Virus record (IMG/VR): IMGVR_UViG_3300042549_009633
Span: 1 to 36,072 of that record
Direction: 5' to 3' (one strand)
Length of the DNA: 36,072 nt
Origin: a virus
The position numbers and the translations under genes are program-made. This document shows, piece by piece, positions 1 through 36,072 of the stretch; positions within the stretch are counted from its first letter, which is position 1, and each line of letters starts with the position of its first letter. A model generated the notes under the pieces. That model was not told where the DNA came from, made no database searches, and saw only the letters and a list, made by a program, of their open reading frames with translations.

Positions 1-1426
1 GCTCTCCGCCGACGACTTCCACGACCCGCGCCATGCGGCGATCTGGCGGGGACTCGCGGCGCTCTACGAAGGTCGGCGCGACGTCGACGTGGTGACCCTC
101 TGCGCGCAGCTCCGCGCGATGGAGCGGTTTAACACCGTGGGCGGCGCGCAGGAGATCGGTGACCTCACCGACAACGTGGTCACCACGGCGCACATCGTCG
201 CCCACGCGCGCATCGTGGCGACGCTCGCGGCCTCCAGGCGCCTCGGGCAACTGCTCGCCGACACGGCCCGCAAGATCGCCGGCGGAGGGGGCGACCTCGC
301 GACGATCCACGCGACCCTCCTCGAGCAGGTGCGCGCCGTTCGCATCCCGGGGCCGACCGTCGCCCCGCTCCTCGGCGCCGAGGTGATGGCGTGGTCGCAG
401 GAGATTGAGCGCCGGTCCGATGGCACGGAGGCGCCGCTGCTCTCGACCGGGCTCACGGACTTGGACCACGCCTTCGGCGGGGGCCTCGGGCCGGGGATGG
501 TCATGGTCGCCGCCCGGCCGCGCGTCGGTAAGACCGCGATGGTGTTGCAGATGGGCCTCGAGGCGGCTGAGGCGCTGGGCCGACCGGTCTACGTGCTCTC
601 CCTCGAGATGAGCCGCCGCCAGCTTCTGCGCGCTGCCATCGCGTGCCGCGGGCGGGTGAACCTGTCGCACATCCAGAGCCCGCGCGACCTCGCCGCGAGC
701 GAGTGGGCGCCGATGTACGCCGCGGCGAACGCCCTCGACGATGGGCTCCCGATCTACGCGCACGACGATCAGACGCCCGGGTGCCCGCGCACGGTGCCCG
801 AGCTCGCCGCGACGATCGCCGCGCTCCCGTCGTTGCCCGCGCTGGTGGTGGTCGACCACGTCGGCAAGCTCGCTGCGGTGGGCAAGCACCGCGAGCGGCG
901 CGAGGCCCTGCGGGAGATCGGGGACGCGCTCCACCGGCTCGGGATGGCGCTGGGCATCCCCATCCTGACGCTCGTGCACATCGGCCGCGGCATGGCGAAG
1001 GAAGGGCTCTACCGCCGCCCGCGCCTCGAGGACATCGTGGAGAGCGCGACCCTCGAGGCCGACGCCGACGCCGTGGTGATCCTGCACCGCGAAGACCTCT
1101 ACCCGACGAAGAAGTACACCGCGAGCGAGCCCGCGGAGCCCGGCCTCACGCACGCCCTGGTGTCCAAGGTCCGATGGGGTGAGCCCGGCCGCGTGGCGAT
1201 GCTGCGGTTCAACGGCGCGCACCAGCGCTTCGCAAGCGTGCACCGGGCCGACGCCTCGCCGCTGGACGTCGGCCGCGTGTCGACGATCCACGAGCGCTCC
1301 GACGGCGAGGGCCTCCCCGACTGCGACGGCCCCGCCTATGCGCCGCCGACGCCGTTGCTTGAACGGCTCGCGAGGGCGGGCGACGACGACCTCGACGGCC
1401 CGCAGTGGTCGGACGGTGCAGCGTGA
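1..1426 (+). CDS. dnaB: Replicative DNA helicase, DnaB type (5' end cut by window start)
   Basis: Hexameric replicative helicase that unwinds DNA at the phage fork. The frame is open from base 2. The first residues (LSADDFHDPRH, then VDVVTL) match the DnaB N-terminal domain, which binds primase. The C-terminal RecA-like ATPase follows: TGLTDLDHAFGGG, Walker A AARPRVGKTA near bases 511-540, SLEMS, Walker B LVVVDH, and the DIVESATLEADADAV segment near the arginine finger. The C-terminal ~60 residues look unconserved. The stop overlaps the next gene's GTG. The ATPase family is certain. The missing N-terminus is probably the gene fragment at the other end of the window (35957-36072), which would make a protein of about 513 residues, normal for DnaB. 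Confidence 0.95.
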   Translation, partial: LSADDFHDPRHAAIWRGLAALYEGRRDVDVVTLCAQLRAMERFNTVGGAQEIGDLTDNVVTTAHIVAHARIVATLAASRRLGQLLADTARKIAGGGGDLATIHATLLEQVRAVRIPGPTVAPLLGAEVMAWSQEIERRSDGTEAPLLSTGLTDLDHAFGGGLGPGMVMVAARPRVGKTAMVLQMGLEAAEALGRPVYVLSLEMSRRQLLRAAIACRGRVNLSHIQSPRDLAASEWAPMYAAANALDDGLPIYAHDDQTPGCPRTVPELAATIAALPSLPALVVVDHVGKLAAVGKHRERREALREIGDALHRLGMALGIPILTLVHIGRGMAKEGLYRRPRLEDIVESATLEADADAVVILHREDLYPTKKYTASEPAEPGLTHALVSKVRWGEPGRVAMLRFNGAHQRFASVHRADASPLDVGRVSTIHERSDGEGLPDCDGPAYAPPTPLLERLARAGDDDLDGPQWSDGAA

Positions 1427-1995
1427 CCCGCCGCGCCCGCATCGACCTCGCCGCGCTCCCCGCGAGCCTGCGCGCCCGCAACGCCCAACGTGTAAGCCCG
1501 GCTGATAGGTTGCCCGTCGCCCCGCCAGCGCCCGCGAAGCGCCCGGGACGGGGCAGCGCCCGCCCGACGACGCTGCGGGCGCTCCCGGGGCCGCAGGTCG
1601 CCGCCGCGGGGGTGCTCGTGGTGGAGCTGCCGGGGCTGCGGCTGGTGAACCCGCTGAACAACCGCCAGGGATGGCGCGCCGTCTCGGGCCGCGGCAAGCG
1701 CGAGAAGGCCGCGACGCACGCCGCGCTCATGGGGCGCAGGGCGCCCCCCGGCCCGTGGGTCGTGACCATCACCCGCGTGAGCCCGGGGCGCCTCGACGAC
1801 GACGGCGCAACCGCGAGCGCGAAGCACGTCAGGGATGCGGTCGCCGTGTGGCTGGGAGTGGACGACGCGGACCACCGGGTGCGCTTTGTGGTGGAGCAGG
1901 CGAAGGGCGCGGCCGCGGTGCGGATCGCGGTGGGGCCGAGGGTGGCGGTGGTGTGCCCGCAGTGCGGGTGTGCGGTGGACGGAGGAGAGCGATGA
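1423..1995 (+). CDS. RusA-like Holliday junction resolvase (LDDDN-type)
   Basis: 190 residues. I chose the GTG at 1423 because its GTGA overlaps the dnaB stop; a start six codons upstream is also in frame. The N-terminal ~60 residues are basic and proline-rich. The core has PLNNRQGW, then LDDDGATASAKHVRDAVA and LGVDDAD, then VRFVVEQAKG. That is the spacing of acidic residues seen in RusA-fold endonucleases, where Asp residues coordinate Mg2+ and cut four-way junctions. The usual LDDDN is LDDDG here. The protein ends in a CPQCGC motif that could bind zinc. Placement between the helicase and the packaging genes fits a role in resolving replication or recombination intermediates before packaging. 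The family call rests on motif pattern only. Confidence 0.7.
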   Translation: MTRRARIDLAALPASLRARNAQRVSPADRLPVAPPAPAKRPGRGSARPTTLRALPGPQVAAAGVLVVELPGLRLVNPLNNRQGWRAVSGRGKREKAATHAALMGRRAPPGPWVVTITRVSPGRLDDDGATASAKHVRDAVAVWLGVDDADHRVRFVVEQAKGAAAVRIAVGPRVAVVCPQCGCAVDGGER

Positions 1996-2603
1996 CCAAC
2001 ACGAGCGACGACGGGCGGGTGTCGATGGTGGTGGAGCGGGCGACGCCGGCTGAGGGGCGCTTCCTCGCGATGCTGCGGGTGCTTGCCCCCGCGCAGACCT
2101 CTAGCGCCGACCTCCGCAGCGTGGAGACCGGCCGCGACGGGAGCGGTGGGCTGCGGGAGACCACGGCCACCGAGCGGGCGATCGACCGGGGCGACGGGGC
2201 GCGAGCACGCACCGCCCACGCCCGCATCTCGCGGGTGCCGTGGGGCGCCGACCGGGCGACGCTGGTGTGGCTCGTGACCTACGCCCATGCGGGCGACCTC
2301 GGGACGCTCGCCGCGCTGTACGCCACGCACGCCGCACCGATGGCCCTCCGCGAGGCGGCGCAGGTGGCCCCGTGGGAGGCGAAGCGCACGGCCACGGCCT
2401 ACGACGCCGCGCGCCGGGTGGCCGTCGCCAGCGGGTCGCCCGAGGCCGCGGCGCTCGCCCGCGACGCCAAGACCCGCGCCGACAGCGCCCGCGCCCGGGA
2501 GCGTACCGCCGACGCCGCGCTGCGGTCGTGGGGCGCGGCTGCGATGGGCGCTGCGCTGGAGGCATGGGAGCGCACCGACGCCGATGATATGGTGGCGGCA
2601 TGA
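1992..2603 (+). CDS. Unknown alpha-helical protein downstream of the RusA-like gene
   Basis: 203 residues. The ATG at 1992 overlaps the previous stop (ATGA) and has a strong ribosome binding site, GGAGGAGAG, eight bases upstream. The protein is alanine-rich and looks mainly helical, with a middle block VPWGADRATLVWLVTYAHAG and a charged C-terminal stretch rich in Ala, Arg and Asp. I recognise no domain. As the penultimate gene before the late operon, it sits where many lambdoid phages carry an antiterminator or late regulator, but nothing in the sequence proves that. The next gene starts inside its stop. Confidence 0.75.
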   Translation: MTNTSDDGRVSMVVERATPAEGRFLAMLRVLAPAQTSSADLRSVETGRDGSGGLRETTATERAIDRGDGARARTAHARISRVPWGADRATLVWLVTYAHAGDLGTLAALYATHAAPMALREAAQVAPWEAKRTATAYDAARRVAVASGSPEAAALARDAKTRADSARARERTADAALRSWGAAAMGAALEAWERTDADDMVAA

Positions 2604-2770
2604 GCGACGACATCCTGCGAAAGCTGGTGGCCGAGGAGGTGCGCAAGGCGCTCGACCGGGAGGCGCTCGACCGCGCTGACGAGGCCCGCCTCGGCGTGCC
2701 GCGCGGGAGCATCGTGCGCGACGGTGACCCGCGGATGCGCTGGATGTACCCGACGCCGCAGAAGCCGTAG
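2600..2770 (+). CDS. Small charged protein, unknown
   Basis: 56 residues, starting at the ATG that overlaps the previous stop (ATGA). The first half is a predicted charged helix (LRKLVAEEVRKALDREALDR). The C-terminal half carries RMRWMYPTPQKP. No known family is recognised. The coupling to the upstream gene and the codon pattern, with G or C in most third positions, support it as a real gene. It is the last gene of the early rightward block, and a 343-base gap follows. Confidence 0.6.
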   Translation: MSDDILRKLVAEEVRKALDREALDRADEARLGVPRGSIVRDGDPRMRWMYPTPQKP

Positions 2771-3113
2771 CCCACCAGCACCCGCCGCGCGTCAACCTGC
2801 GCACGTCTCCCCACACAGCCCCACAGCATGAACCCACGGCGCATCGCTATGGCGGCGATTCCCTATTGACCCTCGCCCGCACCTGTGGGCGTCTGATCTC
2901 TCGCGCGCTCGCCAGAGCTACGCCGCGTTCGGCGCGGCTCCGCCCACGGCCCGACGCTCACCGCCCGCTGCGGTCCCCCTCGACGCCGTCGCCATGCGCC
3001 CCCGCGGCATTCGCCCAACGGGGGGGCTTGACACCGGGCACTGTCTCACGGCACCGTGTCGACAGCGCCACAGGTGCGCCCTTCGGGGCATCGCACGACG
3101 GCGCCCCACCACG
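2771..3113 (+). other. Intergenic region upstream of the packaging genes
   Basis: No gene longer than a 13-codon frame (2828-2869) is convincing here. A hairpin, GCCGCG-loop-CGCGGC, lies at 2922-2938 but has no U-tract. A TTGACA lies at 3028-3033, with the bipartite repeat at 3043-3081 just downstream. This is the natural place for the late promoter. No good -10 box follows the TTGACA at 16-18 bases, so host sigma-70 use is doubtful without an activator. Confidence 0.5.
3043..3081 (+). repeat. Bipartite 39-base repeat, copy 1
   Basis: Twelve bases GTCTCACGGCAC, a 15-base spacer, then ACAGGTGCGCCC. Both blocks recur exactly, with the same spacing, at 15926-15964. In this copy CACGG and CCGTG can pair, and the flanking CTGTC and GACAG extend the stem. 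It lies ten bases after a TTGACA and about 30 bases before the first late gene, so a role in late transcription is possible. Confidence 0.7.
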
Positions 3114-3293
3114 ATGCAGGCACACGGCGCACGCGAGCTGATGACGGCGCTCGGGATCTCCCGCGCGTCGGCCTACCGCCTCCTGGCCCGCAGCCGCACG
3201 CCCGACGCCCCGCCGACCACCACCACGCGGGAGCTCGGCTGCGGGGCGCGGCGCCAGGTGCTCGCGGTTGCGCTGCCTGCGGCGACGCTGTGA
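3114..3293 (+). CDS. Small helix-turn-helix protein ahead of the terminase
   Basis: 59 residues from the ATG at 3114. Residues 8-25 (ELMTALGISRASAYRLLA) form a clear helix-turn-helix of the Hin or MerR/excisionase type, followed by a short tail without structure cues. The stop is overlapped by the GTG of the small terminase (GTGA), so the two are probably translated together. It could be a second DNA-binding packaging factor or a late-operon regulator acting on the repeat just upstream. No ribosome binding site is obvious. The HTH is clear; the role is inferred. Confidence 0.6.
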   Translation: MQAHGARELMTALGISRASAYRLLARSRTPDAPPTTTTRELGCGARRQVLAVALPAATL

Positions 3294-3718
3294 GCAACGC
3301 CCCCGGTCGGCCGCCGAAGCTCACGGTGGAGCAGGTCGCGACCATCGAACGCGTGTGGCTGGACACGGCCAACGCCAGCGAGGCCGCCCGTGCCGCCGGG
3401 TGCCACGAGGCGAGCGCGCGGCGGTACATCATCCGATGTGCTCTGCCGAAAGCGGACGATCTCTACGCGCAGGTGTTGGCGCGTGCGGAGCGAGATCACC
3501 TCGCCCTCGTCGGCGCCGGTCGCAAGCGCCTCCGCCTCGCCCTCGACGTGGCCGACGACGCCGCGGTGGTCGACATCACCCGCGCCGCCAACGACTCGCT
3601 GCGCGCCGTGACCGCCACGAAGATGGCGCACGCGAAGCTCACCGGGAAACTCATCGATCGCACCGACGTGACCAGCGGGGGCAAGCCGCTCGCGCTGTAC
3701 CTGCCTGACGAGACGTGA
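3290..3718 (+). CDS. terS: Terminase small subunit
   Basis: 142 residues. The GTG at 3290 is coupled to the upstream gene (GTGA) and yields the typical opening SNAPGRPPKLT. A homeodomain-like HTH follows (residues ~10-45, ...ASEAARAAGCHEASARRYI), as expected for DNA recognition at pac or cos. The middle is helical and probably drives ring formation. The C-terminal GGKPLALYLPDET could contact the large subunit. Assignment rests on the HTH and on direct coupling to the large terminase gene, whose GTG overlaps this stop. Confidence 0.85.
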   Translation: MSNAPGRPPKLTVEQVATIERVWLDTANASEAARAAGCHEASARRYIIRCALPKADDLYAQVLARAERDHLALVGAGRKRLRLALDVADDAAVVDITRAANDSLRAVTATKMAHAKLTGKLIDRTDVTSGGKPLALYLPDET

Positions 3719-5025
3719 ACGCCCCGCTCCGCGACCCTGACGCATGGCGCCCGACGCCCGCGCAGCGGTCCGCGCTCGCCTGCGGTGCCTACGAACTGCT
3801 CTACGGCGGCGCGGCAGGCGGCGGCAAGAGCGACTACCTGCTGACCGCGCCGCTGCGGTGGGCGCACCTCCCGACCTTCCGCGCGCTGCTGCTGCGGCGC
3901 TCCTTCCCGGAGCTGGAGCGCACGCTCATCGCCCGCAGCCGCGACCTCTACCCGCGGCTCGGCGGCACCTACCACGAGAGCCGCCACGATTGGACCTTCG
4001 CCAGCGGGGCGCGCATCGCCTTCGGCTACCTTGAGCGGCCGTCCGATGCGCTGCGCTACCAGGGCGCGGAGTTCTCTTTCGTCGGCTTCGACGAGCTCAC
4101 CCACTTCGACGAGCAGAGCTACCGCTACCTCACGAGCCGCGTGCGATCGAGCGACGGGCTCCCCGTCCGCATCCGCGCGACGACCAACCCCGGCGGTCCC
4201 GGTCACGATTGGGTACGCGCCCGATGGTCCCCGTGGATCGGCTCGCAGCGCACGGCCACCCCCGGCGAGCGACGCTGGTACGCGCCCGATGGCAGCGAGT
4301 GCGCCGCCCTCGATGAGTACGCGCTTGAGCGGACATTCTTCCCCGCGCGCCTCGACGACAACCCCTACCTCGGCGCGGAGTACCGCGCGCAACTCCTCGC
4401 GCTCGACCCGGTCACCCGGGCGCAGCTCCTCGACGGCGATTGGGACGCCTGCGTTGGCGAGGGCAAGCTCTTCCACCGCGATTGGTGGCAGTACCTCGAC
4501 GCCGCCCCCGCCTGCACCCGCAAGGTCCGCGCGTGGGACTTCGGCGCGACGGTCGACGGCGACCCCACCGAGGGCGTGCTCCTCGGCGACCGCGGCCCCG
4601 CCGCGACGCCCCGGTGGGTGGTGCTCGATGTGGTGACGCTGCGCGGTGGCCCCACCGAGGTTCACGCAACGGTGAAGCGCACCGCGGAGATGGACGGCCG
4701 CTCCGTCGCCGTCTGCATCCCGCAAGATCCCGGGCAGGCGGGCGTTGACCAGGCCCGCACCTTCCAACGCGAGCTCGCCGGGTGGACCGTGAAGGTCCGC
4801 CGCCCGTCCGCCGACAAGGTGGTGCGCGCGGGAGGGTTCTCCTCGCAGGCGGGCGCCCGCAACGTCGCGCTACTCCGCGCCCCGTGGACCCCGTCCTACG
4901 TCGCAGCTCTCCACGGCTTCCCCGACGCACCGCACGACGACAAGGTCGACGCGAGTAGCGACGCCTTCGCAGAGCTTGCCAGCGTGGGCGCCGCCCCCTC
5001 CGCCGGCCACATCCGCGGCTTCTGA
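3715..5025 (+). CDS. terL: Terminase large subunit (packaging ATPase and nuclease)
   Basis: Motor that drives DNA into the procapsid and cuts it. 436 residues from a GTG overlapping the small-subunit stop. Residues 31-39 are the Walker A GGAAGGGKS. Residues 123-128 (VGFDEL) are Walker B with the catalytic Glu. TTNPGG is the coupling motif III. The C-terminal RNase H-like nuclease shows AWDFG near residue 275, QDPGQAG near 340 and HDDKVDASS at about 407-414, giving the acidic cluster that holds metal. Length and motif order are normal for tailed phages, so the gene appears intact. Confidence 0.97.
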   Translation: MNAPLRDPDAWRPTPAQRSALACGAYELLYGGAAGGGKSDYLLTAPLRWAHLPTFRALLLRRSFPELERTLIARSRDLYPRLGGTYHESRHDWTFASGARIAFGYLERPSDALRYQGAEFSFVGFDELTHFDEQSYRYLTSRVRSSDGLPVRIRATTNPGGPGHDWVRARWSPWIGSQRTATPGERRWYAPDGSECAALDEYALERTFFPARLDDNPYLGAEYRAQLLALDPVTRAQLLDGDWDACVGEGKLFHRDWWQYLDAAPACTRKVRAWDFGATVDGDPTEGVLLGDRGPAATPRWVVLDVVTLRGGPTEVHATVKRTAEMDGRSVAVCIPQDPGQAGVDQARTFQRELAGWTVKVRRPSADKVVRAGGFSSQAGARNVALLRAPWTPSYVAALHGFPDAPHDDKVDASSDAFAELASVGAAPSAGHIRGF

Positions 5026-5035
5026 CACCCACCGC

Positions 5036-6676
5036 ATGACCACCGACGCCTACACCCTGCCGCCGCTCGCGGCCTCGCTGCCCGCGGTCCCCATGGAGCT
5101 GCACCAGCTCGTGCTTCGCGAGCACCCCGAGCGCGACGGCCAGCTCGGTCGCGCGTGGTGGGCGATCCTCCGCGACGGCTACCAGGGCACGGGCGGCTTC
5201 ATGCGCTCGGTCGACGCGGTGACCACCCGCGAGGGCGGCGCGAGCAACGGCGAGGGCGGCGGGTACACGCCCGGGCGCTCGACGTACCTGACGCCGTTCC
5301 GCCGCGAGAGCAACGACGCCTTCACGGCGCGGGCGAACCGCAGCGCGTACACCAACCACGTCGCGCCCGTCATCGACGTCTACCACGGCCACCTCGTGCG
5401 CCGTCGCCCCGAGCGGGTGTCGTCGGTCGAGAGCATCACCGCATGGTGGCGCGACGTCGACGGACGCGGGCACGACATCGACGAATGGCTGGGCGGTGTC
5501 TCCCACCGCGCGCAGCTTTACGGCTGGTGTGCGGTGCTGGTGGACCGCGACCGCGACGGCAAGCGCACGACCGCGACGGCGCTCGACCCGGGCGAGCTGC
5601 GGGACTGGCAGGTGGGCCACGACGGCTCGCTCGATTGGTGCCGCATCGTCTCCGAATGGAGCGAGCGCGACCCGGCGAGCGGCGGCGAAGTCCGCGTCAT
5701 CGAAGCGACCCTCTGGACGCGGGCCGAGTGGGCGCGCGTGCGGCTGGAGTCGGTGTCCGCGGAGCAGTGGCGCGAGGTCGACCGCGACGGCGCAGAGCAC
5801 AGCCTCGGCCGCGTCCCGGTGGAGATCCTCCGCTGGCAGGAGCAGCTCTCGCCGCGCACCCTCTACGGGCTGTCGCAGGTGCAGGGCGTGCTGCCGCTCG
5901 TGCTCGCGCTCTTCAACAACGACTCGGAGCTGACCGACCACCTGGCGGGCGCCAACTTCGCGTTGCTCGCGGTGCAGTCCGACGACCCCGACGCGCTGTC
6001 GAACCTGCGCATCGGCACCAACGGCGGGATGCGCTACGGCACCAACGAGGCGCCGCCGCAGTTCGTGTCGCCCGACGCCTCGGTCGCGTTGCAGTACGCC
6101 CTCAACGGCGAGCGGCTCACGAGCGCGATCTACACCGCGGCGAAGATCGAGAAGCCCGGCGCGACCCCCACGGGCGGCGACGCGGCGAGCGGCATCGCCA
6201 AGGCCTACGACTTCTCGCAGACCGACGCGGGCCTCCAGACCTTCGCCCGCCAGCTCACCCGCTTCGAGTACCAGCTCGTGGCCCTCGTCGCCGCGTGGGA
6301 GTCCCTCGGCGACGCGTCGAAGGTGGCCGCTGCCACCGCTGCGACGACCATCACCTACCCGGTGCGCTTCGACGCGGCGGGCATCCAGAGCGACTTGGGC
6401 GCGCAGTTCGCCGTGCTCGCCGACACGATGCGGTCGCAGCTCCCCCCGGCGCTCGTGCGCGAGGCGCGCCTGGCCGTCGCCCGCGGCATCCTCCCCGAGG
6501 CGTCACCCGCCGTCGAAGCGGAGATCGCCGCGGAGGTCGCTGCGATGTACGCCCGCGACACGGCCGCTCTCGCCGCGAGCGACGCCGCCGCCGAGGCCGC
6601 GACCGACGTAGCCGGCGCCGTCGACGCGCTGCCGTTCGCCGCGCCCGACGCGCTGACCACGGCGCCCACCCCCTGA
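5036..6676 (+). CDS. Portal protein
   Basis: 546 residues from the ATG at 5036. It should form the dodecameric ring through which DNA enters and leaves the head. Evidence: position directly after the large terminase; size; an early segment STYLTPFRRESNDAFTARAN followed by YTNHVAPVIDVYHGHLVRR, similar to DUF4055-type portals; YGWCAVLVDRD in the wing; and a long helical C-terminus with TDAGLQTFARQLTRFEY, resembling the portal stem and crown. The last ~60 residues are Ala/Asp-rich and low in complexity. No ribosome binding site is clear, and the start lies ten bases after the previous stop. Confidence 0.9.
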   Translation: MTTDAYTLPPLAASLPAVPMELHQLVLREHPERDGQLGRAWWAILRDGYQGTGGFMRSVDAVTTREGGASNGEGGGYTPGRSTYLTPFRRESNDAFTARANRSAYTNHVAPVIDVYHGHLVRRRPERVSSVESITAWWRDVDGRGHDIDEWLGGVSHRAQLYGWCAVLVDRDRDGKRTTATALDPGELRDWQVGHDGSLDWCRIVSEWSERDPASGGEVRVIEATLWTRAEWARVRLESVSAEQWREVDRDGAEHSLGRVPVEILRWQEQLSPRTLYGLSQVQGVLPLVLALFNNDSELTDHLAGANFALLAVQSDDPDALSNLRIGTNGGMRYGTNEAPPQFVSPDASVALQYALNGERLTSAIYTAAKIEKPGATPTGGDAASGIAKAYDFSQTDAGLQTFARQLTRFEYQLVALVAAWESLGDASKVAAATAATTITYPVRFDAAGIQSDLGAQFAVLADTMRSQLPPALVREARLAVARGILPEASPAVEAEIAAEVAAMYARDTAALAASDAAAEAATDVAGAVDALPFAAPDALTTAPTP

Positions 6677-6783
6677 CGCGCGCGGCATCTCGCCGCGACG
6701 CACCCGCGCGCCCCCGACGCACCCGCTAGGGACTGCGCGCACCACAGCCCCCGCGACCATGCGCGGGAGGCACGGAGATCACC

Positions 6784-7482
6784 ATGGCGCTCGACCCCAC
6801 CGACCCGACGGCCTCGGGAGTATCCGCGGACCCCTCCCCCACTGGCACCGCCCCGGCCCCGGCGCCGTCGACGTACTCGAAGGAGGATCTCACGCGCATC
6901 ACCGCGCGCGAGGTCGCCAAGGAGCGCGCCGCCGCCGCCAACTACCAGCGCGAGCGCGATGAGCTCGCCGCGCGGCTGACGGAGCTCGAAGCCAAGGCCC
7001 ACGAGGCCGAGGAGTCGAAGCTCTCCGCCACGCAGCGCGCCGAGAACGAACGCAAGCGCGAGCGCGAGAAGCTTGAGGCCGAGCGCGAGACGTGGAAGTC
7101 GACGGCGACGCGCGAGCGTTCGCTCCGACACGACGCGCTCACGAGCGAGGCCGCGACCCGCATGGTGTCGTCACTCGCGACGCGCTTCTCGCACGCTGAC
7201 CTGTCGCGCGACGCAGCCCGGGACATCCGCTCGCACCTCGTGGTGCAGGCCGATGCCGACGGCGCCGAGTCCGTCATGTGGCAGCACGCGCCGGGCGACA
7301 CGGTGCCCGTGGGTGAGGGGTTCAAGGCCTTCGAAGCAGCCGGTTCCCTGGCGCGGTTCTACCGCGTCGAGGGCGGCAGTGGCGCGCAGCACGGTGCTGG
7401 CGCCGCAGGGGGTCGCGCGACGTTCGCGGGCCTCTCCCCCAACGACAAGATCGCCGCGGGCCTCAGCGCGCTCAAGCGCTGA
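6784..7482 (+). CDS. Capsid scaffold-like coiled-coil protein
   Basis: 232 residues. The N-terminus is disordered, rich in Pro, Thr and Ala. Residues ~30-115 are a long charged coiled coil (repeated Glu/Arg/Lys heptads such as ENERKREREKLEAERE). The C-terminal half is compact and ends with NDKIAAGLSALKR. Position between portal and major capsid protein plus the coiled coil fit an internal scaffold that directs procapsid assembly. No capsid protease is recognisable nearby, so assembly may be P22-like. The GGGAGG...CGGAG stretch before the ATG is a plausible ribosome binding site, preceded by a 6-bp hairpin (6750-6767). Confidence 0.8.
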   Translation: MALDPTDPTASGVSADPSPTGTAPAPAPSTYSKEDLTRITAREVAKERAAAANYQRERDELAARLTELEAKAHEAEESKLSATQRAENERKREREKLEAERETWKSTATRERSLRHDALTSEAATRMVSSLATRFSHADLSRDAARDIRSHLVVQADADGAESVMWQHAPGDTVPVGEGFKAFEAAGSLARFYRVEGGSGAQHGAGAAGGRATFAGLSPNDKIAAGLSALKR

Positions 7483-7529
7483 CCGCCCCGGCCCCACGGC
7501 GCACGCATAGCGGCGCACGGAGTCTCATC

Positions 7530-8771
7530 ATGGCAACCGTCCTCTCCCTCGTCGAGCTCCTCAAGGGCAGCTCGGACCCCGTTCTCGCTGGCGTCGCCGA
7601 GTCCATCATCACCGTCGACGAGCTCGTGGCGCAGATGCCCTTCCGCTCGGTGGGCATGAGCGACCACCTTACCTGGAAGCGTGAAAAGGCGCTCCCGGTC
7701 GTGTCGAAGATCGCCTCGGGCGACAACATCACCAGCACCAACGCCCTCGCCTACGACCGCACCACGGCGTACCTGCGCCGCCTGGTGTGCGACCAGGACA
7801 TCGACAACCTCGACGCGGGCGCCGCGGGCGGGATGCTCGCCGCCAAGGCCGAGGCCATCGGCCGCGCGTCCAAGGCGATGGCGCGCACCTTCGGCGACGA
7901 CGTCGTCACGGGCGCCCCCGCGTGGACCGTCACCATCAACGACTACGGCGCGTCGGGCGCGAGCTCGGGCACCATCGTCCCCGGCCCCGGCCACGACCCG
8001 CGCCTCGGCAACGCCCAGATCCGCTACGTTCACTCGGGCACGACCGTCGCCTACAAGGCGCCCGGGGACAGCGACTTCGGCGCGGCCGTGACCTACGCCG
8101 CGGGCGTGCGGGCGTACTCGCAGAACCCCAACAAGTGGGCGAACATCACCCTCGCCACGCTGTCGGCCAACGGCATCGTGACGCTGAGCTTCGTCGCCAA
8201 CACGAACGAGATCGACGGCATGGAGCGCCTGCTCGCCTCCGCGCAGACGATCAGCTCGAGCACCAACGGCGACGCCATCACCCTCGCGACGATGGACCAG
8301 CTCGCGGACCTCGTGACCGACACCAACGGTATCAAGACGTACATCATGCCGAGCCGCACCCGCCGCGCCGTCATGGCCCTCGTGCGCGCCGCCGGTGGCG
8401 CCTCCATGGGTGAGTTCATGACCATGAACTTCGGCACCGGTCGCGACGTGAAGGTGCCGACGTACAACGGCATCCCCATCCTCCGCAGCGACTTCATCCC
8501 CATCACCGACACGCAGGGCAACATCAGCTCGGCCACCAAGGTCTACTGCGCCACCCTCGGTGATGCGGGCGGGCTCTGCGGCATCTACTCCGAGGCGGGC
8601 ATGGACGACGCCGGGGGCGAGGTCATCGCCTCGGGGCTCAACGGCATCCAGGTGGTCAACCTGGGCACGGTCCAGAACGCCGACGCCAAGCGCGTGCGGG
8701 TCAAGGCCTACTGGGGCGTCGCGTCGAAGACGGAGAAGGGCCTCGCCGCGGCCACCGGGATCAGCTCCTAA
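7530..8771 (+). CDS. Major capsid protein
   Basis: 413 residues; presumed HK97-fold shell subunit. It follows the scaffold gene, has CGGAG about ten bases before the ATG, and opens SLVELLKGSSDPVLAGVAE, a pattern seen in phage capsids with an N-arm helix. A LVCDQDIDNLDAGAAGGMLAAKAEAI segment resembles the spine helix region. The middle (about residues 128-235) contains a beta-rich stretch (HSGTTVAYKAPGD to ANITLATLSANGIVTLSFVAN) that may be an inserted surface domain. The C-terminus has the GIPILRSDFIP and VRVKAYWGVA strands typical of the P-domain end. No protease site is apparent. Confidence 0.93.
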   Translation: MATVLSLVELLKGSSDPVLAGVAESIITVDELVAQMPFRSVGMSDHLTWKREKALPVVSKIASGDNITSTNALAYDRTTAYLRRLVCDQDIDNLDAGAAGGMLAAKAEAIGRASKAMARTFGDDVVTGAPAWTVTINDYGASGASSGTIVPGPGHDPRLGNAQIRYVHSGTTVAYKAPGDSDFGAAVTYAAGVRAYSQNPNKWANITLATLSANGIVTLSFVANTNEIDGMERLLASAQTISSSTNGDAITLATMDQLADLVTDTNGIKTYIMPSRTRRAVMALVRAAGGASMGEFMTMNFGTGRDVKVPTYNGIPILRSDFIPITDTQGNISSATKVYCATLGDAGGLCGIYSEAGMDDAGGEVIASGLNGIQVVNLGTVQNADAKRVRVKAYWGVASKTEKGLAAATGISS

Positions 8772-9091
8772 TGCCGCGCTCGGAGGCCTACCTCGACGCG
8801 CCGCGCTCGCTCCGCCGCGTGGCCTACCGCGGGTCGTTCACCGACTCGCTCGCGGGCGTCGCGTTCGTGGCGGGTGCGGCGCAGTCGGGGATGCCCGAGA
8901 GCGTCCTCGCCCGTCTCATCGGCGTCGGGCTCCCGCTCGACGACCTCGGCCCGTGGGAGGACGCCCCTCCCGCCGTCGAGTCCCCTGATGCGGTGCTCTC
9001 CAGCGAGCCCGCGCCCGTTGACCCGCCGGTCGCATCGGTCCCCTCCCCGATGCGGCCGGTGGCGCCGTTCTCTTCCCCCCGCCGCCGGTAA
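8771..9091 (+). CDS. Unknown head gene, proline-rich C-terminus
   Basis: 106 residues. The ATG shares a base with the capsid stop (TAATG), so it is coupled to capsid translation. The first ~60 residues look folded (LDAPRSLRRVAYRGSFTDSLAG...LARLIGVGLPLDDLG). The rest is a disordered Pro/Ser/Ala tail ending PRRR. Its place between capsid and connector genes suggests a head accessory or connector-associated protein. No family is recognised. Confidence 0.7.
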   Translation: MPRSEAYLDAPRSLRRVAYRGSFTDSLAGVAFVAGAAQSGMPESVLARLIGVGLPLDDLGPWEDAPPAVESPDAVLSSEPAPVDPPVASVPSPMRPVAPFSSPRRR

Positions 9092-9100
9092 CCCACGCCC

Positions 9101-9532
9101 ATGACCACCGCCACCGACGCACAGGTACGGCTCCGCGCTCCGATCGCCGATGAGGCGCTCGCCGCGATCAACGCCGCACGTGTGCGTCGTGTGGCGGTGG
9201 ACTCCATCTCCCGCCCCGCGCTCACCCTGGAGACCTACCGGGACGAGGCGTATCGCCAGATCCTGATCGCGCTCCTCTCGCGCGAGCCCTCCATCACCAC
9301 CGAGGACATCACCCGCCCCGCCGCGCTCATCGAGAGCGAGGTGTGCCTCACCGTCGCGCTGCTGTGCGAGGCCGCATCGCAGAAGGGCGCCTCCACCACG
9401 CAACAGGCGCTCGACCTCTTCGGCCAGGAGGCCCTCCGCTGGCGCTCGATGTACGACCGCGCCCTCAGCGCCGCGTCGCCCGTCGACGGCATCCGCGGCA
9501 CGGGCCGCAGCTTCGGGTGGGGCCGCGGCTGA
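9101..9532 (+). CDS. Putative head-tail connector (adaptor) protein
   Basis: 143 residues, ATG at 9101. All-helical composition with conserved-looking segments YRDEAYRQILIALLSREPSITTEDI and EVCLTVALLCEAASQKG, and a flexible Gly/Arg tail. Size, helicity and position right after the capsid genes match the adaptor that docks on the portal (gp6/gp15-like class). Sequence identity to a named family is not something I can claim. The stop is overlapped by the next ATG (TGATG). Confidence 0.6.
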   Translation: MTTATDAQVRLRAPIADEALAAINAARVRRVAVDSISRPALTLETYRDEAYRQILIALLSREPSITTEDITRPAALIESEVCLTVALLCEAASQKGASTTQQALDLFGQEALRWRSMYDRALSAASPVDGIRGTGRSFGWGRG

Positions 9533-10041
9533 TGGTCGCCCTCGTCACCCCGATCGCCACCTGGCTCTCGTCTCTGGTCACCACCGCGGCCACCGTGCTG
9601 CACAGCGAGCGCGTCGGCGCAGAGCTCGGCGAGGCCGAGTATCCCCCCGCCAACGCCGACCGCACCTTCGACCTCCGCTACACCGGCTCGATGCTGCAAC
9701 CCTTCGCGGGCTCGTGCCGCCGGCTGCACGTCAGCTTCGACCTCCGCGTCTGCTACCGCTACGACCTCGATCTCGCGCTCGCGGGCACCGACGCCAGCGG
9801 CGGCACCTCGCGCACGTCCATCGCCCGGCTGCGCGCCGCCGATGACGCCGCGGTGATCCGCGAGGCGTGCCTCAACCCGTCGCTCTACGGCTCCGCAGGC
9901 GGCGCTGTGGTCATCCAGGTCATCCCGAGCGACCACACCATCGACGACCCCGGCGACGGCGTGCTGGTCGCGACGCTGCCCGTGGTCCTCGTCGCCAGCT
10001 ACTCCGCGTCCGCGGTCACCGTCGGCGCGGCGATGACCTGA
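9532..10041 (+). CDS. Putative tail terminator or head-tail joining protein
   Basis: 169 residues from the ATG overlapping the previous stop. The N-terminal helix (VTPIATWLSSLVTTAATVL) is followed by an alpha/beta pattern with strands such as RRLHVSFDLRVCYRYD and GDGVLVATLPVVLVASY. In siphoviruses this slot holds the stopper, tail completion and tail terminator genes, and the fold pattern resembles tail terminators. The assignment is by synteny and size. Confidence 0.5.
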   Translation: MVALVTPIATWLSSLVTTAATVLHSERVGAELGEAEYPPANADRTFDLRYTGSMLQPFAGSCRRLHVSFDLRVCYRYDLDLALAGTDASGGTSRTSIARLRAADDAAVIREACLNPSLYGSAGGAVVIQVIPSDHTIDDPGDGVLVATLPVVLVASYSASAVTVGAAMT

Positions 10042-10043
10042 CG

Positions 10044-10583
10044 ATGGGCGCGTTCAACCTACGCTTCCCGGGGCCGAAGAATTTTGCGCCCGCGCTCGCC
10101 GTCGTCGCCAAGGTCGATGAGCTGCTCACGGGCGTCAACAAGCGGTGGGCGGTGCGCTACGACTTCCCCGACGCCGTCCGTCAGGCGCCGCGCACGCTCA
10201 ACCCGCGCAAGGGCGCGCCTCCCGCGCAGCCCGGCGTGTCCGAGGTGATCCTGCACTTCATCCGCCAGCGCGACATGTTCGCGATGGACGCGGCGACGGT
10301 CAACGCCATCGGGCAGACGCTCGTGACCGACGCGGTCACCGCCATCCGCGCAGGCGGCACGATGCCCACCGCGAGCACGCTGATGCTGCGGTTCGCCAAC
10401 TTGCAGAAGGGCCTCGTCATCCATCGGTGGGAGCGCGGTGGCGACGACCTCGCGCTGCGCCCGCTGACGCAGCGCTACCTCCGTTACAAGACGCGCTTGG
10501 GCTACCCCTCGCGCATCGGCACGCTCACCGGCCAGTCGCTCGCGGCGCTCAAGCGCGTCCGCGTCGTGGCCGTCCGCCTCTGA
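10044..10583 (+). CDS. Putative virion morphogenesis / tail completion protein
   Basis: 179 residues, ATG three bases after the previous stop. Basic overall. It contains FPGPKNFAPALAVVAKVDELLTG, a helix-rich centre and LRPLTQRYLRYKTRLGYPSRIGTLTG, which recalls phage virion morphogenesis and HK97 gp10-like proteins that join head and tail (e.g. the YLAWK/G-type C-terminal region). Located immediately before the tail tube gene. Function is inferred from position and this resemblance. Confidence 0.55.
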   Translation: MGAFNLRFPGPKNFAPALAVVAKVDELLTGVNKRWAVRYDFPDAVRQAPRTLNPRKGAPPAQPGVSEVILHFIRQRDMFAMDAATVNAIGQTLVTDAVTAIRAGGTMPTASTLMLRFANLQKGLVIHRWERGGDDLALRPLTQRYLRYKTRLGYPSRIGTLTGQSLAALKRVRVVAVRL

Positions 10584-10625
10584 CCTCCCGCACCCGCTCC
10601 ACCCCTCACCGAAAGCCACCCGCCC

Positions 10626-11888
10626 ATGCTGTCACGCGCCATCGTCGCGCTCGTCGGTCGCGAGTCGACCGCGGGCACCACCGCCACCTCCATGCGTCCG
10701 CTCCGCATCGAGGGAGAGCAACTGCCCCTCGGCGACACCTCGACGGAGATGCTCGCCAACGAGCGCTCGAGCTCCTACCAGCACGACGCCGCCGCGATGG
10801 TGAAGGGCCTCCAGCGCCGCTCGCCGGTCAAGCTGGCGATGGTCGCGAAGTACGCGCCGGTCCAGCTCTCCACGAACGTGACCGCGCCCGTCGCCATCAC
10901 CAACGCCGCCGCGCTGTCGCAGGAGCTCGTGCTCGAGCACTGGCTCGGCGGGCGCGTGGCCTCCACCGGGTCGCTGGTCGACGGCGCATCGTCCACGGTC
11001 AACGACATCGACGTGACCGCGGGCCACGGCTCGCGGTTCACCGTCGGGCAGATGGCGATCTTCTACGTGGCGGGCGTCCCCGTGCCGCGGCAGATCACCG
11101 CGATCAACACCGACTCGCTCGTGATCTACCCCGACCTCTCCACCGCCCCCGCCGCCGCGCAGGTGGTGCTCGGGTCGAGGACGTTCCACCGGGCCGAAGC
11201 CCACACGCAGACGCTTACCGTCGAAGCCGCGAACACGGAGTCGGGCACCCCGGCGGCACAGCAGCGCGGGCGCATGGTGCGCGGGCAGTGCGCCTGGACC
11301 GCCGAGATCGGCCAGCGCGCGATGCTCGCCTTCGATGGCGTGTCGCAGGCCCACGACCTCGGCAACCTGTCCATCGCGTACACCGACGTGGCCGACGACA
11401 TGGGCGCGGACGTCGTGTGGCAGGGCGCCTCCTACCTGTGGTCGACCGCGATCACCACGGCCCCCACCGCGGTCTGCATCGAGAAGCTCACCGTCACCGT
11501 GCCCAACACCTGGCGCGAGCAAGCGTGCCTCTCGGGCACCGAGGGCGCCGCGGGCGTCGTGATGACCGGCGGGCGCACCCCGCCGACCGTCGAGATCACC
11601 ATGCGCTGGGACAGCCAGGGCGCCGCCATGATGACCGGGTACACCGCGGGCACCGAGTACTCGCTGCTGGCGTTCGCGACCCGCGGCAGCACCACGGCGC
11701 AGACCTGGGCCGGGTGGTTCGCCGGGCGCATGGCCTTCGACGCGGAGCCCACCCGCACCGTGGTCGACGGCGAGGTGATGGTCGTCTGCAAGTTCCGCTG
11801 CCTCGCGAACACCCTCGCCGCCGGGTCGCCGCTGTCCTCCTCGAGCACCGACGCCGAGCGCAGCCCGATCCTCTTCTTCCTCGCCTGA
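10626..11888 (+). CDS. Major tail tube protein (probable)
   Basis: 420 residues, ATG at 10626. The first gene of the tail module, directly upstream of the chaperone pair with the frameshift and of the tape measure, which is the normal place of the tube subunit. The protein is beta-rich with repeated Thr/Val strands (SSTVNDIDVTAGHGSRFTVG; PPTVEITMRWDS) and few Cys. It is longer than many tube proteins (200-300 residues), so it may carry an extra surface domain, probably around residues 100-190. No known motif beyond that. Confidence 0.7.
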   Translation: MLSRAIVALVGRESTAGTTATSMRPLRIEGEQLPLGDTSTEMLANERSSSYQHDAAAMVKGLQRRSPVKLAMVAKYAPVQLSTNVTAPVAITNAAALSQELVLEHWLGGRVASTGSLVDGASSTVNDIDVTAGHGSRFTVGQMAIFYVAGVPVPRQITAINTDSLVIYPDLSTAPAAAQVVLGSRTFHRAEAHTQTLTVEAANTESGTPAAQQRGRMVRGQCAWTAEIGQRAMLAFDGVSQAHDLGNLSIAYTDVADDMGADVVWQGASYLWSTAITTAPTAVCIEKLTVTVPNTWREQACLSGTEGAAGVVMTGGRTPPTVEITMRWDSQGAAMMTGYTAGTEYSLLAFATRGSTTAQTWAGWFAGRMAFDAEPTRTVVDGEVMVVCKFRCLANTLAAGSPLSSSSTDAERSPILFFLA

Positions 11889-11902
11889 TCGGACGCGCGC
11901 CT

Positions 11903-12424
11903 ATGAGCATCGACCCCACCAGCATCCTGTCGATCGTCCACATCACCGGGCGCGGCGACCCCGCGCTCGACCGTGACGCGGAGGGCCTCGCGCTCGCCGT
12001 CACCGAGCACGCGCGCGACCGCTCGCCGGAGTCCCTCGCCGCCCTGCGCGCCCTCGCGTCGGGCGTCAGGAAGCCGGTGGAGTTCCACCTGACGCCGCTC
12101 CCTCCCGCGGCGATGTACAACCTCAGCGGCGACGCGCCCCCGCGTCAGCGTGCCCTCGACGCCTTCCGCGCGTCGTGCTTCGCGGTCACCGACAGCGACG
12201 GCGTGCGGCACGAGGCGAAGCTCGCAGGCGGCGCCCATGCGGGCAAGCGGGCCGCGGGCACCTACGCGCAGACGCCCTTCGACTGGTACGAGCGCTGGGC
12301 CGCGGCGTGCGGCGCCGAGGCCGTCATCGAAGCGGGGGCCGTTGCGCTCGCACGCGCGGAGGTGTCCCCCGAGGACGTGGGTTTTTACTGGCCGTTGGCT
12401 GGGGTGCGACGGCTCATGGCCTGA
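11903..12424 (+). CDS. Tail assembly chaperone (gpG-like)
   Basis: 173 residues, ATG at 11903. It sits between tail tube and tape measure, as gpG of lambda does, and would keep the tape measure soluble and recruit tube subunits. The N-terminal part is helical, and an FDWYERWAAACG segment lies near residue 130. The last codons run over GGT TTT at 12380-12385, a slippery site. The -1 frame then stays open for another 163 codons, so this gene likely yields both a short form (stop at 12422-12424) and a fused long form. Confidence 0.75.
   Translation: MSIDPTSILSIVHITGRGDPALDRDAEGLALAVTEHARDRSPESLAALRALASGVRKPVEFHLTPLPPAAMYNLSGDAPPRQRALDAFRASCFAVTDSDGVRHEAKLAGGAHAGKRAAGTYAQTPFDWYERWAAACGAEAVIEAGAVALARAEVSPEDVGFYWPLAGVRRLMA
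12379..12385 (+). other. Programmed -1 ribosomal frameshift site, G GGT TTT
   Basis: The heptamer follows the X XXY YYZ rule in the chaperone's zero frame (GGT at 12380, TTT at 12383). It is part of GGGTTTTT, a rare T run in this GC-rich genome. A possible hairpin starts five bases downstream: GCCGT at 12391-12395 pairs with ACGGC at 12409-12413. The -1 frame has no stop until 12876 and no convincing start codon near this point. Confidence 0.8.
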
Positions 12425-12876
12425 AGCCCGTCGCCAAGGCCTGCGGGTGCCACCGTCGCGAGGCGGCACGCGCCGCGGGCGAGCTGGACGCCGACACCGA
12501 GGCATCGGTCGCCCACCTCCGCGCGCAGTGGGGGTGCGGCTGCGAGGCCGTCGGGCGCACGCCGTCGCATGACGCGCTCGCCGCCCGGGTCGCCACGCTG
12601 CAAGGGCTCTCCGCGCCCCCGGCGGGCTGTCCCTTCGCGCCGCTCTACCACCACGCCCCACCGCTCGTGCTGCGCGCCTCCCGCGGGCTCGCACGCATGG
12701 AGCAGGGCCTCGCCGAGGACAGCGCGTTCCCCGGGGGCGTGACCGCTGCCGACGTCGCCGCGCTGGACATGCTGCGGCGCGGACAGAACGCGCGCACCGC
12801 CAGCGACGACGCGCACCGGGAGCGCGAGCGCAAGCAACACGAGCTCGCGGCGAAGGCCGCACAAGGGACACCGTGA
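12385..12876 (+). CDS. Tail assembly chaperone -1 frame extension (T part of gpGT-like fusion)
   Basis: After the slip the product continues LLAVGWGATAHGLKP... for 163 residues, giving a fused protein of about 324 residues. The extension has a Cys/His-containing start (KACGCHRRE; QWGCGCEAVG), an L-rich helix and a charged C-terminal helix (RERERKQHELAAKAAQ). The first in-frame ATG is only at 12697, inside the domain, which argues against independent translation. In lambda the T part binds the tape measure protein; that is the expected role here. The stop is overlapped by the next GTG. Confidence 0.75.
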   Translation, partial: LLAVGWGATAHGLKPVAKACGCHRREAARAAGELDADTEASVAHLRAQWGCGCEAVGRTPSHDALAARVATLQGLSAPPAGCPFAPLYHHAPPLVLRASRGLARMEQGLAEDSAFPGGVTAADVAALDMLRRGQNARTASDDAHRERERKQHELAAKAAQGTP

Positions 12877-13085
12877 ACGTTACCGCCGTCATCGCGATCA
12901 CCTTCGAGGTCGAGCACTTCGACGCGGGCGACCCCTCCGTCGCGATCGTCACCGACGTGGTGGCCGAGGTCGCACAGGCCATCCGCCATCGCACCACCGC
13001 GGGCGGCGTCCATGTCGGCGCCGTCACCGCGTCGATCCACGACCTCAGCGCCATGCACATCGTCACCGTCCCGGTGCCCACATGA
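12873..13085 (+). CDS. Small beta-rich protein between chaperone and tape measure
   Basis: 70 residues, GTG at 12873 overlapping the chaperone stop. Composition suggests an alpha/beta fold (AVIAITFEVEHFD, a helix around AEVAQAIRHRT, then strands HVGAVTASIHDL and MHIVTVPVP). No family is recognised. Its coupling on both sides (the tape measure ATG overlaps its stop) makes it a firm member of the tail operon. Confidence 0.7.
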   Translation: MNVTAVIAITFEVEHFDAGDPSVAIVTDVVAEVAQAIRHRTTAGGVHVGAVTASIHDLSAMHIVTVPVPT

Positions 13086-15037
13086 CCACCCCCGTCGTCC
13101 TCGACATCACCGGCCGCGTCGACCCGGCGCTCCTCTCGGGCGTCGCACAGCTCTCGCACGGCTTCACCGCCGTGGGCGCCGCGAGCGAGGCCAGCGCCAC
13201 GCGCTCTGCCGTCGCCGACTCGCGCACCCACGAGGGCATCCGCACGACCAACGAGCTCCTGCGGAACCTGCGCGAGACGGGCAACCAGGGCATGGGCGAG
13301 CTCTCGCAGAAGGCGAGCGAGATGGCCGGCCAGATGGGCGGCGCCGCGGGCACCATGGCCGACGTCGGCATCAAGACCCTCGCGGCGTTCGGCCCCGTGG
13401 GCTTGCAGATCACCGCCGTCATGGGCGCGGTGATGATGCTGTCCCGCGCCTACGACGAGCACCAGGCCGCGCTGGAGCGCACGCGCGTCATCACCGAGAC
13501 GACCGCCGCCGCCACCACGATGCTCGGCGGGAGCTACGCCGAGGTCGCCACCGCCGCGCGCGAGGCGACCACCGCCGAGGCCGCACGGCTCGCGGTGGCG
13601 CAGCAGATCCAAGCCATCACCGCGGAGCAGGTCACCACCGTGGGCGCGGGCTTCACGCAGGGCGAAGCACAGGGCCTCGTCAGCGCCTACCACAGCATCA
13701 GTGCGGCGAGTCAGATCGCAGGCACCACCGTCGCCCGCTTCACGGACGCGCAGGTCGAGCACGCCATCAGCAGCGGCAACATGGCGGAGCAGATGATGGT
13801 GCTCGGGATCGCCATTGAGCGATCGACCAACGCACAAATAGAGCACTCCAACGTGCTGCGCCGCGCCGCCGCCGCCACGCGCGAGGTCGCACGCGAGGCC
13901 GTCGCCGCCGCCGAGGCGCAGGTGCATTCGCGCGACGTCAACCAATCGTCGACCGCTGCCCTCCGCACGCTCGTCACGAACACCACCTCGCTGGAGACGG
14001 CCCGCGCCGCCCTCACGGCGCAGACCCGCACCTCCAACGCCGTCGAGGCGCAGCAGCTCGCCACGCAGCGCGAACTTAACGCCGTCGCCGCCGACCGGCT
14101 CCGCGTCGCAGATCGGGAGCGCGACCGCCTGCTGGCGAAGGACGAACTAGAGAAGCAGGTCGCTCACAACGCATCACCCGCTGGCGCCTCGGGGCCGACT
14201 GCCGCGCAACGGGCGCAGGCCGCGCTGGCCTCGCAAGCGGCTGCGAGGGCGATGGTCGAGCAGATGGACGCCGACCGCATCGAGCGGGGCGCCGCTGCCG
14301 CCGAGGCCGCAGCGAACGACAACGCGTTGTTGGACCGTCTCATGTCGGGCGAGTCGGTGGACCCCGGCAAGATCGCAGAGCAACAGCGCCTCGACGAGCT
14401 CGCGAACACGCAGGCCCTCGCCGCGACCGAGAAGGACATCCTCAACGCCTCTCTCGCCGCCCACGAGACCTACGCCGGGCGCCTCGCGGAGCTCAACCAA
14501 GAGCGCGTCCACGGCGCGCAGCGGGCGGCGGAGTTCACCAACTCCGCCTTCGACTCGATGGGCAAGGCCATCGGCACCCATGTTCAGGCGCTCATCGACG
14601 GGAAGGAATCCGTCGGCCAGGCGCTGCAAGGGATGCTCAGCGACACGCTCATCAGCGTGGGCAAGGAGGCCGTGATCCAGGGCGGCATGGAGATGGCGAA
14701 GGGCGTCGCGGCGCTCGCGGGCGTCGTCACCGCCCCGCTCGCCCCGGGTCACTTCGCGGCGGGCGCGGCCTTCCTCGCTGTGGGCGCCGCGGCGGGTGTC
14801 GCAGGCGCGGCGCTCGCTCCCTCGTCGGCCCCTGCGGCGGGCGGTGGCGCGGGCAACGGTGGCGCGGGTGGCTCGCTGCGGGACAGCGCGGCCAACGACG
14901 GCGCGGTCGGGCCGACGGTCGTCAACAACTACTACGCGCCCGTCATCGGCGGGCGTACCGCCACCGAGGGGGAGTCCGGTATGCAGGTCAACCGTCTCAC
15001 GAACGCGGAGCGCCGCCGCACTGACAGGGCAGCGTGA
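13082..15037 (+). CDS. Tail tape measure protein
   Basis: 651 residues, ATG overlapping the previous stop. It sets tail length and is ejected with the DNA. Evidence: position after the chaperones, length, high Ala/Gln/Thr content, long helical stretches with heptads (EMAGQMGGAAGTMADVG; RARDR-type charged helices) and hydrophobic, glycine/alanine-rich segments near residues 530-585 (ALAGVVTAPLAPGHFAAGAA; LAVGAAAGVAGAALAP) that could insert in membranes. A Gly/Asn-rich linker and a short C-terminal tail follow. At about 0.15 nm per residue the tail would be near 100 nm. No peptidoglycan hydrolase domain is visible. Confidence 0.9.
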   Translation: MTTPVVLDITGRVDPALLSGVAQLSHGFTAVGAASEASATRSAVADSRTHEGIRTTNELLRNLRETGNQGMGELSQKASEMAGQMGGAAGTMADVGIKTLAAFGPVGLQITAVMGAVMMLSRAYDEHQAALERTRVITETTAAATTMLGGSYAEVATAAREATTAEAARLAVAQQIQAITAEQVTTVGAGFTQGEAQGLVSAYHSISAASQIAGTTVARFTDAQVEHAISSGNMAEQMMVLGIAIERSTNAQIEHSNVLRRAAAATREVAREAVAAAEAQVHSRDVNQSSTAALRTLVTNTTSLETARAALTAQTRTSNAVEAQQLATQRELNAVAADRLRVADRERDRLLAKDELEKQVAHNASPAGASGPTAAQRAQAALASQAAARAMVEQMDADRIERGAAAAEAAANDNALLDRLMSGESVDPGKIAEQQRLDELANTQALAATEKDILNASLAAHETYAGRLAELNQERVHGAQRAAEFTNSAFDSMGKAIGTHVQALIDGKESVGQALQGMLSDTLISVGKEAVIQGGMEMAKGVAALAGVVTAPLAPGHFAAGAAFLAVGAAAGVAGAALAPSSAPAAGGGAGNGGAGGSLRDSAANDGAVGPTVVNNYYAPVIGGRTATEGESGMQVNRLTNAERRRTDRAA

Positions 15038-15900
15038 CGCTCCTCGCTACCAGCGCGTTCGCGCCGTCGTTCACGCACACGACCGTTGCGCCCGACGTGG
15101 TGCTGACGTTCGCGTCGGGTGTCTCCCCGGTCAACGTCTCGCTCACGACCGGCACGTATCGGATGTGCCTCGCGCCCGCCGCGTCGGATTACCTGCGGGC
15201 GCTTGAGGTCGCGCTGAAATCGGCCATCGTCGCCGCGCGCGGCTCGGGGTCGGTGGTGACTGTGAGCCTCACCGCCGCAGGCATCGTGTCGTATGCGTTC
15301 ACGGTGGACGTGCCTGCGTCCGTGACCTTCGCCGCGCCGATGTGGCGCGCTCTCGGCTTCAGCGCGGCAGCGCCGACGATCACCGCGGGCGTCATCACCG
15401 GGACGCTGCCCGTGTGGTATCTCGCGCTGCTCTCCTCGACGCGGCATGGCCCCTGGCAACCCCGGCAGGCGGGCGGCGCGGAGCGGACGAACGGCGGCGC
15501 GGTCTACGCCTTCGCCGCCTCTGCGACCTCGTGGCAACGCTCGCACGCCGTCATCCTCCAGCCGACCACCCCGGCGCAGCGGAGCGCACAGGGCGCCGAC
15601 GCCACGGCGCTCCTTCCCGCGCCGGAGTACATGGGCGCGGTCGGCGCGGTCGCCACGGCGCGGGAGTGGTCGGTGCTCGACGTGTTGTATGCCAGCCGCA
15701 ACGCGGCGTGTGGGCTTGCGCTCGACAACTGGCAGACCGTTCGCACCTCCACAAGCGAGCGCCTCTACCTCGGATACATCGGCCCCGCCTCGCTGCTGTC
15801 GCCTGCGTTCACCGCACAAGATGACGCCTGGGACGCGTGGGCCGAATGGACTCTTGACGTGGTGCTCCCGACCTCGGGCGCGTCTATCACCCGGGCGTAG
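15034..15900 (+). CDS. Tail protein, distal-tail-like position
   Basis: 288 residues, GTG overlapping the tape measure stop. Beta-strand and Thr/Val/Ala-rich, with the segments VSLTTGTYRMCLAPAASDY and WYLALLSSTRHGPWQPRQ, and a C-terminal block ending TLDVVLPTSG. The first gene after the tape measure normally encodes the distal tail protein that joins tube and tip. I see no specific motif that proves this. Confidence 0.6.
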   Translation: MTLLATSAFAPSFTHTTVAPDVVLTFASGVSPVNVSLTTGTYRMCLAPAASDYLRALEVALKSAIVAARGSGSVVTVSLTAAGIVSYAFTVDVPASVTFAAPMWRALGFSAAAPTITAGVITGTLPVWYLALLSSTRHGPWQPRQAGGAERTNGGAVYAFAASATSWQRSHAVILQPTTPAQRSAQGADATALLPAPEYMGAVGAVATAREWSVLDVLYASRNAACGLALDNWQTVRTSTSERLYLGYIGPASLLSPAFTAQDDAWDAWAEWTLDVVLPTSGASITRA

Positions 15901-15925
15901 CGCGCAGCCCCTAGACGGCACCACC

Positions 15926-15964
15926 GTCTCACGGCACTATCCCCACAAGGGGACAGGTGCGCCC
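15926..15964 (+). repeat. Bipartite 39-base repeat, copy 2
   Basis: The same two 12-base blocks as at 3043-3081, with identical 15-base spacing. Here the spacer forms CCCC-ACAA-GGGG. A TAGACG...CACTAT pair 17 bases apart overlaps the left block. It lies 25 bases after a tail gene and just before the 3' end of the minus-strand lipoprotein, at the left edge of the moron cassette. Confidence 0.7.
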
Positions 15965-15967
15965 GCG

Positions 15968-16276
15968 CTACCTCTGTCCGCCGCTCGACGCGACACCGCG
16001 CGGGCACCCGTGGCTAGCGAGCCACTCCTGGCGCTCCGCCTCGGAGCCTTGCGCTGCGTAGGTGCTTGATGAGCTGCGGGAGCAGTTAGTGACCTCCGCG
16101 AGGTCCGACGTAGACCCGCAGATGGGTTGCCTCATGTGCTCCCAGCATCGTTCGTAGGCCGCGCGGGACGGCTCTGGCAGACGGTCAAAGGAGGCGGATA
16201 GCCCCGCCGTGCACGCGCTCAACGCCAGCCCCATCAGTACGCCTGTCACCGTCAGCACGAGCCTTGTGTTCATCAT
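15968..16276 (-). CDS. Lipoprotein moron on the strand opposite to the tail genes
   Basis: 102 residues. The double ATG at 16276 has a strong GGAGGAG site five bases upstream on its strand. Residues 5-22 form a lipoprotein signal with lipobox LSAC, Cys22 being the lipidated residue. The mature part has four more Cys (44, 53, 65, 91) and the pattern YERCWEHM...QEWLASHGCP, which I associate with small secreted proteins of myxobacteria. It is the only minus-strand gene in the late region, so it is probably transcribed separately, perhaps in the lysogen. Phage lipoproteins in such positions often block superinfection at the envelope; that role is an inference here. Confidence 0.8.
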   Translation of the reverse strand: MMNTRLVLTVTGVLMGLALSACTAGLSASFDRLPEPSRAAYERCWEHMRQPICGSTSDLAEVTNCSRSSSSTYAAQGSEAERQEWLASHGCPRGVASSGGQR

Positions 16277-16348
16277 CGCTCTCCTCCCCCGGCCATCGGG
16301 AGCGAGCGACGCTACCTGACCCGCGCTGCCGCGCGCTACCGTTGCCGG

Positions 16349-16663
16349 ATGCGCCACCTGCTCGCCGCCTTCGCTCTCCTCGCCATTGGCTGCGGCCCTG
16401 ACGCCCCCAGCGCCCTCGACGGCACCTGCGGCGACGCCCCATCGGGCCAGCAGTGGATCGCCGCGGAGGGGTGCCGGCTGACCTGCTCTCGCGTCGAGGG
16501 GCGTGGCGTACCGCTGACCTGCCATCCCGACGGGGGCGCTCCGTTCTGCATCGACGAGGGCAACGACACCGCCCACTGCGGTGCTTGCTTCCGCGACTGC
16601 CGCGCCTTCTGCCCGAGCACCACCCGGCCGTCGTGCCGCTGGGCGCTCTGCCGCTGCGACTGA
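16349..16663 (+). CDS. Cysteine-rich lipoprotein moron
   Basis: 104 residues, ATG at 16349. Residues 1-15 (RHLLAAFALLAIGC) are a lipoprotein signal with Cys15 as the lipid site. The mature part has twelve Cys (27, 42, 46, 58, 67, 77, 80, 84, 88, 96, 101, 103), an even number suitable for six disulfides. The block NDTAHCGACFRDC resembles the NCGACGxxC repeats common in myxobacterial surface proteins. It is divergent from the lipoprotein gene 72 bases away. Together they look like an inserted cassette between tail genes, coding for outer-membrane proteins of the lysogen or infected cell. Function unknown. Confidence 0.75.
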   Translation: MRHLLAAFALLAIGCGPDAPSALDGTCGDAPSGQQWIAAEGCRLTCSRVEGRGVPLTCHPDGGAPFCIDEGNDTAHCGACFRDCRAFCPSTTRPSCRWALCRCD

Positions 16664-16687
16664 CTTCCCCGCCTTCGGGCACACTCC

Positions 16688-19327
16688 ATGACCACCGCCA
16701 CGATTCCATGGGAGACGGCGTTCGCGCCCGGCTTCGATGGGGTGGTGTGCGTGCTGATCGAGGGTATCCCCGTGGTGCTCGTGCAGGCGGGCATCCACCC
16801 GACCGCGGCGGCGGTGACCTCGGGCACCATCGACCCCCTCTTCTGGCCCGGCACCGGGACACTCACCGTCACCCGCCCCGATGCGGCGACGACCTTCGAC
16901 CCGGTGCTCGAGGTGCTCGACGCCGACGCGGTCTGGACGATCCGCGAGACGACGCTTCCTGTTGACGGGAGCGTCGAGGTCGAGCCGTTGCGCTTCGAGC
17001 TCTTCGACCGCGCCGAGGCGACGACCGCGCTGATGAGCGCGCCGCTCGCTCGCGTCGGGCGCCTGCTCGCCGCGGACATCGACGCAACCGACGACATCCC
17101 GCTGGACTCCGTCTCGGGCGTACCCGCCACCGGGTATCTGCACATCGGCCGCGAGGCCATCGGCTACGGCGCCCTCTCGGGCACCAACGCGCTCATCGGC
17201 TACGTCAACGGCGGGCGCGGGCTGTTCGGCTCACGCGCTCGGCCCTTCGTCGCAGGCACCGGCACGCGCCGCCCGCTCGTCATCGTGGGCGACTACCCGC
17301 GCTACTGGACCGGGCGCCGCGTCGCGGTCTTCCTCTGCAAGCTGGTCGGCACCACGCTCACCGACCCGACGCTCGTGCACCTCGGGGTCGTGGGCGCGGG
17401 CGTCTCGCTCGCCGCGAACCTCATGCGGTGGCAGATCCCCGCCGACCACATCACCACGCTGCTCTCGCGGAAGTTCGCCAAGGTCGGCGTGCGCGCCTTC
17501 GGCTACCAGCACATCGGCGGATGGGTCAGCGCAACGCTGTCCATCAACTTCGAGAACACGCTAGAACTCGGCCCCGAAACGGGCGATGGATGGTCGCCGG
17601 ACGCGCAGACCTTCATCGCTCGCCTCAACACCGCAGGCCAGGCGCTCTCCCCGCAGATCAACGTCAGCGTCAACGGCACCGGGCACGCGCGCATCGTCTC
17701 GACGGGCTCGGGCGGTGACATCGACTGGACCATCGACGCCTGTTGGAACAACCCCTCGCGGCGCGCCGCTTCGACGCCCAACCTCGGGGAGAACACGGCG
17801 AACACGTTGCCCGAGTGCGTGATGCACCTGCATGGCGTGTTCAGCGTGCGGCGCGAGGGCGACTGGGACCAGCTCCCTGCCACGCTCGCGTGGACCGCCG
17901 TCGTGGGCGCGCAGACGGGCCGCGCCTATGCCGCCCTCGTCGCCGACACCGACAGCACCAAGGGGCTCTTCGCGCAGATCGTCTCCCGCGACGCCTCGGC
18001 GCAGACGCTCTCGCTGCTCGCTGACATCCCCGGCCTCTCCGATCGCTACGACGGCACGCAGCCCATCGTCACGGAGCGCGTCTCGCGCATCACGAAGCCG
18101 ACCGAATGCACCCTCGGCGTGATGGCGTCGGGCGACACGGCGCTGGCCGCGCTGCGGGCGATGGGCGCCGCGCTCGACAGCCTGCAAGGCACCGACGCCT
18201 CCGAGGTCGCGATTGACTGGGAGCAGATGGCGCGCACCTTCGCGCGCGTCGCAATGGGTGGCGTCCCCGAGGGGCGCTCCTACCGCTTCGCTGCGTCCGA
18301 TGACTCGCTGCTGACGCCGCTGATCCACGAGTGCCGCCTCCGCGGCGCCGCGCTGTGCATCGTGCGTGGGCGCGTCGGCGCGTACCGCCCCGCGTACTTC
18401 GCCGCGACCGAAGAGACGCGCCGCGACATCGAAGAGGAAGACCTGCTGCCGGGGCTCCCCGTCGAAGTGGCCGATGGGGTCGAGCCGGTGGCGACCGCGA
18501 TCCGATTCGCGATGCCCGGCGGCGGCTCGTACACCTGGCGCGATGCGACCGCGGCCGATGAGTTCGGCGAGGGCAAGACGATCGAGTGCGACGCGCTCAA
18601 GTCGGCCTCGGGCGTCTTCGACCCGGCGCAGTTCAAGGAGGCGCTCGCTCGCTCCGCGCAGCAGCTCCTCGGGGTGCTCGCGCAGCCGACGCGCGTGATC
18701 CGCGTCGTGGTCGGGCCGTCGTTCTGGGATCTCTCCACGGGCGACCTCGTGACGCTCACGCACTCCAGCATCCCCAACCTACAGGGCACGCGCGGACTCG
18801 ACGCGGTGACCTGTCAGGTAATGGAGTCGCGCAAGAGCTTCAACGGCGGAGAGTGCCGGGTGCAGCTCGCGCTGCTCCTCTCCAACGATCCGACGCTTGC
18901 GGGCTACGCGCCCTCGGCGCTCGTGGGCTCCATCGCGGGCGCCGTCGTCACCATCGACACGACCTCCCCGTGGGGCAACAACGGCTTCGCGCTTGACGTG
19001 GACGCCGACGGCAACGCCATCACGTCGCAGCCGCTGCAAGGCTTCGCAGCGGGAGACACCGTGTACCTTTCCGAGCTCAACAACGAAACGCCCATGGCCG
19101 ACGAGAGCTTCACCATCGTCAGCCTCACGGCCACCACCGTGACCCTCAGCGGCTCGCCGACGGGGCCGATGGTGACCGCCGCGGCGACGCGCTACGGGTG
19201 CCTCCTGCGCTTCGCCCCGTGGACTGTGGGCGCCGTCACGACGCGGCAGCGGCAGTACCTCTACATCGGCGACGACAGCGCCGAAGACCTCGGCACGGGT
19301 GACGCCCCGAAGCGGTGGGCCGCGTGA
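16688..19327 (+). CDS. Large tail tip / baseplate hub-like protein
   Basis: 879 residues, the largest gene of the window, ATG at 16688. Beta-rich throughout. Features include VSGVPATGYLHIGREAIGYGALSGTN near residues 136-160, a middle segment with ALVADTDSTKGLFAQIVSRDA, and a C-terminal region WGNNGFALDVDADGN. Size and position after the tape measure and the first tail-tip gene point to the central tail tip or hub (gpJ/Tal region). No lytic domain is visible. Downstream genes are coupled by GTGA. The hub role is inferred from synteny. Confidence 0.65.
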   Translation: MTTATIPWETAFAPGFDGVVCVLIEGIPVVLVQAGIHPTAAAVTSGTIDPLFWPGTGTLTVTRPDAATTFDPVLEVLDADAVWTIRETTLPVDGSVEVEPLRFELFDRAEATTALMSAPLARVGRLLAADIDATDDIPLDSVSGVPATGYLHIGREAIGYGALSGTNALIGYVNGGRGLFGSRARPFVAGTGTRRPLVIVGDYPRYWTGRRVAVFLCKLVGTTLTDPTLVHLGVVGAGVSLAANLMRWQIPADHITTLLSRKFAKVGVRAFGYQHIGGWVSATLSINFENTLELGPETGDGWSPDAQTFIARLNTAGQALSPQINVSVNGTGHARIVSTGSGGDIDWTIDACWNNPSRRAASTPNLGENTANTLPECVMHLHGVFSVRREGDWDQLPATLAWTAVVGAQTGRAYAALVADTDSTKGLFAQIVSRDASAQTLSLLADIPGLSDRYDGTQPIVTERVSRITKPTECTLGVMASGDTALAALRAMGAALDSLQGTDASEVAIDWEQMARTFARVAMGGVPEGRSYRFAASDDSLLTPLIHECRLRGAALCIVRGRVGAYRPAYFAATEETRRDIEEEDLLPGLPVEVADGVEPVATAIRFAMPGGGSYTWRDATAADEFGEGKTIECDALKSASGVFDPAQFKEALARSAQQLLGVLAQPTRVIRVVVGPSFWDLSTGDLVTLTHSSIPNLQGTRGLDAVTCQVMESRKSFNGGECRVQLALLLSNDPTLAGYAPSALVGSIAGAVVTIDTTSPWGNNGFALDVDADGNAITSQPLQGFAAGDTVYLSELNNETPMADESFTIVSLTATTVTLSGSPTGPMVTAAATRYGCLLRFAPWTVGAVTTRQRQYLYIGDDSAEDLGTGDAPKRWAA

Positions 19328-19986
19328 GCGAGATCACCACAGGCGGGACGTGGGTCCGACTGCCCACCGCCCTCGGCGCAGCCGACCGCGCGCGCGCAGA
19401 CCAGCCGGGCGACGCCGCGCTGTTTCAGTTGCTCGCGAGCAACGCCACGCTAGCGACGCGGGAGAACGAGCTGCGCGTGCTGTGGGAGCGCTTGCCGATT
19501 CAGGTGTGGGCCGACTGCACCGTCAGCGACGACGAGCGCACGCTGCTGTGGTCGGGCGACGCATCGGCCGGCGTCCTCGCGCAATGGTGCGGCACCCACC
19601 GCGTGCGGCTCTACGGTGAGCAGCAACGCCCGCCGCGCCTGGTGCTGTCGTTCCGCGGCGCCGCCCCCGCCGCGCAGACCCTCGGCGTCATCCTGCTAGC
19701 CATGCCAGCGTTCGGCGACCCCGACGTGAGTGTCCCGACGCAGGGCGTGGTGCGGCACACCACCACCACGATGACGGACCTCTCCATCGCGGTCGACCTC
19801 ACGCCCGCGACCCTCGGGCGCACGACCATCGTGCCCTCGCCCACGGGCTCGCCGCTCGTCACGACGGAGACGGGCGATATGCCCTCCATCAGCGTCTTCG
19901 TCGGCGCGTGGTGCACGTCCAACTCGTCGGGCGCCAAGGCGTCGCTCGGCGGCATGACGCTGTATCTGGAGCCTCCCACCGCATGA
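19324..19986 (+). CDS. Tail tip-associated protein
   Basis: 220 residues from the GTG that overlaps the hub-gene stop. The N-terminal ~60 residues include a helix (ALFQLLASNATLATRENELRVLWERLP); the rest is a beta-sandwich-like composition with repeated strands (VSVPTQGVVRHTTTTMTDLSIAVDLTPAT). This resembles small fibre-associated or receptor-proximal domains, but no family is recognised. Confidence 0.6.
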   Translation: MSEITTGGTWVRLPTALGAADRARADQPGDAALFQLLASNATLATRENELRVLWERLPIQVWADCTVSDDERTLLWSGDASAGVLAQWCGTHRVRLYGEQQRPPRLVLSFRGAAPAAQTLGVILLAMPAFGDPDVSVPTQGVVRHTTTTMTDLSIAVDLTPATLGRTTIVPSPTGSPLVTTETGDMPSISVFVGAWCTSNSSGAKASLGGMTLYLEPPTA

Positions 19987-21080
19987 CCACCGCACCCCGC
20001 CAGCTCACGACGCCGCGGCTCGAAGCGCGGCAGTTCGCCGTGCGCGTCACCGCCGCGGCCTCGCACGCTTCGACGCTGGCCGAGCTCGCCAACGACGCCG
20101 CGGGCGGTCACCCGTCGCAGCGGATGACGGTGCCGCGCCTCGACGCGACCGCGGTAGTGCACACCTACTGGCTCCCCACCGTGGTGCCGCGCTTCCTTCG
20201 CGTCGTTGCGCTCGTGACCGCCAGCGACGTCACGTTGCTTGGGAGCGTCGTACTCAAACTCTCCATCACCGACAGCCTCGGCGGCACGGTAGCGTTCAGC
20301 GCCCCGGAGATCCCCGATGGGCTCGACGGCGGCAGCGCGCTCCGCAGTTCCTACTCCACCACCTACCCCTCGCGGCTCGGCTCGGGCGGGCGCGGGGAGT
20401 GGCTTCTCGACGTGGACGCGCTCGACGCTGCGGGGCTCGACCTCGCCGCGACGTGGTGGCGCTTCGCATGGAGCGCCACGGTGACGTCGCCGTGCGTGCT
20501 GGAGTACCTCGCAGTCGACGAGGTGCCGCGCTTCCTTGTCGATGACGCGGAGACCTTCGGCCAGCTGGGGGCGACGGCCTACCGCCCGCGGGGCATCGTG
20601 GTCGACGGCTCGCCGCTCGGCTTGCAGCGCCTGTGGCCGACGGTGCGCACCGGGCTGCTGCTCGGGCTGCGCACCTACCACTGCACGCTGAAGCCCGAGA
20701 ACGACCCGTGGCTCGTGACCTCCACCTCGCTGACGACGTTCGGCGGGAGCGACCAGGAGACGGCGGGTGTCTCCGCGGTCTACCGCGTGCGCCCTCGAGC
20801 GATGCGCGCCGGGGTCGATACCCGCGTGCGGTTCATCCTGCGCTACAAGCTCTCGGGCGCGTCGCCGGGGGATACCGCCACGGTGCGGCTCACGACCGGC
20901 GCGGGCACCTTCGATGCGGTCCTGACCGACGTGACGGCCACATGGGTCGACAGCGCATGGACCACCGCGACGCTTGATGCGGTCACGGAGGACCGGCTCG
21001 TGTGGAGCGCTAAGGTGAGCAACGGCGCGAGCACCCTGCGCGTCATCACCCGCGTCGTCGTCGACTACCCCGAAGCCTGA
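19983..21080 (+). CDS. Tail fibre or tip protein, beta-rich
   Basis: 365 residues, ATG at 19983 overlapping the previous stop. It shares character with its upstream neighbour: strand-rich, Thr/Val/Ser, few charged helices. The opening PRQLTTPRLEARQFAVRVTAAAS may be a virion attachment part. The C-terminal third (VRFILRYKLSGASPGDTATVRLT...) looks like a jelly-roll or carbohydrate-binding type module. This is a likely candidate for host recognition, but no motif proves it. Confidence 0.6.
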   Translation: MTTAPRQLTTPRLEARQFAVRVTAAASHASTLAELANDAAGGHPSQRMTVPRLDATAVVHTYWLPTVVPRFLRVVALVTASDVTLLGSVVLKLSITDSLGGTVAFSAPEIPDGLDGGSALRSSYSTTYPSRLGSGGRGEWLLDVDALDAAGLDLAATWWRFAWSATVTSPCVLEYLAVDEVPRFLVDDAETFGQLGATAYRPRGIVVDGSPLGLQRLWPTVRTGLLLGLRTYHCTLKPENDPWLVTSTSLTTFGGSDQETAGVSAVYRVRPRAMRAGVDTRVRFILRYKLSGASPGDTATVRLTTGAGTFDAVLTDVTATWVDSAWTTATLDAVTEDRLVWSAKVSNGASTLRVITRVVVDYPEA

Positions 21081-21172
21081 CCCGCCGCCATCCCTGACGC
21101 CTCGCTCGCGCCCCGCCGCGAGGCCGCTCCCTCACGTCCCGCCACGCCTCGCCACCGCACAGGAGCCTCGCC

Positions 21173-21502
21173 ATGCAGCGCGTCGAATACGCACCCGCGG
21201 CCGTGTCGATCACGACCGCCGCTTCCCCTGTCCTTACCGTCGTTCGCCCCTCGCTCACGGTCATGTCGCTGCTGTCCACGCTCACGAATGTGAGCGGCGG
21301 GAACATCACCGCGCTGACCGTCGCGCGATGCCTCGACGGCATCACCTACGGCCCCGAGCGCAGCGTCACCACGGGCATCCCGCTCGCGGCCGGATCGTCG
21401 CTGGACATCGACATCCTCGATGAGCCCGCCATCGCGTACCGCTTCACCATCACCGCCGCGTCGGCGGGCGTTGCCTCGCTCGTGCTGCGAGGCGTGTCGT
21501 GA
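21173..21502 (+). CDS. Small tail fibre-associated protein
   Basis: 109 residues. The ATG at 21173 follows an AGGAG site by eight bases and a 92-base gap with nothing else recognisable. Strand-rich (SITTAASPVLTVVRPSLTVMSLLSTLTN; SLDIDILDEPAIAYRFTITAASAG), with a fold pattern like a single beta-sandwich domain. It is coupled by GTGA to the fibre gene that follows and may be its partner or an accessory module. Confidence 0.65.
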   Translation: MQRVEYAPAAVSITTAASPVLTVVRPSLTVMSLLSTLTNVSGGNITALTVARCLDGITYGPERSVTTGIPLAAGSSLDIDILDEPAIAYRFTITAASAGVASLVLRGVS

Positions 21503-22356
21503 CCGTCCGCGTCAACGGATCGAGCGGCGGCGGCGGAGACTTCCCCTCGGGCACCGGCATCGTTGAGGTCGCCTCGGGCGTCGCAACGACCCCAGCCCGC
21601 GCGGGCGGCATCGTCGTGCTTGCGGCGCTCGACGCAGTCCTCGGCGGTGACCCGGCAGGCAGCGCGATCATCAGCGACGGCGGCGGCGCGACCACGATCA
21701 CCAGCGCGGACGTGTCGGCGGTGCTGGCGGCGTCCACCGCTGCGGCTGCGCGCTCGGCCCTCTGCGACCGCGCCATCAGCATCCCAGGACTCACCGCCAC
21801 CAACGGCAACGGCACCGCGGTCGCGGCCAGCGGGACGCTCTCCTACGCCAGCGGGCAGACCGGCTTGGTGTACGCGGACTACCCGCGACTCGTGGGCGCG
21901 CACGGCGCGTCGATCTGGGCGTTCGACGCCGCAGTGAGGATTACGATCACGGGGGCGGGGAGCGCCAGCACCGCCGCCTCGCTGGGCATCGGCACGACGG
22001 GCAGTGTGTACAACTCCGTTGTGATGATCCGCCTCTTCGGAGACGGGCAGATCGACGGCCTCGACATCGGCGGCAGCCCCGTGTGGTCGGTCTACACGCC
22101 GGGCACGCTCCCTGTGGACGGCACCGGGTGGCTCCGCGTGCGCGTGCAGGCGGGCGTGATGACGTTCTGGACGGGTGTCGGCGCGAGCTACGCCGCCGCT
22201 GCGTGGACGATTCGATATCGGGCGCTGCTATCGTCGCCGCCGAGTCCTGACACCACCTACCCCTCGCTGGGGCTCGCGCTCTATCAGGCCGTCAATCCGG
22301 GCGCGCCGGGGGTGCAGGCGGTGTACTCCAACCTCACCATCAGGGACCTGCCGTGA
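21499..22356 (+). CDS. Tail fibre / receptor-binding-like protein
   Basis: 285 residues, GTG overlapping the previous stop. A Gly/Ser linker (NGSSGGGGDFPSGTG) precedes a motif GIVEVASGVATTPARAGG, typical of tail-fibre and neck-appendage proteins near the shaft. A helix rich in Ala follows, then a C-terminal beta domain (residues ~115-285) with GTLSYASGQTGLVYADYPRL and TGWLRVRVQAGVMTFWTGVG, which resembles lectin-like sandwich folds. It probably binds the host surface. It is the last structural gene before the lysis region. Confidence 0.7.
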   Translation: MTVRVNGSSGGGGDFPSGTGIVEVASGVATTPARAGGIVVLAALDAVLGGDPAGSAIISDGGGATTITSADVSAVLAASTAAAARSALCDRAISIPGLTATNGNGTAVAASGTLSYASGQTGLVYADYPRLVGAHGASIWAFDAAVRITITGAGSASTAASLGIGTTGSVYNSVVMIRLFGDGQIDGLDIGGSPVWSVYTPGTLPVDGTGWLRVRVQAGVMTFWTGVGASYAAAAWTIRYRALLSSPPSPDTTYPSLGLALYQAVNPGAPGVQAVYSNLTIRDLP

Positions 22357-22469
22357 CCACAGACCGCGACGCCCTCGGCGCTCATGCCGCCGTCTCCATC
22401 GCGTGCATGGTGGACGCGAGCGCCGCTACCGCGTGCCCTGCGTGCCCCGCGCCGTCGAGGCACCAGTGA
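22353..22469 (+). CDS. Micro-gene between fibre and receiver-fusion genes
   Basis: 38 residues. Its GTG overlaps the fibre stop and its TGA is overlapped by the GTG of the next gene, so both junctions are GTGA. The product has a C-terminal CPACP motif (CxxC) but no other recognisable feature. It may be a true small protein or merely a reinitiation spacer that passes ribosomes to the next gene. Confidence 0.4.
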   Translation: MTTDRDALGAHAAVSIACMVDASAATACPACPAPSRHQ

Positions 22470-23068
22470 GCCCGCACCACGCAGCGGCCTCAGCTGTGGC
22501 CGACGACGGCGGCTCCCTCGTCGCCACGCTCGCGGTCGCGTCCTTCGCCGGGCACGTCAGCCAGCTCTTCGCGCTGCTCCCCGGGTGGGCGGGGGGAATC
22601 CTCGGTGGGCTCGTGGTCCACGGGCTCATGCGCCTCGTCGGGCCGACGCTCGACGTGCACGCCCAGCGGGTGAAGGCGCGGCTCTCCCCCGTGCCTCCGC
22701 TCACCCGCACCCGGCGCGTGCTCGTGGTGGACGACCACGAGGCGAGCCGCGTGCTGCTGGCGCTCGCGCTCCGCGAGGCGCTGCCGGGCGTGCACGTCGA
22801 CGAAGCGCGGTCGGGCGCCGAGGCCCGCGGGCTCCACGCGCGCCACCAACACGGCGCGATCGTCGCGGACCTCGTGCTGGGCGACGAGATGGGCGACGCG
22901 CTGCTCCGCGAGATCGGCGGGCCGGGCGACGTGCTCGTGTCGGGCGTCGCCGACGTGCTCGCGCTCGACGCCGCTGCCGCTACCTGCGGGGCGACACCCA
23001 TGCAGAAGCCGCCCACGCCGGAGGCCCTCGTCGCCGCGGTAACGGCGCGGCTCGCCGCTCTCGGCTGA
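22466..23068 (+). CDS. Membrane protein with holin-like segment fused to a CheY-type receiver domain
   Basis: 200 residues. Residues 17-59 are hydrophobic (one or two membrane spans: LVATLAVASFA... and WAGGILGGLVVHGLM). A basic linker (65-84) leads to a receiver domain (84-198). The domain has every key residue: acidic pair Asp89-Asp90 in VLVVDDHE, phosphoacceptor Asp135 in IVADLVLGDE, Ser159 in LVSG, and Lys181 in MQKP. No output domain follows. It sits at the start of the lysis region, where a holin is expected. A plausible reading is a membrane pore or anchor whose assembly responds to phosphorylation by a host histidine kinase. The receiver call is strong; the holin role is inferred. Confidence 0.85.
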   Translation: MSPHHAAASAVADDGGSLVATLAVASFAGHVSQLFALLPGWAGGILGGLVVHGLMRLVGPTLDVHAQRVKARLSPVPPLTRTRRVLVVDDHEASRVLLALALREALPGVHVDEARSGAEARGLHARHQHGAIVADLVLGDEMGDALLREIGGPGDVLVSGVADVLALDAAAATCGATPMQKPPTPEALVAAVTARLAALG

Positions 23069-23123
23069 CCACCTGCGGCGCCCTGCGGGGGTCTGCCGTG
23101 CCTCGCCACATCGGAGACCCTCC

Positions 23124-23894
23124 ATGCAACACGCCCTCGATACGCTGCGCCCGTACTGGCCGCTGCTGATGGCCCTCGTGGGCTACCCCCTCATCACCGC
23201 CGCGCTCAACTGGTGGCTGTGGTGGGACACGCCCGCGCATTGGGACGCCTACGCCGCCGCGCACTCCGGTCGCGCGTTCGCGATCCGCATCCTCCGCGCC
23301 GTCTCGCCGCACCTCCGCAAGGTGGTCGTGGCCTACCGCGACTGGGCCGCGGCCCGTGGCGCGCTGCCTCGCCCGACGCTTGACGCCGTGGCGATCAGGG
23401 CCGACGAGGTGCCGCTACCCCGCCCCGAGGCGCCCGCCCCCGTGAGCCCACTGCGCGCCGTCACGGTGTCGCACCAGCCCCCTCCGCCCGCGTCCGCTGA
23501 CCCGCTGCTCGACGCCGCCCGCGCGAGCGTGCGCGCGGAGCTGGGCGAGCTCATGCCGTCCCCTCCGCCGGCCGACGGAAAGCGCGGCTCCATCGACGTG
23601 CGCTCCATGCTCGTGGTCGTCGTGGCCCTCGCGGTGGCACTGCCCCTCGGGGTCGTGGTCACCGGGTGTCCGCTCGTCCGGGAAGGCGTGCTGCGCGCCG
23701 CCCCCGGTGTCCCCGACCCCAACGACTGCACCCCCGGCGTCCAGCGGTGCGACGGCCTCGTCCCGGTGGTGTGCAGCGCGACCCGTCGCGAGTGGCCCGC
23801 GCTGCCCCGTAGCGCCTCGGGAGAGCAGCGCACCTGCGCCCCCGGCGTGTGCGTTGTGTCGGCCGCGGGCGTGGCCCATTGCGAGGCGCCGTGA
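23124..23894 (+). CDS. Lysis-region membrane protein with C-terminal Cys-rich domain
   Basis: 256 residues; a GGAG site lies seven bases before the ATG. The N-terminus carries one span (PLLMALVGYPLITAALNWWLWW) followed by SGRAFAIRILRAVSPHLRKVV, like small holin-type proteins that precede endolysins. After a proline-rich stretch comes a second span (residues 163-180) ending VVTGC, which could also act as a lipobox if Met162 (base 23607) were an internal start. The C-terminal ~70 residues are Cys-rich (DCTPGVQRCDG, RTCAPGVC, VAHC) in the style of myxobacterial surface proteins. It could be a holin or spanin-like factor; the role is unproven. The next gene overlaps its stop. Confidence 0.7.
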   Translation: MQHALDTLRPYWPLLMALVGYPLITAALNWWLWWDTPAHWDAYAAAHSGRAFAIRILRAVSPHLRKVVVAYRDWAAARGALPRPTLDAVAIRADEVPLPRPEAPAPVSPLRAVTVSHQPPPPASADPLLDAARASVRAELGELMPSPPPADGKRGSIDVRSMLVVVVALAVALPLGVVVTGCPLVREGVLRAAPGVPDPNDCTPGVQRCDGLVPVVCSATRREWPALPRSASGEQRTCAPGVCVVSAAGVAHCEAP

Positions 23895-24553
23895 TCGCCC
23901 TCGACGTCGCGCTCCGCATCATCCGCCGCCGCGCCGCCGCCGCGGGCGTCGAGCTCATCCTCCCCGGCGACCCCCGGCGCGAGGCGATCGTCTCCCTCGT
24001 CGCGCTTGGGCACAGCATCCAGCGTACGGGCGTCCTCCGCGCCCGCGTCGCCGACGGCGTGACGATCACGCTCCCCGGCGTCCCCGGCCCCGCGGCCGCG
24101 CTCCTCGCGCTCATCCCCTACGTCGGTCCCGCGCTCGCGGCGCTGGCGATGGCCAACGGCCGCACCTCCGTCGCCATGTCGCCCGCGGCCCTCGCGACCG
24201 GGGGGCAGGCGCTCGCGACGTGGTGGCACGAGGAGGGCCACGTCGGATCGATCGCCCGTGGTGGGCTGCTGTACTGCGGCGCGTACCTGCTCGCGCCCGA
24301 GGTGCGTGCGGGCGGTGAGGCGCCCTGCTACGGCGCCGGGATCGCCGTGCGTGTGGCCTGCGGGGCGCCCCTCGACGGCGCGGTGCGTGACGCCCTCGAC
24401 TCGCTCGAGGGCTACGGCCTGGACGTCGCCGCGAAGTCACTGGCGAGCGGGATCATCGCGTCGGCCGCGCACACCATCCGCGCGACGGGCGACTACGGCG
24501 GCGTGGTCGCAGAGCTGCGCGCCGAGCTCGCGGCCGAAGGGGTGATCGCGTGA
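23891..24553 (+). CDS. HEEGH zincin-like protein in the lysis region
   Basis: 220 residues from the GTG overlapping the previous stop. Residues 113-117 (HEEGH, in WWHEEGHVGS) fit the HExxH zinc-metalloprotease signature. Glu143, in a GGEAPCYG segment 26 residues later, is a candidate third ligand. A hydrophobic segment (residues 68-88) precedes the motif. Nothing resembles M23 or M15 endolysins. It may be a protease of the host envelope, a virion-associated protease, or an inactive homologue. The motif is visible, but the catalytic role and family are uncertain. It is coupled to the endolysin gene (GTGA). Confidence 0.55.
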   Translation: MIALDVALRIIRRRAAAAGVELILPGDPRREAIVSLVALGHSIQRTGVLRARVADGVTITLPGVPGPAAALLALIPYVGPALAALAMANGRTSVAMSPAALATGGQALATWWHEEGHVGSIARGGLLYCGAYLLAPEVRAGGEAPCYGAGIAVRVACGAPLDGAVRDALDSLEGYGLDVAAKSLASGIIASAAHTIRATGDYGGVVAELRAELAAEGVIA

Positions 24554-25338
24554 GCCTCGACCTCGTCGCGGCGCCCTTCCTCGGCCGCTCGCCGCGCGTC
24601 ACCCGCGCCTTCGGGGCAAAGCTCGCGCGCGTCGAGGCGGCGCTGCACGCCGAGTGGCAGCGGGCGCAGGTCGCGCTCCCCGGTGGCGTCCCCACGCAGA
24701 CCTTCGCGGAGTGGCACGGCGTGACCGGCGTCGGCGGCTATCGCGAGGCCGCGGGCTACCACGGCAAGGGGCGGGCGATCGACATCAACTACAGCCGCAA
24801 CGGCTACGCGGTCTGCGCCACGCACACCGCCCGCGGGCTGGTCTACGGGGGCGAGTCGGCAGGCGCGAAGCTCCCCGGCGTGCGCAAGGCGTTCATCGCC
24901 GCGTGCGGTCGGGCCTGCGCCGCCGCGGGCGTGCTCTGCGACCTCAGCGCCCGGCGCGCGGGCGAGTCCACCGCGAGCGTGTGGGATCGCTGGCACGTCG
25001 TGAGCGAGGCCGTCGTTGCGTACCTGGCGCCCTACTTCCCCGCGGTCGACGACCTCGATGCGGGCGAGGCCGACGTGCTCCCGGGCGTCGAGATCCCCCC
25101 GCAGGTGGCCGCGGACTACGCTGCCCTGCGGGTGCCCCTCGTCGTGGGCCAGCCGGTGGCGCGCCCGCGTCTCACGCGCAACCCCGCCAAGGGGCTGATG
25201 GACCTCCGCCGCGCCGTCGTGGTCGCGCTCTGCGACGTGGGCGGGATGCGGTGGGGCGGCTGCGACTTCGGGGCGTCGAGCAGCGCGGACATCATGCACT
25301 TCGATGACGCCTCCCGCATCGCCAGCGGGGCCGTGTGA
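24550..25338 (+). CDS. Endolysin, M15 (VanY-like) peptidase
   Basis: Zn-dependent peptidase predicted to cut peptidoglycan stem peptides. 262 residues, GTG overlapping the previous stop. GYHGKGRAIDIN (residues 69-80) supplies His71 and Asp78 with the M15 spacing HxxGxAxD. Two later histidines are candidate partners: RWH near residue 146 and DIMHF, with His250, near the C-terminus. No signal peptide is visible, so release probably needs the membrane genes upstream. A Cys-containing insert (CGRACAAAGVLCDL) is unusual. The next gene, a transglycosylase, overlaps the stop. Confidence 0.8.
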   Translation: MSLDLVAAPFLGRSPRVTRAFGAKLARVEAALHAEWQRAQVALPGGVPTQTFAEWHGVTGVGGYREAAGYHGKGRAIDINYSRNGYAVCATHTARGLVYGGESAGAKLPGVRKAFIAACGRACAAAGVLCDLSARRAGESTASVWDRWHVVSEAVVAYLAPYFPAVDDLDAGEADVLPGVEIPPQVAADYAALRVPLVVGQPVARPRLTRNPAKGLMDLRRAVVVALCDVGGMRWGGCDFGASSSADIMHFDDASRIASGAV

Positions 25339-25736
25339 GCCCGGCCGCTGCCCTCGTCGCCGCGCTCGCGCTCTCGTGGCCGGACATCGCCCCGATGCTC
25401 CGCCTCGACGTCGCCGCGAGCGTCACCCGCGCCGCGACCACGCACGGCGTCCCGGTGGCGATCGTCGCGGGCGTCTGCTTCGCGGAGAGCCGCATGGGAA
25501 CGGCGCCGCGCTACGCCTCGCTCTGCGGCACGCGCGTCCACCACGCCTACGTCAACGGCGCGCTGTCCGCGGACATCGCCGCCCGCTCCCTGCGCCGCCG
25601 CCGGGCGGAGTGCGGCTCGTGGCCGCGGGCCCTCGTCGCCTATCGCTGGGGTGCAGGCTGTGGGCGTGCCGACTCGTCGGGCTACGCTCGTGGCGTGCTC
25701 CGCGTCGCCCGTCGCCTGGGGCACGTCGAGCCGTGA
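25335..25736 (+). CDS. Lytic transglycosylase-like muramidase
   Basis: 133 residues, GTG at 25335 overlapping the endolysin stop. The N-terminal hydrophobic stretch (AALVAALALS) could be a signal or signal-anchor. GVPVAIVAGVCFAESRMG places Glu51 in the usual catalytic position of SLT/lysozyme-type enzymes, and ALVAYRWGAGC...SGYARGVL matches the later conserved block (AY..G..... YA..VL). It would cleave the glycan strand, complementing the M15 enzyme. Length is typical of small SLT domains. Confidence 0.75.
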   Translation: MSPAAALVAALALSWPDIAPMLRLDVAASVTRAATTHGVPVAIVAGVCFAESRMGTAPRYASLCGTRVHHAYVNGALSADIAARSLRRRRAECGSWPRALVAYRWGAGCGRADSSGYARGVLRVARRLGHVEP

Positions 25737-25858
25737 GGCGCCTCGGCGACGCGATCGCCCGTGCCCTCGACGTGCTCGTGATGCACGGCCCCCTCGAGCT
25801 GCTGCGCCGCGCCCTCGTCGCGCTGCTCGTGTGGTCGATGCGAGGCTGGTGGCCGTGA
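25733..25858 (+). CDS. Small amphipathic/membrane protein, last late gene
   Basis: 41 residues, GTG overlapping the transglycosylase stop. It consists of an N-terminal basic helix (RRLGDAIARALDVLV) and a hydrophobic helix (LELLRRALVALLVWSM) with a Trp-rich end (RGWWP). It could be a holin/antiholin partner or a membrane-active lysis peptide. No family is recognised; support is the coupling and the start/stop signals. Confidence 0.5.
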   Translation: MRRLGDAIARALDVLVMHGPLELLRRALVALLVWSMRGWWP

Positions 25859-25874
25859 TGCCCTGACGCCATAG

Positions 25875-25920
25875 ACCGGGGCCGGGACCGCGCGAGCGCG
25901 CGACCGCAACACGCCCCGGT
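25875..25920. repeat. GC-rich inverted repeat after the lysis operon
   Basis: ACCGGGGC at 25875-25882 pairs with GCCCCGGT at 25913-25920. Between them CGCGC-GA-GCGCG forms an inner stem. It may help terminate transcription or be a protein site. No gene is present in the 143 bases between 25859 and 26001. Confidence 0.45.
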
Positions 25921-25937
25921 GTTTCCCTCGCCCGCCG

Positions 25938-25970
25938 AAGCCCCTCCACCCGCATGGGTCGGAGGGGCTT
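25938..25970. terminator. Transcription terminator between converging operons
   Basis: Ten-base stem AAGCCCCTCC (25938-25947) with GGAGGGGCTT (25961-25970), loop partly paired (ACCC/GGGT), followed rightward by TTGCTCATTT. It lies where the rightward late operon meets the leftward integrase operon. The T-rich tail favours rightward termination; leftward action is weaker. Confidence 0.75.
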
Positions 25971-26001
25971 TGCTCATTTCGGGGTAGGGCGTCGCAGCGC
26001 G

Positions 26002-27507
26002 TCACCCCGCCCGCCAGTCGCCGCCATCGAGCTCCACCAGCTCCAGGTAGCGGTAGGCCCGCACCTCCCCGGATAGCGCTCCGGTGGTAGCGCTATCGGG
26101 AGCGCTATCACCCGAAACGGTGCTCCTCGTCGCTCCCCATCGCCCACCTTCCCAGCGGTTCCGCGCGGCAACGCGCATCGGCGATCTTTTCGCGGAGAAC
26201 GTAGGCATCGGCCTGATTCGTCGGGGATTTGTGGGGGTTTCGCTGGGGTCGGTAGCGGAATCGGGAGCGCTATCACTTTCGCCAAGGGCCGGGAGGGCCA
26301 TCGGAACCTTGAGCAGCTCGTGGCAGACCCGGGCCCACCCCGGCCGGTCGTACCCGTCGAAAGCGTCGCGGGACGGCGCCGCGTGGGTCACGCCCCGAAC
26401 GGCCTCCCGGTCGGCGCCGGCGTCGCGGTGCATCCGGATCATCGTGTGGCGCGCGCCGTGGAGCCGCCGGGGGCGAATGCCGAGGCGCTCGCAGTCGCCC
26501 TTGAGCAGGCCCCAGCTGGTGATGGCGACCCGAGAGCGCCCGTCCTTCGTCGGCACAATCAGGTCGCCCTCGACGGGCGCGCGACCCTGGTGCGCCTCCC
26601 ACCCGCTCGACCACCAGGCCGAGAGCATCGCCGCGAGCGCGGGGTGCACGGGCGCCTCCTTCACCGCGCCCGTCTTCGTCTGCTTCTCGACGCGCCCCCA
26701 GGGGCCGTCGCCCGCGCCCGCCCTGCGGTACACGGCCGTGCGAGCGACGTTAAGCCGGGAGAGGGGCTGCACCGTGCGCTCCCAGTCCGACCACCGCAGC
26801 GCGGCGAGCTCGGAGGCGCGGGCGCCCGTGAGGAAGGCGAGGGCGTAAAAGAGGCGCCGGTCCACGGGCACCCGCGGGTCGGTCACCAGGGCGAGGATCT
26901 CCGCGGGCTCGTAGCGCCAGAGCCGCCGGGCGCCGGGCGTCTTGTCGCCCGCGCTCGGGACGAGGCCCGCGGGCGCCCGCTCGAAGGGGTCGCGCTCGAT
27001 CGCGCCCTCCCGCACCGCGGCCTTGAGGCTCTGCCGCAGCACCTGGGCGTAGCGGACGATGGAGCCGGGGGCGAGGGTGCCACCAAGGCGCGAGGGCGTG
27101 GCCCGGAGGCGGGCGACCCACGCGGCGAGGTCGGCGGGCGCGAGCGCGCGCAGGGGGACGGCGCCGATGGGGTCCGCGGCGAGGTAGTGGGCGACGATGT
27201 AACGGACGTCGGCGACGGTGCCGATGGTAAGGGCCTGGGCCCACGCGGTCGACCAGCTCGCAACGGTGTAGGGGGCGGCGAGAGCGGAGGGGGCGCCCTT
27301 CGGCGTCGGCACCCACTCGCCCTCGTCGTACCGCCGCTGCCACTCCCGGGCGTAGGCCTTCGCGTAGGCGCCATCGACCGGGGCGCCGCTCTTGCGCGGG
27401 GGCACCTTCTCCGTCTCGCGCGACCCGTCGGCGAGGGTGATGGCCGCGAGCCAGGCGCCGCTACCCTTCGGCTTCTCCCACGCCGTGCCTGTCCGTCGTC
27501 GCCCCAT
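26002..27507 (-). CDS. int: Tyrosine integrase
   Basis: 501 residues; catalyses phage integration and, with the Xis-like protein, excision. Start chosen at the ATG at 27507, just after the upstream stop. A SAM-like core-binding domain lies at about residues 80-180. Catalytic residues are visible: Arg230 (TGARASEL), Lys277 or 279 (KQTKTG), His350 and Arg353 (LHGARH), His375 (VTHAAPSRDAF) and the nucleophile Tyr386 (DGYDRP). After it comes an unusual ~105-residue tail with two SGDSAPDSAT-like repeats, encoded by the DNA repeats at 26086-26276. It is the last gene of the leftward operon. Confidence 0.93.
   Translation of the reverse strand: MGRRRTGTAWEKPKGSGAWLAAITLADGSRETEKVPPRKSGAPVDGAYAKAYAREWQRRYDEGEWVPTPKGAPSALAAPYTVASWSTAWAQALTIGTVADVRYIVAHYLAADPIGAVPLRALAPADLAAWVARLRATPSRLGGTLAPGSIVRYAQVLRQSLKAAVREGAIERDPFERAPAGLVPSAGDKTPGARRLWRYEPAEILALVTDPRVPVDRRLFYALAFLTGARASELAALRWSDWERTVQPLSRLNVARTAVYRRAGAGDGPWGRVEKQTKTGAVKEAPVHPALAAMLSAWWSSGWEAHQGRAPVEGDLIVPTKDGRSRVAITSWGLLKGDCERLGIRPRRLHGARHTMIRMHRDAGADREAVRGVTHAAPSRDAFDGYDRPGWARVCHELLKVPMALPALGESDSAPDSATDPSETPTNPRRIRPMPTFSAKRSPMRVAARNRWEGGRWGATRSTVSGDSAPDSATTGALSGEVRAYRYLELVELDGGDWRAG
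26086..26111. repeat. Integrase-end repeat, copy A
   Basis: 26 bases that match 26251-26276 in all but two adjacent positions, 165 bases apart. Contains two AGCGCTATC nonamers, and a third, inverted copy (GATAGCGCT) lies at 26072-26080. Inside the 3' end of the integrase gene. Confidence 0.65.
26251..26276. repeat. Integrase-end repeat, copy B
   Basis: Partner of the repeat at 26086-26111; contains one AGCGCTATC nonamer (26266-26274). The spacing is a multiple of three, so the protein repeats too. The arrangement resembles integrase arm-type sites, but no attP core is identifiable. Confidence 0.6.
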
Positions 27508-27509
27508 CG

Positions 27510-27857
27510 TCAGCGCCTCCCGAATGCTTCTCGCAGGTCGTCGGCCAGCTCGGTCGACGGTGCATCGTGGCGCACCCGCGGCTGCGCGGCGAGGGCGGCG
27601 CGCACCGCGTCGAGGTCCACAGCCGCGCGCTTGCCCGTGCCCTGGACCGCAACGCCCCGCTCGAGGCAGAAGCTGCGGAGGCGGCGCCGGGTCCAACCCA
27701 TCAGGTCGGCCACGGTGTCGACGGGCAGCACGCCGCCAACGGGCGGGGGAGGGAGCGCCACCGGCTGGCGCACGAGGTCCAGCAGCCGGTCGAGCAGCGC
27801 GTGGGCCTCGGCGCGCACGGGGTCGGGCGAGGGGAGGTTGCGTGCCGCGTCACCCAC
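27510..27857 (-). CDS. xis: Excisionase-like HTH protein
   Basis: 115 residues. Start set at the GTG at 27857, which overlaps the upstream stop by eight bases. The C-terminal half holds LPVDTVADLMGWTRRRLRSFCLERGV...VDLDAVRAAL, the winged-HTH pattern of Xis/AlpA-type proteins that bend att DNA and steer the integrase. The N-terminal half is a helical region with basic and leucine residues. It ends three bases before the integrase ATG, so the two are surely co-translated. The family is clear; the excisionase role follows from context. Confidence 0.75.
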   Translation of the reverse strand: MGDAARNLPSPDPVRAEAHALLDRLLDLVRQPVALPPPPVGGVLPVDTVADLMGWTRRRLRSFCLERGVAVQGTGKRAAVDLDAVRAALAAQPRVRHDAPSTELADDLREAFGRR

Positions 27858-28134
27858 GGCCCACCGCCCCCGCGAGCGCGGCCACGCTCTCCACGACGCC
27901 CCGCCGCCGGAGCAGCAGCGCCGCCATCGCCGCATGGCGCCCGGCGGGCGTCGGCTGCGGCCCCGCGTGCGCGGCCTCCGCGGCGACCAGCGCGTCGAGA
28001 TCGGCGACGTGGGCGACGGCCGCGGCCTCGACCGCGAGCAGGTGGGTGTAGCGCGCGAGCGGCAGCACCACCCGCGGCTGGTCGTCGCCGTCGAGGTGAT
28101 GGGCGACGCCATCGGCGTGAGGGAAGGGGATCAC
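27850..28134 (-). CDS. Unknown small helical protein
   Basis: 94 residues, GTG at 28134 overlapping the previous stop (GTGA). Mostly Ala/Leu/His helical (YTHLLAVEAAAVAHVADLDALVAAEAAHAG), no motif recognised. Its stop overlaps the start of the Xis-like gene. It belongs to the leftward early operon. Confidence 0.55.
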   Translation of the reverse strand: MIPFPHADGVAHHLDGDDQPRVVLPLARYTHLLAVEAAAVAHVADLDALVAAEAAHAGPQPTPAGRHAAMAALLLRRRGVVESVAALAGAVGRG

Positions 28135-28673
28135 CGCCCGGCCTCCCCGCGCTCGATCTCGTCGGCGCAGGCGTGCGCCACCACGGCCTGCGCGTCGGGC
28201 GCGTCGTAGAACATCGCCACCTCGCGACACACCGCCGCGCACCGGGCGCGCTCGGCTGCGACGGCCGTCAGCGCGGCTGTCAGCTGCCGCTCGCGCTCTT
28301 CGAGGATGAGCTCGGCATCCGCGAGAGCCACCCGCGCCACCACCAGCGCGTGCAGGCGCTCGGCGTCGCGAGCGTCCCGCAGGCGTGCGGCCTCGACAGC
28401 GTCGGGGGCGACCAGCTCGAGGGCGGCGTCTCGCTCCTCCTCGGCCGCCTGTCGGGCGCGCTCCGTCTCCTCGAGCGTCACCCGCAGCCGCGCGCACTCT
28501 GCCTCCGCGACCTCCCGCCGCGTGCGCTCCCCGGCGAGGGAGGCGTGCGCAGCGATCACCTCGCGGGCGAGGTCGTACTCCACGCCGCTCGGATCGTCGC
28601 ACCGCGCATCCGCGCGCTCGGTCCACAGCGCCAGTAGCTCCCGCGCCCGCGCCGTCGTGATGCGCTCGCTCAT
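28131..28673 (-). CDS. Coiled-coil protein of the early operon
   Basis: 180 residues, ATG at 28673 with GGAGG about nine bases upstream on its strand. Residues ~45-150 are a continuous charged coiled coil (RREVAEAECARLRVTLEETER; LILEERERQLTAALTAV). Three Cys and one CxxxC segment lie near the C-terminal end (ARCAAVCREV). It is probably dimeric. A role with the upstream early genes is likely but not identifiable. Confidence 0.7.
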   Translation of the reverse strand: MSERITTARARELLALWTERADARCDDPSGVEYDLAREVIAAHASLAGERTRREVAEAECARLRVTLEETERARQAAEEERDAALELVAPDAVEAARLRDARDAERLHALVVARVALADAELILEERERQLTAALTAVAAERARCAAVCREVAMFYDAPDAQAVVAHACADEIERGEAGR

Positions 28674-29134
28674 CGTCCCGCCTCCATCGTCCGCCACACG
28701 TCCGCCATCGTCTCGCGCAGCGCGGTCGCCCGCCGCGGCACGACCACCCCGCCCACATCGAGCCAGTCGCCCAGGTCTGCTGCGGCGTCGGCCAGATCGC
28801 CCCACCGCCCGTTGGGCGCATCCGTCCACGCGCCGACCGCAGCCCACACGACCGTTGCCGCTCGCTCGGCTGGCGTCCCCTCGGGCAGCGCGGCGCGTGC
28901 GGCCACGAGCCAACGCGACTCGCGCGCGGCGTCGATGGGCGTCTGCGCGTACAGCGACGGCGCCGCCCGGTCGATCAGCGCCCGCAGGTCGCGATACGCC
29001 GCACGCACCTCGTCGCCGTCCCTCGGCCCGCAGCGGAGGCAGCGGTCCACCGCAGCGAGCCAGAGCACGCGCTCGACGGCCGCAGGCGAGGGGCCGACGA
29101 CCGCGGGCCGCTGGCGTAGGAGCGCGGCCCTCAC
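28670..29134 (-). CDS. Unknown early protein
   Basis: 154 residues. Start chosen at the GTG at 29134, since the GTGA overlaps the stop of the micro-gene before it; a longer version would run into that gene. Trp-rich, helical, with WLAAVDRCLRCGPRDGDEV (CxxC) and a C-terminal DLGDWLDVGGVVVPRRATAL block. No family recognised. ATGA couples it to the coiled-coil gene. Confidence 0.6.
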   Translation of the reverse strand: MRAALLRQRPAVVGPSPAAVERVLWLAAVDRCLRCGPRDGDEVRAAYRDLRALIDRAAPSLYAQTPIDAARESRWLVAARAALPEGTPAERAATVVWAAVGAWTDAPNGRWGDLADAAADLGDWLDVGGVVVPRRATALRETMADVWRTMEAGR

Positions 29135-29226
29135 GCGGCACCCGGCCCGTCGACCCGCACCCAACGCCACGCGTCGCCCTCGACGCGGGCGACGTACCAC
29201 CCACCACGCCAGTAGATCGGCGGCAT
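29131..29226 (-). CDS. Micro-gene, Trp/Arg-rich 31-residue protein
   Basis: A short reading frame with ATG at 29226 that shares a base with the stop of the sigma-like gene (TGATG) and whose own TGA is overlapped by the next GTG. The protein (MPPIYWRGGWYVARVEGDAW...) has five aromatic residues close together and a compact strand-like pattern. Both couplings suggest it is translated, although it is too short for a domain call. Confidence 0.5.
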   Translation of the reverse strand: MPPIYWRGGWYVARVEGDAWRWVRVDGPGAA

Positions 29227-30275
29227 CACGCGGCACCCGCCAGCGCCCGCAGCACGCCGCGCGTCGCTTCCGTCGATGCCTGCGCCACGAGCCGCGCAAG
29301 CATCCCCTCATCAAGCAGCACCACAGGCACCACGGGCGTAGCCCGCAGGCGCTCGCATTCGTCGAGGCCCGAGGCCATTACCGCGCCCACAAGCGCCCGC
29401 GCCTCGTCGCGTTGCTCGCGCACCCGATCGAGCCGCGCCTTCATCGCGTGGCCGTCACCCACGGCGCGCAGCAAGCGCGCGACCTCGGCCTCGGCGGCGT
29501 CCCGCTGTGCGCGCAGGGTGTTGCAGTCCGCTGTGAGGCGAGCAATCTCCGCGTCGGCCTCATCGCGGTAGTGGTCGCGGGTCACCGCCTCTGGCACCAC
29601 GATCGACGCGGGCGCCTCGACGAACTCCACGCGCACGACAGGGGAGGCGAGTTCCGCCCACGCGGCTTCGACCTCGGGCGCCGCGGAGACACTACCCGAC
29701 TCCGCGAACCAGTCGACCTTCGGCGGCGCGAACACCAGCGGGGCCGCGGGCGCTTCGCCGGTCGCACGGTCGTCGAGGTGGCCGCGCAACGAATCGATGC
29801 CCCGCAACTTCGCGAGGATGATGTCTTCGAGCTGGCGTCCGCGCTCGCGGGTGAGGTTCATCACGGCGCCGAGCTCTTCGAGGACGATGCCCCCGCGGTC
29901 GGCCACATCGAGGGCGCACGTCGCGGGCATCGCGGCGAGGTCAGGCTCGCCGTCGCGCCCGGGGAAGTTGACCTTGATGTTCCCGTTGTCCTCGTTGACG
30001 TCGAGCGCCAAGTGGGCGCCACAGGTTACGAAGGGACAGGGCCGCGCCTCGTTGCAGCCGCCGGGGAGGCAGTCCGCGCGGAACAGCGGCCGCTCCCCAT
30101 CGGGCGTCGGGAGCGTCACGCGCAGCCGCTCCAGTTCGCGCTTCGACTGCCGCCGCATGGACAGCGTGTGAGCGCGCAGCAATCGCCGGACGACGGGGAG
30201 GTGACGGCGCGCGGGGACTCCCTCCGCCTCGTCGCCCACGTCCACCCGCGGGGCGGCGCCATCGGCGGCGCTCAC
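29226..30275 (-). CDS. Sigma region-4-like DNA-binding protein with coiled-coil tail
   Basis: 349 residues, GTG at 30275 overlapping the previous stop. Residues ~55-110 hold Cys motifs (DCLPGGC, ARPCPFVTCGAHL) and the segment NGNIKVNFPG. Residues ~120-155 (CALDVADRGG..LEELG, then NLTRERGRQLEDIILAKLR) copy the layout of sigma-70 region 4, which contacts the -35 box. I recall this arrangement in hypothetical DNA-binding proteins of myxobacteria. The C-terminal ~150 residues form a charged helix or coiled coil. It may redirect host RNA polymerase or bind phage promoters; no sigma region 2 is visible. Confidence 0.75.
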   Translation of the reverse strand: MSAADGAAPRVDVGDEAEGVPARRHLPVVRRLLRAHTLSMRRQSKRELERLRVTLPTPDGERPLFRADCLPGGCNEARPCPFVTCGAHLALDVNEDNGNIKVNFPGRDGEPDLAAMPATCALDVADRGGIVLEELGAVMNLTRERGRQLEDIILAKLRGIDSLRGHLDDRATGEAPAAPLVFAPPKVDWFAESGSVSAAPEVEAAWAELASPVVRVEFVEAPASIVVPEAVTRDHYRDEADAEIARLTADCNTLRAQRDAAEAEVARLLRAVGDGHAMKARLDRVREQRDEARALVGAVMASGLDECERLRATPVVPVVLLDEGMLARLVAQASTEATRGVLRALAGAA

Positions 30276-30517
30276 CGCGCACCCGCGGCGAGCTCGAGCA
30301 GCGTCGGCAGCGCAGCCCGCGGCCACGGCGTCACCCGCGCCGAGAGCGTCCACATCCCGACGGGCAGCCACCGCCACCAGCGCCCGCCCGCGTGCGCCAC
30401 CCGCGAGTGCGGGCCGTCGTCGGGCGCATCGCATCGCCGCGTCGTCGCCACCGTGCACCGCATCGCCGTCATCTGCCCGCCGTCCATCGCCATCGTCGTC
30501 TGCCTCTCGTCGTCCAT
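30272..30517 (-). CDS. Small unknown protein upstream of the sigma-like gene
   Basis: 81 residues from the ATG at 30517; several Met codons further in are alternative starts. Contains RWWRWLPVGMWTL (Trp-rich) and two Cys. It ends in GTGA overlapping the sigma-like start. Weakly supported: only the coupling and codon bias. Confidence 0.45.
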   Translation of the reverse strand: MDDERQTTMAMDGGQMTAMRCTVATTRRCDAPDDGPHSRVAHAGGRWWRWLPVGMWTLSARVTPWPRAALPTLLELAAGAR

Positions 30518-30562
30518 CACCACGGAGCGCCCGCTCCCTCCGCGCCCCCGCGGGGCGTCGAG

Positions 30563-30592
30563 GCAGGGGGCGCGGCCGAAGCCCCGCCCTGC
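30563..30592 (-). terminator. GC-rich hairpin just after recT
   Basis: On the minus strand GCAGGG...CCCTGC, with inner GC pairs around a TTCG loop, begins four bases after the recT stop and before the next gene. It has no T-tract, so it is at most a pause site or attenuator in the leftward operon. Confidence 0.4.
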
Positions 30593-30596
30593 GCTG

Positions 30597-32015
30597 TCAG
30601 GCCGCGCGCTGCCCCTGCGCCGCACGCGCCCGGCTGGCGTCGTAGGCCACGCGCTCGAGCGTCTGCGTCACCCCGATCACGGTGAGCCGCGCGACCCCGG
30701 CGACGTGCGGGCGCTCGGCGTCGATGGCGACGATGCGCTCCGCCGCCAGCGTGATGAACGCGGGGCCGAGGGCGGCGCCGTTGCAGGACACCGACGCTTC
30801 GACGCGGCGGCGCACGGTCATCCCCTCGAGGTGGTCGCGCCACCCAGCCTCGGTCGCGCGCCAGGTGCCCGCGAGGTCCAGGTGCGCCGTGTCGGTGTCC
30901 AGCACCGTGCGCTGCTCCCTCGCCATGGCGCCCGCGCTCTCCGCCGGGGCGACGCCGCTGCCCGCCACGTCGGCGCCGTTGCTCGCGCGCGGGGCGTCGG
31001 TGCCCGTGGGCGTCGGCGGGGTGGGCGACAGCGCCGACTTGATGCGGGCGGCGGCACCCTCGACCCCGAGCGCCGTGCACGTCGACACCGCGGCGGTCTT
31101 CACGCGCGTCGGGGCGTCGAGGCCACCTGCGCGCCGCAGCACCCGCACCACGTCGGCCACCACCCCGTCGCCCTCCTCGTCGTCGGCGTGGCGATCGACC
31201 GCAGCGAGGCTGTCGTAGGCGAGCACCGTGGCGTCGGGCATCGTCCCGCCGATCAGCGCCGCCGCCTCGACGCCGTTGATGTGGTAGCCGAGCGCGGCCA
31301 CCCGGGCGACGACGGCCGCGGTGACGGGCTTCGCCGCGGTGCCGCCGAGGTCGTGGCGACCGTAGACCACCCGCACGCCGGCGAGGTCGGTGGCGTCCTG
31401 GAGGTCGGCCACGAAGGCGGCGAGGGCGTCGGGCGCGGCGAGCTGCGCCGGGGCGTCGTCGCGGACGACGGTGACCGCCACGTCGCCGTCGCTCACGCGG
31501 CCGTCGCTCACCTCGTCGGGCGTGTAGCAGCCGAGCGCAAGGTCGGGGTACACCTCGCGGGCGAGGTCCGCGGCGCAGCGGTGGCGGAGCATCTGCGCGG
31601 GGTAGGAGCGCCACACCGCCGTCGAGAGGCCCGCGCGCTTGGCGTCCTCGGAGGTCCACGTCTTGCGCACGGGCGAGGCGTCCCCCTCGCGATGCGTCTC
31701 AATGGTGCAGCGGTCGATGCTGGACTCGACCGTGAGCCACGACCGGCAGACGCCCGACGCCCGCACGATCGCCACGAGCAGGTCGGCGGAGAGCACCGGC
31801 TTGCCGTTCACGACGTGGATGCCGCGGAACGACTGCATCGGGGAGAGGCCCAGCTCCATCCCGGTGAGCAGCACCACCAGCGCCTGCGCGGGCTCGCGCA
31901 CCGCACACAGCCCACTCTTCGCGGCGTACTCCGCGAGCTGCACCGCTTCGACCATCGACTGCGGCGTGAGGCCCATGCTCCGACCACCGCGCGTCACCTG
32001 AATGTCTGTCGTCAT
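30597..32015 (-). CDS. recT: RecT-like single-strand annealing recombinase
   Basis: 472 residues. ATG at 32015 with GGAG upstream on its strand. Residues ~15-190 match RecT: VEAVQLAEYAAKSGLCAVREP, LLTGMELGLSPMQSFRGIHVVNG, then CRSWLTVESSI and WRSYPAQMLRHRCAADLAREVYPDLALG. RecT anneals single strands during phage recombination and replication. The rest (~280 residues) is an extension with its own folded-looking segments (FVADLQDATDLAGVRVVYG; DDEEGDGVVADVVRVLRR) and a low-complexity linker. Most RecT proteins are about 270 residues. No RecE-type exonuclease is present nearby, which is unusual. Confidence 0.85.
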   Translation of the reverse strand: MTTDIQVTRGGRSMGLTPQSMVEAVQLAEYAAKSGLCAVREPAQALVVLLTGMELGLSPMQSFRGIHVVNGKPVLSADLLVAIVRASGVCRSWLTVESSIDRCTIETHREGDASPVRKTWTSEDAKRAGLSTAVWRSYPAQMLRHRCAADLAREVYPDLALGCYTPDEVSDGRVSDGDVAVTVVRDDAPAQLAAPDALAAFVADLQDATDLAGVRVVYGRHDLGGTAAKPVTAAVVARVAALGYHINGVEAAALIGGTMPDATVLAYDSLAAVDRHADDEEGDGVVADVVRVLRRAGGLDAPTRVKTAAVSTCTALGVEGAAARIKSALSPTPPTPTGTDAPRASNGADVAGSGVAPAESAGAMAREQRTVLDTDTAHLDLAGTWRATEAGWRDHLEGMTVRRRVEASVSCNGAALGPAFITLAAERIVAIDAERPHVAGVARLTVIGVTQTLERVAYDASRARAAQGQRAA

Positions 32016-32125
32016 CGTCGTGTCTCCTCGTGTCCGTCGTTGCGTGTCGCTGGCTGACAGCCCGGGTGACCCGTCGCGAGCGGTGCGCCTGGGGGGTGGG
32101 CGCGCTCGCGGGGTCACCGGGGCGG

Positions 32126-32392
32126 TCACCCCCTGCGCGGTCGCCAGTCGGCCCCGAGCGCCGCCACCATGTCGCAGCGCTGCGACTCGCTCGCGCCGTC
32201 CCAGAGCGCGTCCGCGTCGCGCCACAGGGCGTCGATGGCGCGGCGCTTGGCCGCGTAGGCGAGCACCGGGTCGGGCGGCGGAATCCGCAGCGTGGGCCGC
32301 GGGTGGCAGCGGCAATGCCCCGTCACGTCCAGCCCGCAGCGGGGGTAGGCGCCGCACTCGTCGGGCGGCTCGGGGCGCAGCGTCGGGGTCAC
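32126..32392 (-). CDS. Small Cys/His-rich protein, possible zinc binder
   Basis: 88 residues from the GTG at 32392 (GTGA overlap with the previous stop). Contains ECGAYPRCGLDVTGHCRCHP, with four Cys and a His that could bind one zinc, then a helical C-terminus rich in Ala/Asp. Function unknown; an early-operon accessory. A 110-base gap separates it from recT and holds GTGACC/GGTCAC repeats at 32061-32130. Confidence 0.55.
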   Translation of the reverse strand: MTPTLRPEPPDECGAYPRCGLDVTGHCRCHPRPTLRIPPPDPVLAYAAKRRAIDALWRDADALWDGASESQRCDMVAALGADWRPRRG

Positions 32393-32685
32393 GACGCCAC
32401 CGCCATCTCGCGCCGCGTGTCGTCGGCCCACTCGATGTCCGACATGCCGCACTCGACGGCGAGCACGTGGGCCGCGTCGTCGGGCAGGCCGAGCGCGACG
32501 AGGTCGCAGGCGCGGGCGAGGGTCGAGCGGCGGTAGTGGCCGCGCGCGCTCCCGAGGCTCGCGCACTCTGCGCCGACCAGGCTCCACGTCGCAGCCGTCG
32601 GGGCCGCGGCCAGCAGCTCGATGGCGCAGACCCGACCGTGCGCGCGCAGGGCCCGCACGACCTCGTGTCGGATGAGGTCGATCAT
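32389..32685 (-). CDS. Small unknown early protein
   Basis: 98 residues, ATG at 32685 overlapping the previous stop (ATGA). Helical with MIDLIRHEVVRALRAHG at the start, similar to a winged-helix or dimer-forming N-terminus, and YRRSTLARACDLVALGLPDD in the middle. No family recognised. Confidence 0.55.
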   Translation of the reverse strand: MIDLIRHEVVRALRAHGRVCAIELLAAAPTAATWSLVGAECASLGSARGHYRRSTLARACDLVALGLPDDAAHVLAVECGMSDIEWADDTRREMAVAS

Positions 32686-33023
32686 GACGCCACCTGCTCG
32701 ACGCCCGACCCGCCGCAGCCGCGGCACACGTGGCGGTCACTGACGCCCGTCCCGGTGCCCGCGCACCACCCGCAGTGACCGAGCTCCGCGGGGCCGTCGA
32801 GCAGCTCCACGTCCTCGGCGAGGACGTAGCCGTCGGCCAGCGCCACCGGCAGCGCGGCGTCGATCGCAGCGGCGAGGGTGTCGCCCGACGCGATCAGGGC
32901 CGTGGCCTCGGGCTGCTCGGGGTCGGTGATGGCCCAGCCGGTGAGCGTCGGGCTGATGGCGAGGTCAGCAGCCTCCAGTAGGCGGAGGGCGCCGAGGCGG
33001 TACGGGGTGAGAGCGGCGCTCAC
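32682..33023 (-). CDS. Protein with DnaJ-type zinc-finger-like tail
   Basis: 113 residues, GTG at 33023 overlapping the previous stop. The C-terminal part CGWCAGTG...CRGCGGSG repeats CxxCxGxG, the pattern of DnaJ-like zinc fingers. The N-terminal ~70 residues look like a small alpha/beta fold (LGALRLLEAADLAIS; ATALIASGDTLAAAIDAAL). Could be a nucleic-acid or protein-binding adaptor. Confidence 0.6.
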   Translation of the reverse strand: MSAALTPYRLGALRLLEAADLAISPTLTGWAITDPEQPEATALIASGDTLAAAIDAALPVALADGYVLAEDVELLDGPAELGHCGWCAGTGTGVSDRHVCRGCGGSGVEQVAS

Positions 33024-33247
33024 AGCGCCACCGTCAGGCGACCGTCACCGATCGCGACCGCCGCGTCGCTCGCCGAGCGCGCCGCCGCCTCGTCGCCCGA
33101 GCGGCGGGCGTCGGCCATGCGGCGGGCGATCGACCGCTCCGTGCCCGACAGCGTGCGGCTCGTGAGGATCGCGATGGAGAGATGCGCCGGGGTGCGGATG
33201 CCGAGAGCGAGACAGCCGGGGGTCAGGAGATCGTCGATGGCGGGCAT
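33020..33247 (-). CDS. First gene of the leftward early operon, unknown
   Basis: 75 residues, ATG at 33247, about 36 bases downstream of the predicted left promoter start point. Contains LTSRTLSGTERSIARRMADARRSG, a basic helix typical of small DNA-binding or antitermination proteins, followed by a short Ala-rich tail. First position in the left operon recalls lambda N, but no N-like arginine-rich motif with nut sites is evident. Confidence 0.6.
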   Translation of the reverse strand: MPAIDDLLTPGCLALGIRTPAHLSIAILTSRTLSGTERSIARRMADARRSGDEAAARSASDAAVAIGDGRLTVAL

Positions 33248-33290
33248 GGGCCTCTGCCGCGGCGGGGGTTGATCCGCTGCGGTGAAGCCA

Positions 33291-33319
33291 TGTCTATCCT
33301 CTGGGCTCTACTAGGTCAA
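33291..33319 (-). promoter_or_regulatory. Left promoter (PL-like)
   Basis: On the minus strand TTGACC (33314-33319) and TAGACA (33291-33296) are 17 bases apart: a good sigma-70 promoter. The 13-base operator fills most of the spacer, so repressor binding would block polymerase. It drives the operon from 33247 leftward. Confidence 0.75.
33298..33310 (-). promoter_or_regulatory. Operator OL1, TAGAGCCCAGAGG
   Basis: Exact 13-base match, in minus-strand orientation, with the site at 34509-34521 at the right promoter. Both lie between -35 and -10. Confidence 0.75.
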
Positions 33320-33325
33320 GCCTTT

Positions 33326-33337
33326 GGGCTAGAGCCC
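33326..33337. promoter_or_regulatory. Operator OL2, GGGCTAGAGCCC
   Basis: Palindrome with GGGCT/AGCCC arms, seven bases upstream of the left -35 box. It differs at one base from the site at the repressor start (34418-34429). Spans the 3' end of the gene at 33329. Confidence 0.65.
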
Positions 33338-33841
33338 GGACGATTGTTCGTGATCGTCGAGGAAACAGCCGCGGCGCTCGCTCATCACCGCCCGCACGCA
33401 CCACTCCGGGGCCCATACGAGGGCGATCAGGTCGGCCAGCGCCCGCGGGTGGGCGTCGCGCACCGGCAGCAGCAGCTCGATCGTGAGCAGCCACGCGTCG
33501 GCTTCGTTGCTCTCCTCGGGCTGCGTGCGGAGCACCTGGTGCGCCACGCCGTGCCCGACCAGCAGCCCGCGCAGCTTCGGCTCGGCGCCCCAGTCGTAGG
33601 CGATCACGCCCGGCGCGCAGCCCTCGCCGCACATCCCACACGGGGCGCGCGGCAACAGCCGGTTGCCGAGCGCGAGCGCGACGTGCCGAGGGTCCGACCA
33701 CGTCGGGCGCCCGGCGTTGGAGAGCACCCGGCGCGCGAGAGACTCCAGCGCATCGGGGCTCCACCGCGGCGGCGGTAGGCTCACGTCGTCGGGGCGCCCG
33801 TCGACGATGGCGCGGACGAAGACCTCTAGCGGGTGACGCAC
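33329..33841 (-). CDS. Unknown gene downstream of the repressor (lysogenic operon cargo)
   Basis: 170 residues from the GTG at 33841; an in-frame stop lies just before it. Begins MRHPLEVFVRAIVDGRPDD; middle CGMCGEGCAPGVIAYDWG (CxxC, possibly zinc); C-terminal helices (LLTIELLLPVRDAHPRALADL). The stop overlaps operator OL2. It is co-directional with the repressor and 65 bases downstream of it, so it is probably expressed in the lysogen, as rex genes are in lambda. A short GTCAG/CTGAC hairpin lies in between. No family recognised. Confidence 0.65.
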   Translation of the reverse strand: MRHPLEVFVRAIVDGRPDDVSLPPPRWSPDALESLARRVLSNAGRPTWSDPRHVALALGNRLLPRAPCGMCGEGCAPGVIAYDWGAEPKLRGLLVGHGVAHQVLRTQPEESNEADAWLLTIELLLPVRDAHPRALADLIALVWAPEWCVRAVMSERRGCFLDDHEQSSGL

Positions 33842-33906
33842 ATCCGAAGGCTACGGACGGGCATCGCGAGGCACAACGTCAGCGGTCTGACGTGGACAGA
33901 ATATGG

Positions 33907-34416
33907 TCAGCCGCCACGCTTCGCATCGACCGCCGCCATCTCCGCGCGCACCTCGGCCTCCTCGGCCTTCATCACGTCGAGGTCGCTCGCGTTCGTCCAC
34001 CAGAACTGCGCGAGGTTGAACACGAAGAGCTCGTCAACGTGCTCCGGCCACTGCGCCGCGCTGGTGTCGCCCGCGACCTCGTAGGCCGTGCGCGGGAGAC
34101 GGTTCGGGAAGCGCGCGAGGGCCTTCGCCAGAGCGTTCGCGAAGTCCGGGTGATGCCGCAGGGCGGTGGCGTCGGCGCGACGTTTCCCTAGGAGATCCAG
34201 CGGATCAACACCAGCGAGCCGCGCGAGGCGCACGACGCTGTCCATGTCCGGGATCTTCGTCCCGTTCTTCCAGTTGGAGAGCGTCGAATAGGCGAGCCCG
34301 CTCGCGTTCTGAAGGGCCGTCATCGTCCTGAAGTGCCCGGGGATCAGCGCAGCGATGACCTGCTGCCCGAGCGTGGGGGATGCGTGCGGCGCGTCGAGCT
34401 TCGGTTTCGTTGCCAT
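33907..34416 (-). CDS. Phage repressor (XRE-type HTH)
   Basis: 169 residues; the ATG at 34416 is preferred over longer starts because it lies about two bases after the predicted transcription start. Residues 33-65 (TALQNASGLAYSTLSNWKNGTKIPDMDSVVRLARLAG) are a Cro/CI-type HTH with the recognition helix at YSTLSNWK. The C-terminal ~80 residues are not a LexA/S24 protease domain; no Ser-Lys dyad or cleavage site is visible, so induction is not by simple self-cleavage. They probably provide dimerisation. It should hold the lysogenic state by binding the operators listed here, one of which overlaps its own promoter and would allow autoregulation. Confidence 0.85.
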   Translation of the reverse strand: MATKPKLDAPHASPTLGQQVIAALIPGHFRTMTALQNASGLAYSTLSNWKNGTKIPDMDSVVRLARLAGVDPLDLLGKRRADATALRHHPDFANALAKALARFPNRLPRTAYEVAGDTSAAQWPEHVDELFVFNLAQFWWTNASDLDVMKAEEAEVRAEMAAVDAKRGG

Positions 34417-34417
34417 C

Positions 34418-34429
34418 GGGCTAGAGCCT
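34418..34429. promoter_or_regulatory. Operator at the repressor start, GGGCTAGAGCCT
   Basis: Near-copy of OL2, placed between the repressor -10 box and its ATG. Binding here would autoregulate the repressor. Confidence 0.65.
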
Positions 34430-34453
34430 AAACCCACGCAAAGACGGACGTAA
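34425..34453 (-). promoter_or_regulatory. Repressor promoter (PRM-like)
   Basis: On the minus strand TTACGT (34448-34453) and TAGGCT (34425-34430), 17 bases apart. The predicted start point is within two or three bases of the repressor ATG, so the mRNA is nearly leaderless. Confidence 0.55.
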
Positions 34454-34498
34454 TCAGCGCTTTGGGAGAGGGGGTTCATCGAAAACGCTCCTACTCGC

Positions 34499-34528
34499 TT
34501 GCAAACGATAGAGCCCAGAGGCTATACA
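34499..34528 (+). promoter_or_regulatory. Right promoter (PR-like)
   Basis: TTGCAA (34499-34504), an 18-base spacer and TATACA (34523-34528). The operator fills the spacer. The predicted start is one or two bases before the ATG at 34537, so the mRNA should be nearly leaderless. Confidence 0.7.
34509..34521 (+). promoter_or_regulatory. Operator OR1, TAGAGCCCAGAGG
   Basis: Exact copy of OL1. Followed by CTATA, making a partial palindrome TAGAGCC...GGCTAT. Confidence 0.75.
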
Positions 34529-34536
34529 TCGGGCCC

Positions 34537-34830
34537 ATGGAAACCCGACTGAGCCCACGCCAGTTTTTCGAGCTCGCCCTACCCGACGGGCACATGACCG
34601 CCGCGCAGAACGGCACCCTGATCTCGTACTCCACCATTCTCGACGCGAAGCGCGGCAAGCCCTTGCGCGCCGAAACGGCGAAGCGTCTGGAGGCGTGGAG
34701 CCGCAAGGTCGAAGCCGCAAGTGCTCTCGGTGTCGTCATCGGCGCCGCCATTGCCTGCGGGCTGGAGGAAGAGCCGACCACGCTCCCGAAGCGCGTCACC
34801 AAGCACCTCGCGCAGCGGGCGGCAGCGTGA
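34537..34830 (+). CDS. Cro-like HTH regulator
   Basis: 97 residues, ATG at 34537. Residues 20-52 (MTAAQNGTLISYSTILDAKRGKPLRAETAKRLEAW) form a Cro/YdaS-type HTH whose recognition segment SYSTILDAKRG is similar to SGLAYSTLSNWKNG in the repressor, suggesting the same operators. A hydrophobic segment (VVIGAAIACG) and a basic tail follow. It is the first gene of the right early operon and would start lytic growth by shutting down the repressor promoter. The next ATG shares its stop (TGATG). Confidence 0.8.
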   Translation: METRLSPRQFFELALPDGHMTAAQNGTLISYSTILDAKRGKPLRAETAKRLEAWSRKVEAASALGVVIGAAIACGLEEEPTTLPKRVTKHLAQRAAA

Positions 34831-35333
34831 TGCTCCGGGAAGCCGTCGCCATCTACATCGCCCGCGGGCTGGTGTCGGGCCTGCTCAAGATCGGTCGCAC
34901 GCGTGATGTGCCGCAGCGGCTCAAGGGGCTCGCCTCTCGGGTTGAGCCGATGGAGTTGCTGGCCACGATGCGCGCTCCTGCCCGCGTAGAGCGGGAACTT
35001 CATCGGCGGTTCGCAGCCGCCCTGGAACCGTCGCGCGGTCGCGAGTGGTTCCGCGACGACGGTGCTATCCGCGCCTTCCTCGACACGCTCGACGCCGCGC
35101 AGCGCGGATCGGTGGTGTTCACCGCAGGCGAGCGCCGCCCGCAGCGAAGGCTGACCGACGCGGAGCGCGCCGCCAATCGTGCGCGCCCCACGCGACCTCA
35201 GTCCGACGCCGTGCGCGATCGGTACAACGCGACGATGGCCGCGCGCCGCCAGCGCATCGACGCAGCCCGGGTCGCCGACCCGCTGCTCTACCCGCTCGTT
35301 GCCCGCCCGCTCGCCTCGCAGGTGCTCGCGTGA
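34830..35333 (+). CDS. T5orf172/MUG113-like GIY-YIG nuclease-superfamily protein
   Basis: 167 residues, TGATG overlap with the Cro-like gene. AIYIARGLVSGLLKIGRTRDVPQRLKGL and ERELHRRFAA..EPSRGREWFRDD match the core of the T5orf172 family (GIY-YIG fold): a Tyr-containing first strand, KIGRT with Arg, and the Glu/His-containing helix. Homologues are found in phages, next to antirepressor-like genes or as stand-alone nucleases. The C-terminal third is basic and repetitive in Arg. Enzymatic activity is uncertain because the full GIY-YIG signature is altered. Confidence 0.75.
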   Translation: MLREAVAIYIARGLVSGLLKIGRTRDVPQRLKGLASRVEPMELLATMRAPARVERELHRRFAAALEPSRGREWFRDDGAIRAFLDTLDAAQRGSVVFTAGERRPQRRLTDAERAANRARPTRPQSDAVRDRYNATMAARRQRIDAARVADPLLYPLVARPLASQVLA

Positions 35334-35506
35334 TGCCCCTCGACCGCGCCTCTCGCATCCACCTCATCGGCTGCGCGCTCTTCACCGTGGGCGCAGCGGC
35401 CCTTATCCTCGGCGGCGTCTCCCTCGTCGGCCTCGTCGGCGCCCTCGTCGCCGCGGGCGGCAGCATCACCATGGCGCGCACCGCGCAGGCGGCGGGTGCT
35501 GCGTGA
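35333..35506 (+). CDS. Small two-span membrane protein
   Basis: 57 residues, ATG at 35333 (TGATG overlap). Two hydrophobic spans (IHLIGCALFTVGAAALILG and SLVGLVGALVAAGGSITMA) separated by a short turn. Could be an early superinfection or host-membrane modifier. No family recognised. Confidence 0.6.
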   Translation: MPLDRASRIHLIGCALFTVGAAALILGGVSLVGLVGALVAAGGSITMARTAQAAGAA

Positions 35507-35781
35507 GCGCCAACCGCTGCCTTGAGCTTGCCGCCGCGCTATGGCCCGGGCGGAACCTTGACGTGTGGCTGCGCGTCGACCGCACAGCGCAACCCGCGCG
35601 AGTCGTTGCGAAAGTCGTCGGCCATTCGGACGACGGGATCGTCGGACACGGCGGTGACGGCGACGAGGCGCTTGAGGCTCTCGCCGCCCGCCTCCAACGC
35701 GTCGCCCGCGAACGTATCGCCGCGCTCCTGCTCGCGCTGGACGACGAGGGCGACGAGACACCCGTGGACGGTGCCCGGTGA
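35503..35781 (+). CDS. Small early protein, unknown
   Basis: 92 residues, GTG at 35503 overlapping the previous stop. Contains LDVWLRVDRTAQPARVVAKVVGHSDDG and a C-terminal helix (EALEALAARLQRVARERIAALLLALDDEG). Mixed alpha/beta; no motif recognised. Confidence 0.55.
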   Translation: MSANRCLELAAALWPGRNLDVWLRVDRTAQPARVVAKVVGHSDDGIVGHGGDGDEALEALAARLQRVARERIAALLLALDDEGDETPVDGAR

Positions 35782-35960
35782 GCCCCCGCGCCAGCATCGT
35801 TGCCGCGCTCGAGCGCCTCGCCCGCCTCGCGCTCGCGGTCGCCCACGACCTCCCCGCCGACGTCCACCCCGAGGCCGCGATGGGCGCCGTGCGCCTGGTC
35901 TGCCGCGCCGCCACGCTGCTCGACAGCGTGCGCCACGCCGCCCGACGGGTGGAGCCGTGA
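35778..35960 (+). CDS. Small early helical protein, unknown
   Basis: 60 residues, GTG at 35778 overlapping the previous stop. Strongly helical (IVAALERLARLALAVAHDLPADVH; AVRLVCRAATLLDSVRHAARR). It couples by GTGA to the gene that runs off the end of the window, i.e. to the presumed start of dnaB. A possible helicase partner or loader, but only by position. Confidence 0.5.
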   Translation: MSPRASIVAALERLARLALAVAHDLPADVHPEAAMGAVRLVCRAATLLDSVRHAARRVEP

Positions 35961-36072
35961 GCGTCTTGGACGCCCTCGACGTCATCCGCGTCCGCGGCGC
36001 CGGGCTCCCCCGTGTGCAGCGCCCCGCAGCGCCCGACATCGTGCGCCGCCCCCGCGACGTGCTCGATGCGAC
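35957..36072 (+). CDS. dnaB: 5' fragment of a gene cut by the window end, probably dnaB
   Basis: 38 complete residues from the GTG at 35957 (VSVLDALDVIRVRG...RRPRDVLDA), then two bases of the next codon. Joined to base 1 the codon becomes ACG and the frame runs straight into LSADDFHDPRH of the helicase. The joined segment RPRDVLDA-TLSADDFHDP aligns with the DnaB pattern before its N-terminal domain helix, and the distance to LSADDF (about 39 residues) is normal. The first helix differs from the usual EAEQ-containing one. Confidence 0.7.
   Translation, partial: MSVLDALDVIRVRGAGLPRVQRPAAPDIVRRPRDVLDA

Follow-up and report, generated by a model that had tools for sequence, protein, structure and literature searches.

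The window, by which we mean the whole stretch of DNA analysed, comprises 36,072 bases and is the entire viral record in IMG/VR. Its ends, at positions 1 and 36072, join in frame inside a DnaB-like helicase gene and a terminal repeat is absent; this joining indicates that the genome is complete and circularly permuted. Its genes include those for a terminase, a portal, a major head protein, an integrase, RecT and DnaB, and the virus is therefore a temperate tailed phage. On its + strand, a gene at 22466-23068 sits between the last tail gene, g30 (21499-22356, +), and a + strand lysis cassette. It encodes a protein, here P0001, in which a predicted hairpin is followed by a CheY-like receiver domain.

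The surroundings of this gene are those of a lysis region. Upstream, g30 closes the tail region and is a probable fibre or adhesin gene, judging from its position and from partial homology in three relatives (L024, L005 and L004). Downstream, g32 (23124-23894, +) has a membrane segment at its N-terminus and a lipoprotein-like C-terminal part, where a second hydrophobic segment carries, near residue 182, a lipobox-like TGC; L005 and L024 encode the two parts in separate genes. A fusion of the spanin or holin type is one possibility, an internal start another. The next gene, g33 (23891-24553, +), is a conserved member of the cassette in L005 and L024 and has a zincin-like HExxH motif (HEEGH; its counterparts in L003 and L004 have HEFQH and HEITH); it is conserved beside the endolysin and gave no family match. 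The latter, g34 (24550-25338, +), is M15-type peptidase-like (PF13539, E=2e-4, below the cut-off), lacks a signal sequence, and has homologues 58-87% identical in L003, L004 and L024. A transglycosylase-like gene follows, g35 (25335-25736, +; weak PHROG match, E=0.058; homologue in L024). The P0001 gene and g34 are thus on the same strand and in the same gene run, about 1.5 kb apart, with g32 and g33 between them.

The reading frame proposed in the initial annotation was recovered at 22466-23068: it starts with GTG at 22466, its stop ends at 23068, and it encodes 200 amino acids. The start shares the sequence GTGA with the stop of a 38-codon mini-ORF (22353-22469, +), and 5 nt upstream of this start lies a Shine-Dalgarno-like GAGG. 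GC content at codon positions 1, 2 and 3 is about 0.88, 0.50 and 0.95, i.e. the coding pattern of the genome exactly in this frame, and third codon positions are the least conserved between the window and its homologue in L003. Codon-position GC, the GTGA start and conservation identify it as a true coding gene; the Pfam match, the modelled structure and the homologues, together with the GC pattern, rule out a chance or wrong-frame ORF, and an overlapping + strand ORF (22384-23169) matched no family. A scan covering sigma-70-type sites showed neither promoter nor terminator in the flanks, so that the gene probably belongs to the late operon. On the same scan we rejected a lysogenic-conversion insert with its own promoter or terminator.

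The receiver occupies residues 84-199 (22715-23062, +). It matches PF00072 (Response_reg) over residues 85-192 with E=4.2e-8 and 33.8 bits, above the curated cut-off of 30.2, and the L003 homologue matches the same family more strongly (49.9 bits, E=1.6e-14). The AlphaFold2 model, built from only three aligned sequences, shows the complete (beta-alpha)5 order over residues 84-199 with pLDDT of about 72-90. Foldseek returned 255 PDB matches to this model at E<=0.001, those listed being response-regulator receivers, and the best phmmer match of the domain among solved structures is CheY2 of Sinorhizobium (PDB 1p6q). All five catalytic residues are present: the acidic pocket Asp89-Asp90 (22730-22735, +), a pair that binds Mg2+ in known receivers; Asp135, the predicted phospho-acceptor (22868-22870, +); Ser159 at the conserved Ser/Thr position (22940-22942, +); and Lys181, followed by Pro (23006-23008, +). 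L003, the one full-length homologue, keeps all of them, and L002 also has the Asp pair. Neither a missing receiver fold nor the loss of the Asp and Lys residues in homologues, both named beforehand as refuting the initial annotation, has occurred. By sequence, fold and active site are intact in both the window and L003 proteins; for the window protein the model shows the same. No output domain follows, as had been claimed: the protein ends one residue past the last receiver helix, and PF00072 is its only Pfam match. The receiver is thus real, a complete, conserved, single-domain response regulator, and this part of the initial annotation stands in full.

The N-terminal part is less clear-cut. 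Hydrophobic spans had been claimed here, and 84% of shuffled versions of the protein reach its best 19-residue hydropathy within residues 1-80 (1.61). An approximate estimate of insertion energy is likewise unfavourable compared with g32 and with the small membrane proteins found in L005 and L024 (see below). What does stand out is a stretch of 41 residues (15-55; 22508-22630, +) free of K, R, D and E, which only 0.7% of shuffles reach and which ranks second in length among the proteins predicted for the window; the L002 homologue has a similar stretch of 39 residues. AlphaFold2 places two helices here with low confidence (residues 4-35 and 40-72), and a conserved PGW (residues 39-41) makes the turn between them. 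Across homologues the motif reads GH...PGW.GG...G.VV...RL..PTL, in which PGW and RL..PTL are invariant. Charge positions mark residues 56-83 (22631-22714, +) as an Arg-rich tail and linker, predicted to be cytoplasmic, with low pLDDT at 69-80. A turn of this kind with an Arg-rich tail behind it is typical for membrane hairpins. The N-terminus is thus likely, though not securely, a membrane hairpin with residues 15-55 as its core, and the claimed hydrophobic spans are marginal.

We found the same architecture beside an endolysin in a second, metagenomic phage, as the initial annotation had proposed to look for. L003, which comes from a 61.7 kb viral record, carries the full hairpin-receiver protein at 48% identity and in the same synteny (tail gene, hairpin-receiver gene, g32 homologue, endolysin); an inserted adenine-methylase-like gene (L003 7129-8010) separates the hairpin-receiver gene there from the homologue of g32. 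A third phage, L002, encodes the hairpin and, up to where its contig ends, the beginning of the receiver. Its hairpin is 53% identical to that of the window at the protein level, and the first 21 residues of its receiver are identical at every base (5205-5270 in L002 against 22709-22774 in the window, 63 bases compared by codon); the two parts are therefore exchangeable separately, and a recombination boundary likely lies between them. L003 is the only full-length homologue known.

Other relatives have something else in this position. L005 and L024 share the cassette, and directly after the tail gene they encode a membrane protein of 71-72 aa without a receiver (L005 9290-9505; L024 5459-5677). 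A profile search found no receiver in the related phages lacking the P0001 gene. The first codons of this slot gene survive as short remnants in the window and in L002: the mini-ORF upstream of P0001 shares its start, MTTDRDALG-HA, with the slot gene of L005 and L024, and at the DNA level the window remnant is 78% identical to L005 over 50 bp and 85% identical to L002 over 41 bp. It appears from these remnants that the receiver protein replaced an ordinary small membrane protein. The two occupants share, besides the slot, a membrane character (probable for P0001) and an Arg-rich part, C-terminal in the small protein, but the small protein has no receiver and AlphaFold2 models it as one long helix, unlike the hairpin of P0001. 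Homology between the hairpin and the slot protein is supported neither by these models nor by hhalign (probability 0.6%). Because homology is undetectable and the models differ, the replacement is evidence for a link with lysis at the level of the slot, short of proof of equal function.

We found no relatives of P0001 among annotated phages; among the matches listed from 84,980 species genomes, only receivers match and the hairpin does not; in Myxococcota genomes the matches to a hairpin profile are weak and scattered within unrelated frames; and P0001 is absent from the stretches fetched from four distant Myxococcota prophages, found by their terminase. Viral scans with the endolysin, g33, g29 and g32 yielded one further cassette, that of L024, without a receiver.

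A histidine-kinase ATPase domain was found neither in the window record nor in four relatives, in a search where the control genomes all matched; the phosphate would therefore come from the host. We tentatively favour a reading, plausible if somewhat short of probable, in which P0001 is a single-domain response regulator tethered to the membrane that occupies a slot for lysis regulators and adjusts the timing of lysis to phosphorylation by the host. The N-terminal helices would insert into the inner membrane as a hairpin whose two ends face the cytoplasm, and Asp135 would receive its phosphate from a small phosphodonor or from a histidine kinase of the host. The phosphorylated receiver could then dimerise, rearrange or bind a partner, which might change how the hairpin assembles or how it contacts g32, the membrane protein next to it, and so set the timing of lysis. 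We lean toward the hairpin being an antiholin-like modulator of g32 rather than a pore-former. In favour of lysis regulation count the receiver above cut-off with its intact active site, the conserved hairpin, the synteny in L003, the slot exchange and the lack of a phage kinase. Against it count the weak hydropathy and low confidence of the hairpin, the lack of a holin family match, the possibly different function of the L005/L024 slot protein, the receiver-less relatives (lysis needs no receiver), the candidacy of g32 as holin, and the single full-length homologue.

Two known systems bear on this mechanism. Lysis timing in mycobacteriophages of cluster F1 is set jointly by LysF1a, which has two TM segments, and LysF1b, which has one, and mutations just after TM2 of LysF1a alter it (PMC13056207). 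EpsW, a single-domain regulator of Myxococcus, interacts when phosphorylated with a membrane enzyme, whose dimerisation it is proposed to promote (PMC12802240). By analogy, both cases show that the ingredients of the proposed mechanism are realistic. The receiver of P0001 resembles EpsW and CheY2 in fold, acidic pocket, phospho-Asp, Ser/Thr, Lys and lack of an output domain, but these are soluble and cell-encoded, whereas the P0001 receiver is attached to what is probably a membrane hairpin and comes from a probable late operon of a phage. With class II holins and pinholins (two-TM, N-in/C-in; S of phage 21; LysF1a, PMC13056207) it shares a predicted two-helix hairpin with a short turn, a basic tail predicted to be cytoplasmic and the location in the lysis region, and as in the LysF1a-LysF1b pair a one-TM-type protein lies downstream. 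However, we found no sequence similarity to them, the helices of P0001 are weakly hydrophobic, its 200 residues include a receiver in place of a short tail, its role in lysis is predicted, and the endolysin of the window is not of the SAR type.

The initial annotation described a holin-like membrane protein fused to a receiver at the head of the lysis region. The receiver, the probable hairpin and the position are borne out, and the architecture recurs in other phages; the holin identity is putative. Searches of Pfam and PHROGs with E values as high as 10 gave P0001 no match to a holin family. Its 200 aa exceed the 68-88 aa of class II holin examples, although the hairpin part alone has about 75. 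Of the class II topology (two TM helices, both ends cytoplasmic), it offers two low-confidence helices and 41 charge-free residues with weak hydropathy. The location in a lysis cassette beside the endolysin agrees, with g34 about 1.5 kb downstream, and is repeated in L003, but g32, an adjacent membrane protein whose position is likewise holin-like, is a holin candidate equally good or better. The label of holin goes beyond the evidence, and we regard as possible but doubtful the wider claim that P0001, as a holin or as the regulator of one, has a two-component receiver built in, so that phosphorylation by a histidine kinase of the host determines the time of lysis.

The main rival, a different role for the same receiver, seems rather unlikely, namely that P0001 is a membrane-anchored decoy or phosphate sink, binding or draining a host hybrid kinase and so altering host behaviour (development, motility, stress response) instead of lysis, from a neutral late-gene slot. 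A single-domain receiver with an intact active site, no output domain and no phage kinase speaks for it, and it needs fewer assumptions about the hairpin. For CheY-like genes that other phages carry in their tail modules an auxiliary role has been proposed (PMC10579305), and viral receivers occur in BFVD. Those of Alteromonas phages V22 (gp30) and A5 (gp11) (PMC10579305) and the phage receivers in BFVD are, like that of P0001, encoded without a partner kinase; those listed differ in being stand-alone or part of a tail-fibre module, none of them matches the hairpin, and the P0001 gene heads a lysis region. A decoy, moreover, requires neither a hairpin with invariant PGW and RL..PTL nor late expression next to the endolysin, and this explanation leaves hairpin conservation and position unaccounted for, as well as the other small membrane protein that relatives carry in its place.

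It is improbable that P0001 is not membrane-bound, its N-terminal helices forming a soluble Gly-rich coil for dimerisation or partner binding that links the receiver to a phage or host protein: hydropathy no higher than in shuffles and low AlphaFold2 confidence would fit, but the long charge-free stretch in both the window and L002 and the PGW turn with its Arg-rich tail are of the membrane-hairpin type. Least probable is a true holin, the strong form of what the initial annotation proposed, with the hairpin making the lethal lesion and the receiver as built-in timer; two predicted helices, an Arg-rich tail, the lysis-region position and an endolysin that needs some holin, having no signal sequence, speak for it, but weak hydrophobicity, the lack of a holin family match, a bulky 117-residue C-terminal domain and the strong membrane protein g32 next to it speak against.

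A host among the Myxococcota had also been suggested. The nearest Myxococcota prophage terminases are 41-48% identical to that of the window, compared with at most 38.5% in cultured phages, Myxococcota being the only phylum searched; such a host is plausible but not established by this comparison. Known cues for lysis timing are membrane energy, for holins, or superinfection, as for RI of T4. If the favoured reading, lysis regulation through the receiver, is true, a lysis-slot membrane protein with a phosphorylatable receiver would connect host two-component signalling directly to lysis, approachable through single-residue alleles, and the moment at which the cell bursts may be under the influence of a signalling kinase of the host. 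In the full-text literature searched, which excludes most subscription papers, we found no description of a holin or holin-like protein with a receiver or CheY domain; the hairpin-receiver anatomy is real and, as far as the collections and papers searched show, undescribed.

Two further genes of the window are worth recording. At 34827-35333 lies a protein with a T5orf172/MUG113 (GIY-YIG-type) domain (E about 6e-9). Inserted among the tail genes is g25 (16349-16663), encoding a small Cys-rich lipoprotein, with a counterpart in L002 (about 1354-1650) that carries a GRCGNVC motif, resembling myxobacterial lipoproteins.
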